IMG/VR virus record: IMGVR_UViG_3300046787_000130
Span: 97,238 to 161,237 of that record
Source: a virus
Length of the DNA stretch: 64,000 nt
Reading direction: 5' to 3' (one strand)
Shown: one piece after another, positions 1 through 64,000 of the stretch
Position numbering within the stretch: position 1 is the first letter of the stretch
Layout: every line of letters begins with the position of its first letter
Made by a program: the position numbers and the translations under genes
The notes under the pieces: generated by a model
Seen by the model: the letters and a program-made list of their open reading frames with translations, nothing else
Told to the model about the DNA's origin: nothing
Databases searched by the model: none

Positions 1-792
1 AAGACCACCGTTGCTAAGGCTCTCTGTGAAGAGATTGGGTGCGACTATCTTGTCATCAATGGTTCTGATGAATCAGGCATTGATACCTTCCGTATGAAGA
101 TTAAGAATTACGCCAGTGCTATGTCGTTGACTGGTGGTAAGAAAGTCATCATCATTGATGAGGCTGACTATCTCAATGCTAACTCTACTCAGCCAGCCAT
201 GCGTGCTGCTATGGAAGAGTTTGCCCATAATTGTACGTTTATCATGACGTGTAATTATAAGAATCGTATCATTGACCCTCTACACTCACGCTGCGCGGTC
301 ATTGAGTTTAAACTTAAGAATGTTGACAAGCCTATCATTGCCAAGCAGTTCATGCAGCGTGTTATCAACATTCTGACTAATGAGAAGGTTAACTTCGACA
401 AGCAGGTTGTTGTTGAGGTAATTAAGAAATATTTTCCTGACTTTAGGCGCACCCTGAATGAACTACAAAGGTATTCGGTATCTGGACATATTGATTCTGG
501 TATTCTATCTTCTGTTGTTGATGTATCTCTTGCCGGTTTGGTAAAGTCTCTCAGAGACCAAAACTTTACTGAAATGCGCAAGTGGGTTGCTGAGAATGGC
601 GGTGATGACCCTGTTCGTATGTACCGTCGTATCTATGATTCACTCTATGATGTTATGGACAAAACAACTATCCCTAACGCAGTAATCATCCTAGCCCGAT
701 ATCAGTACCAAGCAGCGTTTGTTGCTGACCAAGAACTGAACCTCACGGCATGCCTTACTGAAATGATGGTTGAGTGTAAGTTTAATGGCTGA
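1..792 (+). CDS. 44: Sliding-clamp loader large subunit (T4 gp44-like), 5' truncated
   Basis: AAA+ ATPase subunit that loads the sliding clamp for the phage replisome. The window opens inside the Walker A motif: the first codons read KTTVAKAL. Walker B is IIIDEAD (codons about 49-55) and the sensor/arginine-finger region contains HSRC, all typical of gp44 and RFC-type loaders. A helical C-terminal collar domain follows. The reading frame is open from base 1 and the true start lies upstream. The TGA overlaps the ATG of the gp62-like gene, matching the T4 order 44-62-regA. Confidence 0.93.
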   Translation, partial: KTTVAKALCEEIGCDYLVINGSDESGIDTFRMKIKNYASAMSLTGGKKVIIIDEADYLNANSTQPAMRAAMEEFAHNCTFIMTCNYKNRIIDPLHSRCAVIEFKLKNVDKPIIAKQFMQRVINILTNEKVNFDKQVVVEVIKKYFPDFRRTLNELQRYSVSGHIDSGILSSVVDVSLAGLVKSLRDQNFTEMRKWVAENGGDDPVRMYRRIYDSLYDVMDKTTIPNAVIILARYQYQAAFVADQELNLTACLTEMMVECKFNG

Positions 793-1165
793 CCTATTCA
801 AGGAGATTATTCCTAGCATCCTACAAACAAAGGAATATGCCCTGCTGACAGAGCAGGATGAAAAGGGTTACAGTTCATTTATGGTTAACAAGGCATTGTC
901 ATTTCATCGTGACACTGCTTTGATTGCTAATGCCATCAACGTGTATCCAAATCTTGACAATAAGTTGAAATACGACTTTCTTATAAATATGGTACGTGCT
1001 CAAAAACGCCCCTATTCAAAGTGGTTTAAGAGAGCCGAAAGTAGTGATTTGCTTGCTGTCAAAGAATATTATGGCTACTCGGATGCCAAAGCATATGAAG
1101 CCCTTCGGGTGCTTGATGATGAGCAAGTCACCATGATTAAAACAAGAATCAATAAAGGTGACTGA
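785..1165 (+). CDS. 62: Clamp loader small subunit (T4 gp62-like)
   Basis: Non-ATPase partner of the gp44 clamp-loader subunit. The ATG at 785 overlaps the end of gene 44; an upstream in-frame TTG at 770 is less likely. The 126-residue product begins MADLFKEIIPSIL and carries a central segment (NKALSFHRDT) resembling gp62 proteins of aquatic T4-like phages. It is shorter than T4 gp62 (187 aa). Identification rests on position between gp44 and RegA plus this partial similarity. Confidence 0.85.
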   Translation: MADLFKEIIPSILQTKEYALLTEQDEKGYSSFMVNKALSFHRDTALIANAINVYPNLDNKLKYDFLINMVRAQKRPYSKWFKRAESSDLLAVKEYYGYSDAKAYEALRVLDDEQVTMIKTRINKGD

Positions 1166-1166
1166 T

Positions 1167-1580
1167 ATGACTTTGGAAAAATTAGTAGAGGTAACTCTGG
1201 CAAAGGAAGATGACTTTCTCAAGGTGCGTGAGACGCTAACTCGGATTGGCGTTGCCGCAAAGAAAGATAACATCCTGTATCAATCATGCCACATCCTGCA
1301 CAAGCAGGGTAAGTACTACATCGTACACTTCAAAGAATTGTTTGAACTTGATGGCAAGCCTAGCAGCATGACAGAGAATGACGTTGCTAGACGCAATACC
1401 ATTGCAAATCTAATCGCAGAGTGGGGACTTGTAAAGTTACTTGACCCTGCCAAGACTAAAGACAATCTAGCCCCAATTAGCCAAATCAAGATTCTTCCGC
1501 ACAAAGAGAAAGCAGAATGGCAGTTGGTTAGCAAGTACACTATTGGAAAGAAGCGCCGCGATATCCCTGAAATGGAGTAA
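1167..1580 (+). CDS. regA: RegA-like translational repressor
   Basis: RNA-binding protein that represses translation of early mRNAs by occluding initiation sites. The stretches LYQSCHILHKQGKYYIVHFK and ETLTRIG closely match T4 RegA, including the central basic/aromatic region. The ATG at 1167 is preceded by AAAGGTG at suitable spacing, so the longer GTG start at 1158 is not needed. The product is 137 aa (T4 RegA 122 aa). It follows the clamp-loader genes as in T4, but here the polymerase lies about 13 kb further on. Confidence 0.93.
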   Translation: MTLEKLVEVTLAKEDDFLKVRETLTRIGVAAKKDNILYQSCHILHKQGKYYIVHFKELFELDGKPSSMTENDVARRNTIANLIAEWGLVKLLDPAKTKDNLAPISQIKILPHKEKAEWQLVSKYTIGKKRRDIPEME

Positions 1581-1583
1581 ATT

Positions 1584-2102
1584 ATGTACATTGAGATTTA
1601 TAGAATGAACGCAGATGTCAGACTGCCTAAGTGGGGTACTGACTACGCAAACTGTTTTGATATTGAGTATTGCCCGGTAAATGATATTGTTCACGGCTAC
1701 AATGACTCTAATATTACGGTAGAGCGTTGGATTGAAAAGGATACGCATGACGTTGTCATCTATCCAGGTGAACGTCTTCTCATTCCCACAGGGTTAATCT
1801 TCAAGTTTCCAGACACTGTTGAGCATACTTATTCTTTGCGTCTCCATTCACGGTCTGGTCTTGCGTTGAAGCGCGGATTGGTTCTTGCTAATGGTACTGG
1901 AATTGTAGATGTAGACTACCGTATGCAGGTGTTTGCATTGATTGCTAACGTATCCTCAGTTGCGCAAACTATTGCCAAGCATGAACGTATCTGTCAGGGT
2001 GAGATTGTTCGTAATGAGCAATTCAAATTTGTGGAAACGGCAGATAAGCCTGACTTGTTAGGCAATCGCGCTGGCGGTTTTGGTTCAACTGGAACAAAGT
2101 GA
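1584..2102 (+). CDS. dut: dUTP pyrophosphatase (trimeric dUTPase family)
   Basis: Hydrolyses dUTP to dUMP and PPi, lowering uracil incorporation and feeding dTMP synthesis by the window's ThyX. Conserved motifs are visible: LRLHSRSGLA (motif 2), NGTGIVDVDYR (motif 3) and the glycine-rich C-terminal RAGGFGSTG (motif 5) that closes over the substrate. The 172-aa length is slightly long for the family because of an insertion near residues 25-50. A GGAG lies 7 nt before the ATG, inside the end of regA. Confidence 0.93.
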   Translation: MYIEIYRMNADVRLPKWGTDYANCFDIEYCPVNDIVHGYNDSNITVERWIEKDTHDVVIYPGERLLIPTGLIFKFPDTVEHTYSLRLHSRSGLALKRGLVLANGTGIVDVDYRMQVFALIANVSSVAQTIAKHERICQGEIVRNEQFKFVETADKPDLLGNRAGGFGSTGTK

Positions 2103-2530
2103 TGTTAGATGTGTTTGGTGATGCAGTGGTTGAGAATCCGTTTCTTAACTACCTGACATATGAAAACCACCTGCGTAACCTAGTGTTGAATAGACACGCT
2201 GGAGTTTTTATGCAGTACTGCGTAGGAACAAAACCAGGTGGCACCAAACATATCATTGATGTTGTTTCAGTTGATTCTAAGATTCTTGTTTCTGCAAAGT
2301 TGCAAAATATTGCGGGTACTGCGGAAGAGAAGATTCCATATGAGCAGTTAATGCTTCAGCATGCTTGTGATACCTACGGGTACAACAAAGCCTACATCGT
2401 ATGCGCTGGAACTGGTTGGCGTCTGCTCAACTACTTCACCTCAGAAGAATACAAGAATCTCATCAAGACTCCAAAAGTTGAACTGCTAAAGTACGAAGAT
2501 TTTGCTAGAATTATTGATGAAGTTGGCTAA
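2102..2530 (+). CDS. Putative PD-(D/E)XK nuclease-like protein
   Basis: A 142-residue protein resembling small phage proteins of the restriction-endonuclease-like fold. Residues about 52-80 read IDVVSVDSKILVSAKLQ followed by GTAEEKIPYEQ, matching a D-x(n)-(S/E)xK core followed by a conserved glutamate. ATG 2102 overlaps the dUTPase TGA. Role unknown; recombination, repair or host-DNA degradation are possible. The fold assignment is motif-based inference. Confidence 0.6.
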   Translation: MLDVFGDAVVENPFLNYLTYENHLRNLVLNRHAGVFMQYCVGTKPGGTKHIIDVVSVDSKILVSAKLQNIAGTAEEKIPYEQLMLQHACDTYGYNKAYIVCAGTGWRLLNYFTSEEYKNLIKTPKVELLKYEDFARIIDEVG

Positions 2531-2533
2531 ATA
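2526..2533 (+). promoter_or_regulatory. Possible T4-type late promoter (GCTAAATA)
   Basis: Resembles the T4 late consensus TATAAATA and the CTAAATA form seen in marine T4-like phages. It overlaps the stop codon of the nuclease-like gene and lies 67 nt before the Hsp20 start, with a hairpin in between. TAA stop codons make such octamers easy to find by chance, so this one is weak. Confidence 0.3.
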
Positions 2534-2538
2534 AGAAA

Positions 2539-2567
2539 CTGGATGCCCAATCGGGGTCCAGGTTTTT
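2539..2567 (+). terminator. Rho-independent terminator-like hairpin before hsp20
   Basis: CTGGA(2539-2543) pairs with TCCAG(2557-2561), CCC/GGG pairs extend the stem around an AATC loop, and TTTTT follows at 2563-2567. It sits between the nuclease-like gene and Hsp20, so it may end the replication operon or attenuate read-through into hsp20. Confidence 0.6.
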
Positions 2568-2592
2568 AACTTGCTTTTAAAGGAGTACAATC

Positions 2593-3018
2593 ATGACCAA
2601 TAGTCTATTTGACCGTTATCTACCATCTGCTCTTGGATTTGACCGCGTGTTTGATGTTCTTGACCACGCCTCTGATGTTGTCAATTCAAGCAATCTAGCC
2701 TTTCCTCCAGTAAATATTGTAAAGATTGACGACACTAACTATGCCGTTGAACTTGCTATTGCTGGTTACACAGAAGAAGAAGTCAACGTAGAAACCGAAA
2801 AGAATCTACTGAAGATTTCTGGAAAGAAATTGGAAAAAGATGAACGCAATTATGTCCTTAGAGGAATTGCAGGACGTTCATTCTATCGCCAGTTTATTCT
2901 GACTGATACGATGGTAGTGCGAGATGCGGCTCTCAAGAATGGCGTTCTTACAGTTTCTCTTGAGAATGTTATTCCAGAAGCCCAGAAGCCAAGAAAGATT
3001 GCTGTTCTAGCAACCTAG
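2593..3018 (+). CDS. Small heat-shock protein, Hsp20/IbpA family
   Basis: ATP-independent holdase chaperone. The 141-aa product has an alpha-crystallin domain: VNIVKIDDTNYAVELAIAGY at residues about 40-59, KNLLKISGKK in the middle, and LKNGVLTVSLENVIPE at the end, followed by a short basic C-terminal tail. AAAGGAG lies 8 nt before the ATG. Hsp20 genes are common in cyanophage and related T4-like genomes. It is bounded by hairpins at 2539-2567 and 3045-3079, so it is probably an independent unit. Confidence 0.93.
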   Translation: MTNSLFDRYLPSALGFDRVFDVLDHASDVVNSSNLAFPPVNIVKIDDTNYAVELAIAGYTEEEVNVETEKNLLKISGKKLEKDERNYVLRGIAGRSFYRQFILTDTMVVRDAALKNGVLTVSLENVIPEAQKPRKIAVLAT

Positions 3019-3044
3019 TAAAACAGACAACTTTTCTTGTAACG

Positions 3045-3079
3045 GTGCGGTGGTGAAAATCACCGCACTTTGCGTTTTT
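3045..3079 (+). terminator. Strong intrinsic terminator after hsp20
   Basis: An 8-bp perfect stem GTGCGGTG(3045-3052)/CACCGCAC(3061-3068) with an 8-nt loop, followed by TTTGCGTTTTT. It separates hsp20 from the early promoter that starts immediately downstream. Confidence 0.85.
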
Positions 3080-3081
3080 GT

Positions 3082-3139
3082 AAGTGATTGATTTTACAGA
3101 AATTTTTCCTATCGACTTTTTTCTGGATTTCAGTACAAT
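3082..3139 (+). promoter_or_regulatory. Early-type sigma70 promoter P1
   Basis: The -35 is TCGACT (3112-3117) and the -10 TACAAT (3134-3139), with a 16-nt spacer. An upstream block AGTGATTGATTTTACA (3083-3098) recurs at the other early promoters. Predicted transcription start is about 3146-3149, giving a short leader carrying AAGGGA before ATG 3167. Confidence 0.88.
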
Positions 3140-3166
3140 ATAGGTATAGTGAAAGTTAAGGGAAAA

Positions 3167-3349
3167 ATGATGAAGACTGAAAAGCAGATTTTGGCTGAAA
3201 TTGCGCGCCTGCAGGCTCAACTTGATAGCATGAAAAAGCCCAAGATGAGCAAAGTGCGTCCGCTGTTTTCTGACAAGGACATCTGGATTGAGTCTGACAA
3301 AGTTGGCGGTTGCTGCGACCCGTCCACCGAAACTTACTGGTCAATGTAA
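3167..3349 (+). CDS. Small early protein of unknown function
   Basis: A 60-residue product starting at ATG 3167 (a second ATG follows at once), preceded by AAGGGA in the leader of promoter P1. The GTG at 3149 would lie at the transcription start and is rejected. The N-terminal half is helical and charged (TEKQILAEIARLQAQLDSMK, a probable short coiled coil). The C-terminal half has adjacent cysteines (GGCCDP). Function not recognised; position suggests immediate-early expression. Confidence 0.65.
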   Translation: MMKTEKQILAEIARLQAQLDSMKKPKMSKVRPLFSDKDIWIESDKVGGCCDPSTETYWSM

Positions 3350-3350
3350 G

Positions 3351-3405
3351 TGATTGATTTTACAAAAGAAAATCGCATTGACTTTTTCCTAGAATCCGGT
3401 ATTAT
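3351..3405 (+). promoter_or_regulatory. Early-type sigma70 promoter P2 (leaderless arrangement)
   Basis: TTGACT (3378-3383), 16-nt spacer, TATTAT (3400-3405); upstream block TGATTGATTTTACA at 3351-3364. The ATG of the next gene begins at 3412, exactly seven bases after the -10, so the transcript should start at or within a base or two of the start codon. Confidence 0.85.
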
Positions 3406-3411
3406 ATAAGT

Positions 3412-3711
3412 ATGAAAAGCAAGTTCAAGCCGCTGCCGCGCAGCACCCGCCTCATCGTGGAATTCCACGATGGTATCCACAGCACCTACACCACCAAGGG
3501 TGACATCCTCAAGCAGAATGTCTTCAACCCGCGTGCCATGAGCCTGTCGCTCATCAACGCGCTGGCTGACTTGGAGGCAGACCGCAAGGCTGACTTTGAC
3601 AAGATAGGCACCATTGTGACCACCAACGCGATTGGTTACGTCACTGGTGTTGATGGCAAGCAGCACACCTACACTCTGGACATTTCCGCATACCGCATTG
3701 GGGGCAAGTAA
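3412..3711 (+). CDS. Unknown early protein, probably from a leaderless mRNA
   Basis: A 99-residue protein with the ATG placed at the predicted +1 of promoter P2; no other start lies within the first 40 codons. Basic N-terminus (KSKFKPLPRSTR), mixed alpha/beta remainder ending SAYRIGGK. No domain recognised. Base composition is visibly richer in G+C (CTGCCGCGCAGC, CGCGCTGG) than the structural and replication genes, as in the other early cassettes. Followed 1 nt later by the next gene. Confidence 0.7.
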   Translation: MKSKFKPLPRSTRLIVEFHDGIHSTYTTKGDILKQNVFNPRAMSLSLINALADLEADRKADFDKIGTIVTTNAIGYVTGVDGKQHTYTLDISAYRIGGK

Positions 3712-3712
3712 G

Positions 3713-3997
3713 ATGAGCCACATGAAGGATTTTCTTGAGGATGTTCGCGCCATGATTCTGCATGGCGCTTCCGTTGAGTACATCGCAAGTTGTAATGACG
3801 TGCCGGTGGAAATGGTCGAGGGTGCGCTTGACATTCTCATGGAAGATGCTGACTTCTGTAAACTGGCTGGCTTTGATGCGCCTGAGCCGCTGTATGACGT
3901 GGACGATGAGCCGCTGAGTGCAGAGGATGATGGCTACATCTATGGCACGGATGATGGCTATGGTGTGGATTTCTATGATGGGGAGTATGCGACATGA
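3713..3997 (+). CDS. Unknown acidic early protein
   Basis: A 94-residue protein. ATG 3713 lies one base after the previous stop with GGGGGCAAG upstream; the open frame extends further 5' but overlaps the previous gene. Residues 1-45 look helical (MKDFLEDVRAMILHGASVEY, then a VPVEMVEGALDIL segment resembling a short helix-turn-helix). The C-terminal third is highly acidic and tyrosine/glycine-rich. Function unknown. Confidence 0.65.
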   Translation: MSHMKDFLEDVRAMILHGASVEYIASCNDVPVEMVEGALDILMEDADFCKLAGFDAPEPLYDVDDEPLSAEDDGYIYGTDDGYGVDFYDGEYAT

Positions 3998-4125
3998 GCA
4001 AGTTGTATAAGGGTAATGGCGTGGCGCGTGATTTGCGCAGCCCCAAGTATGCGATGCGTGTTGTGCCGACGCACAAGCAGTATCGTCGCGCCAAGGCAAA
4101 GCGGGATTGGTCTAATGATATCTGA
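3994..4125 (+). CDS. Small basic protein (43 aa)
   Basis: The ATG overlaps the previous TGA (ATGA). The product begins MSKLYKGNGVARDLRSPKYA and continues with a strongly basic stretch (THKQYRRAKAKRD). Its strict ATGA coupling and overlap with the following gene suit a real gene in this chain. Function unknown; nucleic-acid binding is conceivable from charge alone. Confidence 0.55.
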   Translation: MSKLYKGNGVARDLRSPKYAMRVVPTHKQYRRAKAKRDWSNDI

Positions 4126-4351
4126 TGGAGTTGTTGCTGTGTATCGTGAACGTGCATATGTTGTAAAGCCGCGAGTCAATTTCAATCCTGCAAACAAGCA
4201 GCATAGGCTTGACTATGCGCAGTTTATCAAGTATAATAACTGGAAGACAGGTTGCCAATATCTGTTGGAAGAGCCATACATGGACATTCCGACAATGATT
4301 CAGGACAAGTTGGTTCGTTATTATCTCAAGCCGATGATGGAGAAAGCGTGA
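4115..4351 (+). CDS. Unknown small protein
   Basis: A 78-residue product from ATG 4115, overlapping the end of the preceding basic-protein gene. The open frame continues upstream, but that part is the shadow of the 43-aa gene. Aromatic- and Lys/Arg-rich with a C-terminal helical segment (MIQDKLVRYYLKPMMEKA). The next gene starts inside its stop codon. No recognised domain. Confidence 0.55.
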   Translation: MISDGVVAVYRERAYVVKPRVNFNPANKQHRLDYAQFIKYNNWKTGCQYLLEEPYMDIPTMIQDKLVRYYLKPMMEKA

Positions 4352-4578
4352 TGCCTTATCAGTGGGTTGAACATGATTTGGGTGTTTACACCGATGAAGA
4401 CCTGGTTGAAGAACTGGAACATCGTCACTATAACTTCAAGAATCTCATAAAAGATGAGATAAAAGAAGACATTGATGCTGCCCTATATGAGTTGGCTGAT
4501 TGTAAGCGTTACAATCCTGAGAAGTTTGATGAGATGTTTTCCCAGTTTGTTTGGGACACCATTGGAAAGAGTATCTGA
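4351..4578 (+). CDS. Unknown small acidic protein
   Basis: A 75-residue product from ATG 4351, which shares its A with the preceding TGA. Acidic and predicted mostly helical (EDLVEELEHRHYNFKNLIKD, then EIKEDIDAALYELADCK). No recognised family. Its position in an unbroken ATGA-coupled chain suggests co-translation with its neighbours. Confidence 0.55.
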   Translation: MPYQWVEHDLGVYTDEDLVEELEHRHYNFKNLIKDEIKEDIDAALYELADCKRYNPEKFDEMFSQFVWDTIGKSI

Positions 4579-4580
4579 AA

Positions 4581-4916
4581 ATGTATCGTTGGTCTAAAAA
4601 GCGCAAGCCAAAGGGTGAGATTGCTCGCAAACTTGACACCCGAAAGTTGCGTGGCGTTGATGTAGTGTTCGGCAGTAACCGCGCACTGCGTCCTGGTTCT
4701 GACGTTGCGTTGAGCATCCAGTCTCACGTGACATCAACGCAGTTTCTTCCTGCGCGCAACAGCGTAATGGATGCGGCTCAACTTGCCAAGGAAGCACCTG
4801 AAGTGCGTGATGCCATCATTGCCAAAAGCAAGCGACTGGCTCCTGCCTATAGCAAGGGCGCAGTGCAGTATGTTACTGATGATGCTGATGTACAGTCACT
4901 GGGGAGAAAGCGGTGA
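4581..4916 (+). CDS. Unknown basic protein
   Basis: A 111-residue protein from ATG 4581, two bases after the previous stop. The N-terminal 30 residues are very basic (MYRWSKKRKPKGEIARKLD). The middle includes FGSNRALRPGSDVALS and the end a helical AAQLAKEAPEVRDAIIAK. No family recognised; charge would suit nucleic-acid binding. Confidence 0.6.
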   Translation: MYRWSKKRKPKGEIARKLDTRKLRGVDVVFGSNRALRPGSDVALSIQSHVTSTQFLPARNSVMDAAQLAKEAPEVRDAIIAKSKRLAPAYSKGAVQYVTDDADVQSLGRKR

Positions 4917-5200
4917 ACAAACTAACGAAAGAATATCTGGCTGAGTTGGGATTGGCACTTAAGCGATTTGGCACTTATCAATATGATGATAAGGGTGCGC
5001 ATGAGGTAATGAATCTTGAACCACTAATCTCTAAATTGCAAGAATTATCTGCAATAGAAGCAGCAGAAGTCTTGCGGGAAATTGCAGCGTCTCCAAAGTA
5101 TGACAACCGAGGCAGTCTCTTAACGGAAACACTGCTTGCTTACATGGAAGACTGGGAAGAGTTGTGGGCGCAGCCTGGAATTGAAGACTTGGCATATTAG
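4913..5200 (+). CDS. Unknown protein, GTG start
   Basis: A 95-residue protein whose GTG start overlaps the preceding TGA (GTGA). Predicted helical, acidic at the C-terminus (LLAYMEDWEELWAQPGIEDL). No domain recognised. The overlap favours translational coupling, which would explain the weak start codon. Confidence 0.6.
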   Translation: MNKLTKEYLAELGLALKRFGTYQYDDKGAHEVMNLEPLISKLQELSAIEAAEVLREIAASPKYDNRGSLLTETLLAYMEDWEELWAQPGIEDLAY

Positions 5201-5210
5201 GAGTTGAAGA

Positions 5211-5429
5211 ATGAAAGTACGATTGATGAAGCGATATATGAAAGATGTTGAAGACCCATATTATGAAGTGGACAAATGGATTCATCTGTTAGGGCAAATT
5301 GGGTATTGGAGTACTCAGGCAAGAACAATGGATTACAATTATGCAGTTTCCGTGTTTGAAGACTATAAGCACAATAAGCGCGGCGGACCAGAACGCAAGG
5401 CAGAAGTACTTTTAATTCACCATGAGTGA
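5211..5429 (+). CDS. Unknown small protein
   Basis: A 72-residue product from ATG 5211 with a clear TAGGAGTTGAAG upstream. It begins MKVRLMKRYMKDVEDPYYEV and ends in a basic segment. Last gene of the first early cassette before the promoter at 5432-5460. Function unknown. Confidence 0.6.
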   Translation: MKVRLMKRYMKDVEDPYYEVDKWIHLLGQIGYWSTQARTMDYNYAVSVFEDYKHNKRGGPERKAEVLLIHHE

Positions 5430-5556
5430 ACTTGACTTTTTCATTTTAATCTTTTATACTATATCTTTCGTATGGTTAGTGGGTATCCTGCTAGCCATGC
5501 TTTTCTTTTTAGGACTATTGTATGAAGTTACATTTACTAAGCGACCTCCATCTTGA
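5422..5556 (+). CDS. Possible small membrane protein (44 aa)
   Basis: The frame from ATG 5422 encodes a very hydrophobic peptide with a transmembrane stretch of about 28 residues (FFILIFYTISFVWLVGILLA and onwards). It overlaps the previous stop by 8 nt and the next gene by 35 nt. No ribosome-binding site is evident, and the same DNA holds a good promoter (5432-5460), so the frame may be fortuitous. Confidence 0.35.
   Translation: MSELDFFILIFYTISFVWLVGILLAMLFFLGLLYEVTFTKRPPS
5432..5460 (+). promoter_or_regulatory. Sigma70-type promoter before the phosphoesterase
   Basis: TTGACT (5432-5437), 17-nt spacer, TATACT (5455-5460). It lacks the upstream block of the six early promoters. It would start transcription near 5467 and drive the gene at 5522 and the glycan island. 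Confidence 0.65.
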
Positions 5557-6331
5557 GTTTGCCCCAATAGATTTGCCCGGCGGCGATGTACTTCTGCTTG
5601 CTGGCGATATTTTTGTTGCTAGCAACAAGCGTCTTAATGATACGTTTCATGGAGAAGAAGCCAAATATTTCTTTGAAGATGCGTGCGCCAAGTACAACAA
5701 GGTAATCTGCATTGCCGGCAACCATGAACACTATGGTAACTATTATAACACGACACACGAAAACATTCGTAACTTTTTCCATAAGCATGACTTGAAGGTT
5801 GTGTTCTTAGAGAACAGTTGCTTTGAATTAAATGATGAATACGTGTTGTTTGGTTCTACCTTCTGGACAGACTTTAACAACAATGACTTTGTTGCGGTAC
5901 AAGCAGCAAAGAACGGCATGAATGACTTCCGTATGATTTCCTATGAGAATGATAATAAGAGCGGAAGTCTCTCGCCATTTGACACTACCGAATTTAATTT
6001 GACGGCGCGCAATTCACTAAAGATGGCACTAGAGTTTTATTCAACCAAGAAGTTTATCGTGATGACGCATCATCTACCTGACATGCTCAGTGTTGATGCT
6101 AAGTATGGTAATGACCCGTTGAATTATGCCTATGCTAACACGGGTCTCAAACAATTCATATTGGACAATCCCCGTATAAAGTACTGGATGCATGGGCACA
6201 CCCATACCAGCCGTGACTATATAATTGGAGATTGTCGAGTGATGTGCAATCCAAGAGGATACGCCAAACCGTATCGTCCTGAAGAATGCGAAAATATTTT
6301 GTTTAACGTGAATCATACACTGGAGATTTAA
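5522..6331 (+). CDS. Calcineurin-like metallophosphoesterase
   Basis: A 269-aa metal-dependent phosphoesterase. The full motif set is visible: SDLHLE (D, H), AGDIF (D), AGNHEHY (N, H), THHLP (H) and MHGHTH (two H) near residue 225, which together ligate a dinuclear centre. No signal peptide or membrane segment, so cytoplasmic. The substrate cannot be read from sequence; phage members can act on nucleotides, nucleic acid ends or phosphoproteins. Confidence 0.88.
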   Translation: MKLHLLSDLHLEFAPIDLPGGDVLLLAGDIFVASNKRLNDTFHGEEAKYFFEDACAKYNKVICIAGNHEHYGNYYNTTHENIRNFFHKHDLKVVFLENSCFELNDEYVLFGSTFWTDFNNNDFVAVQAAKNGMNDFRMISYENDNKSGSLSPFDTTEFNLTARNSLKMALEFYSTKKFIVMTHHLPDMLSVDAKYGNDPLNYAYANTGLKQFILDNPRIKYWMHGHTHTSRDYIIGDCRVMCNPRGYAKPYRPEECENILFNVNHTLEI

Positions 6332-6332
6332 T

Positions 6333-6539
6333 ATGCAAAACTTTAATTTTACCCTACACGAAGATGGTAGCAATCAACTAGATGGTTCGCATCCTGTAAT
6401 TCCATCTGTGCGCAATACCCTAAGCGTTCATGGCGATTTGAACCTAACCATGTTGATTGAACACTTCCAGCAGTTTGTTGTTGGTTGCGGATATGTTCTT
6501 CCTGAGAATACTTCGATTGGTCTTGTTGAGGACTATTAA
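6333..6539 (+). CDS. Unknown small protein
   Basis: A 68-residue protein from ATG 6333, GGAG upstream, starting two bases after the phosphoesterase stop. Polar N-terminus (MQNFNFTLHEDGSNQLDG), hydrophobic middle (LTMLIEHFQQFVVGCGYVLP). No family recognised. Confidence 0.55.
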   Translation: MQNFNFTLHEDGSNQLDGSHPVIPSVRNTLSVHGDLNLTMLIEHFQQFVVGCGYVLPENTSIGLVEDY

Positions 6540-6542
6540 TCT

Positions 6543-7283
6543 ATGAAAGTAACCGTAATCACGGCTACTACAGGCAACCCGCTTCTTGCGGGTTGTTTGC
6601 GTTCTGTGGCAGCACAAACCCATAGAGATGTCACCCATGTTGTAGTTGGAGATGGTCCAGAACATTGGGAGAAGATTGACGCAATCTTTACAGATGCTGG
6701 ATTTCCTAATGGGACAAATCAGTTCTATCTTGAGATTCCTTACCCTATCGGAAAAGACCGCTGGAATGCACATCGCATCTATCCAGCAGTAACCTATATG
6801 GCAGAGGGTGACTTCATCATGTATCTTGATGAGGACAATGTTCTTGAGCCTGACCATATTGAATCCCTAATCAAGTTGGTTACAGAAAAGAATCTACATT
6901 GGGCTTATTCGCTCCGTAAGATTATTGACAAGGATGGTAACTATCTCTGTCATGATGATTGCGAGAGTCTGGGCAAGTGGGCTTCTGTACTTGACCCACG
7001 AGACTTCTTTGTAGATGTAAATTGCTACTTTGTGCGAAGGGATGTTGCTGTTGCGATTACACCTGCTTGGTACAGAAAATTCAGAGAACCGGGACAGCCT
7101 GAAGTTGACCGCGTGTTAGCGCACGTGCTGATGAATAACTTCCCACAGTATGATTGCACTTACAATTATTCGTTGCTATATAGAGTAGGCAACACGCAGC
7201 ACTCAGTGCAGAAAGAATTCTTTGAGCGTGGCAATGCCGCTATGTTGCAACGATATGATGGCAAACTTCCTTGGAAGATTTAA
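6543..7283 (+). CDS. Family 2-like glycosyltransferase (GT-A fold)
   Basis: A 246-aa sugar transferase. The N-terminal beta-strand/loop VTVITATTGNPLLAGCLRSV and QTHRDVTHVVVGDGP are typical GT2 nucleotide-binding elements. FIMYLDEDNVLEPDHIES at residues about 97-115 holds the DxD-type metal site. No transmembrane anchor. It opens the surface-glycan island that runs to 13724; acceptor and donor are unknown. Confidence 0.82.
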   Translation: MKVTVITATTGNPLLAGCLRSVAAQTHRDVTHVVVGDGPEHWEKIDAIFTDAGFPNGTNQFYLEIPYPIGKDRWNAHRIYPAVTYMAEGDFIMYLDEDNVLEPDHIESLIKLVTEKNLHWAYSLRKIIDKDGNYLCHDDCESLGKWASVLDPRDFFVDVNCYFVRRDVAVAITPAWYRKFREPGQPEVDRVLAHVLMNNFPQYDCTYNYSLLYRVGNTQHSVQKEFFERGNAAMLQRYDGKLPWKI

Positions 7284-7284
7284 T

Positions 7285-8238
7285 ATGGCAGAACAAAGAA
7301 CCTTAGTTTGCGTTTTTGCGCAAACTCGCGAACATGAATTAGTATGGAAGAATTTCAAGAAGAACGTATTAGATGCTCTCAATGCTGACTTGGCTCTTTG
7401 TATTGCTGTACCCGATGACTATGCTTACGCTAATCCATATTGGCAGCATGCTAAGTATAAATGGACTTGTCCAGAATATGAAAACTGGATGGATGCTTTT
7501 GAGTATGCCAAAAAAATTAGTTTCCCTCAAGTTGGTGATGATTGGAAAACTGCATTAACGGTTCCTGGTAATTGGATATCACCGCTAAATGGTAATCCTG
7601 CTGGCGGCGCACTTCAAATCTTTTTTAGATGGTTGCTTTGGCAGCATCTACAAAAAGATGACATTTTTGCGCAATATGATAGGGTTGTCTTTACGCGCTC
7701 TGATTTTATGTTCCTCTCTCCGCATCCTCCAATGGACTTGTTAAGCCAAGAGCATATTTGGCTTCCTAATGGAGAGTACTACGGTGGCGTAACAGACCGT
7801 CATGCAGTTCTTTCGAGAAAGAACGCTGAAGGATATCTTATGGGCATTATGAAAAACATAATGACAAATACGAGCCAATTTTGTGCATGTTTGCGGGAAG
7901 CGGGAAAAAACTACGATAGACATTATGCAACTGATACTGATGACCCTAATAAGGTAATTCCTGTTGGGCTAGAGATGTCTATCAAGGTTAATTTAGATTT
8001 TGAATTTCCGGTAGATACATGTAGATTCTTTCCATATATAATGTATACGGTAAGGTCAGCTGACGGTAAATCGCGCCATAATTATGGAACATGGTACGAA
8101 GAATTAGGCTACTTCATAAAAAGTCCTGAAGAACTGTTTAGCGCAAAAACTTACCAAGCAATTTACGTGAAACCGCAAGATTGGTATACTGTGCCAAGAG
8201 TAGAAGCCCCGCCATATTGGAACTCTACTTGGCCATGA
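7285..8238 (+). CDS. Putative glycosyltransferase-like protein, paralogue A
   Basis: A 317-aa protein starting at ATG 7285, one base after the GT2-like gene. It shares about half its residues with the next gene by eye, including RTLVCV..QTRE, FKKNVLD.LNADLALCIAV, TRSDFMFL.PHPPM and CRFFPYIMY. TRSDFMFL could be the metal-binding DxD-like loop of a glycosyltransferase. Context (glycan island) supports that role, but the family is not certain. Confidence 0.65.
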   Translation: MAEQRTLVCVFAQTREHELVWKNFKKNVLDALNADLALCIAVPDDYAYANPYWQHAKYKWTCPEYENWMDAFEYAKKISFPQVGDDWKTALTVPGNWISPLNGNPAGGALQIFFRWLLWQHLQKDDIFAQYDRVVFTRSDFMFLSPHPPMDLLSQEHIWLPNGEYYGGVTDRHAVLSRKNAEGYLMGIMKNIMTNTSQFCACLREAGKNYDRHYATDTDDPNKVIPVGLEMSIKVNLDFEFPVDTCRFFPYIMYTVRSADGKSRHNYGTWYEELGYFIKSPEELFSAKTYQAIYVKPQDWYTVPRVEAPPYWNSTWP

Positions 8239-8261
8239 CAATATAACAAAGGTGAATTGAT

Positions 8262-9140
8262 ATGCAACAACGAACGCTAGTTTGCGTAATCTCTCAAACA
8301 AGAGAACAAGAAATTGTTTGGGATAATTTCAAGAAGAATGTACTGGATACTTTAAACGCTGACTTAGCGTTATGTATTGCTGTATCAGACGATTATGATT
8401 ACTCTAATCCATATTGGCAGAACGCCAAATACAAGTGGACATGTCCAGAGTATAAAGATTGGACTGATGCGTTTGAGTTTGCGAGGCAAACGGATTTTCC
8501 AGAAGCAACTGATGACTGGAAGAAAATTCTAACCATCCCAAGCAACTGGATGTCGCCAATTAACGGGTATCCTGGCGCAGGGTCTATTCTGATTTTCTTC
8601 CGTTGGTTGTTATGGCACAACTTAAAGAAAGAAGACATCTTCAAGCACTATGACCGCATCATCATAACTCGATCAGACTTTATGTTCCTCTGTCCGCATC
8701 CTCCAATGGAACTGCTCCATCCAAATTATATTTGGGTGCCTGATGGTGAACACTATGGCGGCATTACTGACCGTTATGCCGTCTTGTCTGAAAAAAATGC
8801 TGATGGTTACTTCAGCATCATGAAGCATATCATGACCAACACGAACAATCTATATAATACTCTCAAGCAACTGCAAGATGAAATCCAAGATGAAATAAAT
8901 CTGGAAAAGTCTGTTATGAAAGTTTTAGAGTTTGAGTTTGGTCCTAACATATGCAGATTCTTTCCATATATAATGTATTCCGTTAGGTCTAAGGAAGGAA
9001 AAACCCGATGGCAAAGTGGTTACTGGGTTGAGGAATTAGGTTACTACATTAAGTATCCCTCAGAATTCGAACGCGCACAATTCTTTCAACAAATTATCGT
9101 AAAGCCAGAAGATTGGTATCGTATAGCGAGGCAAGAATGA
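8262..9140 (+). CDS. Putative glycosyltransferase-like protein, paralogue B
   Basis: A 292-aa tandem paralogue of the preceding gene, colinear over the whole length. It lacks an internal insertion present in paralogue A (around residues 205-230) and the proline-rich C-terminal tail. AAAGGTG precedes ATG 8262. Divergence between the copies is considerable, so the duplication is old or was acquired as a pair. The catalytic loop TRSDFMFL is conserved in both. Confidence 0.65.
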   Translation: MQQRTLVCVISQTREQEIVWDNFKKNVLDTLNADLALCIAVSDDYDYSNPYWQNAKYKWTCPEYKDWTDAFEFARQTDFPEATDDWKKILTIPSNWMSPINGYPGAGSILIFFRWLLWHNLKKEDIFKHYDRIIITRSDFMFLCPHPPMELLHPNYIWVPDGEHYGGITDRYAVLSEKNADGYFSIMKHIMTNTNNLYNTLKQLQDEIQDEINLEKSVMKVLEFEFGPNICRFFPYIMYSVRSKEGKTRWQSGYWVEELGYYIKYPSEFERAQFFQQIIVKPEDWYRIARQE

Positions 9141-10363
9141 TTACAAAAAGTGAACACCTATCTACCTGTTTAATTACTGGTAGCCCAGTACAGAAGATAC
9201 TTGATTTAGGTCAGCATGCGTATGCAGATACCTTCATAGCAGAAAATCAACTTGATTTGTCTGAGCCAGTATTCCCACTACAATTGTTTATGAACTCAGA
9301 TTCAGGTTCAATTCAACTTGGTTACGTTAGCAAGGCTGAAGACCGCTACAATCTATACGGATACAGTTACACCTCAAGCAACTCTCAAACATCAAGAAAT
9401 CATTGGACTGAATATGCTACGACAATACAGGAGAAGTATCCATCTCCTAAACTAGCAGTAGAGATTGGAAGCAATGATGGATATCTAATCAATCAGTTTA
9501 AGTCAACAGCCAAGAGAGTGCTTGGAGTAGACTCATCTGAAGAAATGTGCAATCTTGCCAACGCAAATCATATTCCAACCATCTGCAATTTGTTTGATGA
9601 GACTGTTGCAGATAGTATTCGCGAAGAGTATGGTGAAGCCGATATTATCATGGCTAACAATGTTTTCAATCATGCTAACAATCCAGTTGGGTTTGCTAGA
9701 GGCGTATTGAAACTGTTGTCTGCTAATGGCGTGTTTGTATTTGAGGTTCCATCTTGGGCTGAGATGGTTACTAGCAACCGATTTGTTGATATGGTATACC
9801 ATGAACACATCAGTTACTTTACTGTGCGGAGTTGCTGGAATCTACTACAAGCCGCTGGTCTAGACATCGTTGATTTTAATGTTGTAAATTATCATGGTGG
9901 TAGTCTTAGAATTGAAGCAAAGAAGTCTACTGGGACGGGCATCATGCCCAAGAAGGTTGCTGATGCAATTCAAAAAGAAATTGAACTGGGGCTATTTGAC
10001 GTTAACTTCTATACAACATTTCAGCAAAAGTTAGAGCGCGATAGAAATGCTTGGTTGAACAAGTTCTATCAGATTCTAAATGATGAACCAGATGCCGTAA
10101 TAATCGGTGTTGGAGCAGCAGCAAAGGCTAACACTTGGCTCAACTGGCATCGACTAGATAAGACATTACTGCGTTGTATTACTGATGCATCTCAGTTTAA
10201 GCAAGGTAAGTATACGCCACTAACCCGCATCCCTATTGTCGATGACTCTGAATTTGCTAAGTATGATAAGCCATATGCGCTGGTTTTGAGTTGGAACATT
10301 GGAGATGCTCTAAAGGCTGCACTATTGAAAATTAATCCAAACGTGAGGTTCATTTCGCAATGA
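9137..10363 (+). CDS. SAM-dependent sugar C-methyltransferase-like protein
   Basis: A 408-aa protein resembling NDP-hexose C-methyltransferases (NovU/TylCIII type). It has an N-terminal putative zinc-binding region (CLITGSPVQKILDLGQHAYA, with fewer cysteines than usual), a SAM-binding motif VEIGSNDGYLI, and the family signature VYHEHISYFT. The C-terminal Rossmann-like domain contains VIIGVGAAAKANTWLN. ATG 9137 overlaps the previous stop (ATGA). It probably methylates a nucleotide sugar made by the neighbouring epimerase and reductase genes. Confidence 0.82.
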   Translation: MITKSEHLSTCLITGSPVQKILDLGQHAYADTFIAENQLDLSEPVFPLQLFMNSDSGSIQLGYVSKAEDRYNLYGYSYTSSNSQTSRNHWTEYATTIQEKYPSPKLAVEIGSNDGYLINQFKSTAKRVLGVDSSEEMCNLANANHIPTICNLFDETVADSIREEYGEADIIMANNVFNHANNPVGFARGVLKLLSANGVFVFEVPSWAEMVTSNRFVDMVYHEHISYFTVRSCWNLLQAAGLDIVDFNVVNYHGGSLRIEAKKSTGTGIMPKKVADAIQKEIELGLFDVNFYTTFQQKLERDRNAWLNKFYQILNDEPDAVIIGVGAAAKANTWLNWHRLDKTLLRCITDASQFKQGKYTPLTRIPIVDDSEFAKYDKPYALVLSWNIGDALKAALLKINPNVRFISQ

Positions 10364-10764
10364 AAGTCTATAACATCTATATGAATTTAGAAGAAGGTCT
10401 AAGTTCTTTTTCAGATAATCGCGGCAACATTACTGATATCTTCTTCAAGAAGTCTATCAATCATGGTTGTATTATTACTAACAATCCCGGTGCTGTTCGC
10501 GGTAATCATTACCACAATCATACTACTCAATACACCTACATTCTTTCAGGTAGTTTAGAATACTATTCATCTGAAGTTGATAGTAATCTCGTAGAACGTT
10601 ATGTTGCTGTTCCTGGTGATATGATTATAAGCGAACCTCGTGAGATTCATGCAATGCGCGCAGGTGAGGATGGTTGCGTTTTTATTGCTTTTGCAGAAGG
10701 TCCACGCGGCGGCGCTGACTATGAGACTGATACGGTAAGAGTTGAATCAATCATCTATGACTAA
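10360..10764 (+). CDS. Cupin-fold sugar isomerase/epimerase-like protein
   Basis: A 134-aa single-domain cupin. It resembles WxcM/FdtA-like nucleotide-sugar isomerases: SDNRGNITDIF at the N-terminus, GAVRGNHYHNHTTQYTYILS as the first histidine motif and EPREIHAM as the second. ATG 10360 overlaps the methyltransferase TGA. A role in dTDP-sugar isomerisation is inferred from the fold and from the adjacent methyltransferase and SDR genes. Confidence 0.75.
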   Translation: MKVYNIYMNLEEGLSSFSDNRGNITDIFFKKSINHGCIITNNPGAVRGNHYHNHTTQYTYILSGSLEYYSSEVDSNLVERYVAVPGDMIISEPREIHAMRAGEDGCVFIAFAEGPRGGADYETDTVRVESIIYD

Positions 10765-11344
10765 GGTTGCTGTAGTTTTTGGGGCAAGTGGCGGGATTGG
10801 AAACGCCACTTGCCTAGCATTGTCTGCTGAATATAAAGTCATTGCTATAACAAGAGAAGAAATTGACTTATTTGACAATCTAAGTTATAATCAGATATGC
10901 GCTTTCCTTACTGCTATGCAACCAGACTTAGTTGTCAACTGCGCAGGACATTTTGCGGACAATACTGAAACGCATAATGCTACGATGGACATCAATGTTG
11001 GCTCTAACTGGAGCATCATTAAACACTACATTGACAATCCATCATCCAAACCTGTTAAAGTTATCCTTGTTGGTTCAAGCGCATATCGTGAGGGCAGAAA
11101 GAACTACATGCTATATGCCGCAAGCAAAGCAGCACTATATAATTTGTGGCTAAGTTCTGCCGAATACTTTCAGAGTAGCAATGTTGCGGTTTCACTAATT
11201 AATCCAGTGAAGACCAAAACTAAGATGATGGACCCAGCATCAACTAGATTCATACTTCCGGAAGATGTAGCGCAAAAAATATTAGCAATGTCATCAACAG
11301 CATTAAGTGAGTGTATTGATTTAGAATACCCGAAGGAGTCGTAA
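10757..11344 (+). CDS. Short-chain dehydrogenase/reductase
   Basis: A 195-aa NAD(P)-dependent oxidoreductase of the SDR superfamily. Nucleotide-binding GASGGIGNA lies at residues 8-16, NCAG at about 62, catalytic Ser in LVGSSAYRE, and the Tyr-Lys pair in YAASKAA. ATG 10757 overlaps the cupin stop. It is shorter than typical SDRs (about 250 aa). Probably reduces a keto-sugar intermediate of the glycan pathway. Confidence 0.82.
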   Translation: MTKVAVVFGASGGIGNATCLALSAEYKVIAITREEIDLFDNLSYNQICAFLTAMQPDLVVNCAGHFADNTETHNATMDINVGSNWSIIKHYIDNPSSKPVKVILVGSSAYREGRKNYMLYAASKAALYNLWLSSAEYFQSSNVAVSLINPVKTKTKMMDPASTRFILPEDVAQKILAMSSTALSECIDLEYPKES

Positions 11345-12121
11345 ATGAAAGTTGGCGTTATTGGAAAAGGCGTAGTTGGTACTGCCGTGTATGAGGGGCT
11401 AAAGCATCTTGGTCATACAGTAAGTTTCTTTGATAAGAAGTATGATGGTTCCAAGGTAGAGGACATCCTAGACACCGATTGCGTTTTCGTATCAGTGCCT
11501 ACAAATCAAGCATCTAACGGCGATTGCGATACCAGCATTGTTGAATCTGTTGTAGCCGAATTAAATGATAGAAACTACAAGGGATTGATTGCTATTAAAA
11601 GCACCGTAATCCCCGGCACATCTGACAAGTTAGCATCCGCATATCCAAATCTGCGAATCTGCTCAGTACCTGAATTCCTCCGCGCTAAGACAGCACTAGC
11701 AGATTTTATGTACAATCATGACCTGCTTATTATTGGTAGCCATAATGATGCGGACTTTGATATAATTAAGAAGATTCATGGGCATCTACCAAAAGCAACA
11801 TCTTGCGTTAAGCCTGTTGAAGCAGAGATTGTAAAGTATTTTAACAACGTTAATCACAGTGTACAAATTATCTTTGCTAACATCTTCTATGATGTATGTA
11901 AAAAGGTTGGTGCTGATTACAATAATGTTTATGATGCTATCATCAAGAGAGAGTGCTTCAACTCATCATACCTAATGTGTAATGAAAACCTCAGAGGATT
12001 TGGCGGACACTGTTTGCCAAAGGATACTAGTGCTTGGGGCAACCTTGTTAAGAATCTTGGACTAGAGTATGCGACAATCCAAGCAGTTCTTTCAGACAAT
12101 GAGAAGATTAACAATGAGTAA
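11345..12121 (+). CDS. Compact UDP-glucose/GDP-mannose dehydrogenase-like protein
   Basis: A 258-aa protein with an N-terminal Rossmann motif GVIGKGVVGTAV, a central domain including AIKSTVIPGT and VPEFLRAKTALADF, and the catalytic cysteine motif GFGGHCLPKDT near the C-terminus. The family is usually 390-450 aa, and the C-terminal UDP-binding domain is absent. The catalytic Cys and Lys are kept, so it may be a minimal enzyme that has changed substrate handling. It begins directly after the SDR stop. Confidence 0.78.
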   Translation: MKVGVIGKGVVGTAVYEGLKHLGHTVSFFDKKYDGSKVEDILDTDCVFVSVPTNQASNGDCDTSIVESVVAELNDRNYKGLIAIKSTVIPGTSDKLASAYPNLRICSVPEFLRAKTALADFMYNHDLLIIGSHNDADFDIIKKIHGHLPKATSCVKPVEAEIVKYFNNVNHSVQIIFANIFYDVCKKVGADYNNVYDAIIKRECFNSSYLMCNENLRGFGGHCLPKDTSAWGNLVKNLGLEYATIQAVLSDNEKINNE

Positions 12122-13007
12122 AATTCTAGTGACTGGTGCCAGCGGTTTGCTGGGGACAGAATTCTGCCGACAACTTACTGAAGCAAATCATGAAGTTTGG
12201 GCTGTTGATAATCATTCACGTTCTAGTACTATTCCACCATGCAGTAAGTGGCTAAAGATTGACTTGAATGATGTAGCAGAACTAAATGCTTTGCCTACTG
12301 ATTTTGATTACATCTATCACTACAGTGCTATTAATGGTACAACAAACTTCTACAAGTATCCGACAAAGGTGCTAACAAATAATTTTGTTTGTGACATTAA
12401 CATATTTGAATTTGCATCACGTTGCGCTAACCTATCTAAGTTGGTATACGCATCAAGCAGCGAAATCGTAGCAGATGACCCAACCCGTCCAGTGCCTGAA
12501 AACACTGATGTGTTTATCAAGAACATTCATAATGCACGTTGGAGTTATCGTCTAGCCAAGATTACAAGTGAAAACTTTTTGGCTAACAGCAATCTGCCTT
12601 GGGTTGTTCTTCGTTACTTTAACGTGTATGGCGAGAATAGCAAGCAAGGGCACTTTCTAGGTGACCAGATTGCTAAGATTAAGAGTGGCGTATTTTCTGT
12701 TATTGGAAGCAACGAAACTAGGTCATTCTGTCATGTTCAGGATGCTATCTTAGCCAGCATCTATGTAGCCGAGAATACTGTTAATCAAGTTGTTAACATT
12801 GGAAATGATAGAGAGATTAGCATTGGTGATGCTGTCAAGGTTATTGCTAAAGAACTTGGTCATCCAGATGCTAACTTTGAAGAACTTCCTAGCATGCCTG
12901 GTTCAGTTGAAAATAGACGCCCCGACATCACCAAACTTAGAAGCATCATGCAACATTACACCCCAATGTCATTTGAAGATGGCATTAGAACAATACTCAA
13001 GAGGTAA
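12114..13007 (+). CDS. NAD-dependent nucleotide-sugar epimerase/dehydratase
   Basis: A 297-aa extended SDR. ILVTGASGLLGTEF at the N-terminus binds NAD, YASSSE supplies the catalytic serine region, WSYRLAK holds the Tyr-x3-Lys pair, and VLRYFNVYGE and RSFCHVQDA are typical of UDP-glucose 4-epimerase-like enzymes. ATG 12114 overlaps the preceding gene by 8 nt. Exact substrate unknown. Confidence 0.85.
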   Translation: MSKILVTGASGLLGTEFCRQLTEANHEVWAVDNHSRSSTIPPCSKWLKIDLNDVAELNALPTDFDYIYHYSAINGTTNFYKYPTKVLTNNFVCDINIFEFASRCANLSKLVYASSSEIVADDPTRPVPENTDVFIKNIHNARWSYRLAKITSENFLANSNLPWVVLRYFNVYGENSKQGHFLGDQIAKIKSGVFSVIGSNETRSFCHVQDAILASIYVAENTVNQVVNIGNDREISIGDAVKVIAKELGHPDANFEELPSMPGSVENRRPDITKLRSIMQHYTPMSFEDGIRTILKR

Positions 13008-13010
13008 TTT

Positions 13011-13724
13011 ATGAATCCGTGTATCGTATCATTTTTTATGAATAACATTGACCGTGAAACTGTAGACTTACAAGCAGCTGTTGTGCAGAAGTTTAACAAG
13101 AGCAATGTGAAGCATTACCTCATTAAGGTTGATGCTCCTCATGGAATTGCTATTGATTACTTCTGGGCAATGAATGGTCATAAACCGCATACGTTAGAAA
13201 CATATGATATCAAAGCAACTCTAGACCATGATGTCATTCTGTTTCTAGACATTGATTGTATTCCTCTTCATGAAGATTCAATTGATACTTACCTTGAAGC
13301 AGCCGCAGCTGGAAAGATTATGGGTAATGCCCAACGGTCTAATCATATTGAAAACAATCAGCATGTCTTTGCTGCGCCATCAGCTGCTGCCATCTCACTT
13401 GAGACATTTCTAAAACTTGAAAAGCCTTCAGGATTAGAAACAAAGCGCGGTGATGTTCTTGAAGAGTATACCTTTGCCGCCGAAAAGAGTGGCATCCAAG
13501 TTGACCTTTCAATGCCATTACGTTATGATAATCCTCCTAACCGTTACGATTGGGAAAAAGACCAGCCTCCATATTGGGCACTTGCTGATGGCATGCCTGT
13601 ATATGGTATGGGAACAACTTATGGCGTTGACGGTAAGGAATTGTTCTTCCATAATTTCCAAATTCGAATGGAAGGACAACAGGAAAAGTTTCAGACAAAG
13701 TGTAAGGAAATTCTAAATGGCTAA
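13011..13724 (+). CDS. Putative glycosyltransferase-like protein
   Basis: A 237-aa protein with an acidic metal-site candidate, HDVILFLDIDCIPLHEDS (residues about 73-90), of the type found in GT-A enzymes. The C-terminal half is rich in aromatic residues. It closes the first glycan island. No close family recognised, so the call rests on the DxD loop and the neighbours. Confidence 0.6.
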   Translation: MNPCIVSFFMNNIDRETVDLQAAVVQKFNKSNVKHYLIKVDAPHGIAIDYFWAMNGHKPHTLETYDIKATLDHDVILFLDIDCIPLHEDSIDTYLEAAAAGKIMGNAQRSNHIENNQHVFAAPSAAAISLETFLKLEKPSGLETKRGDVLEEYTFAAEKSGIQVDLSMPLRYDNPPNRYDWEKDQPPYWALADGMPVYGMGTTYGVDGKELFFHNFQIRMEGQQEKFQTKCKEILNG

Positions 13725-13911
13725 TCGTAGTGATTTTCAGCGCGCAGTACTCCCCCGACAAATCAAAAAGTTTTTGCTTGGTGGTAAGTTTAAAGATGCG
13801 CACGAGTATGGTTCAATGAAACGATTGTTTATTGAAGCCCACAGCATCAATCGTACTGCACGCAACCGTCGCACAACACTTCAACTAGAGACTTCTGACG
13901 CAGAAGGATGA
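13717..13911 (+). CDS. Small basic protein
   Basis: A 64-residue protein overlapping the previous gene by 8 nt. Very basic (FQRAVLPRQIKKFLLGGKFK, NRTARNRRTT), suggesting nucleic-acid or ribonucleoprotein association. Small basic proteins in this position are common near DNA polymerase in aquatic T4-like phages; function unknown. Confidence 0.6.
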   Translation: MANRSDFQRAVLPRQIKKFLLGGKFKDAHEYGSMKRLFIEAHSINRTARNRRTTLQLETSDAEG

Positions 13912-14159
13912 ACACTCTAGTTGAACTAAGGACTCTGTTCAGAGAGAACAGAGTTCCTGTAACCGAATATGGTGGTTGGTATTTAAAATGCGGTAATGAT
14001 TCTTGGGGCATAGTTGACGGAGAATACTATAAAAACTACGTCAAGGTTGACAAGAACTTTATCAAACAATATGTAATTGATAAGAGAATGCCTGCGAGAG
14101 CAAGAGCATTTAAAATTAATCCAAATAGGGGATATGAAGATGCCAGTGAGAGTGATTAA
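13908..14159 (+). CDS. Unknown small protein
   Basis: An 83-residue product; its ATG overlaps the preceding TGA. Sequence features: YGGWYLKCGNDSWGIVDGEY and a basic C-terminal third. A strong hairpin (13930-13957) lies in its first codons. It overlaps the next gene by 20 nt. No family recognised. Confidence 0.6.
   Translation: MNTLVELRTLFRENRVPVTEYGGWYLKCGNDSWGIVDGEYYKNYVKVDKNFIKQYVIDKRMPARARAFKINPNRGYEDASESD
13930..13957 (+). promoter_or_regulatory. Intragenic hairpin near a start codon
   Basis: GGACTCTGTTC (13930-13940) pairs with GAACAGAGTTCC (13946-13957) around a 5-nt loop with one bulged T. No T-run follows, so it is not an intrinsic terminator. It could modulate translation of the gene at 13908 or mark an RNA-processing site. 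Confidence 0.4.
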
Positions 14160-14436
14160 ATCCGTAACCGGAGAAGAAGTGCTTGGCGATGTTGAAGAGA
14201 TTCAAGGGGGATATCTAGTCTCCAATCCTGTAATTGTTATGCTGCGCGGAATGCCGCAAGGCGGACAGATGGGGCTTGAGTTTGTTCCATACATTGCTTA
14301 TGCAGCAATCAAGTCTGTAGAGTTTGCTACGGATAAGGTAATTCACGTTTTAGAAGTAGACGATTCAGTTAAAAACCAGTATAATACTATCTTTGGCGGC
14401 ATTGTTGTGCCACCTAAGAATATTCTACTGGGGTAA
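14140..14436 (+). CDS. Sm-like (LSm) domain phage protein
   Basis: A 98-residue protein resembling the Sm-fold proteins of many tailed phages: VIKSVTGEEVLGDVEEIQGG at the N-terminus (Sm1-like strands), a hydrophobic SNPVIVMLRGM segment, LEFVPYIAYA, and the conserved ending NQYNTIFGGIVVPPKNILLG. AGGGG lies 8 nt before ATG 14140. It immediately precedes DNA polymerase and shares its ribosome-binding region, so the two are probably coupled. RNA binding is inferred from the fold only. Confidence 0.75.
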   Translation: MPVRVIKSVTGEEVLGDVEEIQGGYLVSNPVIVMLRGMPQGGQMGLEFVPYIAYAAIKSVEFATDKVIHVLEVDDSVKNQYNTIFGGIVVPPKNILLG

Positions 14437-14439
14437 AAC

Positions 14440-16968
14440 TTGAACTTCTATACTAATGTAGCCCTCTCAGGTCGAAACATCCTCCTGAGAGGGATTGAGA
14501 ATGGACAGCGCATTCGCAGGAAGGTGGAGTATCAACCCACCTTCTTTTTGCCGTCTAAAGAACCAACTGAATTTAAGACTCTGACAGGAGAGTACGTTGC
14601 TCCTGTTCAACCCGGCACTATTCCTGATTGCCGTGAGTTTGTTAACAAGTACAAAGATGTTGACAACTTTGCCATCTATGGCAACACCCGATACAAGTAT
14701 GCCTTCATTGGTGAAGAGTATCCTGGTCTAATTGATTGGGATATCTCTAAGATTCTTGTTGCATATCTCGACATTGAGGTCGCATCTGATGACGGGTTTC
14801 CTGAACCTAAAGATGCTAACAAAGAAATCACCGCCATTACCATTAAACTTGGTAACAAGATTCATACCTTTGGTTGCGGTGAATACAATAACACGCAAAG
14901 TCATGTAAAGTACCATAAGTGCGCTGATGAGTATTCATTGCTCAGTCAGTTCATTGACCTGTGGACTTTGTATTGCCCTGATGTTGTTACTGGTTGGAAC
15001 GTCAATCTGTTTGACATCACTTACATCGTAAACCGTATCATCAACCTTATGGGTGAGAGTGAAGCAAAGAAACTCTCTCCATGGAATCAGGTTCATGCGC
15101 GAGAGACAACTATTCAGAATCGTACATTCCAAGTGTATGATATTGTTGGCGTGAGTGTACTTGACTATCTTGATTTGTACAAGAAGTATCCGATGCCCAA
15201 GTCGCAAGAGTCTTGGAAGTTGGACCATATCGCATTTATTGAACTTGGTGAAAACAAGTTAGACTACTCTGAGCATGGCTCTTTGTTTAGTCTATACAAG
15301 GAAGATTTTCAGAAGTTTATTGACTACAATATTCGTGACGTTGAACTTGTTGCTAAGTTGAATGACAAGGGTCGATTGATTGACCTTGCTCTGACTCTAG
15401 CCTATGTTGCTAAGGTAAACTACGATGACGTGTTTGCTCAAGTGACAATGTGGGATGCTATTACCTATAATCATATGCTTGAGAAAGGTATTGTTGTTCC
15501 GCAGCCAAAGGACAAGAGCAAGAAGGAACAATATGCCGGCGCGTATGTTAAGGAACCTGTTCCTGGCGCATATGATTACGTTGCATCCTTTGACTTGAAC
15601 TCTCTGTATCCGCATCTAATCATGCAATACAATATCTCTATGGAGACTCTAATCCAGCCTGATGCATATTCATTAGAGATGAAGGCTATCCGTCAGAGTG
15701 ATATGTCTGTAGATGAGTTGCTATGTAAAGGCGTGTACACTGACTTCCTAGTTGGACAGGATGCTACGATGGCGGCTAATGGTCAGTTCTTCAAGCGTGA
15801 TAGAATGGGCATGATGCCTGAGATTATGGACTTGATGTATAAGGATAGAACCAAGTACAAGAACATGGCTCAGGATGCTAAGAAGAAGTTACAGACTGTT
15901 CTTGGTGATAAGAAGCAGGTTGAGTATCTTGAAAAGGAAGTCTCGCGATATAACAATCTACAGTTGGCAATGAAGGTTACTCTAAACTCCGCTTATGGCG
16001 CGATGGGTAACAACTACTTCCGATTCTTTGATTTGCGTATTGCTGAAGCCATTACCTACTCTGGTCAGTTGTCTATCCGTTGGATTATGAACAAAGTCAA
16101 TCAGTACATGAATAGTGTGCTCAAGACAAACAAGGATTATATTGTTGCGTCTGATACTGACTCCATCTATATCCATCTTGGACCGCTAATTGAGAAGGTT
16201 GGCATCACGGATAAGAAGAAAGCCATTGACTTCATGAACAAGGTTTGTGAGGAGAAGATTCAGCCATACATCGACAAGTCATTCCAAGAACTGGCTGAGT
16301 ATCTAAATGCTTATGACCAGAAGATGTTCATGAAGCGCGAATCTCTTGCTGACAAGGCTATCTGGACTGCGAAGAAGAATTATCTTCTTAATGTTTGGGA
16401 TGATGAGGGTGTCGTATATAAGGAGCCTAAGATTAAGATTGTTGGCATGGCTGCGGTCAAGTCATCAACTCCATCTGCTTGCCGGTCTAAGATTCGTGAA
16501 GCAATCAAGATTATGATTCAGCAAGATGAAGCCACAATGATTCAGTTCATTGATAAGTTTCGTAATGAATTTAAAACTCTGCCTCTTGAAGAGATATCAT
16601 TCCCCCGTGGCGTGACTGGTCTTGCTGAATACTCTGATGGCTCTAACATCTACAAGAAGGGTACTCCAATCCACGTCAAAGCCTCGCTGACCCATAATCA
16701 TTTTATTGATGCGATGCGTCTTACCAAGAAGTATCAACTCATCAAGGAAGGTGAAAAGATTAAGTTCATCTATCTGAAGGAACCTAATCCATTTAGAAAT
16801 AATACACTTGCGTTCATGAATGAAATGCCAAAAGAGTTTAATGCCGAGAGATACATAGATTATGACCTCCAGTTTGAGACATCTTTCCTAAAGCCGTTGC
16901 GTATCATCCTTGATGCGATTGGTTGGAAGACTGAGCAGGTCAATTCAATCGACGACTTTTTCGGGTAA
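14440..16968 (+). CDS. 43: Family B DNA polymerase (T4 gp43-like)
   Basis: An 842-aa replicative polymerase with 3'-5' exonuclease (T4: 898 aa). Exo I is VAYLDIEVASDDGFPEP; polymerase motif A is SLYPHLIMQYNIS, motif B KVTLNSAYGAMGN, motif C ASDTDSIYIH. The start is TTG at 14440: a stop lies in frame six bases upstream, and the N-terminus (RRKVEYQPTFF) aligns with the start of T4 gp43. The rare start, the GGGG three bases into the preceding stop region and two hairpins at codons 8-37 suggest tight translational control, perhaps by RegA or autogenously. Confidence 0.97.
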   Translation: MNFYTNVALSGRNILLRGIENGQRIRRKVEYQPTFFLPSKEPTEFKTLTGEYVAPVQPGTIPDCREFVNKYKDVDNFAIYGNTRYKYAFIGEEYPGLIDWDISKILVAYLDIEVASDDGFPEPKDANKEITAITIKLGNKIHTFGCGEYNNTQSHVKYHKCADEYSLLSQFIDLWTLYCPDVVTGWNVNLFDITYIVNRIINLMGESEAKKLSPWNQVHARETTIQNRTFQVYDIVGVSVLDYLDLYKKYPMPKSQESWKLDHIAFIELGENKLDYSEHGSLFSLYKEDFQKFIDYNIRDVELVAKLNDKGRLIDLALTLAYVAKVNYDDVFAQVTMWDAITYNHMLEKGIVVPQPKDKSKKEQYAGAYVKEPVPGAYDYVASFDLNSLYPHLIMQYNISMETLIQPDAYSLEMKAIRQSDMSVDELLCKGVYTDFLVGQDATMAANGQFFKRDRMGMMPEIMDLMYKDRTKYKNMAQDAKKKLQTVLGDKKQVEYLEKEVSRYNNLQLAMKVTLNSAYGAMGNNYFRFFDLRIAEAITYSGQLSIRWIMNKVNQYMNSVLKTNKDYIVASDTDSIYIHLGPLIEKVGITDKKKAIDFMNKVCEEKIQPYIDKSFQELAEYLNAYDQKMFMKRESLADKAIWTAKKNYLLNVWDDEGVVYKEPKIKIVGMAAVKSSTPSACRSKIREAIKIMIQQDEATMIQFIDKFRNEFKTLPLEEISFPRGVTGLAEYSDGSNIYKKGTPIHVKASLTHNHFIDAMRLTKKYQLIKEGEKIKFIYLKEPNPFRNNTLAFMNEMPKEFNAERYIDYDLQFETSFLKPLRIILDAIGWKTEQVNSIDDFFG
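14462..14493 (+). promoter_or_regulatory. Perfect 10-bp hairpin at start of DNA polymerase gene
   Basis: CCCTCTCAGG (14462-14471) pairs completely with CCTGAGAGGG (14484-14493) around a 12-nt loop. It begins 22 nt after the TTG start, near where an initiating ribosome would still contact the mRNA. T4 gene 43 is autogenously repressed through an RNA hairpin at its start; a similar role here is inference. Confidence 0.5.
14520..14549 (+). terminator. Terminator-like hairpin inside DNA polymerase gene
   Basis: GAAGGTGG (14520-14527) pairs with CCACCTTC (14537-14544), 9-nt loop, followed directly by TTTTT (14545-14549). It has the form of an intrinsic terminator but lies in coding sequence (codons 27-37, the conserved VEYxPTFF region). 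It may act as an attenuator or be a by-product of conserved codons. Confidence 0.4.
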
Positions 16969-16973
16969 CAAAA

Positions 16974-17831
16974 ATGGGATACTTAGCACTACTAGCAGGC
17001 TTGCTCCTTTCAGGAACTGCCGCATACTACTCTATTGTCGGCTTGATGGCAATCTTTCCCGGCTCAACTATTGCTATTGTTGCAATGGGCGCAAGTCTGG
17101 AGTTTGCCAAACTTGTCGTTGCATCATGGTTGTATCGTAATTGGAAAGCAGCCCCGCTGTTTTTGAAGAGTGTGTTTTGTACTGGTGTAGTGATTCTGAT
17201 GTTCTTCACGTCAATGGGCATCTTTGGATTCTTATCCAAATCTCATCTTGAGCATACTGCTAGTATGGGTGCTGATACGTCTTATCAGATTGCTTCATAT
17301 GAACAGCAGATTGGTTCCAAAGAGAAGACCATCAAGTTGATTGAGCGTCAGATTGATACTCTTGATAACTCAATGATTAAGTATCTGGAACAGGGTAAAG
17401 TCTCTACAGGATTACAGCAGCGTAATAAATTAAAAGCAGACCGAGGCGCACTTGAAAAGCAACGCCAAGTTGCTGAGTCTGAATTGATTGATTTGAATAC
17501 TAAGATGAATGCATTGAAGATTGATAATGCAAAACGTGAAGTTGAGGTTGGTCCGCTTAAATACATTGCTGAATTGATTTATGGCAGTGATGCCAAGAAC
17601 CACTTTGATTCTGCTGTACGGGCTGTAATCATCCTTATTGTTGCCGTGTTTGACCCACTGGCTGTATTGTTACTGATTGCAGCCAATATGAGTTTCATGG
17701 GAACCAATACAAAGAAAAAACCTTCCAAGAAGGTTGCCTCTACAAAGAAACCGAAGTATAATAACGATAACCTTTACACCGTCATGATGAATGACGAATT
17801 TGGTATACAGCACAAAAAGGATATACAATGA
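16974..17831 (+). CDS. Membrane protein with periplasmic or cytoplasmic coiled coil
   Basis: A 285-aa integral membrane protein. There are two to three hydrophobic segments within residues 3-90 (YLALLAGLLLSGTAAYYSIV, VVILMFFTSMGIFGFL), a long charged coiled coil at about 100-180, a C-terminal hydrophobic segment (VIILIVAVFDPLAVLLLIAA), and a lysine-rich tail. Similar proteins sit beside uvsX in aquatic T4-like phages. Function unknown; membrane remodelling or superinfection effects are speculation. Confidence 0.7.
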   Translation: MGYLALLAGLLLSGTAAYYSIVGLMAIFPGSTIAIVAMGASLEFAKLVVASWLYRNWKAAPLFLKSVFCTGVVILMFFTSMGIFGFLSKSHLEHTASMGADTSYQIASYEQQIGSKEKTIKLIERQIDTLDNSMIKYLEQGKVSTGLQQRNKLKADRGALEKQRQVAESELIDLNTKMNALKIDNAKREVEVGPLKYIAELIYGSDAKNHFDSAVRAVIILIVAVFDPLAVLLLIAANMSFMGTNTKKKPSKKVASTKKPKYNNDNLYTVMMNDEFGIQHKKDIQ

Positions 17832-18895
17832 GTTTGCTTGAAAAGTTAAAGAAGAATACCACTATCAAGGATTCTGCCATCCTTGCTAAGTCTAAGTTTT
17901 TTGATGCTAAGGATATGATTCCCACTAGCATTCCTGCTCTCAATATTGCCTTGTCTGGCAGTCTTGATGGCGGCTTTGCTCCTGGTCTTACAATCTGGGC
18001 TGGTCCATCTAAGCACTTCAAGACTGCTTTCACCTTGCTTATGGTCAAGGCATATCAGGACAAGTATCCTGACTCTGTAGTTCTGTTCTATGACTCTGAG
18101 TTTGGTAGTCCGAAGAGTTACTTTGAATCTTTCGGTATTGATACTGACCGTATTGTTCATACTCCAATCACGGACATTGAACAGTTGAAGTTTGATATCA
18201 TGAAGCAACTCAAGGAAATCAATCGCGGTGAGCGTATCATGATTGTACTTGACTCCATTGGTAATCTTGCTTCCAAGAAGGAAGTTGATGACGCACTAGA
18301 TGGTAAGTCTGTTGCTGATATGTCTCGCGCCAAGCAGATTAAGTCTCTGTTCCGTATGGTAACACCGCACCTCAATCTCAAGGACATTCCTATGATTGCT
18401 GTTGCACACATCTACATGACGCAGGAAATGTACTCTAAGCCTGTCGTGTCTGGTGGTACTGGTCCATACTACTCCGCTGATAACATCTACATTGTTGGTC
18501 GTCAGCAGGAAAAGGAAGGTACTGAACTTGTTGGTTACAGTTTCATCGTCAACGTTGAGAAGTCTCGTTGTGTTCGTGAGAAGGCTAAGATTCCTATCAC
18601 TGTAACCTACGAAGGTGGAGTCAGCAAGTGGTCTGGTTTGCTTGATATGGCTGTTGAATCTGGTCACGTCATTAAGCCATCTATGGGTTGGTATGCTCGT
18701 GTTAACAAGGAAACTGGTGAAGTTGAACCCAAGAAGTATCGCATCAAGGATACTGATACCAAGGAATTTTGGACTCCTATTCTTGAGTCTGCGTCTTTCA
18801 AGGAATGGGTAAACACCAACTACCAGTTCTCTAATTCCGTTGCTGCAACATTGACAGAGGAGTCTGACGATGAGTATGAAGTCGATGATGAATGA
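17828..18895 (+). CDS. uvsX: UvsX recombinase (RecA-like)
   Basis: A 355-aa ATP-dependent strand-exchange protein for phage recombination-dependent replication. The Walker A form is GPSKHFKTAFTL, as in T4 UvsX. Walker B/catalytic segments include MIVLDSIGNLASKKE, with VVSGGTGPYYSADNIYIV downstream. The C-terminus is acidic (ESDDEYEVDDE), a common feature that modulates DNA binding. ATG 17828 overlaps the previous gene's stop. Confidence 0.96.
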   Translation: MSLLEKLKKNTTIKDSAILAKSKFFDAKDMIPTSIPALNIALSGSLDGGFAPGLTIWAGPSKHFKTAFTLLMVKAYQDKYPDSVVLFYDSEFGSPKSYFESFGIDTDRIVHTPITDIEQLKFDIMKQLKEINRGERIMIVLDSIGNLASKKEVDDALDGKSVADMSRAKQIKSLFRMVTPHLNLKDIPMIAVAHIYMTQEMYSKPVVSGGTGPYYSADNIYIVGRQQEKEGTELVGYSFIVNVEKSRCVREKAKIPITVTYEGGVSKWSGLLDMAVESGHVIKPSMGWYARVNKETGEVEPKKYRIKDTDTKEFWTPILESASFKEWVNTNYQFSNSVAATLTEESDDEYEVDDE

Positions 18896-19304
18896 TTTTA
18901 TTGCTAAACTAGAGTTTAGGCGCGCAAGTCGAATTAAACTGGACAAAGACTATCAGTTTATGCTTGACATCAGTAACCCTACCGCATTTTCGGTTAGGGT
19001 TCTGAAGAAGAAGTTTGAAGGTGTTATCATTGAATACACCAACATAGAGTTTGGTGATGATGGACAGTTTCACTTTGATGCTAATGTAATTGCTAACCCA
19101 AACCTAAAGAATGTCGAATCTAAAGCATTCAGAACCTTTACTTCTGACATTATGCGCGGTATAATTACTGAGTCGGTTAGGCACGCGGAGAAGATTATTA
19201 ATGAAAACGGAACACTTGATTCTGTCGAGTCTATTGAAGAACGAGCCGTTTATGCGGAAGACGATTCCGTATCTGAAGAGCGAGTATCTAAGCGAAAGTC
19301 ATGA
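18870..19304 (+). CDS. Conserved protein between UvsX and helicase
   Basis: A 144-residue protein starting at ATG 18870, which has GAGGAG about 9 nt upstream and overlaps uvsX by 26 nt. Residues 1-110 appear folded (RRASRIKLDKDYQFMLDISN, FHFDANVIANPN). The last 35 residues are polar and acidic (SVESIEERAVYAEDDSVSEE) and are encoded by DNA that also encodes the helicase N-terminus. It does not look like UvsY. Function unknown. Confidence 0.65.
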   Translation: MSMKSMMNDFIAKLEFRRASRIKLDKDYQFMLDISNPTAFSVRVLKKKFEGVIIEYTNIEFGDDGQFHFDANVIANPNLKNVESKAFRTFTSDIMRGIITESVRHAEKIINENGTLDSVESIEERAVYAEDDSVSEERVSKRKS

Positions 19305-20565
19305 GAAGAAAGTTTTTGAAGAAATTCAAAACTTCGTAACTAAATACAATACTCTTCCATCTCCTGCGGCAGTACACCTTGCGCTGAAAGCCCGTACTGA
19401 TGTGACTGAGCCAGAACTGAAGCGAGCAGTTGAATTGCTCGCTGAGGCATCCAAAGACAAATCAGAACATCGTTTGGAATGGCTAATTGACGAAACTGAG
19501 AAGTTCTGTCAAGAGAAGGCAGTCTACAATGCAATCATGGATTCTATTCAAATCCTCGACGGCAAAGATACTAACAAAGGCAAAGGCGCCATTCCAACTC
19601 TGTTGTCTGATGCCCTTGGGGTTAGTTTTGACCCTAATGTTGGGCATGACTACATTGATAACAGTGATTCCCGCTATGATTTCTATCATCGCGTTGAGAA
19701 GCGTATCCCGCTTGACTTGGAATACTTTAACGTCATTACAAAAGGCGGGTTTCCTCAGAAGACTCTAAATGTTGCGCTTGCCGGCACTGGTGTTGGTAAG
19801 TCAATGTTTATGTGTCATCTGTCCGCAAGTTGTTTGTTAAAGAACTACAATGTTCTCTACATTACTCTGGAAATGGCGGAAGAGCGTATTGCTGAACGTA
19901 TTGATGCTAACCTGCTTGATGTTACCCTAGATGACCTTGCTGTCATGCCAAAGGATGTTTTTGACCGTAGAATGGAACGGTTGAAGAAAAACGTAAAGGG
20001 CAAACTCATCATCAAAGAGTATCCTACTGCTTCAGCAAATGCTGCTCACTTTCGTGCGCTGCTAAATGAACTTGAGTTAAAGAAAAACTTTAGACCTGAT
20101 ATTATCTGCATTGACTATCTAAACATCTGCGCATCAGCGCGAATCAAGGCTGGCGCTAATGTCAATTCATTTACTTACATCAAGGCAATCGCAGAAGAGT
20201 TGCGCGGATTAGCAATGGAACGCAAGGTTCCTATCATCACCGCTACTCAGACTACCCGTTCAGGCTTTACGAATTCTGACCCTGGTCTTGAAGATACCTC
20301 TGAATCATTTGGTCTGCCTGCGACAGCTGACTTTATGTTTGCTCTCATTTCTACTGAAGACTTAGAGAAGATGGGACAGATTATGGTCAAGCAACTGAAG
20401 AACCGATATGGTGACCCAAACAAGCACAAGCGGTTTGTTGTTGGTATTGATAGGGCTAAGATGCGCTTGTATGACCTAGAACTGAATGCACAGACTGATA
20501 TTGTGCAGGAAACTCAGTCATCTCCGCAGAATTCTAAGGATAAATTTAAGAATCTCAAGATATAA
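19201..20565 (+). CDS. 41: Replicative DNA helicase (T4 gp41-like, DnaB family)
   Basis: A 454-aa hexameric 5'-3' helicase. Walker A is ALAGTGVGKSMF, followed by VLYITLEMAEERIAERIDAN as in T4 gp41; Walker B is DIICIDYLNI. The N-terminus (ILSSLLKNEPFMRKTIPYL) aligns with the T4 gp41 N-terminus, supporting ATG 19201, which has GCGGAGAAG upstream. This start overlaps the preceding gene by 104 nt in another frame. It works with the gp61-like primase at 37093. Confidence 0.95.
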   Translation: MKTEHLILSSLLKNEPFMRKTIPYLKSEYLSESHEKKVFEEIQNFVTKYNTLPSPAAVHLALKARTDVTEPELKRAVELLAEASKDKSEHRLEWLIDETEKFCQEKAVYNAIMDSIQILDGKDTNKGKGAIPTLLSDALGVSFDPNVGHDYIDNSDSRYDFYHRVEKRIPLDLEYFNVITKGGFPQKTLNVALAGTGVGKSMFMCHLSASCLLKNYNVLYITLEMAEERIAERIDANLLDVTLDDLAVMPKDVFDRRMERLKKNVKGKLIIKEYPTASANAAHFRALLNELELKKNFRPDIICIDYLNICASARIKAGANVNSFTYIKAIAEELRGLAMERKVPIITATQTTRSGFTNSDPGLEDTSESFGLPATADFMFALISTEDLEKMGQIMVKQLKNRYGDPNKHKRFVVGIDRAKMRLYDLELNAQTDIVQETQSSPQNSKDKFKNLKI

Positions 20566-20568
20566 ATA
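20561..20568 (+). promoter_or_regulatory. T4-type late promoter TATAAATA
   Basis: Exact match to the T4 late consensus octamer, overlapping the helicase stop codon and lying 39 nt before ATG 20600. The same 39-nt distance is found for the candidates at 24519 and 36598. Confidence 0.65.
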
Positions 20569-20599
20569 GGATATCCGTGGAATTCTTAGAGAGCAAACA

Positions 20600-21340
20600 A
20601 TGGCTGGTACATCCGCAGAAAGACAGGAATCTGGCTTAATCCGTAAAATTAAAGCCGCTATCAAGGCTAATAAAAACAATCCTGTAACTATTGTTTTTGC
20701 TAACGGCAAGAAACTTACTGGCGTTACTGATGCTATGAAGTATAACGGGCGACAGACTTCTGGTTCAGAACCATATACTGATGTTATTATCCTCCAAGGC
20801 AAGAAGAAAGTTAATCTCTCTTTGAAAGGTGAATCAGCCCCATCTTTGGCTGGTGGCGGTCTTCGCGGAATTGAAATGGCGGCTCCTGGTCTTGGCGCTA
20901 AGTTTTTCAAAGCCGCTTATGACCACCTTAGAGATAACCTACAACTAAGTCCTGGTGATAAAGTACCAGATACATATGGTAAGATTCCAAGTCGTCTTGT
21001 TGAGGATATTGTCGTAGGTAATGCTAGCATGGGTGGACCAATTGACTATATGTACATTGGACCAATGACCGTTGGCGGTCCAGCCTATGACGCTAAGAAG
21101 AATATTCTTAAAGTTGATGGTAATCTATATGAAGCAAAAGAGTATGCCAAGAAGCATACGCTATACTTCAGATTGCGCGCAAGAAGAGAAGACCAGCGTT
21201 TTGACCCTGGCGCTAAAGATAATAAGGGTGTACCTAAGATTTATGGCAAATCGCCATCAAGAGGCGATAGTGCTGGGCGCATTGTTGTAGTGAGCGGAGA
21301 TTCTCTTCCTAATAATGCAGAGACAGTATCACTTAGATAG
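20600..21340 (+). CDS. Late-expressed conserved phage protein, possible nuclease fold
   Basis: A 246-aa protein behind a TATAAATA late promoter. The N-terminal third carries TDVIILQGKKKVNLSLKGES, a D-x(n)-SxK pattern seen in PD-(D/E)XK folds, followed by APSLAGGGLRGIE. The rest is glycine-rich and beta-prone, ending RIVVVSGDSLP. Late expression suggests a virion or packaging role; the nuclease suggestion is weak. Confidence 0.6.
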   Translation: MAGTSAERQESGLIRKIKAAIKANKNNPVTIVFANGKKLTGVTDAMKYNGRQTSGSEPYTDVIILQGKKKVNLSLKGESAPSLAGGGLRGIEMAAPGLGAKFFKAAYDHLRDNLQLSPGDKVPDTYGKIPSRLVEDIVVGNASMGGPIDYMYIGPMTVGGPAYDAKKNILKVDGNLYEAKEYAKKHTLYFRLRARREDQRFDPGAKDNKGVPKIYGKSPSRGDSAGRIVVVSGDSLPNNAETVSLR

Positions 21341-21347
21341 GTAATTT

Positions 21348-22283
21348 ATGACTGTACTTGTGACTGGTGGATTGGGCTTCATTGGCTCAAATTTTGTTAT
21401 TCGTCATCTTGAAAAGTATCCTGATGAACGAGTAGTTGTTGTAGATAATGAATCTTATGCTGCTTCTAGGACAAATTTGTCTTGTGTTGCAGATAAGGTA
21501 ATCGTACACAAAGTTGACATTGCCGATAAAGATAGAATGAATAAGGTGATGGCAAAGTATATGCCGCACATCATCTACAACTTTGCGGCTGAATCTCACG
21601 TTGATAACTCTATTGCAGATGATTCTGTATTTTATCAGACTAATGTGATGGGTACACTTAACCTTTTACATCTGGTAAAAGAATATCAAATCAAGTTGCT
21701 TCACGTATCAACAGATGAAGTCTATGGCTCTTTGTCTCTAGATACAACTGATGTCTTTACTGAAAAGACTCCGTACAATCCGTTGAATCCATACTCTGCT
21801 AGCAAAGCCGCATCTGACCATATGGTGCGCGCATATGTCAATACGCATAAGATTAAAGCAGTTGTAACTAATTGCTCTAACAACTATGGACCAAGACAGC
21901 ATAGCGAGAAATTAATTCCTACAATCATCCGTAGGGCTAAGGCTAATATGACCATTCCCATCTATGGTAATGGCTCTAACGTTCGCGATTGGTTGTATGT
22001 AGATGACCACTGTGATGCGTTGTTGCGTATTAATGAAGCCTTTGTATATGGAGAACGATACAACATTGGCGGTCATAATGAACTGACCAATCTGTCTCTT
22101 GCGCGATACATTCTTGACCTTATGGGCAAACCTCGCAGCCTAATTGAGTTTGTCAAAGACCGTCCCGGGCATGACGCTAGATATGCTATATCCACTAAGA
22201 AAATTGAAAAAGAACTTAAGTGGCGTCCTACAACAACCCTTGAAGTTGGTATGAAGAAGACATTGGAGTATTATAATGCGTAA
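21348..22283 (+). CDS. rmlB: dTDP-glucose 4,6-dehydratase
   Basis: A 311-aa extended SDR catalysing the second step of dTDP-L-rhamnose synthesis. NAD-binding VTGGLGFIGSNFV, FAAESHVDNSI, HVSTDEVYGSL (catalytic Thr-Asp-Glu), YSASKAASDH (Tyr-x3-Lys) and NCSNNYGPRQHSEKLIPTII are all diagnostic of RmlB. First gene of a complete four-gene rml set in the order B-A-C-D, with overlapping junctions. Confidence 0.96.
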   Translation: MTVLVTGGLGFIGSNFVIRHLEKYPDERVVVVDNESYAASRTNLSCVADKVIVHKVDIADKDRMNKVMAKYMPHIIYNFAAESHVDNSIADDSVFYQTNVMGTLNLLHLVKEYQIKLLHVSTDEVYGSLSLDTTDVFTEKTPYNPLNPYSASKAASDHMVRAYVNTHKIKAVVTNCSNNYGPRQHSEKLIPTIIRRAKANMTIPIYGNGSNVRDWLYVDDHCDALLRINEAFVYGERYNIGGHNELTNLSLARYILDLMGKPRSLIEFVKDRPGHDARYAISTKKIEKELKWRPTTTLEVGMKKTLEYYNA

Positions 22284-23172
22284 AGGTATTGTTCTTTCTG
22301 GCGGTCTAGGAACCAGACTCTATCCATGCACAGAAGTTATCTCAAAGCAGCTGCTTCCTGTATATGACAAGCCATTAATCTATTATCCTATTGCTACGCT
22401 AATGTTGGCTGGCATTAGTGATATCATGGTCATTACCAATCCCGAAAACAATTTCCAGTTCCAGACTCTGTTGCGTGATGGTTCACAGTGGGGAATCAAC
22501 ATCTGTTATGCAACACAAAGAGAACCAAAAGGTATTGCTGACGCGTTGCTAATTGCTCAAGGATTTATTGGTAAAGATGACTTTGCTCTAATCCTTGGAG
22601 ATAACATCTACTACGGCAATGACCTTGTAAACCGTCTAGAGCGTTCAAATAGAGATGTTTGGGCTTCAACTTTGTTTGCTTATCATGTAAGTGACCCTGA
22701 ACGTTTTGGTGTTCTTGAGTTTGGTGAGGATAACCAGCCAAAGCGTATTCTTGAAAAACCTGCTGTTGCCCCGTCTAATTACGCAGTGACAGGTCTATAC
22801 TTTTACAAAAACATCGCACTACACTATGCAAATCAACTCAAGCCATCTCCTCGCGGTGAACTTGAAATTACAGACCTTAACAATCTGCTAATGCAAAACA
22901 CTGAGGTTGAGATTGAGTTTATGAATCGCGGTATTGCTTGGATTGATACAGGCACGTTTGATTCTCTTGCTGAGGCATCAACCTTTGTCGCTTCTGTGCA
23001 GAAGCGCACTGGCACTATGATTTGTTGCCCTGAAGAGATTGCATTTAAGAATGGGTGGATTGAAAAGGCTGAGTTGCTAGAAGCAGCAACTAAGTACGGT
23101 AAATCTGATTATGGTACTTACTTGAGGAAGATTGCTGATGAACAAAGAGTTAGCCCAATACGTCGATATTAA
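22276..23172 (+). CDS. rmlA: Glucose-1-phosphate thymidylyltransferase
   Basis: A 298-aa nucleotidyltransferase making dTDP-glucose from dTTP and glucose-1-phosphate. The signature GGLGTRLYPCTEVISKQLLP is followed by VYDKPLIYYP; ALILGDNIYYGND carries the metal-site aspartate; PRGELEITDLNN and AWIDTGTFDSL complete the family pattern. Length is typical (about 290 aa). ATG 22276 overlaps rmlB by 8 nt. Confidence 0.97.
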   Translation: MRKGIVLSGGLGTRLYPCTEVISKQLLPVYDKPLIYYPIATLMLAGISDIMVITNPENNFQFQTLLRDGSQWGINICYATQREPKGIADALLIAQGFIGKDDFALILGDNIYYGNDLVNRLERSNRDVWASTLFAYHVSDPERFGVLEFGEDNQPKRILEKPAVAPSNYAVTGLYFYKNIALHYANQLKPSPRGELEITDLNNLLMQNTEVEIEFMNRGIAWIDTGTFDSLAEASTFVASVQKRTGTMICCPEEIAFKNGWIEKAELLEAATKYGKSDYGTYLRKIADEQRVSPIRRY

Positions 23173-23668
23173 GTATTTCCAAGATGACCGTGGTTACTTC
23201 TGTGAGACATTAAATCTTTCTAAACCGCCATTTAATGAACTAACTTATGTGCAAAGCAATATGTCAGTTAACAATAATGGCGCGTTGCGAGGAATGCACT
23301 ATCAGCATAAGTATCCTCAAGGCAAGTTCTGCTATGTAGCATCTGGGGCAGCATTTGATTTCGTAATTGATTTGCGAAAGGATTCTCCAGATTTTATGAA
23401 GTGTCGCACTTTCTTCATAGAGCCAAAAGGTCCAGCAGTCTGGGTTCCTCCTGGTTATGCTCACGGGTTTTTCTCTTGCCGCGAAAACACCGTATTCTGC
23501 TACCATGTATTTGGTAATGCTTGGCACAAGGATGATGAGCACTCAATTAATCCATTAACCGTGCCTGATATCAAGCATATGGTAGATGTTAAACTTGACG
23601 TAATTGTTTCACCAAAGGATATTGCTGGTTATGACTATGCTGCATCAACTTGTCCCATCTATGAATAA
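23138..23668 (+). CDS. rmlC: dTDP-4-dehydrorhamnose 3,5-epimerase
   Basis: A 176-aa cupin enzyme, third step of dTDP-rhamnose synthesis. FQDDRGYFCETLN, GALRGMHYQHKYPQGKFCYV (catalytic His), FDFVIDLRKDSP (catalytic Asp) and PPGYAHGFFS are the RmlC signatures. ATG 23138 has TGAGGA upstream and overlaps rmlA by 35 nt, longer than the other junctions here. Confidence 0.95.
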   Translation: MNKELAQYVDIKYFQDDRGYFCETLNLSKPPFNELTYVQSNMSVNNNGALRGMHYQHKYPQGKFCYVASGAAFDFVIDLRKDSPDFMKCRTFFIEPKGPAVWVPPGYAHGFFSCRENTVFCYHVFGNAWHKDDEHSINPLTVPDIKHMVDVKLDVIVSPKDIAGYDYAASTCPIYE

Positions 23669-24527
23669 GAGAATTGTAATCCTTGGCGCTCGTGGTCAGA
23701 TTGGTAGTGAGATTACCAAACTAGTCCGCGAGGGATTACATCAATGGTGGGCGCTAAATGGGACAGCCATAGATTATAATGACCCAGACCGAATCCGTCG
23801 AATTATGGATGAGATTCAACCTGAAGTTATCATCAACTGCGCTGCATACACTAATGTTGCTGCGGCTGAAGAGGATGTTAATCATCGGTCAGTTAGTGCA
23901 ATGAACATTCAATTACCTAAGAATCTAACTGATGCTGCCGTCGAACACAACGCTGAAATTATTCATTTCTCTACAGACTATGTGTATGACGGTAAGAAGA
24001 ATGAGTATAGAGAAGACGACAGGGTCAAGCCATTAAATCATTATGGCTTGACCAAGAGCATTGGTGATAAGTTTGTACTTGAGTATCCTAAGTCTAAGGT
24101 GTTTCGAGTTCAAGCCGTTTACTCCAACCGCAACACCAATTTCTTCAAGAGCATTCAAGCCAAAGCCCTAGTCGATGAACCTGCTACTGTAGTCTCAGAC
24201 CAGTTTACAACTCCAACATCAGCAAACTGGATTGCCAAGCAGGTCTATCGTACTCTGTTCATGCCTCAATATGGTTTGTATCATCTATCTCCTAATGGCT
24301 TTTGTTCATTTGCGGACTTTGCTGAGTTGATTTATGCTACCAATTACCCAACAATTTACAGTAAGTCAACTCCTCCTATCAAGAGAATCCATTACAAAGA
24401 CCTAAACGCATCTGTAAATCGCCCTATGGTGACCATTTTAAACCATGAAAAGTTTGATAATGCGTTCTTTCCTATTACAGAAACATGGGAAGATGTGTAT
24501 AGAGAGTTTATTAAAATACCTAAATAA
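23661..24527 (+). CDS. rmlD: dTDP-4-dehydrorhamnose reductase
   Basis: A 288-aa SDR performing the final NAD(P)H reduction to dTDP-L-rhamnose. RIVILGARGQIGSEI binds the nucleotide, INCAAYTNVAAAEED and STDYVYDG are RmlD-type motifs, and NHYGLTKSIGDK holds the Tyr-x3-Lys pair. ATG 23661 overlaps the rmlC stop. The long upstream extension of the frame is the shadow of rmlC. Confidence 0.93.
   Translation: MNKRIVILGARGQIGSEITKLVREGLHQWWALNGTAIDYNDPDRIRRIMDEIQPEVIINCAAYTNVAAAEEDVNHRSVSAMNIQLPKNLTDAAVEHNAEIIHFSTDYVYDGKKNEYREDDRVKPLNHYGLTKSIGDKFVLEYPKSKVFRVQAVYSNRNTNFFKSIQAKALVDEPATVVSDQFTTPTSANWIAKQVYRTLFMPQYGLYHLSPNGFCSFADFAELIYATNYPTIYSKSTPPIKRIHYKDLNASVNRPMVTILNHEKFDNAFFPITETWEDVYREFIKIPK
24519..24526 (+). 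promoter_or_regulatory. T4-type late promoter variant CCTAAATA
   Basis: Overlaps the rmlD stop and lies 39 nt before ATG 24558, the same distance as the TATAAATA at 20561. CTAAATA is the variant I recall from marine T4-like phages. Confidence 0.5.
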
Positions 24528-24557
24528 TAGACTATCCCACAGAGTGGACGGGTTTAA

Positions 24558-25715
24558 ATGTTAAAGTTTACGCAGTTTATTACAGAGTCGCTTGAGACAG
24601 AAAAACTAACTCACCTAGAGCACGCAGAAGACCATCATATCAATGCTGGTAAGGCTGGCTTTAACCACGCAGTTAGAACTCTTGAAGCCGTACATAACAA
24701 ACTATCTGGCAAGAAGTCAGAAGCCGCTTTGACAACCAAGTATGATGGTTCCCCGTCCATAGTATTCGGACATCACCCAGAGAACGGAAAGTTCTTTGTA
24801 GCATCTAAGTCCGCATTCAATAAGAACCCTAAAATCAACTATACACCTAAAGACATTGACAAGAATCATGGTCATGCTCCTGGTCTAGTTGATAAGTTGA
24901 AGACTGCGCTCAAGCACCTACCCAAAGCAGCCCCTGGTCATGGCGTATATCAAGGCGACTTGATGTATACTAAGGGTGACGTAGAAGAACATGGCGGGTC
25001 ATACCATTTCAAGCCTAACACCATTACCTATTCCTCTAAGAAAGATTCTGATGAGGGCAAGAAGATTGGTAAGGCTAAGATTGGTGTTGTAGTTCATACC
25101 AAGTATGAAGGAAAGAACTTTGAAGATATGAAGGCAAAGTTTGCCCCTAAGTTGGGCGGATTTGCTGAACACAAAGATGTTCATATTATGGACCCTGAAA
25201 CAGACCACGAGAAGGTTCATTATACATCTGAGCAAAAAGATAAGTTTAATCATCATATCGAAAAGGCTAAGGCACTTGATGCTAAGCATGATTATGCTCA
25301 TCTAGAGGGTCATCAAGAGCATCTAAAGACCTATATCAACCAGACCGTCCGTACTGGTGATGCGCCTACTGTTGAAGGTCTAAAGGCTCATGTTACCGCA
25401 CTTCACACAAAGGCTGCTGAAAAATTAAAGACAGCAGCATCAAAAAGTAAGATTACCGATAAGATGAACAAGCATCTATCACATATTGATGCTAATGCTA
25501 AGGAGTTTAAGACAACCTTAGCAATTCATCACCACTTGCAAGCCGCCAAAGACCAACTGGTCAATGGATTATCATCTCACAGCACCTATGGTCATAGTAT
25601 CAAGGGTAAAGCGGCAAAACCAGAAGGATTTGTTGCCGTTATAGATAATAAGCCAACTAAGTTAGTTGACAGAGCAGAGTTCAGTAGAGAAAACTTTCTT
25701 GCGAGACCACGATGA
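24558..25715 (+). CDS. DUF6267-like protein with nucleotidyltransferase/ligase-like motifs and capsid-targeting-like N-terminus
   Basis: A 385-aa protein. The first ten residues (MLKFTQFITE) resemble the T4 capsid targeting sequence (MKTYQEFIAE) ending in an I-x-E prohead-protease site. Covalent-nucleotidyltransferase-like motifs follow: TTKYDGSPS (Lys61, motif I-like), GVYQGDLMYTKG (III-like), GKAKIGVVVHTKYEG (IV-like) and EGFVAVIDNKPTKLVDR (V-like) near the C-terminus. It is rich in Lys and His. Likely packaged in the head and ejected; an RNA/DNA ligase-type activity is inference. It overlaps the next gene by 4 nt. Confidence 0.7.
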   Translation: MLKFTQFITESLETEKLTHLEHAEDHHINAGKAGFNHAVRTLEAVHNKLSGKKSEAALTTKYDGSPSIVFGHHPENGKFFVASKSAFNKNPKINYTPKDIDKNHGHAPGLVDKLKTALKHLPKAAPGHGVYQGDLMYTKGDVEEHGGSYHFKPNTITYSSKKDSDEGKKIGKAKIGVVVHTKYEGKNFEDMKAKFAPKLGGFAEHKDVHIMDPETDHEKVHYTSEQKDKFNHHIEKAKALDAKHDYAHLEGHQEHLKTYINQTVRTGDAPTVEGLKAHVTALHTKAAEKLKTAASKSKITDKMNKHLSHIDANAKEFKTTLAIHHHLQAAKDQLVNGLSSHSTYGHSIKGKAAKPEGFVAVIDNKPTKLVDRAEFSRENFLARPR

Positions 25716-27595
25716 AACACGCAGTCTTTACATTTGGTAGATTTAATCCTCCAACAGAAGCAGGACACGGCAAACTAGTAAATGCCGTTAAGTCTCATGC
25801 AGAATCAGTTGGCGGTGACCACTTCATCTTCCCATCCCATTCTCAGGATGCAAAAAAGAATCCTTTGTCTCATGAAGACAAGGTTTCTGCTATGCACAAA
25901 GTCTTCCCTAAGACAAACATTGTTAGCCATCCTGAAGTAAAGACTGCTATTCATGCAATGAAGCATCTTGAAAAGAAAGGATACACCCACGCAACAATGG
26001 TTGTTGGCTCTGACCGTGTTCCTGAGTTTAAGTCTTTGCTTGGCAAGTACAATGGCAAAGAGTACAACTTTAAGAAGATTCATGTCAAGTCAGCTGGCAA
26101 TCGTGACCCTGACGCAGAAGGCGCTGAGGGCATGTCAGCATCCAAACTTCGCGGTTTGGTATCAGCAGGAAAGCGTGATGAATTCATTAGTCATTACTCT
26201 AACAAGAAAGTTGGCGCTGAAATTCACGACAAGGTAAAGAAAGCAATGAAAGAACAAACAACTGCACCAATTGGTATCTTTTTGTTTGGTGGTCCTGGCA
26301 GCGGCAAGGATTATGTCCTCAAGAATATCTTCTCACGTTTTGACTTAACTGAAGTACAAGCCGACCAGCTGCTACAAGGTTATGCTGGTATTCTACTAGA
26401 AGATAACGCAAATATTGTTATCAACTGCTCAGCAGAAAATTCTGAACAGATTGAGACTATCAAGTCTATGCTGGGAGGTTATGAGTTTGACCATGTATAC
26501 GTTTCTGTATCAAACAAGGTCAGCCGTGAGCGTAATCAAGCCCGACTAAACCCACTACGGGAAGATGTTCGTATTGGCAAGATGCTCAAAGCCGAAAGAC
26601 TTGCTAAGTCTATTCCAGAAACATTTACCTTTAACAACTCATTAAATTTATCAGAATCCAGTGAGATGGAAAAGGTATTTTTTGCGTCGCAGATTCAAAA
26701 ACTGCTAGAGCGTGTAGTAGGAATGGGATTAGAGTTACAACAAACTCCCAGTCCAAAAAACTTTGCTAAGATAAGACAAGCATTAGGAGAAAATAATGTT
26801 CAAGTTTCTAAAAAAGGTATGGCATTGGCTGATGGGAAAGAAGGAGACTGTGCCTGCAGTGGAGGTGCCTCCGGCAGCCCCTGTGATTGTGGAGGCTCCT
26901 GTGGTTGCGCCGAGTGTGCAGGAACCAGTAAAGCCGTCAAAGAAGAAGCCAGCACAGTCAAAGTCCTCAACAGTCTCAAAAGCAAAATCAAAGCCAAAAA
27001 AGGTGTAGGACCAACAAACTATGATGGTAGACTTGGAATCAACATTGGATTGATTTCAGCTCCTACCGTTGTAGGCTCACCTACATCTACTTATGAGTCT
27101 ATACAGTATCATCTCAAGAACAACATTTCCTTTACCAAGAACATTTATCGTCCTGGTTCAGAAAAGTTCTTTGAGATGATTGACCATGCCCGTCAGTTGT
27201 ATCTTGAAGGCAAGTATCAGCCTGAAGATGAGTATGAACTTGAAGTCCTAGAAAGCAACATTGGCGAAATAGCCATGTATGAGGGCAAGCAAGTTGTACT
27301 TGATTTTCCTTTTGAAGTACTTGCTGAAGAGGGTTCTGACCCAACTAAGGGTCATGGAATTGGCAAGCCATTCCGTAAAGGTGGTGGCGGTGCAGTCTAT
27401 GTCAAGAGCGGTGATGGCGTCAAACTAGTTAACTTTAGTCAGTCAGGCATGACCAAGAAGTATAATGACCCAGGTCGTTTGAAGAGTTTTATGGCAAGAC
27501 ATCACTGCTTGACCAATAAGGACAAAACATCTGCGTCTTACTGGGCTTGCCGTTGGCCAAGATACTTCAGTTCAGGCGGTCAACAGTGGTGGTAA
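25712..27595 (+). CDS. NadM-like nucleotidyltransferase + P-loop kinase, with C-terminal phage domain
   Basis: A 627-aa multidomain protein. Residues 1-180: cytidylyltransferase-like domain with FTFGRFNPPTEAGHGKLVNA (HxGH-type), MVVGSDRVPEF and EGMSASKLR. Residues about 185-330: P-loop domain, GIFLFGGPGSGKDYVLKNIF. Residues about 385-415 are cysteine-rich (GDCACSGGAS, CDCGGSCGCAEC), where a second frame is also open. Residues about 540-627 carry HGIGKPFRKGGGGAVYV, DPGRLKSFMARHHC and YWACRWPRYF, a tail I recall from other tailed phages. NAD or nucleotide metabolism is likely for the N-terminus. The fusion might also contain a separate gene (26796-27008). Confidence 0.75.
   Translation: MKHAVFTFGRFNPPTEAGHGKLVNAVKSHAESVGGDHFIFPSHSQDAKKNPLSHEDKVSAMHKVFPKTNIVSHPEVKTAIHAMKHLEKKGYTHATMVVGSDRVPEFKSLLGKYNGKEYNFKKIHVKSAGNRDPDAEGAEGMSASKLRGLVSAGKRDEFISHYSNKKVGAEIHDKVKKAMKEQTTAPIGIFLFGGPGSGKDYVLKNIFSRFDLTEVQADQLLQGYAGILLEDNANIVINCSAENSEQIETIKSMLGGYEFDHVYVSVSNKVSRERNQARLNPLREDVRIGKMLKAERLAKSIPETFTFNNSLNLSESSEMEKVFFASQIQKLLERVVGMGLELQQTPSPKNFAKIRQALGENNVQVSKKGMALADGKEGDCACSGGASGSPCDCGGSCGCAECAGTSKAVKEEASTVKVLNSLKSKIKAKKGVGPTNYDGRLGINIGLISAPTVVGSPTSTYESIQYHLKNNISFTKNIYRPGSEKFFEMIDHARQLYLEGKYQPEDEYELEVLESNIGEIAMYEGKQVVLDFPFEVLAEEGSDPTKGHGIGKPFRKGGGGAVYVKSGDGVKLVNFSQSGMTKKYNDPGRLKSFMARHHCLTNKDKTSASYWACRWPRYFSSGGQQWW
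26796..27008 (+). CDS. Possible overlapping gene inside the nucleotidyltransferase ORF
   Basis: A 70-residue frame with an ideal TTAGGAGAAAATA before its ATG. The product starts MFKFLKKVWHWLMGKKETVP (amphipathic, membrane-associating) and continues as a Pro/Val/Lys-rich chain (PPAAPVIVEAPVVAPSVQEP) ending in basic repeats. The composition looks like genuine phage small proteins, while the host frame here is an odd cysteine-rich stretch. Either both frames are used or the long ORF is a fusion around it. Confidence 0.5.
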   Translation: MFKFLKKVWHWLMGKKETVPAVEVPPAAPVIVEAPVVAPSVQEPVKPSKKKPAQSKSSTVSKAKSKPKKV

Positions 27596-27598
27596 AAG

Positions 27599-27865
27599 GT
27601 GAAACCATACAGTGAAAAATTCCTAAATAATGGTATCATTGTACGGACATTTTCCAAGGATGTATTATCTGAAGAATTAGTTTGGCACAGAGATAGAAAT
27701 AATCGCGATGTTACTGTGATATCAGGAGAAGGTTGGCTTCTACAATTAGATGACAACCTCCCTACTGAATTAAAAGAGGGATGCACATATCATATTCCGG
27801 CATATGTGTATCATAGAATAAAGCGCGGGAATACAGATTTGACAGTACAAATCAGAGAGACGTAA
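27599..27865 (+). CDS. Small cupin-like phage protein, GTG start
   Basis: An 88-residue single-domain protein, GTG start at 27599, three bases after the previous stop. The stretch SEELVWHRDRNNRDVTVISG, then EGWLLQLDD and YHIPAYVYHRIKRG, resembles a small conserved cupin protein I recall from cyanophages. Two histidines could bind a metal. Function unknown. Confidence 0.7.
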   Translation: MKPYSEKFLNNGIIVRTFSKDVLSEELVWHRDRNNRDVTVISGEGWLLQLDDNLPTELKEGCTYHIPAYVYHRIKRGNTDLTVQIRET

Positions 27866-27866
27866 C

Positions 27867-30377
27867 ATGGCATCAGCATCGGTACTACAGGCTTGGGAAA
27901 GAGCATTTAAGAGTGGCTCTAAATCCCTACAGCAAAAACTCAGAGCAGCCCATGGCAACAAGCCTGAGTTTAAGAAGTTTTTAAAAGACCAAGGTCTTGA
28001 AACTGAAACTAGCGTAAAGCAAGTATCCAAGTCACAAGTTGACAAGGTCAAGCAGAAAGCCCGTGAAAAACTAGCCGCAAAAGCCTATGGTGCTACCAAG
28101 GGAACCCGTATGGGTGCTGCTGATGGTTCAGGTGAAACGCTCCGTGACACCATTGCACCACTTTCTCCCGAGCAACATGCTGCTGTTAAGACCGCAGAAA
28201 GAACTGCGAAAGCCGCTGCTAAACCAGCCGCCAAACCTAAGAAAGAAAAGAAGCCAAAGGCTCCAAAACCAGAAGAATCTCGCCTAGACATGATTAAGCG
28301 TCTAGCATCAAGAAAGAAGATTAACAATCCTCCTGTATCTGCTAAGCAGTTACGCACTATTGCGGCTGTTGGCGGTCAAGAACATGACCATGGCGGATTT
28401 GATGACCTATCTGGAACAGGTTATGAGAATATGGGTGGTCGTTACAGCATGGATGAATCGCACAAAGTTGGCGATTTAGTAAGTTACTTCCATCAAGGAT
28501 TAGGCGACCATCTCTACGGTAGAGTACAGACAGTTGCTGATGACCATATTACTATGAAGAGCGGAGGAAAAACTTGGAAAGTGCCAATGCAGTTAGTCCA
28601 TAAGGCTGATGAAAAGAAGGTTCCCAAGTACCGTTATGATGAGCAAGTTGAGCGGGTTGCTGAGAACATTATTGACAGATTTGTTGCTAACAAGATTGCT
28701 TCATATCACAGTGATAAGGTCAAAGGTTCTGTAGAGCAGTCCGATGCAGCCCGTGAAGCCGTCACTAAGAAAATGGAGCCAATCAAGAGAAAGATTGAGC
28801 GCATCAAGGCTAGAGCATCATACAAAGATAAGTCTCACGCAAGACATGATGAAACCAAACTAGACCTCAAGCATGCTAATGATGAACACGCAGCACTCAA
28901 AGCAGAGCGCGCAAAGCACTATGATGCCTTTAAAAATGCATCAGCAGAAAGAGATTCCAATATTGCCTCAGACATGAAGACCTATGACAAGTATGGTCTT
29001 GTTGGTCTAGGTCTAAAACGTCTAAAGCAAAACATTCAGAAGGAAGAGACAATGAACGAAGGTATCCTAAGCAAACTTCTAGGCAAGAAGAAAGAATTAG
29101 CCAAGCCAGCCCCAAAGAAGACTGGATACCAAGGTCTTCCTGCTGAGTGGAGCCAAGAGAAGCGCAGCAATGAATATGACGCCAACAAGTACATGGCTAA
29201 ACTCAAGAATGAAGAATACAAAGAGCCTTTTGAAGGCGGTAAGACTCCTTCTAAGAACAAGGGTATTGTAGTAGGCAAGAGCCGTCCTGAAGGAATGTCT
29301 CGCGTTGCTCACCTAGCCCGTCTAGCCCTAAAGAAGAAGGCTATGAAGGAAGGTTACATGAAGGCAAACATGCCTGAAATGGATGATGATAATGGCAAAT
29401 CAGATATGGCAAAATATGAGCGTCAGTCGAAGAAGAAAGGCGTTCGTGCATATGACAAGAATGGCAAACTAGTTGGCAACTATCGTAGCATGGAAGATGC
29501 TAAGAAGTTTAAGCCTGGTCATACATACAAAGAAGAAGTCGAGCAACTAGACGAAATTGGAGATACTCAAAAAGGAAAAGATGCTCTCGCTTCTTACATC
29601 GGAAAAGCCGCTAAAGCACTCCGTAAACCAAATATGGATATCGCTTACGAAAAAGGTGGCGTCGATAATATGATGAAAAATATTAGAAAGGTCAACAACA
29701 GAGAGACAGGAATTGCCGTAGCAGCAAAGAAACTTGCAAAAGAAGAAGTTACGCCAACACCAGTCCACAAGTTAAATCCTGGTTTGCAAGCAAAAATTGA
29801 TGCTGCTAGCAAGAAGCAGAAGCCTCGTCAAGCAGGAACACCTTCTATTGATAAAATCAAACTTATCACTAGAGAAGAAGTTGAACAGGTTGATGAAGTA
29901 AATTCACGTCACAGTTTTGATGCGGCACAGGCTAGACTAACGCCAAGAGCAAAGAACGTTAAGCAAGCCCTAAGCACCAAAAAGCGTGATGTTGCAGCAA
30001 CCAACAAGTATGGCAGAGTTATTGGCAAAATTGCTGGTATGAAGCCAAAGGAAGTTGTTGCCAATCTTAAGGATATGGGCGAAGAAACTGAACAGGTTGC
30101 TGAAGTACTAAAGCCATCTATGGGCGCATCAGCGTACATTAGCGATTTTGTTCGTTCAAAGAATGCTAAGTTTGCCGGTAAGTCTAAAGCCGAACGTACC
30201 AAGATGGCTCTTGGTGCATACTATGGCGATAAGAAGGGCATGAAAGAAGGTCTAGACCCAGTTGGTCAAGAAGATGCAGATGTAAATAACGACGGCAAGC
30301 ATGGTCATTCAACTGACAAGTACTTGCTAAAGCGTCGTGCTGCAATCTCTAAGGCTATGGCTAAGAAAGGCAAATAA
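27867..30377 (+). CDS. Large internal-head polyprotein with repeated protease-site motifs
   Basis: An 836-aa Lys/Ala/Glu-rich, low-complexity protein. Acidic modules recur: KEETMNEGILSKLLG (about 392), KEEVEQLDEIG (about 555), REEVEQVDEV (about 669) and EETEQVAEV (about 738). Several fit the (L/I/V)xE cleavage pattern of T4-type prohead proteases. Between them lie small basic segments. An EF-hand/dockerin-like DADVNNDGKHGHSTDKYL sits near residue 800. Likely a scaffold or internal-head protein cut during maturation and packaged with DNA. Confidence 0.72.
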   Translation: MASASVLQAWERAFKSGSKSLQQKLRAAHGNKPEFKKFLKDQGLETETSVKQVSKSQVDKVKQKAREKLAAKAYGATKGTRMGAADGSGETLRDTIAPLSPEQHAAVKTAERTAKAAAKPAAKPKKEKKPKAPKPEESRLDMIKRLASRKKINNPPVSAKQLRTIAAVGGQEHDHGGFDDLSGTGYENMGGRYSMDESHKVGDLVSYFHQGLGDHLYGRVQTVADDHITMKSGGKTWKVPMQLVHKADEKKVPKYRYDEQVERVAENIIDRFVANKIASYHSDKVKGSVEQSDAAREAVTKKMEPIKRKIERIKARASYKDKSHARHDETKLDLKHANDEHAALKAERAKHYDAFKNASAERDSNIASDMKTYDKYGLVGLGLKRLKQNIQKEETMNEGILSKLLGKKKELAKPAPKKTGYQGLPAEWSQEKRSNEYDANKYMAKLKNEEYKEPFEGGKTPSKNKGIVVGKSRPEGMSRVAHLARLALKKKAMKEGYMKANMPEMDDDNGKSDMAKYERQSKKKGVRAYDKNGKLVGNYRSMEDAKKFKPGHTYKEEVEQLDEIGDTQKGKDALASYIGKAAKALRKPNMDIAYEKGGVDNMMKNIRKVNNRETGIAVAAKKLAKEEVTPTPVHKLNPGLQAKIDAASKKQKPRQAGTPSIDKIKLITREEVEQVDEVNSRHSFDAAQARLTPRAKNVKQALSTKKRDVAATNKYGRVIGKIAGMKPKEVVANLKDMGEETEQVAEVLKPSMGASAYISDFVRSKNAKFAGKSKAERTKMALGAYYGDKKGMKEGLDPVGQEDADVNNDGKHGHSTDKYLLKRRAAISKAMAKKGK

Positions 30378-30379
30378 GT

Positions 30380-30544
30380 ATGGATAAGGAACCTAAGAAA
30401 ACTAAGTTCCGCCAGTTGCGCAAGAAGGTTCAAGCAAACAAAACTGTTAACCTTGAACCTTCTTTGTCAACAATGAAGTCTATGCCAACTACAGCGGCTT
30501 ATGATACAACAAACCCAGGAAACGAAAATGTTAAAGTTCAGTGA
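30380..30544 (+). CDS. Small basic protein (54 aa)
   Basis: ATG 30380 lies two bases after the polyprotein stop; the frame ends inside the next gene. The product begins MDKEPKKTKFRQLRKKVQAN and ends with a polar Thr/Asn-rich tail. It is too short to classify. Charge and position suggest another small virion-internal peptide. Confidence 0.5.
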   Translation: MDKEPKKTKFRQLRKKVQANKTVNLEPSLSTMKSMPTTAAYDTTNPGNENVKVQ

Positions 30545-30983
30545 GTACTTTGCCGAGCAAGATGGCACTCTAGACATTGACACCAAGCAACTTGAAGGTC
30601 AATTAGACTTTTTAAATGCTGACTTAGACAAATTAACAGAGAAGCCATTCCAAAACAGTGCAGTCTTTATGAATGCAATTCGCGGAACACTAGAGCGTTA
30701 CAGCCTATTGATTCCTCCAATGGGATACGCATCTCTGTCTACTGATGCAGAACTAGTTTTCAAACTAGGTGAAAGCAGCAGATTCTTATACATCGTACAT
30801 GACGTAAATGAGTTTGGGTTTACTGAAGGTTATGCGCAAGTTGTAACTGAAGATGAACTTCAAGACTTGTACAAACTTGATAGCGAAGATTGGATGGAAA
30901 ACAAGCCATATGTTCCTAACAAGACTCCATATGCCGGAAGAGGCGATGCTGACGATTCCGGAGACAATTCTGATTACACATAA
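30528..30983 (+). CDS. Unknown protein with capsid-targeting-like N-terminus
   Basis: A 151-residue protein beginning MLKFSEYFAE, similar to the start of the gene at 24558 and to the T4 capsid targeting consensus. AGGAAACGAAA precedes ATG 30528. The body is acidic with a folded central part (IRGTLERYSLLIPPMGYASL) and an Asp-rich tail. Function unknown; probably virion-associated. Confidence 0.6.
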   Translation: MLKFSEYFAEQDGTLDIDTKQLEGQLDFLNADLDKLTEKPFQNSAVFMNAIRGTLERYSLLIPPMGYASLSTDAELVFKLGESSRFLYIVHDVNEFGFTEGYAQVVTEDELQDLYKLDSEDWMENKPYVPNKTPYAGRGDADDSGDNSDYT

Positions 30984-31369
30984 TGTTTGAAAACCTAACT
31001 GATGACAATATTCTACTTTATGCTGTGAAGTGCTATGACAAGCCCAACTGCATTATTAGTGAGTTTGATGAAGATTTTAAAAGAGTCCGATACATCAAGC
31101 GATTGCTAAAAAAGTATAGAGAAACAGGTGAACTGAAGGAGCGATTGGTACTTAATCATATCATTCTCCTTCAGAATGTTTTTGGTATTGTGCCAAGCAC
31201 TAGAATTCTGTTTGCAAAGGTTAGTGATAAAGACTATGGTACATTAAAACCTTTTCTGATTTACACATCTGCTATGCCGGATGTGGTCAGGGGAGTGAAT
31301 GGGAGAGATGTACTCTCTAGTGATATTCCGATGGACTGGAGTATCGTAGAGATTCTAAGGAAACTATAA
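30983..31369 (+). CDS. Conserved T4-like phage protein (DUF7207-like)
   Basis: A 128-residue protein. DDNILLYAVKCYDKPNC, the FKRVRYIKRLLKKY helix, the ELKERLVLNHIILLQNVFG core and the ending LKPFLIYTS resemble a conserved protein found in many marine T4-like phages. ATG 30983 overlaps the preceding stop. No molecular function is known to me. Confidence 0.7.
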   Translation: MFENLTDDNILLYAVKCYDKPNCIISEFDEDFKRVRYIKRLLKKYRETGELKERLVLNHIILLQNVFGIVPSTRILFAKVSDKDYGTLKPFLIYTSAMPDVVRGVNGRDVLSSDIPMDWSIVEILRKL

Positions 31370-31423
31370 CTTAAACCCAGACATACTGGATTATACCATA
31401 AAACTGGAAAAGAGTCAACTAAA

Positions 31424-31945
31424 ATGCCCAAGAAATTTAAGACTATTAGAGAAGAGGCTGCTGGAGCAGTTCCCGTGATGGGGGTAAGCAATGTTGGCGG
31501 TCCAGTAACAGATAACAATCCTCCTGGTCCAAGTAAACTTGTAAAGGCACTTCTACGCCGCAAACGTCCTCTAAAAGAGGATGTATCAAATCATATTGAT
31601 GAGTTCAAGTCATATGCTGCGCAAGAACTAGGTTTACAGAATGTACCAAACATCAATCTAATTGATGATAGAAAAGCCGCACTAGACAATACAAGTTTTG
31701 GCAGTTATTCTCCTAGTAACAAGGACATTAACGTAAATGTTGCAGGTCGTCATGTCGCTGATGTGTTAAGAACATTAGCGCATGAATTGGTTCACCACAA
31801 GCAAAATGAAGATGGCAGACTTACCCATAATGCGGGTGAGACTGGTAGCGATTTTGAAAATGAGGCGAATAGCAAGGCTGGTGTTTTAATGCGCAACTAT
31901 GGCAAGAGAAACCCAGGCATCTACGAAGACTATGAAAACACTTGA
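31424..31945 (+). CDS. Virion-associated zinc metalloprotease-like protein
   Basis: A 173-residue protein with HExxH metalloprotease signature TLAHELVHHKQNEDG at about 127-141, and GSDFENEANSKAGVLM downstream supplying a likely third ligand (Glu). The N-terminal 50 residues are low complexity (GAVPVMGVSNVGGPVTDNNP) and include LKED, a possible L-x-E prohead-protease site, suggesting a packaged, processed proenzyme. A 54-nt gap precedes it without a clear promoter. Confidence 0.72.
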   Translation: MPKKFKTIREEAAGAVPVMGVSNVGGPVTDNNPPGPSKLVKALLRRKRPLKEDVSNHIDEFKSYAAQELGLQNVPNINLIDDRKAALDNTSFGSYSPSNKDINVNVAGRHVADVLRTLAHELVHHKQNEDGRLTHNAGETGSDFENEANSKAGVLMRNYGKRNPGIYEDYENT

Positions 31946-32699
31946 AGAAAAGAAACTACTTGTAAAGATGTCGCAGATGCTGGGTCAACCTGTAGACCCA
32001 GAACTGGTTGAATCTATCAAGAGAGAAGAGTATCTAAACCGTAAGATATTCGAAAAAGAAATACCTCCTCCTGCACCAGTTTTGCAGGAAGTTGTCGTTG
32101 TAAAACCAGAACCTGTTCCGGCACCTAAGCCTGCTGAGACTAACATTGTTCCCGCAAAACAAGACCTTGTTCAACAAGTAGTAAACACACTAGGCACTAC
32201 ATCAAAGAATCCTCTCGCAGATACATATCGCGACAAGGAGATAGAGGGCATTCGTAAGACTCTTGCTGAAATGATGCAGAAGATTTCTACGATGTCTTGG
32301 GGCAGTGGCGGTACTGGTTCAGTCTACATTGATGAGATGGTAGATTTTGACAAGAGTTCATATGCTGAGGGTCGATACCTTAAGTGGACTAATGGCAAAT
32401 TCCGTCTAGATGATATCAATTCTCAACAAGTTACATACAATACAACTACAACAGCAACAAATTACACAGCTGTCGATAATGATTATTATATTGGAGTAAC
32501 CGCTGGTCCTGTAACAATTACATTACCATCTTCTACCACTTCAGGTAGAACCATAGTTATCAAGGATGAAACTGGTAACGCGCAAAACAACAACATCACT
32601 ATTGCTGGAACAATAGACAATGATGCTGGTGGCGTGATACTAGCAATTAACAACGGAGCAGTTCAGTTGCTATTCCGTAATGGATGGAGAATTATCTAA
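31932..32699 (+). CDS. Tail-fibre or virion decoration-like structural protein
   Basis: A 255-aa protein starting at ATG 31932, overlapping the protease gene. The N-terminal 60 residues are helical, followed by a Pro/Val linker (PPPAPVLQEVVVVKPEPVPA). The C-terminal 110 residues are beta-rich (VTITLPSSTTSGRTIVIKDE, GNAQNNNITIAG), resembling the repeated beta domains of fibre and decoration proteins. Probably structural; exact location unknown. Confidence 0.6.
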   Translation: MKTLEEKKLLVKMSQMLGQPVDPELVESIKREEYLNRKIFEKEIPPPAPVLQEVVVVKPEPVPAPKPAETNIVPAKQDLVQQVVNTLGTTSKNPLADTYRDKEIEGIRKTLAEMMQKISTMSWGSGGTGSVYIDEMVDFDKSSYAEGRYLKWTNGKFRLDDINSQQVTYNTTTTATNYTAVDNDYYIGVTAGPVTITLPSSTTSGRTIVIKDETGNAQNNNITIAGTIDNDAGGVILAINNGAVQLLFRNGWRII

Positions 32700-34018
32700 T
32701 GTCATACTTACTAGACAGAAGCGTTACGCAAGGCACTATTCCTTGGCAGGTTACAAATTACTTCAATGCTGTTAGCGTTGATGCCTTTGCTCGCCAAAGA
32801 GTTTCAACGCCATTTACATTGGGTGACTACAAACATCTGTACGGTATTGACCCCAACTTCCTAGAAAATACTGCTAATGGCGGAACAGTTACATTCCAAT
32901 CAAACCAAGCATGCGCAAGACTTACAACATCAAGTGCATCAAACAGTTCAGTAATTCACCAAACCAAGTTCTATCACCACTATATGCCAGGCAAAAGTCA
33001 AATTATCATGAGCAGTTTTAATTTTTATACTGCTACTGCTAATGTCAGAAAACGTACAGGATACTTTGATGATAACAACGGCATATTTTTTGAACAGGCA
33101 GGCGACGGAACCTTAGCAATTGTTCTTCGTAATTACGTTACAGGTTCTCCTGTTGATAAAAAGATTAGCCAATTTGGTGGCGTATATGGCGCAGGCGATA
33201 CAGGTTGGAATGTAGATGCTTGCGCTGGTGGCGCAAGTAATTCTTTAAACCCAAGTGGCTTTAGCCTTGACATCACTAAGACCCAACTGCTAATAATTGA
33301 CTTTCAGTGGTTAGGTGTCGGTCGTGTTCGTGTTGGATTTGCACACAACGGAGACTTTATTCTTGCTCATACGTTTAATGCTTCTAATGAATTAAATACT
33401 GTGTATATGAGTACACCAAATCTTCCGCAACGTTGTGAGATTGTAAATACAGGAACAACAACTGGCGCATATATGGACCAAATATGTGGAACTGTAATGT
33501 CAGAAGGCGGATATGTCGAAGCAGGTCAAGACTGGGCGGTTTCAAATCCAACACTAAGAACACTTACGTCAGGGTCTACGCTTCCTATTATGGCAATTAG
33601 ATTAAAAACCGCATACAAAACCTATTCAAATAGAATGATTGTTCGAATGGGAAATATCAATATTTTCTCTTCAGGAGAAAACATTAAATGGCAGTTGATT
33701 AAACTTCCTAATCAAGCAGCATTAACTGGTAGCACTTGGACTGATGTTAGTGCAGATAGCGGCGTGCAGTACAACGCAACTTGCACTGCATATTCTGGTG
33801 GCGACGAGATTGATAATGGTTGGGTTGGAGCATCTACTCAAGGAAGTCAAAAGGCTGGGGGCGCACCTACAAGTAACATTCCATCATCAGCCAAGAAAAA
33901 TTATATCGTGCAAAACTATGCGAGCACCGATAGCGAAATTTATGTAATTGTTGCTACAAATCTAGGTACTCAATCCACTGATGTTGGTGTAGGATTGCAG
34001 TGGCGCGAGATATATTAA
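32699..34018 (+). CDS. Large beta-rich virion structural protein (putative fibre/decoration)
   Basis: A 439-aa protein beginning at ATG 32699. It shows motifs seen in a widespread phage structural family: FARQRVSTPFTLGDYKHLYG and MPGKSQIIMSSF at the N-terminus, then long beta-rich Ser/Thr/Gly/Asn segments. No signal or membrane segment. Downstream of another structural gene and upstream of the lysis block, suiting late expression. Likely receptor-contacting or capsid-decorating; not proven. Confidence 0.6.
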   Translation: MSYLLDRSVTQGTIPWQVTNYFNAVSVDAFARQRVSTPFTLGDYKHLYGIDPNFLENTANGGTVTFQSNQACARLTTSSASNSSVIHQTKFYHHYMPGKSQIIMSSFNFYTATANVRKRTGYFDDNNGIFFEQAGDGTLAIVLRNYVTGSPVDKKISQFGGVYGAGDTGWNVDACAGGASNSLNPSGFSLDITKTQLLIIDFQWLGVGRVRVGFAHNGDFILAHTFNASNELNTVYMSTPNLPQRCEIVNTGTTTGAYMDQICGTVMSEGGYVEAGQDWAVSNPTLRTLTSGSTLPIMAIRLKTAYKTYSNRMIVRMGNINIFSSGENIKWQLIKLPNQAALTGSTWTDVSADSGVQYNATCTAYSGGDEIDNGWVGASTQGSQKAGGAPTSNIPSSAKKNYIVQNYASTDSEIYVIVATNLGTQSTDVGVGLQWREIY

Positions 34019-34030
34019 AAGGAGAATAAC

Positions 34031-34720
34031 ATGGCAGTATCAGGAACAATATCAAGACCAGTAGGAAGCAGAGGCGCTTTTGGATTAACCAAAGAGAAAC
34101 TTTTGCAAATTGTTCCTGCGGCTAAGAACACGAAACTAAATCTTGACTTACTAGTTGAGAGCCTAAATGAAGTTTGCGCAAAGATGGTTGATGAAGTTAA
34201 CTTCGCATCAATCAATCGCCAAGCCGCATTCATTGCTCAGTGCGCTCATGAGTCAGGAAGTTTCTGCCGTGTTACAGAGAACCTCAATTACTCTCCTGAA
34301 GGTTTGACTAAAATCTTCCCGAAGTATTTTCCAACCATTGAGTCTACAAAGAATTACGCTAGACTACCTGAAAAGATTGCTAATAAGGTTTATGCAAACC
34401 GTATGGGCAATGGACCAGAAACATCTGGAGACGGGTGGAAGTACAGAGGTCGCGGACTCATTCAACTTACAGGTAAATTCAATTATCTAAAGTGCGGACC
34501 AAGCCTTGGATTGGATTTAACCGCATCTCCTGAATATCTAGAGTCAGTAGCAGGCGCAGTAAAATCTGCATACTGGTTTTGGAATACAAACAATCTGAAT
34601 GCTTTTGCTGATACGGATGATATTAAAGGTATGACTAAGAAAATTAATGGTGGCTATATTGGATTGGAAGAACGTCAGCATCTATATGATTTAGCAAAGA
34701 AAGTTCTTACGACAATATAG
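34031..34720 (+). CDS. GH19 chitinase-like endolysin
   Basis: A 229-aa peptidoglycan hydrolase of the GH19 lysozyme-like fold. QAAFIAQCAHESGSF provides the catalytic Glu, GDGWKYRGRGLIQLTGKFNY is the diagnostic GH19 block, and KINGGYIGLEERQ closes the domain. No signal peptide, so it depends on the holin encoded next door. AAAAGGAG precedes ATG 34031. First gene of the lysis block. Confidence 0.93.
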   Translation: MAVSGTISRPVGSRGAFGLTKEKLLQIVPAAKNTKLNLDLLVESLNEVCAKMVDEVNFASINRQAAFIAQCAHESGSFCRVTENLNYSPEGLTKIFPKYFPTIESTKNYARLPEKIANKVYANRMGNGPETSGDGWKYRGRGLIQLTGKFNYLKCGPSLGLDLTASPEYLESVAGAVKSAYWFWNTNNLNAFADTDDIKGMTKKINGGYIGLEERQHLYDLAKKVLTTI

Positions 34721-34729
34721 GAGACTAAA

Positions 34730-34969
34730 ATGTCAATTAAAGATGTGCTATTAAAGACGTTTACAGGTAAGGATAACCAAACCTTAGACATTGGACGTAT
34801 TTTATGGGCAGTATCTGTTTTGAGTTTTCTAGGAATGGGATTTTTTGCAATATATAAAGGGCAGGTAACAGATTTTATTGCTTTTGGAACAGGTTGCGCC
34901 GCAGTGCTTGCTGCTGGTGGTGCTGCTCTAGGTTTCAAGAGTAAAACAGAACCAGGACAAAACGAATGA
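34730..34969 (+). CDS. Putative holin
   Basis: A 79-residue membrane protein immediately after the endolysin. Two hydrophobic segments (RILWAVSVLSFLGMGFFAIY and DFIAFGTGCAAVLAAGGAAL) are separated by a short turn, with a polar, charged C-terminus, a class II holin layout. AGGAG precedes ATG 34730. Function is inferred from topology and position. Confidence 0.75.
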   Translation: MSIKDVLLKTFTGKDNQTLDIGRILWAVSVLSFLGMGFFAIYKGQVTDFIAFGTGCAAVLAAGGAALGFKSKTEPGQNE

Positions 34970-35313
34970 AAACATTTAAAGACTTTTCAGAAACAGTCAA
35001 AGAACCAACAGGCGACTTGAAGAAGGCTTGTTGGGCAGGATACACTGCAGTTGGCGTGAAGATGAAGAATGGCAGAAAGGTTCCTAATTGCGTTCCAATC
35101 AAGGAAGCAAAGGATGAGGGCGAGTATGACTACGAAGGCGACATGGCAATGTCGCAACTAAAGAGCATAATGGCAAATGCTAAGAGACTTCATAACATGA
35201 TGGAACCTGATACTAACTTGCCTGAATGGGTACAGAGCAAGATTACTCTTGCTGAGGACTACATTGTTACTGCCGCCAATTATATGGAAGGACAGTCAGA
35301 TGAAGACCTTTAA
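34966..35313 (+). CDS. Capsid-targeted-like small protein
   Basis: A 115-residue protein beginning MKTFKDFSETVKE, close to the T4 internal-protein leader MKTYQEFIAE. It is followed by GDLKKACWAGYTAVGVKMKN and GRKVPNCVPIKEA, a short motif I recall from marine T4-like phages. The C-terminal half is helical. ATG 34966 overlaps the holin TGA. Possibly a packaged, ejected protein. Confidence 0.6.
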   Translation: MKTFKDFSETVKEPTGDLKKACWAGYTAVGVKMKNGRKVPNCVPIKEAKDEGEYDYEGDMAMSQLKSIMANAKRLHNMMEPDTNLPEWVQSKITLAEDYIVTAANYMEGQSDEDL

Positions 35314-35656
35314 AGAGTTCATTTTAGAAGCAGCGGAACCTGTAGACTACACCGATGCTGGAAAAGTAAAGGCTGCTATTGGTACGGCTAAATTTAATGC
35401 AATGGTTAAGAGTGAACCTTTTCAAGCGCATCGTAGAATGCACTTTACAGATAATACGCCTACAACTTATTCTGTAACTGACCATGGTTACCATCATAAG
35501 GTAGAAGTTAGCACTCATCCATATTTGACGGTGTTTCATATAGGTCAAGCAAGACGTGGACCTGCAAAAGTTTCGTCATACCATCATATGGTTGCTCATC
35601 CTGAAGAACCTAAACGATATGTTACTATTAAAACACATGGATATGATGACAAATGA
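35300..35656 (+). CDS. Capsid-targeted-like small basic protein
   Basis: A 118-residue protein beginning MKTFKEFILEAAE, nearly identical to the T4 capsid targeting sequence and containing I-L-E, an expected prohead-protease site. The rest is basic and histidine-rich (GYHHKVEVSTHPYLTVFHIG, SSYHHMVAHPEEPKR). It overlaps the preceding gene by 14 nt. Candidate internal protein delivered to the host on infection; target unknown. Confidence 0.62.
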   Translation: MKTFKEFILEAAEPVDYTDAGKVKAAIGTAKFNAMVKSEPFQAHRRMHFTDNTPTTYSVTDHGYHHKVEVSTHPYLTVFHIGQARRGPAKVSSYHHMVAHPEEPKRYVTIKTHGYDDK

Positions 35657-36069
35657 AAAAACTACTATTACTTGCAGCCCTACTCCCACTAACAGCATCG
35701 GCTAATCCATACAACTGGAAAGCACTGCGCGCAGTAGATGGCGACACTGTTGAAGTTGAAGCAAAGTGGCTTCCTCCTGAACTAGGAACCAAAATCAAGA
35801 TTCGTGTTCTTGGCGTAGATACTCCTGAAAAGGCTCCACGCGCCAAGTGCGAACAGGAAGCAGCCAAGGCTCTTCTTGCTTCAGCATTTACTAGAGACTT
35901 TATCAAAACTGGTAAAGTTGTGGAAGTAAACATTAAGGATTGGGACAAGTATGGCGGAAGAATTCTTGGTGATATTGTTGTTGACGGAAAGAGCCTTAAA
36001 GACCAGTTGATTCTTCGCGGTCATGCACGTGCATACAATGGAGGCACCAAGTCAAGTTGGTGTAATTAA
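35653..36069 (+). CDS. Exported thermonuclease-like (SNase) protein
   Basis: A 138-aa staphylococcal-nuclease-like protein with a signal peptide (KKLLLLAALLPLTASA, likely cut before NPYN). SNase motifs: RAVDGDTVEVEA, IRVLGVDTPEKA, DKYGGRILGDIVV and LILRGHARAY. The catalytic Arg/Glu positions appear kept. Its location between holin and spanin genes suggests periplasmic action late in infection, perhaps degrading released DNA or blocking competitors. ATG 35653 overlaps the preceding stop. Confidence 0.85.
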   Translation: MKKLLLLAALLPLTASANPYNWKALRAVDGDTVEVEAKWLPPELGTKIKIRVLGVDTPEKAPRAKCEQEAAKALLASAFTRDFIKTGKVVEVNIKDWDKYGGRILGDIVVDGKSLKDQLILRGHARAYNGGTKSSWCN

Positions 36070-36070
36070 T

Positions 36071-36640
36071 ATGTTCAACCTTATTCCCTTGCCTTACAGA
36101 ATTTTAGCGGTTATACTAATAGCCTTATCTCTATTTGGATTTGGATATTACAAGGGATTACAGGTTAGCAAGGAGCGGATTGCGCTGTTTGAAGCCAAGG
36201 CTAGACTTGAATATGAACAACTTCGTAATGCCTATGAAAAAGCCAAGAATGATGTAAATACAAAGATTGTTACGGAATATGTTGACCGTATCATCTATGT
36301 TACCAAGTGGAGAACTAAAAATGTTGAAATCGTCAAAGAAGTACCTTCTAATTGCGAGTTGTCTGCTGGTTGGGTGCACGTCCACGATTCCTCAGCAGAG
36401 GGTCGTGATGCCGACCGTACCGCCGCAGCTGATGGAACCTCCTCAGAAATTAAAGACACTGAAGCCCTCGAAACAGTCATCGACAACTACGGAATCTGCG
36501 CAGCCAATGCCGAAAAAGTGAAGGCTTGGCAAAAATGGTACACAGACCAGCAGGTTGCTGTCGGCAAGATTAATCGGGATAACGGAGTTCCGGAAAATAT
36601 AAATACAGCTGAAATACCTATCGAAAAGGCTAAGCAATGA
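36071..36640 (+). CDS. Inner-membrane spanin (Rz-like)
   Basis: A 189-aa protein with one N-terminal transmembrane segment (YRILAVILIALSLFGFGYYK) and a long charged periplasmic coiled coil (ERIALFEAKARLEYEQLRNA), the layout of i-spanins. A lipoprotein gene lies wholly inside it in another frame (36321-36521), as in lambda Rz/Rz1. It would fuse inner and outer membranes at the last step of Gram-negative lysis. Confidence 0.88.
   Translation: MFNLIPLPYRILAVILIALSLFGFGYYKGLQVSKERIALFEAKARLEYEQLRNAYEKAKNDVNTKIVTEYVDRIIYVTKWRTKNVEIVKEVPSNCELSAGWVHVHDSSAEGRDADRTAAADGTSSEIKDTEALETVIDNYGICAANAEKVKAWQKWYTDQQVAVGKINRDNGVPENINTAEIPIEKAKQ
36321..36521 (+). CDS. Outer-membrane spanin lipoprotein (Rz1-like), nested
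   Basis: A 66-residue lipoprotein entirely embedded in the i-spanin gene in a different frame. The signal sequence KKYLLIASCLLVGCTST ends in the lipobox LVGC, so the mature protein would start with lipidated Cys. The rest is proline-rich (PQQRVVMPTVPPQLMEPPQK), typical of Rz1. GTGGAGAACTAAAA precedes ATG 36321. It indicates an outer membrane in the host. Confidence 0.88.
   Translation: MLKSSKKYLLIASCLLVGCTSTIPQQRVVMPTVPPQLMEPPQKLKTLKPSKQSSTTTESAQPMPKK
36598..36605 (+). promoter_or_regulatory. T4-type late promoter TATAAATA inside the spanin gene
   Basis: Exact late-type octamer 39 nt before ATG 36637, matching the spacing of the candidates at 20561 and 24519. It lies in coding sequence of the i-spanin, so chance occurrence cannot be excluded. 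Confidence 0.45.
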
Positions 36641-37032
36641 GTGAATTTGATACCTCAAAGTTAATGCGGTTAGACAACGATATTAATGCCTTGAAGGTAG
36701 AAGTCAGCGCACTCAAAGAAAAAGTATCATTTTTTAATGTCATCTATGGAAAGTTTGACGATACCCTGGAAAAGGTAGAGAAACTCATGGAAGACAGAAG
36801 AAACGAAACCAATCAGGATTTACGAGATGTATACCAAAAAATACAAGATACGGAGAATAAAATTATGGATGAAATTCGTAATTTGAAAACCGAAATGGTA
36901 TCACAGAGAGATGCTGAACAGAATAAGATGAACAACAAAATTGAAAGTCTTGACAAGTGGCGCTGGCAGATGATGGGTGGCGCAGCAGTTGTTGGATTCC
37001 TACTCTCCAAAGCCGCAGACTTTATCAAGTAG
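36637..37032 (+). CDS. Tail-anchored coiled-coil membrane protein (DUF7201-like)
   Basis: A 131-residue protein with three heptad-rich helices (LDNDINALKVEVSALKEKVS and following) and one C-terminal transmembrane segment (WRWQMMGGAAVVGFLLSKAA). This layout resembles XhlA-type and related phage lysis-associated proteins. It overlaps the i-spanin stop by 4 nt. Likely part of lysis control; not proven. Confidence 0.65.
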   Translation: MSEFDTSKLMRLDNDINALKVEVSALKEKVSFFNVIYGKFDDTLEKVEKLMEDRRNETNQDLRDVYQKIQDTENKIMDEIRNLKTEMVSQRDAEQNKMNNKIESLDKWRWQMMGGAAVVGFLLSKAADFIK

Positions 37033-37061
37033 TTGACTTTTCCCTTCGAATAGGGTATGCT
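37033..37061 (+). promoter_or_regulatory. Sigma70-type promoter before primase
   Basis: TTGACT (37033-37038), 17-nt spacer, TATGCT (37056-37061). The spacer and -10 region CGAATAGGGTATGCT resemble CGAACTAGGGTATCAT at the ribozyme/tRNA promoter (52452-52480), suggesting a shared second class of phage promoter. Confidence 0.7.
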
Positions 37062-37092
37062 AGGTAATCCTAGCCACCACTAAAGTTATATT

Positions 37093-38121
37093 ATGAGCGT
37101 ATACATTGACCAGAAGTACATTGGGTCTGTATCCTTCAAACTTGATTTGTTCAAGAAAAAGAAGGATGACCTGTACAACTTCCGTTGCCCATATTGCGGC
37201 GACTCCAAACGTAACAAAGTAAAAGCCCGTGCTTTCGTGTACCGAAAGTTAAATGGGTATTTCTTTATTTGCCATAATTGCGGCAAATCCACTACCTTTT
37301 CAAACTTTCTACAGTACATGGATGAGAATCAGTACAAGCAGTATGCTTTTGAAAAGTATGCTGACGGCGCTGGTGTACATTCTCCTGTAAAGAAGCCTGA
37401 CTTTAGCGAGTACAAGGGTGGCGTTTTTGAGCATGTTTTTGAAAAAGAAAAAACTCTAAAACACGTTGAAAATATTGTAGAACTGCCGGACGGACACTTC
37501 GCCAAAGACTATATACTTAATAGGAAGATTCCTCAGAACGCTTGGTCTGAAGTGTTTTACACTGAAAACTTTAAGCAGTTTCTTGACGAGAATTACCCTA
37601 ATCACGGTAAAGAAAACATCCCAGACGATGCGCGAATCATTCTTTTTTACAAGAATGAGGGTGGCTCTGTCACTAACGTAGCAGGGCGGGCATTGGCTGA
37701 CTCTAAAATTCGCTATATGACAGTAAAGATTACAGATGAAAAGAAAATCTTTGGCTTACAGAATGTTGACAAGAGCAAACCAGTTTATGTCTTTGAAGGT
37801 CAGTTCGATTCGCTCTTTGTTCCTAATAGTGTCGCTTCTGGTGACAGCAATCTTATTGGTTGCGGAGACGTATTAGGGAAGGATAATGTTGTACTTGTAT
37901 TTGACAATGAACCTCGCAACAGAGAGATTGTCAAGCAAGTAAACAAAGCCATCGAACAAGGCTATCGCGTTTGTTTGTTTCCTGAAGATGCTCCGGGAAA
38001 GGACATTAATGAGATGGTTCAGAACGGAATGAGCGTTGATGAACTCAGAACCTTGATAGATGATAACACGGTTAGCGGTTTGTCAGCAAGTCTTAAATTC
38101 GTAACATGGAAGAAGGTATAA
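37093..38121 (+). CDS. 61: DNA primase (T4 gp61-like)
   Basis: A 342-aa DnaG-type primase. The N-terminal zinc-binding domain has CPYCGDS and CHNCGKS; the Toprim core includes KPVYVFEGQFDSLF (catalytic Glu) and VVLVFDNEPRNREIV (acidic metal site). It synthesises RNA primers for lagging-strand replication with the gp41-like helicase at 19201. The leader from its promoter is about 25 nt and lacks a clear Shine-Dalgarno. Confidence 0.93.
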   Translation: MSVYIDQKYIGSVSFKLDLFKKKKDDLYNFRCPYCGDSKRNKVKARAFVYRKLNGYFFICHNCGKSTTFSNFLQYMDENQYKQYAFEKYADGAGVHSPVKKPDFSEYKGGVFEHVFEKEKTLKHVENIVELPDGHFAKDYILNRKIPQNAWSEVFYTENFKQFLDENYPNHGKENIPDDARIILFYKNEGGSVTNVAGRALADSKIRYMTVKITDEKKIFGLQNVDKSKPVYVFEGQFDSLFVPNSVASGDSNLIGCGDVLGKDNVVLVFDNEPRNREIVKQVNKAIEQGYRVCLFPEDAPGKDINEMVQNGMSVDELRTLIDDNTVSGLSASLKFVTWKKV

Positions 38122-38122
38122 T

Positions 38123-38788
38123 ATGAAAGCACGTTTGATTAGTTGTTCACAACCAGTTAACTTACCGGCATATATTGATACGCCGCAAGAACTGGTAGCA
38201 TACTGTGCAAGGGTTTCTAATCCTGCCAATCAGTTGAACACGGAAACATCTGAAAGACTTATCAAGTATCTCATCAAGCACCAGCATTGGTCGCCTCTTG
38301 AGATGGTAAGTGCTTGCGTAGAAATTGAAACAACTCGTGATATTGCTAGACAGATTTTACGCCATCGTAGTTTTTCTTTCCAGGAATTCTCGCAGCGTTA
38401 TGCTGACCCAACGCAAGACTTGTCGTTTGAACTTCGTGAAGCAAGATTACAGGATACCAAGAACCGTCAGAACAGTATTGAGACTGATAACCAAAATTTG
38501 AAAGAGCGTTGGGAAGACTATCAACGTTCTATTATCGCTAATGCTCAAAGTGCATATCAGTGGGCTGTTGATAATGGTATTGCTAAGGAAGTTGCTCGCG
38601 CAGTTCTTCCTGAAGGACTTACTATGTCACGCATGTATATGAATGGTACTTTGCGTTCGTGGATTCACTATATACAACTCCGTCAAGCGAACGGCACCCA
38701 AAAAGAACATATGGAAATTGCTAAGGCTTGTGCTGCAGCAATTACCAAGATTTTCCCGCTTACAAAAGAACTAACAGAAGAGGCATAA
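38123..38788 (+). CDS. thyX: Flavin-dependent thymidylate synthase
   Basis: A 221-aa ThyX, converting dUMP to dTMP with FAD and methylene-tetrahydrofolate. The ThyX motif RHRSFSFQEFSQRY is intact, with HWSPLEMVSACVEIETTRDI before it and GTLRSWIHYIQLR (substrate-binding) near the C-terminus. It directly follows primase and precedes the ribonucleotide reductase; together with the dUTPase it supplies dTTP. Confidence 0.95.
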   Translation: MKARLISCSQPVNLPAYIDTPQELVAYCARVSNPANQLNTETSERLIKYLIKHQHWSPLEMVSACVEIETTRDIARQILRHRSFSFQEFSQRYADPTQDLSFELREARLQDTKNRQNSIETDNQNLKERWEDYQRSIIANAQSAYQWAVDNGIAKEVARAVLPEGLTMSRMYMNGTLRSWIHYIQLRQANGTQKEHMEIAKACAAAITKIFPLTKELTEEA

Positions 38789-38789
38789 C

Positions 38790-40694
38790 ATGGCTAGTAG
38801 ACTACCCAGCATTTATCAGGATTTCATTCACATTTCTCGCTATGCGCGTTTTAATGACGCACTTGGTCGCCGTGAGACTTGGGATGAAACCGTAGACCGT
38901 TACATTTCATTCTTTCAGAAACGCACTGACAACAACAAGAAAGTGCCTTGGGAAGAGATTCGCAGTGCTATTCTAAATCTTGAAGTCATGCCATCAATGC
39001 GTTGCTTGATGACTGCTGGTCCTGCTCTTGAAAAAGACCAAGTTGCTGGATACAACTGCTCATATGTCGTTGTTGATAGCCCTAAGTCATTTGATGAAAT
39101 TATGTATGTTTTGATGTGCGGTACTGGCGTTGGCTTCTCTATTGAATCCCGATACACCAACAAGTTGCCAGAGGTTCCAGATGAACTTCATCCTACAGAT
39201 ACTACAGTCGTTTTTGCAGACTCTAAGGTTGGTTGGGCAAAAGGCTACAGAGAATTCATTTCTCTGCTTTATGCTGGCAATGTTCCTAACTGGGATGTAT
39301 CGAAGGTTCGTCCAGCTGGTGTTCGGCTCAAGACATTCGGCGGCAGAGCATCAGGACCAGAACCACTTGTAGACTTGCTCAAGTTTACTCTTAACATTTT
39401 CCAGAAGGCGCGTGGTCGCAAACTATCCACATTGGAGTGCCATGACATTGTTTGTAAGATTGCTGACATCGTTGTGTGCGGCGGCGTTCGTCGTTCTGCG
39501 CTTATTTCTCTATCTGATCTTAACGATGACTCTGCTCGCCATGCTAAATCTGGTTCTTGGTGGCTCGCTGACGGTCAGCGTGCTCTAGCCAATAACTCTG
39601 CTGTTTATGAGCAGAAGCCTGACATGGATACGTTCATGCAGGAATGGGTAGCATTGTATATGTCGAAGTCTGGTGAGCGTGGTATCTTCTCACGTCAGGC
39701 ATCTAAGGCTATTGCTGCCAAGTATGAGCGTCGTGACCCTAACCATGAGTTCGGTACAAACCCTTGCTCTGAAATCATTCTGCGTCCATATGAATTCTGC
39801 AATCTCTCTGAGGTTGTTGTTCGTGCAGAAGATACCATTGAAGACCTGAAGCGCAAGTGCCGTATTGCTACTATCATTGGTACACTTCAGTCTACTATGA
39901 CAGACTTCCGTTACATTAACAAGAAGTGGAAGAAAAACTGCGATGAAGAGCGTTTGCTTGGCGTTTCTCTAACTGGTATCATGGACCATGCTCTATTGAA
40001 TGGTAGCAATCCTGCTGATTATGAGCATGGCAATCTACCTCGCGCACTTCAGTCAATGCGCAAGGAATGTGTTGAGACCAATAAGAAGTTTGCTGACATC
40101 CTTGGTATTGAAGCATCAGCTGCTATCACTTGCGTGAAGCCTTCCGGTACAGTTAGCCAGTTGGTTGACTCCGCTTCAGGTATTCACCCACGTTATAGCC
40201 AGTACTACATCCGTCGTGTTCGCGCAGACAAGAAAGACCCTCTTGCTGACTTTATGATTAGCAAGGGCTATCAGGCTGAGGAAGATTTCTACGGCAAGAG
40301 CAACTGGGTGTTTAGTTTTCCAATGAAGGCTCCTGAAGGTGCAGTCCTCACTAAGGATGTAACTGCTATCAAGCAACTTGAATTGTGGAAGATTTATCAG
40401 GACCACTGGTGCGAGCATAAGCCATCTATCACCGTATATGTTGGTGATGATGAGTGGATGGAAGTAGGCGCATGGGTTTATAAGAACATGGCTTCTCTAT
40501 CAGGCGTTTCATTCCTACCACGTGATACTGGTTCGTATCGTCAGGCTCCGTATGAGGCTATTGATGAGACTAAGTATAAGGAACTTCTTGCAACTCAGAA
40601 CGTTGAACTAAACTGGACTGAGTTTATGGAAGAGACAGATACTACAGAAAGTGCTCAAACATTAGCATGTGCAGCAGGCGGTTGTGAAATCTAA
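38790..40694 (+). CDS. nrdJ: Class II (adenosylcobalamin-dependent) ribonucleotide reductase
   Basis: A 634-aa single-subunit reductase. NCSYVVVDSPKSFDEIMYVL and MCGTGVGFSIESR are typical of monomeric class II enzymes; NPCSEIILRPYEFCNLSEV carries the N-x-C-x-E catalytic set; CGGVRRSALISL the partner cysteine; the C-terminus ends LACAAGGCEI (CxxxxC redox pair). No separate radical-generating subunit is present, as expected for B12 enzymes. Activity depends on host cobalamin. Confidence 0.92.
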   Translation: MASRLPSIYQDFIHISRYARFNDALGRRETWDETVDRYISFFQKRTDNNKKVPWEEIRSAILNLEVMPSMRCLMTAGPALEKDQVAGYNCSYVVVDSPKSFDEIMYVLMCGTGVGFSIESRYTNKLPEVPDELHPTDTTVVFADSKVGWAKGYREFISLLYAGNVPNWDVSKVRPAGVRLKTFGGRASGPEPLVDLLKFTLNIFQKARGRKLSTLECHDIVCKIADIVVCGGVRRSALISLSDLNDDSARHAKSGSWWLADGQRALANNSAVYEQKPDMDTFMQEWVALYMSKSGERGIFSRQASKAIAAKYERRDPNHEFGTNPCSEIILRPYEFCNLSEVVVRAEDTIEDLKRKCRIATIIGTLQSTMTDFRYINKKWKKNCDEERLLGVSLTGIMDHALLNGSNPADYEHGNLPRALQSMRKECVETNKKFADILGIEASAAITCVKPSGTVSQLVDSASGIHPRYSQYYIRRVRADKKDPLADFMISKGYQAEEDFYGKSNWVFSFPMKAPEGAVLTKDVTAIKQLELWKIYQDHWCEHKPSITVYVGDDEWMEVGAWVYKNMASLSGVSFLPRDTGSYRQAPYEAIDETKYKELLATQNVELNWTEFMEETDTTESAQTLACAAGGCEI

Positions 40695-42276
40695 ACTAGA
40701 AAATTTTCCTTCTGTTAACTATCCAAGTTTGCGTGAGTGCCCTGAAAGACGGGCATTCATGCAATCTCAGTTTGACAAGTATGGGATTACCAATACAAAC
40801 TGCTATCTGACAGACAGATACGAAAAGATTAAAGACCAGTACACTATCCATAGTGCTATTCCGCATGAAGGATACATGCCGGGAATAACTCTGTCATTCT
40901 TAACGCTGATTAAAAACTGGTATGACAAGAATGAAGAAGAGTATGCTATATTTTGCGATGATGATACTGAATTCTTAAGCATAGATTATTGGACATTTAC
41001 TTGGGATGAGTTTGTTAACAACTTGCCTGAAGATTGGGAATGCGTTCAACTCTTCAGAGTTAAACATTGGATGGGCGCGAGTGGTAGTTATGTAGTTGGA
41101 GACTGGGCAATAGAAATTCCCAAGTTACAACTCAGAGAAAAAATGTGGGATGATTGGGGAACAACTTTTCTTCTGAAGAGAAGTTATGCCAAAAAGATAC
41201 TGGACAGACATTACATATCTCCGATAGAATACAGTTTTGACGTACCATGTCCAATTTGGCAACACCTGTATCCGCTGCCTGAAAATATATTGTATCGGTA
41301 TCTTGGTAAGGTATATAACTTTCCGTTGTTTGCTGAGAAACTTGACTTGCTTACTAGTTCAAGCACGTGCAACCCTACGCATAATATGTACAACATATAT
41401 GAAAATGCGCATATTAATTCATATGATTACATTAAAGTTTTATGGAAGACCCAACATAACATTAAAGACTTGTTGATACCTCAAAAGTTTGCCTTTTTGA
41501 CATCAATCAATTATACTAGTTTGATTGAGAGCGAAGATAGGCGAAACTTTATGAATTCTCAGATTGCAAAATACGGGATTGATAAGGCTAATGTATTCTT
41601 AGCAAAGCGTCTATCTGAGCACAAAGAAGAGTTTAACTACACTGGTAAGCATCTTTGGATGATGGATGATGGTGGTATTGGTGCAGTGCTATCACACTTA
41701 AGTCTCATCAAGAATTGGTATGATAACACTACTGAACCTTATGCTTTGTTTTGCGAAGATGACATTGACTTGTCTACATCAGAACACTGGTCATTTACTT
41801 GGGATGAGTTTGTAGCAAAACTCCCGAAAGATTGGGAGTGTGTACAACTAATTCGCATCAAGAACCATAGCAAAATTGAAGTTCGTGAGAAGTTAAATTT
41901 TCGCGATAGATATTGGGATGACTGGGGCGCAACGTATCTACTAACCAGAGACTATGCTAGAAAGATTATCAATCAGTATTGTCATGGTGATGGATTTGTT
42001 TTAGATGTTCCAGGTTGCGATATATACCCCATAATCGAAAATGTTTTATATTGCGGTTTGGGTAAGGTATATAATTGTCCGTTGTTCATAGAGTCAGTTA
42101 AACTGCCTACGACATTTTTGAAAGAATACGAAAAGACTGGATTTGAAGGTTATGATGTTGAGAACGCTATGAAAGGCGACCACTACATCTCTAGCAACTA
42201 CTACAAAGATTTTTGGAAGGTTGCTGGTCCACATGCAAATTTGAAGAAGATAATGGGAGAATATTATAATGACTAA
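40684..42276 (+). CDS. Tandem-domain GT25-like glycosyltransferase
   Basis: A 530-aa protein from GTG 40684, overlapping the reductase gene by 11 nt. Two homologous halves (about 1-265 and 270-530) each contain an ERR/EDRR-MQSQ..KYGI start, LSLIKNWYD, an acidic EEYAIFCDDDTEFLS or EPYALFCEDDIDLS metal site, WTFTWDEFV..LP.DWECVQL and DDWG.T.LL. This resembles LPS glycosyltransferase family 25. Internal duplication may allow two transfers or division of labour between catalytic and binding halves. Confidence 0.75.
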   Translation: MKSKLENFPSVNYPSLRECPERRAFMQSQFDKYGITNTNCYLTDRYEKIKDQYTIHSAIPHEGYMPGITLSFLTLIKNWYDKNEEEYAIFCDDDTEFLSIDYWTFTWDEFVNNLPEDWECVQLFRVKHWMGASGSYVVGDWAIEIPKLQLREKMWDDWGTTFLLKRSYAKKILDRHYISPIEYSFDVPCPIWQHLYPLPENILYRYLGKVYNFPLFAEKLDLLTSSSTCNPTHNMYNIYENAHINSYDYIKVLWKTQHNIKDLLIPQKFAFLTSINYTSLIESEDRRNFMNSQIAKYGIDKANVFLAKRLSEHKEEFNYTGKHLWMMDDGGIGAVLSHLSLIKNWYDNTTEPYALFCEDDIDLSTSEHWSFTWDEFVAKLPKDWECVQLIRIKNHSKIEVREKLNFRDRYWDDWGATYLLTRDYARKIINQYCHGDGFVLDVPGCDIYPIIENVLYCGLGKVYNCPLFIESVKLPTTFLKEYEKTGFEGYDVENAMKGDHYISSNYYKDFWKVAGPHANLKKIMGEYYND

Positions 42277-43246
42277 CTTTGTCACTAAGGCTCTTGATGC
42301 TGGCGGCAGCATTGTTCCTTTGCTTGTTCCACCTAATGAGAAAACCAGAGGAACAGGATTATTTAATCCATGTGTATACAATGATAATGGCACGCTTCGC
42401 CTCAATCTAAGACATTGCCAGTATACCATCTATCACGCTGAGAAGAATCGGTTTGAGCACCACTATGGTCCTCTGATTTATCTCAATCCTGAAAATGATG
42501 TCACTCTAACTACAACCAACTACTATTGCGAACTTGATGCTGATGGCATGGTTGCGCAATATGCTCCTGTTGACACTAGTGCTCTTGATGTACGTCCAAT
42601 CTGGGAATTTGTCGGATTGGAAGATTGTCGCATGGTTCGATGGGACAATAAGTTGTATTTGTCTGGTGTTCGCCGTGATACAACTACCAATGGTCAAGGT
42701 AGAATGGAACTCTCTGAGATTGTAGTTGAACGTAATACTGTTAAGGAAGTATCACGCTTTCGCATTCCTGCCCCATTCCCAGATACGTCATATTGCGAAA
42801 AGAACTGGATGCCTATTGAAGACATGCCGTATCATTATGTTAAGTGGAGCAACCCTACTGAAATTGTTCGCGTAGACCCAGTTAACAAAACTTGCGAATC
42901 GGTCTTTATGGGCAAGTTTGTCGAGAAGCCTTGGGATTACCGGGGAGGCTCTCAGGTTATACCATTTGGCGAATACCGCATATGCGTAGCCCATATTGTA
43001 AACTTGTTCAAGAGTGAGCAAGGCAGAAAGAACGCGACATATCGTCATGTATTCATTGTATGGGATAAGGATTGGAATGTAGTCAAGTATACTGAACCTT
43101 TTGATTTTATGGGAGCAGAAGTTGAATTCTGCTGTGGTATGACGGCACATAATGATGACATCTTGATTACGTTTGGCTTCCAAGATAATGCCGCCTATCT
43201 ACTAAAGGTTCCTGCTAAGTTTATTGGAGATTATGTTAATGTCTGA
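42269..43246 (+). CDS. GH130-like five-bladed propeller, glycosidase/phosphorylase-like
   Basis: A 325-aa beta-propeller protein. GLFNPCVYNDNG, FVGLEDCRMVRWDNKLYLSG, EKNWMPIED, DYRGGSQVIPF and GAEVEFCCGM are the kind of spaced blades seen in GH130-type mannoside phosphorylases and related phage glycan genes. Sandwiched between a GT25-like enzyme and FkbM methyltransferases, so a role in glycan trimming or transfer is inferred. Confidence 0.65.
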   Translation: MTNFVTKALDAGGSIVPLLVPPNEKTRGTGLFNPCVYNDNGTLRLNLRHCQYTIYHAEKNRFEHHYGPLIYLNPENDVTLTTTNYYCELDADGMVAQYAPVDTSALDVRPIWEFVGLEDCRMVRWDNKLYLSGVRRDTTTNGQGRMELSEIVVERNTVKEVSRFRIPAPFPDTSYCEKNWMPIEDMPYHYVKWSNPTEIVRVDPVNKTCESVFMGKFVEKPWDYRGGSQVIPFGEYRICVAHIVNLFKSEQGRKNATYRHVFIVWDKDWNVVKYTEPFDFMGAEVEFCCGMTAHNDDILITFGFQDNAAYLLKVPAKFIGDYVNV

Positions 43247-45236
43247 CCTGAGATTTGCCATTAGCGAATATGCGCGTGACCCCGAGAACGCTGAAAAGAA
43301 CTTTTTCCTTGCGACCTTATATGAAGCGCAAGGACAATATGCAGCAGCAATATCTTTCTATCTGCGTGCTGCGGAAAGAACCGCAGATGATGACTTAGCA
43401 TATGAATCGCTTCTGAAAGTAGGATTATGCTATGATAGACATGACAATCGCCACAATACAGTTCGTGGTGTCTATAAGCATGCTATCACCTTCCGTCCTG
43501 ACCGTCCTGAAGCATATTACTTGCTAGCCAAGTTTGATAACTACTATCAAAATTTTCCAGATGGCTACCTCATCGCTTGCCTTGGTTTAAATTGCGCTAA
43601 TTTTGACCTTCCGCCACTTCGCGACCGAATGGGCTATACAGGCAAACATCTAATTGTGTTTGAAAAAGCCCTTGCTGCTTGGTGGTGGGGTAAGGGTGAT
43701 GAATCCCGCAAACTCTTTAGTTACATTGCTGAAAACTACTATGACCAGTTAGACCCATACACGCTAGGTGTTCTCCAAGACAATCTTGTTAAACTTGGAA
43801 TCAGTCCGCTTAAGCGATATGGGGCTAAAGCAGTAACCAATTCCGAAATTGTTAACAACATAGATTGGGGTACTCTCACTTGGGATGACATCATCACCAT
43901 TAAGAGAGAGATTGGCAATGAGGATGTTTACGGATACTGGCGTGGCGTTAAGAAAGATGACGTTGTTGTCGATGTTGGCGCTAGCGTAGGACCATTTATC
44001 TGCACAATCTTGAATAAGCAACCTTCCAAGGTGTATTGCGTTGAACCATCAAAAGTTCTAACAACACAGTTGCGGGAAAACATCGAAAAGTATAACGAAT
44101 CAGCAATACCAGTTGAGTATGTCAATAAAGCCATAGTTGGCAACTATGATAAGGTCAATATCTTTGGTGGTAGCAACGATTTTGAAACTACTAGTTTTAT
44201 AGATTTTGTTGCTGACAACAATATTGACCGCATCAATTTCCTAAAGATAGACTGCGAAGGTGGCGAGTATAGCATATTTGCCGATGAGAATATTAACTTC
44301 CTACTCAACAATGTTGAATACATTGCAATGGAAGTTCATTTAAACTATGATGGTTGCAGAGAGAAGTTTAAGCGATTCCGAGACAAGTATCTGAGAAGGT
44401 TCAAGAACTACAAGGTAGTCTCTTGCACAACTCAGCAGATTGTTTGGGGAGCCAATGTAGACCTCAAATCACTCATCTTTGACAACAACTTTATTGACAC
44501 CTATAAATGCGAGTTTATGGTTTATATTTGGAATCGTAAATTTGATTGGGGTAGCAATCTTCCTGAATACGCTGAGATGTTTGAGACTGAAATCTTTGTT
44601 AACAAGATGTACGAGAAGTACTTCAATGTAAATCAGGGTGATGTTGTAGTTGATTTCGGGGCTAATGCTGGCGCATTCTCCTATTCAATTATGGACAAGA
44701 GTCCAAGTCATGTATATTGCGTTGAGCCATCACCAACAATCATCTCAGCACTACGAAAGAATATGGAAGGATATCCTGTCACTATCGTCAACAAGGCAAT
44801 TACTGAAGTTTCCTTTGATGAGGCTAATGTTCCTGCTGATGGCGTCTTCATACATGATAACCGACACGGCACATACTCCGGCATTTCCTTCAAGGATTTT
44901 ATCGCAACCAATAACATCAGTAAAATTGATTTCTTGAAGTTTGATTGCGAAGGCGGGGAGTATTTCATCTTTACTGATGAGAACTATGACTTTATTAAGA
45001 ACAATGTTAAGCATATGGTTGGTGAATGGCATATCACTCATCAAGAAGATGCAGTAGCAAAGTTCAAAAAGTTTAGAGACACCTACCTAAAGAATATGTG
45101 TAATTTTCATATCTTTGACCGCAATGATGTAGAAGTGTCGCATCTAATCTTTGATGATTCATACATCGAAAATTTTGATGCGGAACACAAGCATGATTTT
45201 ACTGGTCAATTAATAATCTACATTAACAACAACTAA
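43239..45236 (+). CDS. TPR protein fused to two FkbM-type methyltransferase domains
   Basis: A 665-aa protein. Residues about 1-200 form a tetratricopeptide-like helical region (LATLYEAQGQYAAAISFYLR, AYYLLAK). Two SAM-methyltransferase domains follow: VVVDVGASVGPFICTIL with VYCVEPS and FLKIDCEGGEYSIF; then VVVDFGANAGAFSYSIM with VYCVEPS and FLKFDCEGGEYFIF. FkbM enzymes O-methylate sugars or other hydroxyls. GGAG is best spaced to ATG 43239. Its substrate is probably a phage-made glycan. Confidence 0.85.
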   Translation: MSDLRFAISEYARDPENAEKNFFLATLYEAQGQYAAAISFYLRAAERTADDDLAYESLLKVGLCYDRHDNRHNTVRGVYKHAITFRPDRPEAYYLLAKFDNYYQNFPDGYLIACLGLNCANFDLPPLRDRMGYTGKHLIVFEKALAAWWWGKGDESRKLFSYIAENYYDQLDPYTLGVLQDNLVKLGISPLKRYGAKAVTNSEIVNNIDWGTLTWDDIITIKREIGNEDVYGYWRGVKKDDVVVDVGASVGPFICTILNKQPSKVYCVEPSKVLTTQLRENIEKYNESAIPVEYVNKAIVGNYDKVNIFGGSNDFETTSFIDFVADNNIDRINFLKIDCEGGEYSIFADENINFLLNNVEYIAMEVHLNYDGCREKFKRFRDKYLRRFKNYKVVSCTTQQIVWGANVDLKSLIFDNNFIDTYKCEFMVYIWNRKFDWGSNLPEYAEMFETEIFVNKMYEKYFNVNQGDVVVDFGANAGAFSYSIMDKSPSHVYCVEPSPTIISALRKNMEGYPVTIVNKAITEVSFDEANVPADGVFIHDNRHGTYSGISFKDFIATNNISKIDFLKFDCEGGEYFIFTDENYDFIKNNVKHMVGEWHITHQEDAVAKFKKFRDTYLKNMCNFHIFDRNDVEVSHLIFDDSYIENFDAEHKHDFTGQLIIYINNN

Positions 45237-45237
45237 T

Positions 45238-45894
45238 ATGGCATACATCAACGCAAATATCCCGCCCATCGAATGCTATGTGCGGTCAAACTTCCTTCAA
45301 AACAGACCTGAGTGGGATGCTGAAAAGGATTTCTATCTTCCAGTATTAATATTTGGTGTGGCGTCTATACCGCACCGAGCGCCTCTATTTCATTTCATTA
45401 TGGAGGATGAGGGGCTTTGGTTTCGTATGCCAATCCACGCATTCTGTCACAAGACGCCAGCCAAACAACCTGAACTTACCAATCTAGTTTTATGGGATTG
45501 CTTCAGTTATCATGTTGGTGTTACGCAGTATGACTTTCTAATCAACAAGCGTATGCGATACATTGACCGCAACAAGAACTGGCAAGATGGAACTTACTTG
45601 TTCACTCTTGATTGGGCACAGGAGGATAAGAATGTCGCGGATTTGGGATTTAGTGAAGTCCCTGGTCAGCACAAATGTGGGCACGTCATCAAACTCGACG
45701 ACGGTAATTTTGCCATCCAGCCAAACAACCGAATCAGAGCATTTGAACCCTCCTTTGTCACAAAACCAGGACAGAATGTTATTGACCGTAAGATTGGAAC
45801 CCACATGTGGTCTGTTGAAAATACAACAAAGTGGGTCTTGTCGGATGATGACAGGTATGACTATACAGTGGAGGAAAAGACTAATGGCAACTGA
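45238..45894 (+). CDS. Conserved phage protein of unknown function
   Basis: A 218-aa soluble protein rich in aromatic residues (LFHFIMEDEGLWFRMPIHAF, VLWDCFSYH) and ending in a charged tail. It directly follows the FkbM gene but resembles proteins found near recombination genes of aquatic T4-like phages. No domain recognised. Confidence 0.6.
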   Translation: MAYINANIPPIECYVRSNFLQNRPEWDAEKDFYLPVLIFGVASIPHRAPLFHFIMEDEGLWFRMPIHAFCHKTPAKQPELTNLVLWDCFSYHVGVTQYDFLINKRMRYIDRNKNWQDGTYLFTLDWAQEDKNVADLGFSEVPGQHKCGHVIKLDDGNFAIQPNNRIRAFEPSFVTKPGQNVIDRKIGTHMWSVENTTKWVLSDDDRYDYTVEEKTNGN

Positions 45895-46201
45895 GTACGA
45901 TTTTGGGTTTAGTTTTGAGGACAGTGAGCCAACAACTCCTGTAGTTCCCGACAATACTGACCTTAAGGCTTTACAGGAAAAAGTAGACTCCCTTTTGACA
46001 TCACAGACTAGTTTGCTTGATACGCAAAACCAGCTGCTAGAGGAACGGTATAAAGCCAAGTTGAAGGAAGTAGAAGGCTTGATTCTGCCGCTTCTATATA
46101 ATCTGATGAAGAACCCCGATAAGGCTTACATCAAGTGGGAGAATCGGGCACCTGTCATACAAAAACAGATTGACAAGATTACGGCAATTACTAGGAGTTA
46201 A
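45884..46201 (+). CDS. Coiled-coil protein of unknown function
   Basis: A 105-residue protein from ATG 45884 with GTGGAGGAAAAG upstream, overlapping the previous stop by 11 nt. Acidic N-terminus (EYDFGFSFEDSEPTTP), then a heptad-rich helix (KALQEKVDSLLTSQTSLLDT) and a basic end. The upstream extension of the frame is a shadow. Function unknown. Confidence 0.6.
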   Translation: MATEYDFGFSFEDSEPTTPVVPDNTDLKALQEKVDSLLTSQTSLLDTQNQLLEERYKAKLKEVEGLILPLLYNLMKNPDKAYIKWENRAPVIQKQIDKITAITRS

Positions 46202-46203
46202 CA

Positions 46204-46410
46204 ATGTCAGACAAAATCACATGTGACAACTGTGGTTCTGTCTTCGCTTTACTATATGATGAAGATGAGGTAAGTTATACCCCATCACACTGCCCTTTCT
46301 GCGGAGACTACTACGACAACGCATCAGAAGAATTAGATTTCAACAATGATGACGACAATTTTAAGGACATGATGGAAAGCGATGATGTCCTGTTTGGGGA
46401 TGACGATTGA
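46204..46410 (+). CDS. Zinc-ribbon protein
   Basis: A 68-residue protein with two metal-binding knuckles, CDNCGS and CPFCGD, about 20 residues apart, followed by a strongly acidic tail (EELDFNNDDDNFKD). Such small zinc ribbons often act as transcription or replication accessory factors; no specific role can be assigned. Its end overlaps the TTG start of the resolvase. Confidence 0.7.
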   Translation: MSDKITCDNCGSVFALLYDEDEVSYTPSHCPFCGDYYDNASEELDFNNDDDNFKDMMESDDVLFGDDD

Positions 46411-46958
46411 TTGTCGTTGGTATTGACTACTCACTGACTTGCCCCTGCGTTTGTGTCGCTAAAGACCAGACATTCAGTAATAGTTACTTTTACTATCTGA
46501 CAGACCGGAAATCAGTGATAGGCAAGTTTCATAACATCCTTGGTGACCCTCATCCTGAGTACTTAACTGACCAGGAACGATATGAGAACATTGCAACTTG
46601 GGTGATTGAAATCCTAGCCAACTTTAATCGCGATGAGATTGTTATCATGATTGAAGACTATTCTTTCGGTTCAAAGGGCAGAGTGTTCAACCTTGCTGAG
46701 AACTGCGGCATTCTAAAGTACTTGTTATATAAGCACAACTACATATTCCATACTGTTGCTCCTACCGTTATCAAGAAGTTTGCTACAGGCAAGGGTAATG
46801 CAACAAAGGAAAAGATGTATGAGGCTTTCGTTAATGATACAATGATTGACTTACAAAACATCTTGTTGCCAAACGTCAAACTAAACTCCCCTATCACGGA
46901 CATTGTTGACGCTTGGTACTTGGCAAGATACATGCAACATAGTTTGGAGAAAGTATGA
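46407..46958 (+). CDS. RuvC-like Holliday-junction resolvase/RNase H fold nuclease, TTG start
   Basis: A 183-aa nuclease. IVVGIDYSLTCP supplies the first catalytic Asp, IEDYSFGSKG a Glu, VIKKFATGKGNATKEKM the basic DNA-contact loop and PITDIVDAWYLARY the final Asp pair, the order found in RuvC proteins. The start must be TTG 46407: an in-frame stop lies six bases upstream and the fold begins at residue 3. TGGGGA precedes it. Possible replacement for T4 endonuclease VII (gp49). Confidence 0.83.
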   Translation: MIVVGIDYSLTCPCVCVAKDQTFSNSYFYYLTDRKSVIGKFHNILGDPHPEYLTDQERYENIATWVIEILANFNRDEIVIMIEDYSFGSKGRVFNLAENCGILKYLLYKHNYIFHTVAPTVIKKFATGKGNATKEKMYEAFVNDTMIDLQNILLPNVKLNSPITDIVDAWYLARYMQHSLEKV

Positions 46959-47941
46959 AAAAGGTTTTGGTTACTGGCGCAGCTGGGTTTCTAGGTTCAC
47001 ACCTTTGCGAGAGATTGCTTGCCGAAGGCTGTCGCGTATATGCCTTTGACAACCTATACACGGGGTCAATGGATAACATCCGTCACCTCATGACGAGTGA
47101 TATGTTCAGTTTCCATAATCTAGATGTCACATATACAAATTTTGTGCATCTTGCGCATTGCCTTACTGGCGGCAACCTAAGTGAAATTTATAATCTTGCT
47201 TGCCCAGCATCTCCAGTTCACTATCAGAAAGACCCGATTTATACTTGGAAGACGAGTGTGATTGGCGCTATGAATGTTCTTGAACTAGCCGAGTTTGTCA
47301 GAAAGTTTGATGGCATCTCGCCGCGTGTTGTACAAGCATCCACGTCTGAGGTGTATGGCGACCCTCATGTTCACCCGCAACCTGAAGGTTATTTTGGTAA
47401 TGTTAACCCAATTGGAATTAGGTCTTGTTATGATGAAGGCAAACGCGCAGCAGAATCCCTTTTCTTTGACTTTAAACGAGTTCATGATACTAACACTGGC
47501 GTGTTCCGTATCTTTAATACTTATGGTCCACGTATGGCTACGGATGATGGTCGTGTAGTCAGTAACTTTATTGTTGCTGGCATTCGCAAAGAGCCCCTTG
47601 TCATTCAAGGAACAGGACAACAGAGTCGCAGTTTCTGTTATGTTGATGACTTGATTGAAGGTATCCTGCGGTTCGCAAGAAGTGACCTTGCTGGTCCTGT
47701 AAACATCGGCAACCCAACTGAGTTTACTATTCAGCAATTAGCGGATATGATAGTAGACCGTTACGGAATTAAGACATGTTATGTTCCTGCTGTACAAGAT
47801 GACCCAAAACAGCGTAAGCCTGATATCACTACAGCACAAACGCGACTGAAGTGGAATCCTACTGTAGAACTACAAGAAGGTCTAGATAAGACCGCAGCAT
47901 ACTTTGAGGAGAAACTAAAATGTCGGAGCAAGATACTGTAG
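46955..47941 (+). CDS. UDP-glucuronate decarboxylase-like SDR (UDP-xylose synthase type)
   Basis: A 328-aa extended SDR. VLVTGAAGFLGSHLCERL binds NAD; CPASPVHYQKDPIYTWKTSV, STSEVYGDPHVHPQPEGY and IGIRSCYDEGKRAAES are the hallmark motifs of UDP-glucuronate decarboxylases. Together with the dehydrogenase-like gene at 11345 it would suggest a UDP-xylose branch. ATG 46955 overlaps the resolvase stop. Confidence 0.88.
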   Translation: MKKVLVTGAAGFLGSHLCERLLAEGCRVYAFDNLYTGSMDNIRHLMTSDMFSFHNLDVTYTNFVHLAHCLTGGNLSEIYNLACPASPVHYQKDPIYTWKTSVIGAMNVLELAEFVRKFDGISPRVVQASTSEVYGDPHVHPQPEGYFGNVNPIGIRSCYDEGKRAAESLFFDFKRVHDTNTGVFRIFNTYGPRMATDDGRVVSNFIVAGIRKEPLVIQGTGQQSRSFCYVDDLIEGILRFARSDLAGPVNIGNPTEFTIQQLADMIVDRYGIKTCYVPAVQDDPKQRKPDITTAQTRLKWNPTVELQEGLDKTAAYFEEKLKCRSKIL

Positions 47942-48294
47942 AGAATTGTGATGGCGCGTTTTGGTATCTCACTACTGAGACAACAGCCAATTCTGAAAAC
48001 ACTGTATTGAATACTGACTTTTACAAATTCAAAAATGCAACCAAAGCCGTAGAAACTGAAATCGGCTTTAAATACAACATTTTACTTTTCAAAGAAAACG
48101 AAGTAGAATATACGAAAGCCGTGCTTGGTGACCCGCACGGCTACATCTCCAGATTAGGCAAAATGGGATACAATGGTCTACTTGTCAAGGTAGACAGTAT
48201 TCCGAAGAAAACGCTTAAGCAGATGGTCCAAAAGGTAATGGGCGATTTCTCCATTCCCGATTCGCAAATTAAGAATGTACTGAAACAAGTGTGA
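47920..48294 (+). CDS. Unknown protein
   Basis: A 124-residue protein from ATG 47920 (GAGGAG upstream), overlapping the decarboxylase gene by 22 nt. Mixed alpha/beta with a C-terminal helical, basic region (KKTLKQMVQKVMGDFS). No family recognised. Confidence 0.6.
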   Translation: MSEQDTVENCDGAFWYLTTETTANSENTVLNTDFYKFKNATKAVETEIGFKYNILLFKENEVEYTKAVLGDPHGYISRLGKMGYNGLLVKVDSIPKKTLKQMVQKVMGDFSIPDSQIKNVLKQV

Positions 48295-48301
48295 GGTTAT
48301 T

Positions 48302-48604
48302 ATGAATAATGATGTTGTGACTACTAATGATGGGTTCTTTGTTCGTGAACCCAAGGCTGATATGAATCAGGCTCAGTTGTCTGAATTGCTCAAGAACAAC
48401 GTGATGACTGTCACCTTCACTAAGGTTGACGGTACTGAGCGCACCATGCGTTGTACTCTCCTTCCTGAATATCTCCCACCTGAAACCGGCAGCAAGCAGA
48501 TGCTTACTGAAGGCGTGCGCAACAATCTCTCTGTATGGGATGTTGAAGCAGGTGGCTGGCGTTCCTTCCGTGTTGATTCCGTCAAGAACATTCGCGTAGG
48601 TTAA
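48302..48604 (+). CDS. Sm-like/SH3-fold WYL_2 (DUF2693-like) protein
   Basis: A 100-residue protein with the pattern VMTVTFTKVDGTERTMRCTL, LPEYLPPE and LSVWDVEAGGWRSFRVDSV, which I associate with the WYL_2/DUF2693 small beta-barrel family common in T4-like phages. Nucleic-acid or ligand binding is possible. GAGG precedes ATG 48302. Confidence 0.75.
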   Translation: MNNDVVTTNDGFFVREPKADMNQAQLSELLKNNVMTVTFTKVDGTERTMRCTLLPEYLPPETGSKQMLTEGVRNNLSVWDVEAGGWRSFRVDSVKNIRVG

Positions 48605-48609
48605 AAATA

Positions 48610-49647
48610 ATGGCAAAGGTTCGTAAGCCTGTCTACAATCTGGAACCAGATTGGAAAGGTGAATTCACGCAGTCTGATATCATCAAAGCCTATACTTGGT
48701 ATGATGAGAACAAGAATGAGAAGGATGCTTCAGCCTATCTTAAGGTTGAACAGAACATTGCCCGTAACTTTCGTACACTAGCATGGTCTAAGCGCATGCT
48801 AGAGCGCGGCTGCGTGTTTACAGAAACCTCTCTTGCTACCATTGAACAGATGGAGCAAGAGATGAAGGATGAGATTGTTAGAGTTAAGACTGCGCGTCAA
48901 GCCATTCAAGCCGCAAAGGTGAATGCGCCTAGTATTCAGGAACTAACTGAACAGAAGGCTAAGAGATTCATCTCTGAACTTGAAGGTGCAGTTGATGATT
49001 ATGAAGGCAAGTATAGCGAGTTCAATGCCTATGAATGGATGACAGAAAATGGCGTAAAGGCTGCTCATGCCAGTCATATCGCAGACTACTTCCGTGAACG
49101 TTCTAAAGAACTTGTATTGGCTTTGTCCGGTAAGGACAAGGAGTTAGCTGAAGGGTATGCTGCGCTTGGAAAGACCAAGTTGATGAACCTAACCAAGATG
49201 ATTGCTGGTATTGTACAAGATGCCGGTAAGATTGGCGTCAATCAGAAGGTTGTCCGCAAGCCTCGCAAGAAGAAGTCTATTTCTGTAGAAAAGATTCTCA
49301 GTAAGTTGACCTTCAAGCAGGAAGACACTGAATTTAAGTTGACATCACTAAATCCAGTAAAAATTCTTGAAGCCCAGCAACTTTGGGTATTTAACGTGAA
49401 AACTCGCAAACTGGGCTTGTATGTCGCAGAAAACAGTGCCGGATTGGCTGTAAAGGGCGCTACGATTGTTAATTACAATCCATCTAATTCTATCTCCAAG
49501 ACCCTAAGAAAGCCAAAGGACGTTCTAAATACTGTTGTGACTGGTGGTAAGATTGCCCTCCGTAAGGTTATGGATGGCGTCAATGCCAAGCCTCAGAAAC
49601 TCAATGGGCGTATCAACAAAGATACGATTCTGCTAAGGGTAGAATAG
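48610..49647 (+). CDS. Conserved large-phage protein of unknown function
   Basis: A 345-aa soluble protein. Helical N-terminal two-thirds with repeated charged helices (TWYDENKNEKDASAYLKVEQ, LATIEQMEQEMKDEIVRVKT), a basic linker (VVRKPRKKKSISVEK), and a beta-rich C-terminal domain (LWVFNVKTRKLGLYVAENSA). The basic linker and C-terminal domain suggest nucleic-acid binding. No function known to me. Confidence 0.65.
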   Translation: MAKVRKPVYNLEPDWKGEFTQSDIIKAYTWYDENKNEKDASAYLKVEQNIARNFRTLAWSKRMLERGCVFTETSLATIEQMEQEMKDEIVRVKTARQAIQAAKVNAPSIQELTEQKAKRFISELEGAVDDYEGKYSEFNAYEWMTENGVKAAHASHIADYFRERSKELVLALSGKDKELAEGYAALGKTKLMNLTKMIAGIVQDAGKIGVNQKVVRKPRKKKSISVEKILSKLTFKQEDTEFKLTSLNPVKILEAQQLWVFNVKTRKLGLYVAENSAGLAVKGATIVNYNPSNSISKTLRKPKDVLNTVVTGGKIALRKVMDGVNAKPQKLNGRINKDTILLRVE

Positions 49648-49657
49648 GGGAGCAAAC

Positions 49658-50179
49658 ATGGTTCGAATTCAAAACACACTTTTGGATAAGAGCGATGTGA
49701 ATTATATTAGAGAGTACGCGAATTTTGTATTGAATCGCTTTGTGCCGAAGTCAGTTCAAAAGACTGCACTAATCAAGATTAAAATCATACACCCTGATGA
49801 CTTGGATGATGAAGAGTATGAAGAGGCACGTTCAATCCGTGCTTGGTGTATGTATGAAGGCGTCATCAAAGACAAGCGCCAGTTTAGTGTAGTCCTGACG
49901 TACCCTAGATATAATGCGGCTGCTAAAAAACCGCTGACACGTTTAAAGAAAATACTTATTGACCTTGGTCATGAACTAATTCACGTTAAGCAATACCTCA
50001 ACAATGAGATATTTGATTATAAGAATGGATTTGTTCGATACAAGGGCGAAGAGTTTGATGATTCCTACAAGACTCGCTTGGAAAACTATTTTGAGTCTCC
50101 GTGGGAAGTGGAGGCATACGGCAGAGAATATGGTCTGTTCCGTATATACGAGCAAATGAAGAAGAAGGGAGAGTTGTAA
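49658..50179 (+). CDS. SprT-like zinc metalloprotease-like protein
   Basis: A 173-residue protein with an HExxH motif in DLGHELIHVKQYL (about 107-119) and a downstream acidic segment ESPWEVEAYGRE that could provide the third ligand. It differs from the virion protease at 31424 and lacks a low-complexity leader, so it is more likely an intracellular peptidase or peptidase-fold DNA-associated protein. Confidence 0.65.
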   Translation: MVRIQNTLLDKSDVNYIREYANFVLNRFVPKSVQKTALIKIKIIHPDDLDDEEYEEARSIRAWCMYEGVIKDKRQFSVVLTYPRYNAAAKKPLTRLKKILIDLGHELIHVKQYLNNEIFDYKNGFVRYKGEEFDDSYKTRLENYFESPWEVEAYGREYGLFRIYEQMKKKGEL

Positions 50180-50184
50180 TTTCT

Positions 50185-50364
50185 ATGTCTAAGAAGAAGC
50201 GTTATGAGTACCAAGAGTTGGGTGAATCCGACCGTGAGTACAGAGAGAAGCGTAAATCCCATCGACTACAGCCTAGTGATAGGCTACGACGGGCTGACTT
50301 TAATACACGAAATTACATCCAAGGTGAAGAATATGAAGAAGCAGAATGGGACACAGAAAACTGA
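50185..50364 (+). CDS. Small highly charged protein
   Basis: A 59-residue protein from ATG 50185; GGGAGAG upstream. Composition is extreme in charged residues (MSKKKRYEYQELGESDREYR). It overlaps the next gene by 32 nt. Function unknown. Confidence 0.5.
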   Translation: MSKKKRYEYQELGESDREYREKRKSHRLQPSDRLRRADFNTRNYIQGEEYEEAEWDTEN

Positions 50365-50542
50365 AAAGATTGTAGCCTATCGCAATCGCATCAACAGCGA
50401 CATTTTATACACAAGTAATATGTATGAAAGTCGCTTTGTTGATGGTGCTGAATTTATCCAAGTATTTCAGCCCAACACACCATTCAACATTCGGCGCACA
50501 AATTGGATGCGCAAAGACAGTTTGGAACTGGTAAAAACGTAA
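50333..50542 (+). CDS. Unknown small protein
   Basis: A 69-residue product from ATG 50333, AAGGTGAAG upstream. It contains VAYRNRINSDILYTSNMYES and ends FNIRRTNWMRKDSLELVKT, basic overall. Last gene before early promoter P3. No family recognised. Confidence 0.55.
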   Translation: MKKQNGTQKTEKIVAYRNRINSDILYTSNMYESRFVDGAEFIQVFQPNTPFNIRRTNWMRKDSLELVKT

Positions 50543-50546
50543 CCTA

Positions 50547-50598
50547 TTGATTCTACAGGATTTTTTCCTATCGACTTTTCCCTTAATTTCAGTACAAT
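50547..50598 (+). promoter_or_regulatory. Early-type sigma70 promoter P3
   Basis: TCGACT (50571-50576), 16-nt spacer, TACAAT (50593-50598); upstream block TTGATTCTACAGGATTTTTT. The leader matches that of P1 (GGTATAGTGAAA) and carries TGAGG before ATG 50629. Confidence 0.88.
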
Positions 50599-50628
50599 AA
50601 AGGTATAGTGAAATTTGAGGAAAAAAAG

Positions 50629-50991
50629 ATGATTCGTGTTTACCACCGCACCTGGACTGCTGAAGATGAGTTTACCGTGCTGGTTCACGGCGCTGCCGTT
50701 CTGAACAATCCGCAGGAGTTGGTCGCTGAAGTGCTGACCGATGACCTTGAGGAAGCGTACCGCATGACCCAGAACATCAATGGTTCTTGGTCCAAGACGC
50801 GCCTCATCTTTGATGAGTGCGACCGTCTGGTGGAAAACGCTGACTTCCATCCTGAAGTGTGGGTCAAGGCTCCGCTGCACGTGGTTGATGGTCGTGAGTA
50901 TGGCTTGCGCTCCACCATGATGGGCGACATCATGGAAAAGGATGGCGTCAAGTATCAGGTTGATTTCTTTGGCTTCAAGCAGGTTGCCTAA
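50629..50991 (+). CDS. Unknown early protein
   Basis: A 120-residue protein from ATG 50629, TGAGGAAAAA upstream; the GTG at 50608 lies at the transcription start and is rejected. Contains VYHRTWTAEDEFTVLVHGAA and MMGDIMEKDGVKYQVDFFGF. G+C-rich codons as in the other early cassettes. No family recognised. Confidence 0.65.
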   Translation: MIRVYHRTWTAEDEFTVLVHGAAVLNNPQELVAEVLTDDLEEAYRMTQNINGSWSKTRLIFDECDRLVENADFHPEVWVKAPLHVVDGREYGLRSTMMGDIMEKDGVKYQVDFFGFKQVA

Positions 50992-50992
50992 C

Positions 50993-51178
50993 ATGAAGAT
51001 GTGTGAATTCATCAAGAGCATGACCAATGAGCAGGGCATCACTTACTGCCTGTTTCAGGTAGGCAACTACCAGTACGAAATTGACACTCGCACTGGTGAC
51101 TCTTTCAGGGCTGTTGCGACCGTTGATGGTTCCTGTGAAGATGCCATCAACGTCATGGAATCTCTGGCTGTTCTCTAA
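50993..51178 (+). CDS. Unknown small early protein
   Basis: A 61-residue product; the ATG is one base after the previous stop. Begins MKMCEFIKSMTNEQGITYCL and ends CEDAINVMESLAVL. A compact alpha/beta protein is plausible. Function unknown. Confidence 0.55.
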   Translation: MKMCEFIKSMTNEQGITYCLFQVGNYQYEIDTRTGDSFRAVATVDGSCEDAINVMESLAVL

Positions 51179-51182
51179 GTTA

Positions 51183-51234
51183 TTGATTCCGCAAGAGTTT
51201 TTGACATCGACTTTTTCTCAGAATCCAGTATTAT
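51183..51234 (+). promoter_or_regulatory. Early-type sigma70 promoter P4 (possible leaderless arrangement)
   Basis: TCGACT (51207-51212), 16-nt spacer, TATTAT (51229-51234). ATG 51241 follows the -10 by six bases, so its transcript would start at the codon. A GTG at 51265 with AGGAACG upstream offers an alternative, leadered start. Confidence 0.82.
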
Positions 51235-51240
51235 ATACCT

Positions 51241-51462
51241 ATGAACAACGAAACAGGAACGAAAGTGAACGACAATATCAAAGAATTGATTGCGCTTATT
51301 GAAGAGCAATCTAAGTCCAACAAGGGTGAAGTGCAGTATGCATATGTCGCCGGTTATTACGAATCCATGTTGAGCCGTCTTGCGATGGACATTCCTGAAG
51401 TTGCAGAATTTCTGCAACGTCGCATCAACTTTCTCAACAACCAGAACAAAAAGGCTGCTTAA
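51241..51462 (+). CDS. Unknown early helical protein
   Basis: A 73-residue helical protein (DNIKELIALIEEQSKSNKGE, VAGYYESMLSRLAMDIPEVA). ATG 51241 sits at the predicted +1 of promoter P4. If the GTG at 51265 is used instead the product loses eight residues. Function unknown. Confidence 0.6.
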   Translation: MNNETGTKVNDNIKELIALIEEQSKSNKGEVQYAYVAGYYESMLSRLAMDIPEVAEFLQRRINFLNNQNKKAA

Positions 51463-51463
51463 C

Positions 51464-51637
51464 ATGACCAAGACTGAGCGTGAGTTGGATGACCTGTTTA
51501 TGAGCATCTCTGTTTCTGAGATGATTCTACGGTCAGACCGCACGCCTGCCGATTTGGAGCGGTTTGCGACCAAGTTGCGCATGCTGTCTTTTGAGGTGGA
51601 GCGCATCGCACGGCATGTCAAGGATGATGCTGCGTGA
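51464..51637 (+). CDS. Unknown small helical protein
   Basis: A 57-residue product from ATG 51464, one base after the previous stop. Acidic/helical (MTKTERELDDLFMSISVSEM, ERFATKLRMLSFEVERIARH). Its stop overlaps a GTG start of a membrane protein. Confidence 0.55.
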   Translation: MTKTERELDDLFMSISVSEMILRSDRTPADLERFATKLRMLSFEVERIARHVKDDAA

Positions 51638-51774
51638 TTATATTCATTGTATTTGCGTTGCTGTTCTTTGCGTTTGGTTGGTATACAACTGCTGCTATCG
51701 CATTTACTCTTGGCGCACTGCTAGAGTATTTTGCGAGCAAGCACCCACCGGGAGATGATGATGGAGACATTTAA
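51634..51774 (+). CDS. Small membrane protein (46 aa)
   Basis: GTG 51634 overlaps the preceding TGA. The product is one long hydrophobic helix pair (MIIFIVFALLFFAFGWYTTA, AIAFTLGALLEYF) ending in an acidic tail (PPGDDDGDI). The stop overlaps the next small membrane-protein gene. Possible membrane effector; function unknown. Confidence 0.5.
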   Translation: MIIFIVFALLFFAFGWYTTAAIAFTLGALLEYFASKHPPGDDDGDI

Positions 51775-51874
51775 TGTCATGTTTGGAATGTCACTTGGTG
51801 CGCTATCTGTAGCAATCATCGTGTACATTGTGTACAAGTTCATTCGTCACATTTTCTTTTTCAATCCGCTATGA
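51761..51874 (+). CDS. Small membrane protein (37 aa)
   Basis: ATG 51761 with GGGAG upstream. The product METFNVMFGMSLGALSVAII continues into a transmembrane helix and a basic tail (YKFIRHIFFFNPL). Chained by overlaps to both neighbours. Function unknown. Confidence 0.5.
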   Translation: METFNVMFGMSLGALSVAIIVYIVYKFIRHIFFFNPL

Positions 51875-52233
51875 ATATTGCTCCAAGCATTGGTTCACGG
51901 GTTCGCATCCAGACTGTAAGGTTTGGCAATAAGAATCTGTATGAAGGTATTGTTGTGCCTTCAAGCCGAACATTTACGTTTGCTGTACGCACTGGAAATG
52001 AACGGTTTCCTGTGTCTGAGTTTGAGGCTAGTGACCCTGCTGTCATTAGCATCGAAGTGCTGAAGGGAGGTGTTGCGGATAAAACCAATGCGCGTGTCTT
52101 CAAGGTCAGGGTCAGAAGCACTGGCAAGACATATTATGTCTCTAGTGTTAACGGCAAGTTGCAATGTAATTGTACTGGTTTTTCTTATAGGAAAACCTGT
52201 AGTCATGTAGTGAATGTGAGGAAGTTATCATGA
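51871..52233 (+). CDS. SWIM-like zinc-finger protein
   Basis: A 120-residue protein. The N-terminal 75 residues are a small beta domain (GSRVRIQTVRFGNKNLYEG). The C-terminus has a CxCx(n)CxH finger, LQCNCTGFSYRKTCSHVVNV, of SWIM type, associated with DNA or protein binding. ATG 51871 overlaps the preceding stop. Confidence 0.7.
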   Translation: MNIAPSIGSRVRIQTVRFGNKNLYEGIVVPSSRTFTFAVRTGNERFPVSEFEASDPAVISIEVLKGGVADKTNARVFKVRVRSTGKTYYVSSVNGKLQCNCTGFSYRKTCSHVVNVRKLS

Positions 52234-52427
52234 GTCTAGTTAAGTTGGATTGTTTTACTGATAGTGAATGGACTGAATATGTAAAGGAAGTTGTAGTTGT
52301 TAAGGCTGGCAAGACCTTTGATGTTTGTTCAGATTGTACGATTTGCTTTCAGCGAAAAATGCGAGAACAAGGACGATGTAACTTTCCCATGAAAAACCTG
52401 AAGAAAGTTGTTGAGTATCGTAACTAA
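52230..52427 (+). CDS. Cysteine-rich small protein
   Basis: A 65-residue product from ATG 52230 with GAGGAAG upstream, overlapping the SWIM-protein stop. Contains CSDCTICFQRKMREQGRC, a possible metal-binding cluster. Last coding gene before the ribozyme/tRNA region. Function unknown. Confidence 0.55.
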   Translation: MSLVKLDCFTDSEWTEYVKEVVVVKAGKTFDVCSDCTICFQRKMREQGRCNFPMKNLKKVVEYRN

Positions 52428-52451
52428 TTGATTTGATGACGAAAAAAAAGT

Positions 52452-52480
52452 TTTACTTTTCACGCGAACTAGGGTATCAT
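52452..52480 (+). promoter_or_regulatory. Promoter of the ribozyme/tRNA operon
   Basis: TTTACT (52452-52457), 17-nt spacer, TATCAT (52475-52480). GAACTAGGGTAT in the spacer/-10 matches GAATAGGGTAT at the primase promoter. Transcription should begin near 52487. Confidence 0.65.
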
Positions 52481-52500
52481 TCTTATCTAACGTGAAAAAA

Positions 52501-52520
52501 GGGATATATATAGATATCCC
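52501..52520 (+). other. 5' hairpin of the tRNA transcript
   Basis: GGGATAT (52501-52507) pairs with ATATCCC (52514-52520), 6-nt loop; flanking CGTG/CACG may extend it. No T-run, so probably a stabilising 5' structure or processing element rather than a terminator. Confidence 0.5.
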
Positions 52521-52656
52521 ACCACGAGTCCAAGTTGGCTTGTGTATGCTCTTTACAAAACAGATTCTCAAAGGGTGTCCCACTACCCGCCCCACCTACT
52601 AAAAACACTTGGGGCTGGATTGCGCATGCGGTCGGCTGAACATTCGTTTGGCTTAA

Positions 52657-52757
52657 ATGTGGATATATCTCTGATGAGCCAGTGAGACTCTGGCGAAACA
52701 TATGGCTGTTGATGTATTTTTGTTATGCTCCAGCCAGTGTAAGATAACAGCAAACAT
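52657..52757 (+). ncRNA. Type I hammerhead ribozyme
   Basis: All catalytic-core elements are present. CTGATGA is at 52671-52677. Stem II GCCAG(52678-52682)/CTGGC(52690-52694) encloses loop TGAGACT. GAAA is at 52695-52698. Stem III runs from 52699 to 52739: CAT/GTG base pairs, one bulged A, then TGGCTG(52703-52708)/CAGCCA(52731-52736). The cleavage triplet is GTA (52739-52741), with A52698-T52740 as the conserved closing pair. Stem I is TATCT(52666-52670)/AGATA(52742-52746), then an internal loop and ATGT(52657-52660)/ACAT(52754-52757). Predicted cut after A52741. Its outer stem I is open, so it is type I. It lies between the operon promoter and tRNA-Asn. Confidence 0.88.
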
Positions 52758-52840
52758 GACCTTGCGGTGTAATTTTGCTGATGCCTATAGGCAAGAGGAT
52801 GAATGATACATTGCTGATTGCCCAGTGCACTGCGCTTTCA

Positions 52841-52908
52841 GGTATCAAACGTAAACCGCATTGCGCGAGGACAGGCGCACTATAAATGTAGACCGCAGTT
52901 CTGATACT
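52841..52908 (+). ncRNA. tRNA-like folded element upstream of tRNA-Asn
   Basis: GGTATCA (52841-52847) pairs with TGATACT (52902-52908) as a 7-bp closing stem. Inside are TGCGC(52862-52866)/GCGCA(52875-52879), with an 8-nt loop, and a weak CTA/TAG hairpin. It resembles a reduced tRNA without a D-arm, but has no CCA, no standard T-loop and no readable 7-nt anticodon loop. A degenerate tRNA or a processing structure. Confidence 0.4.
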
Positions 52909-52930
52909 ACAGAAAAAATCGGCATGATTT

Positions 52931-53005
52931 TGGCGCGTAGCACAATGGCAGTGCAAATGACTGTTAATCATTAGGTTGCTGGTTCGAATCCAGCCGTGCC
53001 AGCCA
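52931..53005 (+). tRNA. tRNA-Asn (GUU)
   Basis: Full cloverleaf: acceptor TGGCGCG/CGTGCCA, anticodon loop CTGTTAA (GTT), T-arm GCTGG/CCAGC with TTCGAAT loop, discriminator G and encoded CCA (53003-53005). Confidence 0.93.
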
Positions 53006-53048
53006 GTTGATGATTAGACATAGACTGAGTGCGCTAGCAATGTCCAAT

Positions 53049-53074
53049 TTGGGTGCGAAGCCCAATACTTTTTT
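53049..53074 (+). terminator. Intrinsic terminator-like hairpin after tRNA-Asn
   Basis: TTGGG (53049-53053) pairs with CCCAA (53061-53065), 7-nt loop, followed by TAC and six T residues (53069-53074). Moderately stable. Confidence 0.55.
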
Positions 53075-53149
53075 CGCAACAGCAAGACAGGGGTCGCGCC
53101 CAGTGCCTAGTGTCAAGTGCTTGTCGGTTGACATGTTGCGTTTTTATTT
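53075..53149 (+). terminator. Large terminator-like structure before tRNA-Leu
   Basis: CGCAACA (53075-53081) pairs perfectly with TGTTGCG (53134-53140), enclosing further pairings such as TGTCAA/TTGACA, and is followed by TTTTTATTT. It could be a terminator or a structured RNA with its own role. Confidence 0.5.
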
Positions 53150-53233
53150 GCGCGAGTGGTGTAATGGCAGCCACGACGGTCTTAGAAGCCGTTGCCGAAA
53201 GGCGTGAGAGTTCGAGTCTCTCCTTGCGCACCA
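53150..53233 (+). tRNA. tRNA-Leu (UAG)
   Basis: Acceptor GCGCGAG/CTTGCGC, anticodon loop CTTAGAA (TAG), long variable arm GCC-GAAA-GGC, T-arm GAGAG/CTCTC, A73 and encoded CCA. Confidence 0.93.
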
Positions 53234-53264
53234 ATTTTGTTTCTCTAGTTTAGAGGTGTTTGTT

Positions 53265-53579
53265 ATGGGCTGCAACCCGTTTCTCAGAGGGTCAGATTTT
53301 ATTCCGCCATCGATATTGATGCGAAATTCCGTTAACCCAGACCCTTCTTCTTTTAAAGTAAAAAAGGTTTACACAGCCAATGAACTATTTGTCTCATTGG
53401 TAAATTACCCCAACTGTACAACATTTGAGGGCAATAAGATATTAGTTACGAATTACGATGTTAGAGAAAAAATCAAACTTGACCCACATTTTCATAATGG
53501 CAGTGGTCTAATAGCAAGATTTGAACCTACAGATACAGGCTGGGAAGCCGCTGTATGGTTCGTCACTAATGCCACATAA
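53265..53579 (+). CDS. Unknown protein within the tRNA cluster
   Basis: A 104-residue protein. ATG 53265 has TAGAGGTG upstream and is preferred to the TTG-like start at 53256. Sequence: GCNPFLRGSDFIPPS, VYTANELFVSLVNYPNCTTF, TDTGWEAAVWFVTNAT. No family recognised. Flanked by tRNA-Leu and tRNA-Glu, so expressed from the tRNA transcript. Confidence 0.6.
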   Translation: MGCNPFLRGSDFIPPSILMRNSVNPDPSSFKVKKVYTANELFVSLVNYPNCTTFEGNKILVTNYDVREKIKLDPHFHNGSGLIARFEPTDTGWEAAVWFVTNAT

Positions 53580-53586
53580 GTTTAAT

Positions 53587-53661
53587 GGTCCCATCGTCTA
53601 GCGGTCAGGACATCACCCTTTCACGGTGATGACACGGGTTCGATTCCCGTTGGGACTACCA
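53587..53661 (+). tRNA. tRNA-Glu (UUC)
   Basis: Acceptor GGTCCCA/TGGGACT (G1-U72 wobble), anticodon loop CTTTCAC (TTC), T-arm CGGG/CCCG with TTCGATT, encoded CCA at 53659-53661. Confidence 0.92.
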
Positions 53662-53668
53662 ATTTTAT

Positions 53669-53756
53669 GGAGAGTTGCCAGAGAGGCTAATTGGCGCTGT
53701 TTGCTAAACAGATGGACGTAATCGTCACACAGGTTCAAATCCTGTACTCTCCGCCA
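53669..53756 (+). tRNA. tRNA-Ser (GCU)
   Basis: Acceptor GGAGAGT/ACTCTCC, anticodon loop TTGCTAA (GCT), long variable arm, T-arm ACAGG/CCTGT, discriminator G73 as usual for Ser, encoded CCA. Confidence 0.93.
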
Positions 53757-53763
53757 AGTTTAC

Positions 53764-53840
53764 GGGATAGTGGCACAGTTGGTTAGCGCAGACGCTTGAT
53801 AAGCGTCAGGTCGAAGGTTCAAGTCCTTCCTATCCCACCA
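53764..53840 (+). tRNA. tRNA-Ile (GAU)
   Basis: Acceptor GGGATAG/CTATCCC, anticodon stem GACGC/GCGTC with loop TTGATAA (GAT), T-arm GAAGG/CCTTC, A73, encoded CCA. Confidence 0.93.
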
Positions 53841-53855
53841 ACTATATAAAGTATT

Positions 53856-53930
53856 GGGCTGTTAGTGATAATGGGAGCACGTCGCGTTTGCATCGCGAAG
53901 GTGAGAGTTCGATTCTCTCACGGTCCACCA
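53856..53930 (+). tRNA. tRNA-Ala (UGC)
   Basis: Acceptor GGGCTGT/ACGGTCC contains the G3-U70 wobble that identifies tRNA-Ala; anticodon loop TTTGCAT (TGC); T-arm GAGAG/CTCTC; encoded CCA at 53928-53930. Confidence 0.93.
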
Positions 53931-53935
53931 AATTT

Positions 53936-54040
53936 GATTGTTTGTAAGCCACAGGCACGCAACGCCTGAGTAACTGCGCCAAAAGAAAACTTCAGTTCTA
54001 GACTCCTGAAGGTGAGACGCAGCAAATAGTGCAAACAATC
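53936..54040 (+). ncRNA. Structured RNA, three-way junction, between tRNA-Ala and tRNA-Tyr
   Basis: A 105-nt element closed by a perfect 9-bp stem GATTGTTTG(53936-53944)/CAAACAATC(54032-54040). Inside: CAGGC(53952-53956)/GCCTG(53964-53968) with a 7-nt loop, and CTGCG(53974-53978)/CGCAG(54018-54022) continuing to CTTCAG(53990-53995)/CTGAAG(54006-54011). Not a tRNA, and no known family was recognised. It may correspond to stable non-tRNA RNAs like those in the T4 tRNA cluster. Confidence 0.65.
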
Positions 54041-54270
54041 AACCTAACGTGCCATCTAGTCAATGGCTAGTCTACCCAGACGATGAGAAGCGGTGTGATA
54101 ACCGTAGGGTGGTTCCAGTCTAACCGAACTGGCGTTGGCAACACGACAGTCCTGTATGGGTCGAGGAGTGGATGGAAGGTAAGAGCGTGGTGTTAGTCGA
54201 GCGGGTGAAAACCAATGCATGGAATACACCTAGTGATACTATAGTTACCACCGCATACAGGAAGCAATTT
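54041..54270 (+). ncRNA. Second structured RNA region between tRNA-Ala and tRNA-Tyr
   Basis: About 230 nt without a plausible gene. Long-range pairing GCGGTG...TAAC (54090-54102) with GTTA...CACCGC (54244-54254) encloses local hairpins: CCAGT/ACTGG (about 54115-54132), CGAC/GTCG and GGTGT/ACACC. Group I intron and RNase P signatures were not seen. Function unknown. Confidence 0.5.
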
Positions 54271-54355
54271 GGGTGAACGCCGAAGTTGGAGAGTCGGGGC
54301 AGACTGTAAATCTGTTGTTTAGGCTGAGTAGGTTCGAATCCTACTTCACCCACCA
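54271..54355 (+). tRNA. tRNA-Tyr (GUA)
   Basis: Acceptor GGGTGAA/TTCACCC, anticodon loop CTGTAAA (GTA), long variable arm, T-arm GTAGG/CCTAC with TTCGAAT, A73, encoded CCA. Confidence 0.93.
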
Positions 54356-54361
54356 TATTAT

Positions 54362-54435
54362 GGGAGTGAAACATTAAAGTGATGTAACGGACTTTTAATC
54401 CGTAAAAGAGGGAGCATTACCCTCCACTCCTACCA
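54362..54435 (+). tRNA. Atypical tRNA-Lys (UUU)
   Basis: Acceptor GGGAGTG/CACTCCT (G1-U72 wobble), anticodon stem ACGGA/TCCGT with loop CTTTTAA (TTT), T-stem GAGGG/CCCTC, encoded CCA. Unusual: the T-loop is AGCATTA instead of TTCRANY, the D-loop TAAAGTG lacks the paired GG, and position 8 is A. The usual D-loop/T-loop contacts would be missing. Confidence 0.75.
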
Positions 54436-54445
54436 CCTTAAAATA

Positions 54446-54534
54446 GGGACTAAAGCCGTATTGGTCGCAGGCAGCGAACTCATAATTCGTCCTCTTAAAG
54501 AGCATTCTCGGTTCGAACCCGAGTGGTCCCACCA
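54446..54534 (+). tRNA. Class II (long variable arm) tRNA with CAU anticodon
   Basis: Acceptor GGGACTA/TGGTCCC, D-stem GCC/GGC, anticodon stem GCGAA/TTCGT with loop CTCATAA (CAT), a 16-nt variable arm CTCT-TAA-AGAG, T-arm CTC GG/CCGAG with TTCGAAC, A73, CCA. CAU tRNAs (Met, Ile2) normally have short variable arms; this body with A73 looks Leu-like. Confidence 0.8.
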
Positions 54535-54549
54535 ACTATATAAAAGTAT

Positions 54550-54626
54550 CGGGCATTAGCACAGACTGGTAGTGCGTCTGCTTTGGGAGCAGAAGGTCAC
54601 AGGTTCAAATCCTGTATGCCCGACCA
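54550..54626 (+). tRNA. tRNA-Pro (UGG)
   Basis: Acceptor CGGGCAT/ATGCCCG, anticodon loop TTTGGGA (TGG), T-arm ACAGG/CCTGT, A73, encoded CCA. Confidence 0.93.
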
Positions 54627-54635
54627 ATTTACAAT

Positions 54636-54719
54636 GCGAGTGTGATGGAATGGTATACATAGCAGACTTAAAATCTGCCGCTTTCGGGCTTGCGGGTTCG
54701 AATCCCGCCACTCGTACCA
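54636..54719 (+). tRNA. tRNA-Leu (UAA)
   Basis: Acceptor GCGAGTG/CACTCGT, anticodon stem CAGA/TCTG with loop CTTAAAA (TAA), long variable arm, T-arm GCGGG/CCCGC, A73, encoded CCA. Confidence 0.93.
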
Positions 54720-54725
54720 TATTGA

Positions 54726-54799
54726 GCAGAGTTGGCATATTGGTTGTGTCCCAGTCTTCCAAACTGGCTAAACGGGTTCGATTCCCGTACTCTGCTCCA
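54726..54799 (+). tRNA. tRNA-Gly (UCC)
   Basis: Acceptor GCAGAGT/ACTCTGC, anticodon stem CCAGT/ACTGG with loop CTTCCAA region (TCC), T73 typical of Gly, encoded CCA. Confidence 0.92.
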
Positions 54800-54805
54800 A
54801 GTTTA

Positions 54806-54882
54806 GACTCCGTAGTTCAGTTGGATAGAACAACAACCTTCTAAGTTGTGGGTCACAGGTTCGAATCCTGTCGGGGTCGCCA
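54806..54882 (+). tRNA. tRNA-Arg (UCU)
   Basis: Acceptor GACTCCG/CGGGGTC, anticodon loop CTTCTAA (TCT), T-arm ACAGG/CCTGT, G73, encoded CCA. Confidence 0.93.
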
Positions 54883-54896
54883 ATACAGGAAATAGC

Positions 54897-55319
54897 ATGG
54901 ACATCACTAAAGAAGATATGATGAAGCGTCATGCTATTGCTTACCCTATGGAAGTAGGTGCGCCAAAGTTTGACCTAGTTCCTGTTGAGAAAGAAAAAGA
55001 CCAGATGATAAACATTGCTAGGCTAAGTGCTCAGCAAGAGTATGACAGGATTATGGAAGTTGTTGCTGTGTTGCAGAAGCAAGCAGATGGAATTAAAAGA
55101 CGCCTAGATATAACTGATATGGTCTACAACGCCAAGTATAATTTTAAGATTATTCCCGGCAAGACTTATTATTTGATTTTTCAAAAAAGAAAGAGTATAA
55201 TGATACTGTCTCCAATGGGACCAAATGATTGGTCTAGTGGACCACCAGTAGATTACGAATACAAAGCCAAGGTAGTTTGCTTAGGTGACTACTCTTGGAT
55301 GGAAGATACACGCTCTTGA
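54897..55319 (+). CDS. DUF2452-like conserved protein
   Basis: A 140-residue protein, ATG 54897 with CAGGAAA upstream. ARLSAQQEYDRIMEVVAVLQ, KQADGIKRRLDITDMVYNAK, PGKTYYLIFQK and LSPMGPNDWSSGPPVDYEY match my recollection of the DUF2452 family. Its last eight bases overlap the 5' acceptor strand of tRNA-Thr. Function unknown. Confidence 0.75.
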   Translation: MDITKEDMMKRHAIAYPMEVGAPKFDLVPVEKEKDQMINIARLSAQQEYDRIMEVVAVLQKQADGIKRRLDITDMVYNAKYNFKIIPGKTYYLIFQKRKSIMILSPMGPNDWSSGPPVDYEYKAKVVCLGDYSWMEDTRS

Positions 55320-55387
55320 AGCATTGCTGGCGATGCGCGGGATTTGTAACCCCGAGATAGACTGTTCGATTCAGTCCGAGAGCACCA
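55312..55387 (+). tRNA. tRNA-Thr (UGU)
   Basis: Acceptor GCTCTTG/CGAGAGC, anticodon loop TTTGTAA (TGT) with an A31-C39 mismatch, T-arm GACTG/CAGTC, encoded CCA. The acceptor contains the TGA stop of the preceding protein gene. Confidence 0.88.
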
Positions 55388-55469
55388 ATCGCGACGGTTC
55401 TACCATCGTTAATCGGTAGCGCAGTCTTGGCTGCGAGAAAAGTCCCTTGACGACGACCAAGATTTATTT
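55388..55469 (+). other. Structured spacer, possible degenerate tRNA
   Basis: Contains CTACC/GGTAG (about 55400-55418) and CGCAG/CTGCG (about 55420-55435) hairpins and ends GACGACGACCA, like a tRNA 3' end. No complementary acceptor strand, no T-arm and a 6-nt loop where an anticodon would be. Best read as a decayed tRNA or unrelated structured RNA. Confidence 0.4.
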
Positions 55470-55544
55470 GTTGCTGTGGTTGAGTGGTTAGACAGCTGAC
55501 TGCAAATCAGTTTCACGCAGGTTCAAATCCTGTCAGCAACTCCA
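55470..55544 (+). tRNA. tRNA-Cys (GCA)
   Basis: Acceptor GTTGCTG/CAGCAAC, anticodon loop CTGCAAA (GCA), T-arm GCAGG/CCTGT, U73 as expected for Cys, encoded CCA. Confidence 0.93.
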
Positions 55545-55560
55545 CCTATATAGAATGTAT

Positions 55561-55634
55561 GCCTCGTTAGTTAAATGGTATAACTCCGCTTTTACACGGC
55601 GGTTTCGGCAGTTCGATTCTGTCACGAGGTACCA
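55561..55634 (+). tRNA. tRNA-Val (UAC)
   Basis: Acceptor GCCTCGT/ACGAGGT (G1-U72), anticodon loop TTTACAC (TAC), T-arm GGCAG/CTGTC, A73, encoded CCA. Confidence 0.92.
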
Positions 55635-55640
55635 AACAGT

Positions 55641-55715
55641 TGCAGGATAGTTCAGCAGCAGAACACCGGACTCATAATCCGGGGGTCACGGGTGCGAGTC
55701 CCGTTCCTGCTACCA
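55641..55715 (+). tRNA. tRNA with CAU anticodon, initiator-like mismatch at 1-72
   Basis: Acceptor TGCAGGA/TCCTGCT with a U1-U72 mismatch, D-stem GTTC/GAAC with a GG-less loop, anticodon stem CCGGA/TCCGG with loop CTCATAA (CAT), T-arm ACGGG/CCCGT with TGCGAGT loop, A73, CCA. The open 1-72 position resembles initiator tRNA; the anticodon stem is not the standard GGG/CCC. Confidence 0.8.
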
Positions 55716-55719
55716 CTTT

Positions 55720-55793
55720 GCGGGTATGATGTAATGGTTGCCTGTGACCTTGCCAAGGTTATCGTGCGAGTTCGATTCTCGCTACCCGCTCCA
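55720..55793 (+). tRNA. tRNA-Gly (GCC)
   Basis: Acceptor GCGGGTA/TACCCGC, anticodon loop TTGCCAA (GCC), T-arm GCGAG/CTCGC, U73, encoded CCA. Confidence 0.93.
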
Positions 55794-55829
55794 TTTTGAG
55801 AATCTGTTTTCCTATTTAAGGATGAATAT

Positions 55830-56252
55830 ATGAAACGTTTGCTTGCTACACTAGCCTTAATCCCATCTCTTGCTCTTGCTGAAGAGCCCAGCAAGTGGAC
55901 AACATTTACAAAGATGCCTGATGGCACGGTTTGGGAGTTCAAGAACAACTCTCTAAATGTAATTACTAACGACAGCAAGCAGATGTTTTGGATTGTTCAG
56001 TTTAGAACACACCAAGCGGGCAAGACGGTCTTTAATTTTGTAAAGGTTGCTGTTCCAGTAACTGCATGTAAGGTTCAGTCTGGTCAACTTGTTCTTGTTG
56101 GTATGGACAACGTTGAAAAAGCAAAGATTGACTTTGTATTTGACGGTGGCACTCTTGCGTCAAACATTGCGCAATCCGTCTGCCGTGCTGGCGACAAGGT
56201 ACTACAAAAGTATGCTGAAGAAGCAGAGAAGCCTGCTGAAGTAAGTACTTGA
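55830..56252 (+). CDS. Exported periplasmic protein of unknown function
   Basis: A 140-residue protein with a signal peptide (KRLLATLALIPSLALA, cleavage expected before EEPS). The mature part is beta-rich (WTTFTKMPDGTVWEFKNNSL, KTVFNFVKVAVPVTAC, KAKIDFVFDGGTLAS) with two cysteines. AAGGATG precedes ATG 55830. Embedded in the tRNA cluster; a role in the envelope during infection is inferred. Confidence 0.65.
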   Translation: MKRLLATLALIPSLALAEEPSKWTTFTKMPDGTVWEFKNNSLNVITNDSKQMFWIVQFRTHQAGKTVFNFVKVAVPVTACKVQSGQLVLVGMDNVEKAKIDFVFDGGTLASNIAQSVCRAGDKVLQKYAEEAEKPAEVST

Positions 56253-56277
56253 CTCTTCAAGCAAACAGATATATAAT
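56249..56277 (+). promoter_or_regulatory. Consensus sigma70 promoter before tRNA-Gln
   Basis: TTGACT (56249-56254), 17-nt spacer, TATAAT (56272-56277). Transcription should begin near 56284, just before tRNA-Gln at 56288. It would drive two tRNAs and the peroxiredoxin gene. Confidence 0.8.
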
Positions 56278-56287
56278 TATCGTATAT

Positions 56288-56361
56288 TGAGGGGTCGTCT
56301 AACGGCAGGACGACGGACTTTGAATCCGTCTATCTAGGTTCAAATCCTAGCCCCTCAGCCA
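56288..56361 (+). tRNA. tRNA-Gln (UUG)
   Basis: Acceptor TGAGGGG/CCCCTCA with U1-A72, anticodon loop CTTTGAA (TTG), T-arm CTAGG/CCTAG, G73, encoded CCA; all fit Gln identity. Confidence 0.93.
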
Positions 56362-56366
56362 TTTAA

Positions 56367-56456
56367 GGATGTGTGCCAGAGCCTGGTTTAATGGAACGGT
56401 CTTGAAAACCGTCGATGGGAAACCATCCGTAGGTTCGAATCCTACCACATCCGCCA
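56367..56456 (+). tRNA. tRNA-Ser (UGA)
   Basis: Acceptor GGATGTG/CACATCC, anticodon stem ACGGT/ACCGT with loop CTTGAAA (TGA), long variable arm GATGG-GAAA-CCATC, T-arm GTAGG/CCTAC, G73, encoded CCA. Confidence 0.93.
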
Positions 56457-56476
56457 TTTTATATTAGGAGATTGAA

Positions 56477-57016
56477 ATGATTGAAGAAGGCAAGAAGGTT
56501 CCTCAGAATGTTGTATTCAAGACTCGTGTTCGTGATGAGTCTGTTGGTGGACCAAATCCTTATCGTTGGGAAGATGTAAAGAGCGGCGACTTGTTCAAGC
56601 GTCGGCGCGTTGTTCTATTCTCACTGCCAGGTGCATTCACTCCAACCTGCTCAACCTATCAGTTGCCTGACTTTGAGAAACTCTATCCTGAGTTTACTCT
56701 CCATAAGATTAGTAAGATTTACTGCGTATCTGTAAATGATGCGTTTGTAATGAATGCTTGGGCAAAGCAGCAGGAACTGAAGAATGTTGAGGTCATTCCT
56801 GACGGCAGCGGACTCTTCACCAAGAAGATGGGCGCACTGGTCAAGAAGGATAATCTTGGTTTTGGTCAGCGCAGTTGGCGTTATGCTGCTGTTATCAAGA
56901 ATGGCGTCATTGAGAAGTTGTTTGTTGAGCCGGGTCTTGAAGACAACTGCCCTGCTGACCCATATGGTGAGACTTCCCCTCAGAATGTTCTGAAGTGGCT
57001 TCAAAACAATGCGTGA
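56477..57016 (+). CDS. Peroxiredoxin (Prx5/AhpE-like hybrid family)
   Basis: A 179-aa thiol peroxidase. The active-site motif PGAFTPTCSTYQLP has the peroxidatic Cys, with the conserved Thr and Arg context (FGQRSWRYAAVIKNG). A cysteine in LEDNCPADPYG near the C-terminus may act in resolution. ATTAGGAG precedes ATG 56477. It may protect phage replication from peroxide stress. Confidence 0.9.
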   Translation: MIEEGKKVPQNVVFKTRVRDESVGGPNPYRWEDVKSGDLFKRRRVVLFSLPGAFTPTCSTYQLPDFEKLYPEFTLHKISKIYCVSVNDAFVMNAWAKQQELKNVEVIPDGSGLFTKKMGALVKKDNLGFGQRSWRYAAVIKNGVIEKLFVEPGLEDNCPADPYGETSPQNVLKWLQNNA

Positions 57017-57449
57017 AGAACTAGATAATGAACTTTGCGAAAAGTATCCTGAGATTTTTCGTGACCGTCACGCACCAGTAACTCAGACTCCTATGGGGTT
57101 TGGGTTTGAGTGCGGTGACGGTTGGTTTGACTTAATTGATGCTCTCTGTAAGAGAATTCAGAACTATCTAGATTGGGAACGTAAGTATCCCCCGCCTCAT
57201 GATGAAGAGATTGAGCAAGTTGTTGCCGCTCAAGTCAAAGAGAAGTTTGGCGGTATGCGTTTCTACTTTGACGGTGGCAATGACGTCATTCGCGGAATGG
57301 TCATGATGGCAGAAGAGATGTCATACAGCATCTGTGAAGAATGCGGCAACAAAGGTAGGCTGCGCGGTAGCGGTTGGGTTATAACCCGATGCGATGAGCA
57401 TTATACCAATGATGCTATTTCTTACGAGGAGCAACTTTCTTCTTCTTGA
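57009..57449 (+). CDS. Conserved phage zinc-binding protein
   Basis: A 146-residue protein. CEKYPEIFRDRHAPVTQTPM, FGFECGDGWFDLIDALC and VKEKFGGMRFYFDGG form a pattern I recall from many phages. CEECGNKGRLR and CDEH near the end could bind zinc. It overlaps peroxiredoxin by 8 nt and, at its 3' end, the convergent minus-strand gene by 35 nt. Function unknown. Confidence 0.7.
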   Translation: MREELDNELCEKYPEIFRDRHAPVTQTPMGFGFECGDGWFDLIDALCKRIQNYLDWERKYPPPHDEEIEQVVAAQVKEKFGGMRFYFDGGNDVIRGMVMMAEEMSYSICEECGNKGRLRGSGWVITRCDEHYTNDAISYEEQLSSS

Positions 57450-57813
57450 CCGCAGTCTTCTTGGCTGCACCTTTTTGGGGTGCTACTTTCATAAAGTGAA
57501 ATTTGTGAAAGTATACAACCCAAGCAAACAGAAAGGCTAGACCAACATTCATCAACACTTCGCCAACTGGTGCTTCTATAGCAGTGACGTAATCAGCGCC
57601 ACGTGGTACAATTACAGTATATACGGTATTTGTCGCATTCCATAGTGAACACGCGATGATAGATACTAATGTTGTCTTTAATGACCAGTGCTGTAGGATG
57701 CTCCACTTTTGGACAATGCTTGTAGCATTGCCGAACAGCAGAACAAAGAATCCAGTCATACCAATACAAATTAGTAAGTTGGCAAAGATGTTGATGATTT
57801 GAAAGAAACTCAT
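57415..57813 (-). CDS. Membrane protein (minus strand)
   Basis: A 132-residue protein with three to four hydrophobic segments (IINIFANLLICIGMTGFFVL, TLVSIIACSLWNA, GEVLMNVGLAFLFAWVVYF) and a Lys-rich tail (KKTAVKKKKVAPRKK). GGGGAT lies before its start, within the stop region of the upstream minus-strand gene. Two such genes are the only minus-strand genes seen in the window. Possible holin-like or envelope effector; not proven. Confidence 0.65.
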   Translation of the reverse strand: MSFFQIINIFANLLICIGMTGFFVLLFGNATSIVQKWSILQHWSLKTTLVSIIACSLWNATNTVYTVIVPRGADYVTAIEAPVGEVLMNVGLAFLFAWVVYFHKFHFMKVAPQKGAAKKTAVKKKKVAPRKK

Positions 57814-57816
57814 GCT

Positions 57817-58182
57817 CTATCCCCTTGGCTTTTTCTTCCCTGATGTTTTCTTTTTGGCGGCTTTACGCTTTGAAGGTTTACGTTTAGGGGCAGTCTGTTC
57901 TTCCATATCAGGCATAAGTTTCTTGATTGCGAAATCAATACCGCTCAAGCCAAGGAAGCCCAGAATAAACGCAATTCCAAAGGTAAGGTTCTGGTTGGTG
58001 AGATTCAGGGAATCTACAACAACTGGAGTTATATAGTTAGCGGAACCAACGCCCGCAGCAATGCTTAGGGCTACACTACTGAGTCGTGTAGCATGACCTT
58101 TTTTGATAGTTAATAAAGAACCGAACAATCCAGACACAATTAATCCTGCATTAATACCGACTTCTTGTAGGATATTTTGCAT
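57817..58182 (-). CDS. Holin-like membrane protein (minus strand)
   Basis: A 121-residue protein from the ATG whose first base is 58182; a TTG twelve bases earlier is a weaker start. Two to three hydrophobic segments (NAGLIVSGLFGSLLTI, SVALSIAAGVGSANYITPVV, FGIAFILGFLGLSGIDFAIK) and a Lys/Arg tail (KPSKRKAAKKKTSGKKKPRG). Forms a two-gene unit with the next minus-strand gene. Function inferred from topology only. Confidence 0.6.
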   Translation of the reverse strand: MQNILQEVGINAGLIVSGLFGSLLTIKKGHATRLSSVALSIAAGVGSANYITPVVVDSLNLTNQNLTFGIAFILGFLGLSGIDFAIKKLMPDMEEQTAPKRKPSKRKAAKKKTSGKKKPRG

Positions 58183-58225
58183 CCTTTTCCCCAAGTCTAG
58201 GTAGATACCGTATTTAGGAGTTCAT

Positions 58226-58867
58226 ATGAAGGTAAACATTGGACCATACAAGAATTGGATTGGACCATATCAGATTGCTGAAAAGATTCTGTTTTGGAAG
58301 GATAAGCATGAAGATGATTCTGTCCATAAGTTTGGCGCATGGCTATCTGGCGATGATAATAAGCCATCTTTGCTGCTACGTTTCTGTCAGTGGGTTGAGT
58401 CCAAGCGCGAACGCAAGGTGAAGATTCATATTGACAACTATGACACGTGGAATATGAACAGCACTCTTGCCATGATTATCCTGCCGATGCTCAAGCAACT
58501 GAAGGCAACCAAGCACAGCTCTCCCTTTGTTGACAACAAGGATGTTCCCAAGAATCTACGGTCAACGGCTGCTCCCCCGAAAGAAAATGAATGGGATATT
58601 GATGCCAATCATGAAGCCCGTTGGGATTGGGTGCTGGATGAGATTATCTGGACCTTTGAGCAACTGAATGATGAGGATAATGATTCTCAGTTTCATTCCG
58701 GCGTAAATGATTATGCTTTTGTAAAAAAGGATAATGGTTATGTTGAAATAGTTAATGGTCCAAATCATACCGCTAAATTTGATTATGAGGGATATAAAAA
58801 GCATCATAATCGGATTTCAAAAGGATTATTGCTGTTTGGAAAGTATTATCAGGGATTATGGGATTGA
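58226..58867 (+). CDS. Conserved phage protein of unknown function
   Basis: A 213-aa protein present in many T4-like and other large phages: RKVKIHIDNYDTWNMNSTLA, IILPMLKQLKATKHSSPFVD and WDWVLDEIIWTFEQL are its hallmark. TTAGGAG precedes ATG 58226. Followed by a strong terminator, so the unit ends here. Its role is unknown to me. Confidence 0.75.
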   Translation: MKVNIGPYKNWIGPYQIAEKILFWKDKHEDDSVHKFGAWLSGDDNKPSLLLRFCQWVESKRERKVKIHIDNYDTWNMNSTLAMIILPMLKQLKATKHSSPFVDNKDVPKNLRSTAAPPKENEWDIDANHEARWDWVLDEIIWTFEQLNDEDNDSQFHSGVNDYAFVKKDNGYVEIVNGPNHTAKFDYEGYKKHHNRISKGLLLFGKYYQGLWD

Positions 58868-58877
58868 CTCTGAATAG

Positions 58878-58909
58878 ATGCCCCTAGATTCACGTCAGGG
58901 GCATTTTTT
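58878..58909 (+). terminator. Strong intrinsic terminator
   Basis: ATGCCCCT (58878-58885) pairs perfectly with AGGGGCAT (58897-58904), 11-nt loop, followed by TTTTTC. It isolates the conserved gene from the early cassette downstream. Confidence 0.9.
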
Positions 58910-58977
58910 CCGTCTGGGGATGCTACGGGGTGGCTGAAATCTGCTTGGCACCTGCGCAATTCTACGCAGCCTAGTAA

Positions 58978-59033
58978 GGGATTGATTTTACAGAAGTTTT
59001 TCCTATCGACTTTTTCTTAGATTTCAGTACAAT
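58978..59033 (+). promoter_or_regulatory. Early-type sigma70 promoter P5
   Basis: TCGACT (59006-59011), 16-nt spacer, TACAAT (59028-59033); upstream block GGGATTGATTTTACAGAAG. The leader carries AAGGA before ATG 59060. Confidence 0.88.
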
Positions 59034-59059
59034 CTTAAGTATAGAAACAAGGAATGAAT

Positions 59060-59344
59060 ATGAACCGCGACATCACCAATCCCGATGACATGACTTTTAC
59101 AGCGTTCGACAATCTGCTGTCCCGTGCTACGTTCACGCTGCTCCCTGAGAATGCGCGCAATGCGTATGCTGGTGCCAGCATGCGTTGCCTGTACGCCATC
59201 GTGGATGGGCTTGAAATCCTGTGCGAAGATGGCGTGTTCAACGTCTACGGCATGCGCGATGATGCTAATGATTTTGCACCGTGGTGCGTATCGTTTGCGC
59301 CTGCGCTGGGCAAGCGTCCTGGTTGCCGCGAGCAGATTCTGTAA
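59060..59344 (+). CDS. Unknown early protein
   Basis: A 94-residue protein; ATG 59060 is well spaced from AAGGA, the ATG at 59054 is not. Contains FDNLLSRATFTLLPENARNA and MRCLYAIVDGLEILCEDGV. G+C-rich codons. No family recognised; the ending APALGKRPGCREQIL contains one of its four cysteines. Confidence 0.65.
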   Translation: MNRDITNPDDMTFTAFDNLLSRATFTLLPENARNAYAGASMRCLYAIVDGLEILCEDGVFNVYGMRDDANDFAPWCVSFAPALGKRPGCREQIL

Positions 59345-59345
59345 G

Positions 59346-59400
59346 CGGTTGATTCTACAAGAATTTTTCGCATTGACTTTTTCCTAGATTTCAGTACAAT
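59346..59400 (+). promoter_or_regulatory. Early-type sigma70 promoter P6 (leaderless arrangement)
   Basis: TTGACT (59373-59378), 16-nt spacer, TACAAT (59395-59400); upstream block GGTTGATTCTACAAGAA. ATG 59407 begins seven bases after the -10. Confidence 0.87.
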
Positions 59401-59406
59401 ATAAGT

Positions 59407-59730
59407 ATGGTAGCAAAACGCAAAAAGCGGTCAGACCGCAACTACATCCTGTATGTGCTGGAGAACAAGCACACGGGCAGCACCTATATCGGGCTGTCTG
59501 CCGTGATTGGCTCTGCCAAGGTACGCACGCTCAAGGTGCGCTTCAAGCGCCATGTCTCCAAGGCTTTCACGGAAGCCAAGGCATGGACTCTCCACAAAGC
59601 CCTGCGCAAGCATCCTATGGAGTGTGACTGGAATCGCACCATTCTTCAGGTCATTCGTGGTCGCAAAGCGGCGTACCAGTTGGAGCGTCAGCTGATTGCT
59701 GAGCACCAGCCTGACCTCAACACGTTTTAA
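59407..59730 (+). CDS. GIY-YIG endonuclease-like protein from a probably leaderless mRNA
   Basis: A 107-residue protein that is essentially just a GIY-YIG nuclease domain: YILYVLENKHTGSTYIGLSA (YVL...YIG), basic residues including RFKRHVSK, and the C-terminal YQLERQLIAEHQPDLNTF with the catalytic Glu. No separate DNA-binding region, so it may be a solitary nuclease rather than a classic homing enzyme. The domain begins at residue 12, so the start at the predicted +1 of P6 is secure. Confidence 0.8.
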   Translation: MVAKRKKRSDRNYILYVLENKHTGSTYIGLSAVIGSAKVRTLKVRFKRHVSKAFTEAKAWTLHKALRKHPMECDWNRTILQVIRGRKAAYQLERQLIAEHQPDLNTF

Positions 59731-59744
59731 TTGGAGTTTAGATT

Positions 59745-60143
59745 ATGCCCTGCTATAACGGCGATGATTCGTATGACCGTGGCTACAACAGCGCGCACAG
59801 CGAAGTGCGCAAGATGGAAAAGGTGGTTGAGAAGTTTGAAGCCGTGCTGTGCGGCATCATGCAGATTGACCCCACCATTGTTGACCGCATCAATTGGAAG
59901 GAAGTTGGCATCACCAAGCAGCAGCACCTGAACTGGTGGAAAGAACACCAGAAGGAAGATGCTGCGCGCAAGGTGCGTGAAGCCAAGGAAAAAGAACAAG
60001 CCAAGATTGAGCGTCAGTTGCGCAAGGAACGCAAAGAAAAGGCACGTGTTGCCCGTCTTGCGAAGTTGCGCAAGGAACTGGCTGAAGCCGAAGCGGAAGA
60101 TGCCAAGAAGGCAAAGAAGAAAGTTGCCAAGAAGGGTAAGTGA
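59745..60143 (+). CDS. Coiled-coil basic protein
   Basis: A 132-residue protein. The N-terminus MPCYNGDDSYDRGYNSAHSE is followed by a folded middle (FEAVLCGIMQIDPTIVDRIN) and a long Lys/Arg/Glu/Ala helix (REAKEKEQAKIERQLRKERK) ending KKVAKKGK. TTGGAG precedes ATG 59745. Probably nucleic-acid associated; function unknown. Confidence 0.65.
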   Translation: MPCYNGDDSYDRGYNSAHSEVRKMEKVVEKFEAVLCGIMQIDPTIVDRINWKEVGITKQQHLNWWKEHQKEDAARKVREAKEKEQAKIERQLRKERKEKARVARLAKLRKELAEAEAEDAKKAKKKVAKKGK

Positions 60144-60144
60144 G

Positions 60145-60315
60145 ATGGAAGACTATCTGAAAGTTTATGTCGTGATAGAAGAAGACGATAGTCGAGGGTA
60201 TGGCGCAACGGTCGTTGGTGTGTTCACTCGACGCGAGGATGCTGAGGCTGCGCGCATCCAGCGAACGCGCGAGCGTGAGGCGTTCTGCACCGTCCATGAA
60301 GAGGAATTGAAGTGA
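60145..60315 (+). CDS. Unknown small protein
   Basis: A 56-residue product from ATG 60145, one base after the previous stop. Begins MEDYLKVYVVIEEDDSRGYG; the beta-hairpin/helix pattern with FTRREDAEAARIQR resembles a small conserved phage module. Function unknown. The longer upstream frame is a shadow of the coiled-coil gene. Confidence 0.55.
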   Translation: MEDYLKVYVVIEEDDSRGYGATVVGVFTRREDAEAARIQRTREREAFCTVHEEELK

Positions 60316-60554
60316 TGAACGATTATGTGGTTGGTCAACCTGTTAGTCTGACTGTCGTTGGTAACATCACGGTTTCCACGGTGCGTCTGCCAAAGATGAT
60401 GCGTGACCCTGACCGTTGGGAAACTTGCCTGTTTGATGACACCAACGATTCTCGCTCAGAAGTCGTTGCGACGTACATCGCTCGATTTGATGCTGAGATT
60501 GGTCATGAACGAATTGTCTTGGCTCTCAAGTTTATGAATGACACAGGAAAGTAA
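60315..60554 (+). CDS. Unknown small protein
   Basis: A 79-residue product; ATG 60315 overlaps the previous TGA, and a GTG three bases earlier is less likely. Contains YVVGQPVSLTVVGNITVSTV and RFDAEIGHERIVLALKFMN. No family recognised. Confidence 0.55.
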   Translation: MNDYVVGQPVSLTVVGNITVSTVRLPKMMRDPDRWETCLFDDTNDSRSEVVATYIARFDAEIGHERIVLALKFMNDTGK

Positions 60555-60555
60555 A

Positions 60556-60672
60556 ATGTTAGAAGTATTACTGGCATTGCTAAACATTGGAATGGTGGTT
60601 GGTTTGATTACCTGCGTTATCGTACCTGCCATAATTATGTATGCAATCGTAACAGACCGCAAAAGGAAATAA
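60556..60672 (+). CDS. Small membrane protein (38 aa)
   Basis: ATG 60556 with ACAGGAAAG upstream. The product MLEVLLALLNIGMVVGLITC continues as a single transmembrane span ending in a basic tail (TDRKRK). A third tiny membrane protein of the early cassettes. Function unknown. Confidence 0.5.
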   Translation: MLEVLLALLNIGMVVGLITCVIVPAIIMYAIVTDRKRK

Positions 60673-60673
60673 T

Positions 60674-60901
60674 ATGAGTAAATTGAACGCATATGAGCAC
60701 TTTGCTCTGAATTACTTTCTGACTTCTTATCCTGAAAACGTTTGTATTCAGGGCATCTTCAATATGATGCTGGAATACAGCGAAGAAGTGGTTGCTTGGG
60801 GGGATATCTTTTGGAGCGAAGAACCCGCTGACCTCATCCGTGAGATTGAAACCATGATTATCCTGTTGGAGCAGAGTTTTGTTCCGCGAGAGGTGAAGTA
60901 A
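60674..60901 (+). CDS. Unknown small acidic protein
   Basis: A 75-residue product from ATG 60674, AGGAAATAAT upstream. It begins MSKLNAYEHFALNYFLTSYP; helical and acidic in its C-terminal half. Its stop overlaps the next start. No family recognised. Confidence 0.55.
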   Translation: MSKLNAYEHFALNYFLTSYPENVCIQGIFNMMLEYSEEVVAWGDIFWSEEPADLIREIETMIILLEQSFVPREVK

Positions 60902-61086
60902 TGAATGAATCTTTGCGCAACCGTTGTGATGCACTAGTGACTGCTTTAGTCGGCAAGGATTATGTTGAGCAATGGTGGGATTCTCCAAACAAGATATTTG
61001 ACGGGGAAACTCCGCGCAAAACATTTGACTCTGAGCCAAATCTAGTTTATAATTACCTGATGGACATGACAGAAGGTGGATGGTGA
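60901..61086 (+). CDS. Small protein, weakly ParS/DUF2384-like
   Basis: A 61-residue product. VEQWWDSPNKIFDGETPRKT followed by VYNYLMDM resembles the C-terminal part of ParS/MbcA-type (DUF2384) antitoxin domains, but length and similarity are marginal. No adjacent toxin gene was seen. Treat the family link as a suggestion. Confidence 0.5.
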   Translation: MNESLRNRCDALVTALVGKDYVEQWWDSPNKIFDGETPRKTFDSEPNLVYNYLMDMTEGGW

Positions 61087-61229
61087 TGATGAACCAATTC
61101 AAAGTTTGTTATCGTCCTGGCGGTATGGGTCTTGACCATTCCTCATGGTGGCTCTGCGAAAGCAAGGTTATCCAGGGTGTTTGGATGGATTGGCCAATCA
61201 AGCGGCTGAAGTGGAGTGACTACCGATGA
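61086..61229 (+). CDS. Small Trp-rich protein (47 aa)
   Basis: ATG 61086 overlaps the previous TGA; a second ATG follows at once. The product contains GGMGLDHSSWWLCESKVIQG and VWMDWPIKRLKWSDYR, unusually rich in Trp. The stop overlaps the next start. Function unknown. Confidence 0.5.
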   Translation: MMNQFKVCYRPGGMGLDHSSWWLCESKVIQGVWMDWPIKRLKWSDYR

Positions 61230-61435
61230 ACGATTGGTGGGACGATGATTCTATAGAAATTAGTGACCGAATACAGGCTATGCAAACTGAAATTGCAAGG
61301 CTGCGAGAACTATCAAAATTGCTATCAGAACAGAACGATTCTCTCAAGAAAATAGTGAGTGAACAAATTTGCCCTCGCGGAAAATCTTGGCTCACTGTTG
61401 ATGCTGATGGTAATACTGTACTGAGGAATATGTAA
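61226..61435 (+). CDS. Small coiled-coil protein
   Basis: A 69-residue product from ATG 61226. Acidic start (MNDWWDDDSIEISDRI), then a heptad helix (MQTEIARLRELSKLLSEQND) and a short beta tail (GKSWLTVDADGNTVL). Chained by overlap to both neighbours. Function unknown. Confidence 0.55.
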   Translation: MNDWWDDDSIEISDRIQAMQTEIARLRELSKLLSEQNDSLKKIVSEQICPRGKSWLTVDADGNTVLRNM

Positions 61436-61620
61436 TGAACGTTTTTGTTGTATACTACGATGAACGCTACGAAGGCTTTGGAGAACGTGGAACTGAGCAA
61501 CGCAAGATTGAGGCGGTCTACGATAATGTGGAGGCTGCTCGCGCTAGGGCTCAACAGTTGAGCAAACTCAAGCATATTGTCTACGCTGACTTTGATGTTC
61601 ATGAACTTTTGATGTGCTAA
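61435..61620 (+). CDS. Unknown small protein
   Basis: A 61-residue product from ATG 61435, overlapping the previous stop. Contains FVVYYDERYEGFGERGTEQR and a helix AARARAQQLSK; similar to small modules with the pattern of the gene at 60145. Function unknown. Confidence 0.5.
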   Translation: MNVFVVYYDERYEGFGERGTEQRKIEAVYDNVEAARARAQQLSKLKHIVYADFDVHELLMC

Positions 61621-61635
61621 CAGGAATTCAACCCC

Positions 61636-61824
61636 ATGAAGAATTTTCAACTTGACGATTTGTGGAATCAGGCACTACAGGACACCAAGGAAGACTGGGG
61701 TGGTCCGTACACTCGATATCGGTATGCTCAATTGGTGCTTCAAGCCGCAATTGATAACCTAGAGTGGCATGGGCGAGATGCTGACGCAATTGCTCAGGTC
61801 AAGTATCTAAAGGATACTATGTGA
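61636..61824 (+). CDS. Unknown small protein
   Basis: A 62-residue product from ATG 61636 with ACAGGAATT upstream. QLDDLWNQALQDTKEDWGGP and AQLVLQAAIDNLEWHG are its main segments; helical. No family recognised. Confidence 0.55.
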   Translation: MKNFQLDDLWNQALQDTKEDWGGPYTRYRYAQLVLQAAIDNLEWHGRDADAIAQVKYLKDTM

Positions 61825-62045
61825 TGAACGACCGAATTGGTAAACTACTCAAACAAGCAGAGGAACGCTACCCAAGACATCTTGCAGTAGCAGTCCCAGA
61901 AGTACAATTACGACAGGATGCGCTAGAGAAGTTTGCTGAGTTGATTGTGCGAGAATGTGCTCAGTTTATTTTTGTGCTTGACGCAGAACCTGTATCCCAT
62001 AAGAGCGCAGCAAGAATGCTACAAGACCATTTTGGAGTCAAGTAA
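61824..62045 (+). CDS. Small helical phage protein, paralogue 1 of 3
   Basis: A 73-residue product from ATG 61824, overlapping the previous TGA. The pattern NDRIGKLLKQAEERY..., EKFAELIVRECAQF and a HFGVK ending recurs at 62418 and partly at 62045. This microgene family is frequent in marine T4-like phages. Function unknown. Confidence 0.6.
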   Translation: MNDRIGKLLKQAEERYPRHLAVAVPEVQLRQDALEKFAELIVRECAQFIFVLDAEPVSHKSAARMLQDHFGVK

Positions 62046-62260
62046 TGGGCGAAGAAATTAATCTACGGCTCAGAGAACTTTGGGAATTTACCTTAATGGA
62101 GCATAATTTTCCTGCTGACGTACACTACTATAATGAGTTTGGCAAACTAGTAATGGAAGAGTGTATCAAAGCCTGTCAGAGTCGTGTGGGTAACAGCGAC
62201 TACAATACAGGCAGAATGCACTGCGTCAGTGATATCAAAGAACATTTTGGAATCAAGTGA
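62045..62260 (+). CDS. Small helical phage protein, paralogue 2 of 3
   Basis: A 71-residue product, divergent member of the set: NLRLRELWEFTLMEHNFP, FGKLVMEECIKACQSR and DIKEHFGIK keep the layout of the neighbours. ATG 62045 overlaps the previous TAA. Function unknown. Confidence 0.55.
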   Translation: MGEEINLRLRELWEFTLMEHNFPADVHYYNEFGKLVMEECIKACQSRVGNSDYNTGRMHCVSDIKEHFGIK

Positions 62261-62421
62261 TGGGTTACACATACGAAGTCAATGTTTGGGATGGTCCTGA
62301 AGGTGGACAATTTAGATGGTTGCAACTATACGCTGGTGAAAGCCTATTTGCTGCTATCCGCAAGATGTGGTGGGCAAAGCGTAATGGCTGGCACTGTATC
62401 AAACTGGAGTATCGACCATGA
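62260..62421 (+). CDS. Small Trp-rich protein (53 aa)
   Basis: ATG 62260 overlaps the preceding TGA and the stop overlaps the next ATG. The product MGYTYEVNVWDGPEGGQFRW, then AAIRKMWWAKRNGWHC, resembles a small conserved module (Tyr/Trp-rich beta hairpin plus helix) of T4-like phages. Function unknown. Confidence 0.55.
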   Translation: MGYTYEVNVWDGPEGGQFRWLQLYAGESLFAAIRKMWWAKRNGWHCIKLEYRP

Positions 62422-62663
62422 ACGAACGAATTAAAGAACTTAGACACCAGGCAATTAATTATTGTATGGACAAAGGTAGTCAAGGCAATCTAAGCGAAGA
62501 AGTAGCAGAAAAGTTTGCTGAGTTGATTGTGCGACAATGTGCCCAAATTTGTAAGACTGTGGGCGGTGACCAAGTATCGGCTAGCAAAGATTACCAAGAA
62601 GGTAGAGAAATGGGCACTGAGGTTTGTTACAACATGATTAAGAAGCATTTTGGAGTTGAATAA
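62418..62663 (+). CDS. Small helical phage protein, paralogue 3 of 3
   Basis: An 81-residue product. MNERIKELRHQAINYCMDKG, EKFAELIVRQCAQICKTVGG and MIKKHFGVE match the gene at 61824 almost block for block, indicating duplication. ATG overlaps the previous TGA. Function unknown. Confidence 0.6.
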   Translation: MNERIKELRHQAINYCMDKGSQGNLSEEVAEKFAELIVRQCAQICKTVGGDQVSASKDYQEGREMGTEVCYNMIKKHFGVE

Positions 62664-62914
62664 TGCGGTGGGATAAAGAGCCAATACTAAAAGAGTTTAC
62701 AGAGGTCTTTCAAGACTATGTGCAGGATATTGGATGCATGGACAATGAGCAGGGTTGGATTGGCAGTCATAAGATTGTCGGCACAATCCGTGTCTACAAT
62801 GTTGACCCCAACGATGATACCGCATACGAAATCTTTGGACTAGATATGCGTGGCTTGGGTGGCTGCGGTTGCCCTGCTGATATTGAAATTCTTATTAGAA
62901 AGGTGGAAGAATGA
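62663..62914 (+). CDS. Unknown small protein
   Basis: An 83-residue product from ATG 62663. Contains FTEVFQDYVQDIGCMDNEQG and FGLDMRGLGGCGCPADIEIL; the end carries a CGC motif. No family recognised. Confidence 0.55.
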   Translation: MRWDKEPILKEFTEVFQDYVQDIGCMDNEQGWIGSHKIVGTIRVYNVDPNDDTAYEIFGLDMRGLGGCGCPADIEILIRKVEE

Positions 62915-63255
62915 GTAAACTATCGGATGCAATTACTGCAACATTTACTGGTGAAACTGTGCATACAATGCAGTTTGTTGATATCGAAACTAACAGTATA
63001 TCTATGCCATCATATTCATCATACCCAACTTCTTATGTTTATAACGTAGAAGCAAGATTTGGTATGAGTAAAGTTGTTGACAAACCGTCACATCTTACAG
63101 AATGTCAAAAAGATATCAGGCGAGCAGTTATAGAAGAAGTCTTTGGCGAGTTTCGTCCATATCTATACAATATGCGAGCGGCATTGTATGATAGAGATGA
63201 CGGTAAGGTTCGCCGTTTACTAAATGAACTAGAAGAAAGAATGTTTGACGTATGA
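62911..63255 (+). CDS. Unknown protein
   Basis: A 114-residue product; the ATG overlaps the preceding stop. Contains ITATFTGETVHTMQFVDIET, VTYNVEARFGMSK-like beta segments and a C-terminal helical region (RRLLNELEERMFDV). No family recognised. Confidence 0.55.
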   Translation: MSKLSDAITATFTGETVHTMQFVDIETNSISMPSYSSYPTSYVYNVEARFGMSKVVDKPSHLTECQKDIRRAVIEEVFGEFRPYLYNMRAALYDRDDGKVRRLLNELEERMFDV

Positions 63256-63273
63256 AAGTAAGGATGCATGATA

Positions 63274-63651
63274 ATGGGAACTAATTATTACGTTGCGAAG
63301 AACAAATGTGATTGTTGCAATCGCTATGATGAAGAATTCCATATTGGCAAGTCTTCTGGTGGTTGGGCATTTACCTTTCAAGGCTACAAGTACGATGGTC
63401 TTGTTTCTTGGAAGTTTTACAAAGAATTTCTCAAAGATAAGATTATCATGGATGAGTATCATGACCGCATTGACTATGAAGATTTTGTGCGTTTGATAGA
63501 AACCGTCAAGTCACCAAACCATATCAACGCGCATAACGGAATCAAGAATCATCTTCATAATGATGCAGCGCGAAAGCAAGGTTATTTCAATCCTGAATAT
63601 GATTGGGATGATGAGGAGGGGTATTCTTTCTGTTCAAGGGAGTTTTCGTAA
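63274..63651 (+). CDS. Conserved phage protein (MGTNYY family), zinc-binding-like
   Basis: A 125-residue protein beginning MGTNYYVAKNKCDCCNRYDE, then FHIGKSSGGWAFTFQGYKYD, a conserved pattern in many phages. The CDCC cluster and His could bind metal. AAGGA is better spaced to ATG 63274 than to ATG 63268. Role unknown. Confidence 0.72.
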   Translation: MGTNYYVAKNKCDCCNRYDEEFHIGKSSGGWAFTFQGYKYDGLVSWKFYKEFLKDKIIMDEYHDRIDYEDFVRLIETVKSPNHINAHNGIKNHLHNDAARKQGYFNPEYDWDDEEGYSFCSREFS

Positions 63652-63683
63652 TGAACCGCGATGACATCATCCGCATGGCGTGA
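63651..63683 (+). pseudogene. Remnant of a small phage gene (10 codons)
   Basis: ATG 63651 reads MNRDDIIRMA and then stops. This decapeptide is identical in style to the start of a very common family of small phage proteins, which normally continue for 60-100 residues. The rest is missing, so this looks like a truncated copy or, less likely, a leader peptide. Confidence 0.35.
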
Positions 63684-63714
63684 TGGCGTGATTAACTTTT
63701 TGGGGACACTACTG

Positions 63715-63960
63715 ATGATTGACACTGTTTCGTTGATGATTGTTTCCGCAATGCTTGGTGTGTGTCTAGGCATCTGGATTCAAAAGAAAACCATGCACAA
63801 TATTATGCGATGCAAGACTATTGACGGCACTGCTGAGCATATTGGCAATGGCGAGTTTGTGTATATTATGAAGTCGCAAGACTATCTTCGCATTGTGCTA
63901 GGAATTGAAGACAATGGCGCTTTGCGGTTGAGTAATGAGCAGGATAAAAACAATGGATAA
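63715..63960 (+). CDS. Small membrane-anchored protein
   Basis: An 81-residue product. ATG 63715 has GGGGACACT upstream; the longer frame from 63661 overlaps the remnant and lacks a ribosome site. The N-terminus is a transmembrane anchor (TVSLMIVSAMLGVCLGIWIQ), followed by a basic, then beta-rich soluble part (TAEHIGNGEFVYIMKSQDYL). Function unknown. Confidence 0.6.
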   Translation: MIDTVSLMIVSAMLGVCLGIWIQKKTMHNIMRCKTIDGTAEHIGNGEFVYIMKSQDYLRIVLGIEDNGALRLSNEQDKNNG

Positions 63961-64000
63961 TCCAGTAAACACGCTTCGTGTTCTAGAACATAAAATGTTC
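63953..64000 (+). CDS. Start of a gene truncated by the window end
   Basis: ATG 63953 with AGGATAAAAAC upstream overlaps the previous stop by 8 nt. The visible 16 codons read MDNPVNTLRVLEHKMF and run off the window edge. Nothing more can be said. Confidence 0.5.
   Translation, partial: MDNPVNTLRVLEHKMF

Follow-up and report, generated by a model that had tools for sequence, protein, structure and literature searches.

The window analysed in this study is the final 64 kb of a 161,237-bp IMG/VR virus record. Judged by its encoded proteins, the source phage is large and T4-like: it carries a prohead protease (PF03420); its peroxiredoxin is closest, among annotated relatives, to those of phage C48C1 (Kyanoviridae) and of T4-like cyanophages; and distant homologues of a 345-aa protein occur in Caulobacter phage Cr30 and in Sinorhizobium phages. 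ARAGORN detected an array of 19 tRNA genes (52931-56456), located entirely on the + strand. One extra tRNA at 54362-54432 (+), between tRNA-Tyr and tRNA-Met, was found by cmscan at 43.5 bits and had no ARAGORN call. The tRNAs were the sole matches to Rfam models at gathering thresholds. At 2537-2598 (+), the ROSE_3 RNA thermometer model matched just under its threshold (42.6 vs 43 bits), and the match ended at the start codon (2593) of a 141-aa ORF that resembles Hsp20 by eye; this ORF is possibly a phage heat-shock gene controlled by an RNA thermometer.

Ahead of the tRNA array, a hammerhead ribozyme sits in a structured non-coding RNA of about 445 nt, which extends from a weak promoter-like site to tRNA-Asn (Table 1). 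The original prediction had placed the ribozyme between a promoter and a phage tRNA array. Its position ahead of the 19 tRNAs holds, whereas the promoter claim is weak, its 9/12 match being at chance level (2 promoter-like sites found vs 1.5 expected in shuffles). The sole close relative of the locus is contig 3300032330_000578 (L001), which has the same order of upstream genes, leader, hammerhead and tRNA-Asn/tRNA-Leu. Two more distant contigs from metagenome 3300003375 (L211 and L212) contain a re-paired hammerhead with the same loop type.

Table 1. Features of the hammerhead locus (window coordinates).
Feature	Position	Strand	Basis or remark
Weak sigma-70-like promoter match, TTTACT-17-TATCAT, 9/12	52452-52480	+	identical in L001
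Structured 5' leader upstream of ribozyme	52487-52665	+	L001 comparison, folding
Leader hairpin GGGTG..TACCC	52573-52588	+	pair G52573-C52588 becomes A-U in L001
Type I hammerhead ribozyme, stem I to stem I	52666-52746	+	sequence, fold, descriptor, covariance model
Stem I, 5 A/U-rich pairs, TATCT/AGATA	52666-52670/52742-52746	+	
Core CTGATGA (C3 U4 G5 A6 U7 G8 A9)	52671-52677	+	
Stem II, 5 bp, GCCAG (52678-52682)/CTGGC (52690-52694), loop TGAGACT	52678-52694	+	
GAAA (GAA 52695-52697, A15.1 = 52698) and stem III	52695-52740	+	
Stem III inner part, 4 bp, ACAT/GTGT, followed by bulge A52702	52698-52701/52737-52740	+	
Stem III outer part, 6 bp, TGGCTG/CAGCCA, 22-nt loop	52703-52708/52731-52736	+	
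Predicted cleavage site GUA^A	52741-52742	+	inferred from hammerhead consensus
189-nt structured RNA, cut site to tRNA-Asn	52742-52930	+	starts with the ACAGCRARC..GACCTTGYGGTGTA element common to L211/L212
tRNA-Asn(GUU), first in array	52931-53005	+	ARAGORN/cmscan
Remaining array, 18 further ARAGORN tRNAs with small ORFs in between	53150-56456	+	

The element contains what a type I hammerhead requires, namely the CUGANGA...GAA core, the A15.1-U16.1 pair (U52740) and an H at position 17 (A52741). The predicted succession of CTGATGA, GAAA and the GTA cut site, as well as the perfect 5-bp stem II, could be read directly from the sequence. Stem III has the single bulge claimed for it, but its pairs number ten and not nine. 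The 5 bp of stem I were likewise present, whereas the distal pairing ATGT/ACAT proposed beyond them is broken by a T-to-C change in L001 and is thus unsupported. Position 52675, suggested as a G to be mutated, is a T (core position 7, which is free); the invariant Gs are G5 at 52673 and G8 at 52676. The minimum-energy fold of the isolated 101 nt (52657-52757), calculated with RNAfold, was the hammerhead three-way junction with stem I open. The folding energy of this stretch was ordinary for its composition, indicating that energy alone would have missed the hammerhead. The internal loop GGATA/ACAGCAA lies opposite the loop TGAGACT and is compatible with a putative stem I/loop II tertiary contact.

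The core together with stem II is expected 0.093 times per window in first-order Markov sequence, and, given the core, stems I and III of this quality arose in 3e-5 of random flanks in a simulation. The chance expectation for an equally good site is thus approximately 3e-6 per window (0.093 x 3e-5). A strict type I descriptor gave a single match in the 128 kb of strand represented by both strands of the window. A covariance model, R1, was built from 25 other phage hammerheads, with the window and its close relatives left out and with 13 of the 38 rows of alignment A3, which was misaligned at the 3' end, excluded beforehand. The R1 alignment was 99.2% paired, compared with 24-32% when slid. Covariation was strong, with both sides altered in 60 cells compared with 14 in shuffles; because the cut sites had been picked by pairing, this covariation is partly circular for stem I but not for stem II. 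The window site scored 31.4 bits with R1 (E 5.8e-7); neither the window nor the whole 161-kb record gave the model a second match. The alignment of this match covered the core, stem II and a nearby GU and left out the true stem I strand, because loop III is longer here than in most training members.

The Rfam hammerhead models behaved differently from R1. RF00008 (Hammerhead_3, type III) matched the core and stem II locally with 24.5 bits, where its cut-off is 48.5, and imposed a stem III-open topology that is unable to form stem I. RF00163 (Hammerhead_1) gave no match to the element. As a control, 15 loci with approximately 40 descriptor-perfect phage type I hammerheads were searched at gathering thresholds and yielded zero Rfam matches, indicating that the silence of Rfam on the window is uninformative. 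The original prediction had named failure of type I covariance models as grounds for rejecting the element. Such failure does occur with Rfam, but it is not a valid test, since the controls fail too. The gathering cut-off was accordingly taken to reflect the library and not to define the ribozyme.

A motif scan of IMG/VR returned, after classification, at least 154 type I and at least 36 type III candidates. With a narrower pattern for the window geometry (5-bp stem II, TGARANT loop, three stem II pairs left free), 113 distinct matches were obtained, and stem II was fully paired in 111 of them (approximately 2.6% each by chance). The 25 hammerheads of R1 were drawn from these matches. The same narrow-subfamily pattern had no match in a scan of genome contigs. 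More than 100 further phage hammerheads have loops of the TGAGACT type. Type I hammerheads abound in phage contigs, often with several per contig, and the window ribozyme itself is of this ordinary kind. Current Rfam thresholds miss the sampled phage type I members, so that their abundance is under-reported.

Compensatory changes in related phages, proposed originally as a check, were found in stem III of L001 and in stems I and II of L211/L212. In the L001 hammerhead, C52706-G52733 is replaced by U-G in stem III and the core is unchanged. Comparison of the window with L001 over 52480-52930 showed 124 pairs, of which none was broken, two were fully compensated and five had one-sided changes (one in stem III). 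The compensated pairs belong to the leader hairpin at 52573-52588 and to a hairpin of the 189-nt segment at 52823-52832, where C52823-G52832 becomes U-A. Both hairpins were also predicted from the window alone, so the L001 comparison is an independent check, albeit of two sequences only. Relative to the window, L211/L212 have an A-U to G-C change in stem I and C-G to U-A and A-U to C-G changes in stem II. The type I hammerhead in the window is genuine, being backed by its core, the chance estimate, an independent covariance model, compensatory changes and synteny; its self-cutting activity is almost certain, as predicted from these features.

Similarity to L211/L212 continues directly past the hammerhead, where these contigs read ACAGCGAGCGACCTTGTGGTGTA..CTATAGG and the window ACAGCAAACATGACCTTGCGGTGTA..CTATAGG; 2 of 500 shuffles were as good. 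When the whole of IMG/VR was scanned for GACCTTGNGGTGTA near TATAGG, every non-coding match directly followed such a hammerhead, and the other matches were two coding ones. L321 and L322, considered as carriers of this downstream element, were rejected as chance matches inside coding sequence. L212 encodes tRNA-Ala, tRNA-Thr and tRNA-Met on the same strand, 1 kb beyond the hammerhead and the GACCTTGYGGTGTA element. Among annotated phages, no homologue of the leader was found apart from tRNA parts; MD18 and DSS3_MAL1 shared with L212 a 25-nt match that overlaps an annotated CDS. Most peroxiredoxin-bearing relatives are without any hammerhead, implying that the element is gained and lost and is dispensable. 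One of these relatives, L026, has a different hammerhead, 5 kb from its tRNA-Asn.

When the leader was folded as a whole, the picture differed from that of the isolated element. Positions 52561-52571 of the leader can pair with 52683-52692, a segment of loop II and stem II, and the pair probabilities in the thermodynamic fold were 0.01 for stem I, 0.24 for stem II and approximately 0.55 for stem III. The hammerhead is thus a minority structure in this fold, and it may need to fold during transcription to be active, or its activity may be regulated; folding-dependent control of the ribozyme by the leader is possible. At 52881, a late-promoter-like TATAAATG, also present in L001, might allow the tRNAs to be transcribed independently of the ribozyme; such strings occur at chance frequency in the window. 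The non-coding segment of the window matched no Rfam family. GOLLD and ROOL were rejected as identities of the leader, as neither RF02032 nor RF03087 matched the record at E <= 10 (the ROOL search was run without a positive control).

Taken together, these features suggest that the leader hammerhead probably separates the tRNA-array transcript from upstream RNA by cotranscriptional cleavage. The ribozyme would lie within the structured leader of a transcript that includes the array and would cleave after A52741 during transcription. Hammerhead chemistry yields 5'-OH and 2',3'-cyclic phosphate ends. The upstream product would be released with a 2',3'-cyclic phosphate; transcription from the weak promoter would make it a leader of approximately 255 nt, and read-through would make it RNA from the upstream genes. 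The downstream product, assuming co-transcription, would start with a 5'-OH and run from the conserved 189-nt structured RNA through tRNA-Asn into the array; host RNases would then mature the array tRNAs. The predicted cut is 189 nt upstream of tRNA-Asn, so the hammerhead cannot directly make a tRNA 5' end. The likely benefit would be a tRNA precursor uncoupled from upstream mRNA and provided with a defined 5'-OH end.

We considered whether this is a generic phage hammerhead without a tRNA-specific role, which would provide a 5'-OH end or separate downstream transcripts, its placement being incidental. The richness of phage contigs in type I hammerheads is consistent with such a role; many precede protein genes, and in approximately half of them fewer than 60 nt separate the hammerhead from the following ORF. 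Nearness to tRNAs was also no greater than under random placement in the same loci (10 vs 8.8 expected, lineages collapsed), although placing hammerheads at random within loci so rich in tRNAs has little power to reveal a specific role. Against an incidental placement, the order of hammerhead, downstream element and tRNA is kept in L001 and seen again in L212. This explanation is possible, but we consider it rather unlikely. We claim the recurrence of hammerheads in tRNA and stable-RNA settings and not a general enrichment.

The ribozyme might instead define the end of a stand-alone structured RNA (the 189-nt segment or the leader), with the tRNA array as a mere neighbour, as for GOLLD and ROOL. 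Conserved, structured flanks lie on both sides of the ribozyme, and what is common to the window and L211/L212 is the downstream element and not a tRNA. Hammerheads of other contigs point in the same direction. L302 contains a GOLLD RNA at 1677-2099 (-), scored at 190.9 bits, in a phage tRNA array, and its type I hammerhead at 2504-2597 (-) is located 411 nt upstream of the GOLLD conserved domain. Hundreds of non-coding nucleotides also separate the hammerhead from the next tRNA in L188/L207, where approximately 390 nt of non-coding RNA precede an intron-bearing tRNA-Met, and in L229 and L230, where a long non-coding stretch is followed by tRNAs. The L259 and L227 hammerheads speak against it: the type I hammerhead at L259:2716-2805 (-) has its predicted cut 6 nt before tRNA-Leu(CAA), and for that at L227:2222-2316 (-), which lies inside an array, 7 nt separate the predicted cut from a tRNA-like gene scored at 30.9 bits by cmscan. 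The lack of a matching Rfam family for the window segment, including GOLLD and ROOL in the record, and the fact that the 3' segments of the window and L211/L212 have only approximately 45 nt in common also argue against a stand-alone RNA, which we regard as doubtful. An inactive sequence, either a decayed hammerhead or a chance resemblance to one, is very improbable: the low-scoring Rfam type III match in the wrong topology, the absence of a type I match, a stem I of only five A/U-rich pairs and the competing leader pairing would fit it, but the chance estimate, the R1 E-value, the intact core with pairing-preserving changes in both relatives and the equal failure of Rfam on clean phage hammerheads speak against it.

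Several of these contigs have further features. The tRNA-Met(CAU) downstream of the hammerhead in L188, at 11300-11585 (+), has a 210-nt intron according to ARAGORN. On the minus strand of L229 (1770-2600), approximately 800 nt of non-coding RNA past the hammerhead contain three repeats GGACTGCCCATGGTCCTCC..GGAACAAAAAAGCTACAGAGGCAT, followed by a tRNA apparently carrying an insert; the stretch is possibly an undescribed repeated structured RNA. In the L251 group, a hammerhead lies beside a permuted tmRNA, and a functional linkage of the two was rejected because they are separated by a promoter-like TTGACA..TATACT, which places the hammerhead at the start of the next transcript.

Cleavage that separates the array transcript from upstream RNA thus remains our preferred reading, and the order of hammerhead, structured RNA and tRNAs recurs in other phage contigs, in agreement with the original placement of the hammerhead at the head of a tRNA array. 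A role as tRNA-operon processor would be plausible but not stronger than that, because the cut is 189 nt away, the downstream segment is itself a conserved structured RNA and hammerheads as a group lie no nearer to tRNAs than random placement in the same loci would put them. We tentatively propose, as a broader and rather uncertain reading, that large phages may set the 5'-OH ends of stable RNAs (tRNAs, GOLLD and unnamed tRNA-island RNAs) by type I hammerheads, the window element being one member. The layout proposed for this family would be hammerhead, GACCTTGYGGTGTA element, structured RNA and tRNAs.

Prophage transcripts that contain several hammerheads are cleaved both in vitro and in E. 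coli (Perreault et al. 2011, PMC3088659). The window element resembles those hammerheads in its core, its three stems with stem I open and its GUH cut, and in being intergenic in a dsDNA phage and sense to neighbouring genes. In contrast, the cases in PMC3088659 flank protein genes or adjoin prophage integrase genes, whereas the window hammerhead is located in a structured leader before a tRNA array; in the text of that paper, "tRNA" occurs once, within a reference title. Theta (HDV-like) ribozymes lie beside phage tRNAs, and a part in tRNA maturation has been suggested for them (Kienbeck et al. 2024, PMC10879173). They share with the window element the setting of a small self-cleaving ribozyme, with cleavage predicted here, in phage tRNA surroundings. 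They belong to another class, however, and are cut adjacent to tRNAs, with 3' processing discussed, whereas the window cut is 189 nt upstream; PMC10879173 does not mention hammerheads. The window fold is a three-way hammerhead junction and not an HDV-like nested double pseudoknot, and no HDV-family Rfam model matched. GOLLD and ROOL (RF02032 and RF03087) are large structured phage RNAs of tRNA islands (PMC12286853). The tRNA-island setting is similar, and the hammerhead contig L302 has GOLLD downstream, but neither family matches the window record and the non-coding leader of the window is shorter.

According to PMC6155905, what hammerheads do in prokaryotes is an open question. No account of hammerheads in phage tRNA arrays, or together with GOLLD, turned up in the open-access literature that we searched. 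Phage and prophage hammerheads flanking genes and theta ribozymes beside phage tRNAs are known; the stable-RNA setting of hammerheads appears new, and their recurring placement ahead of tRNA and other stable-RNA genes in unrelated phages appears to be undescribed so far. A hammerhead heading a phage tRNA array offers a concrete function for such ribozymes, the shaping of stable phage RNAs without host RNases, and the relatives in which the cut is 6-7 nt from a tRNA or upstream of GOLLD make this proposed function testable.
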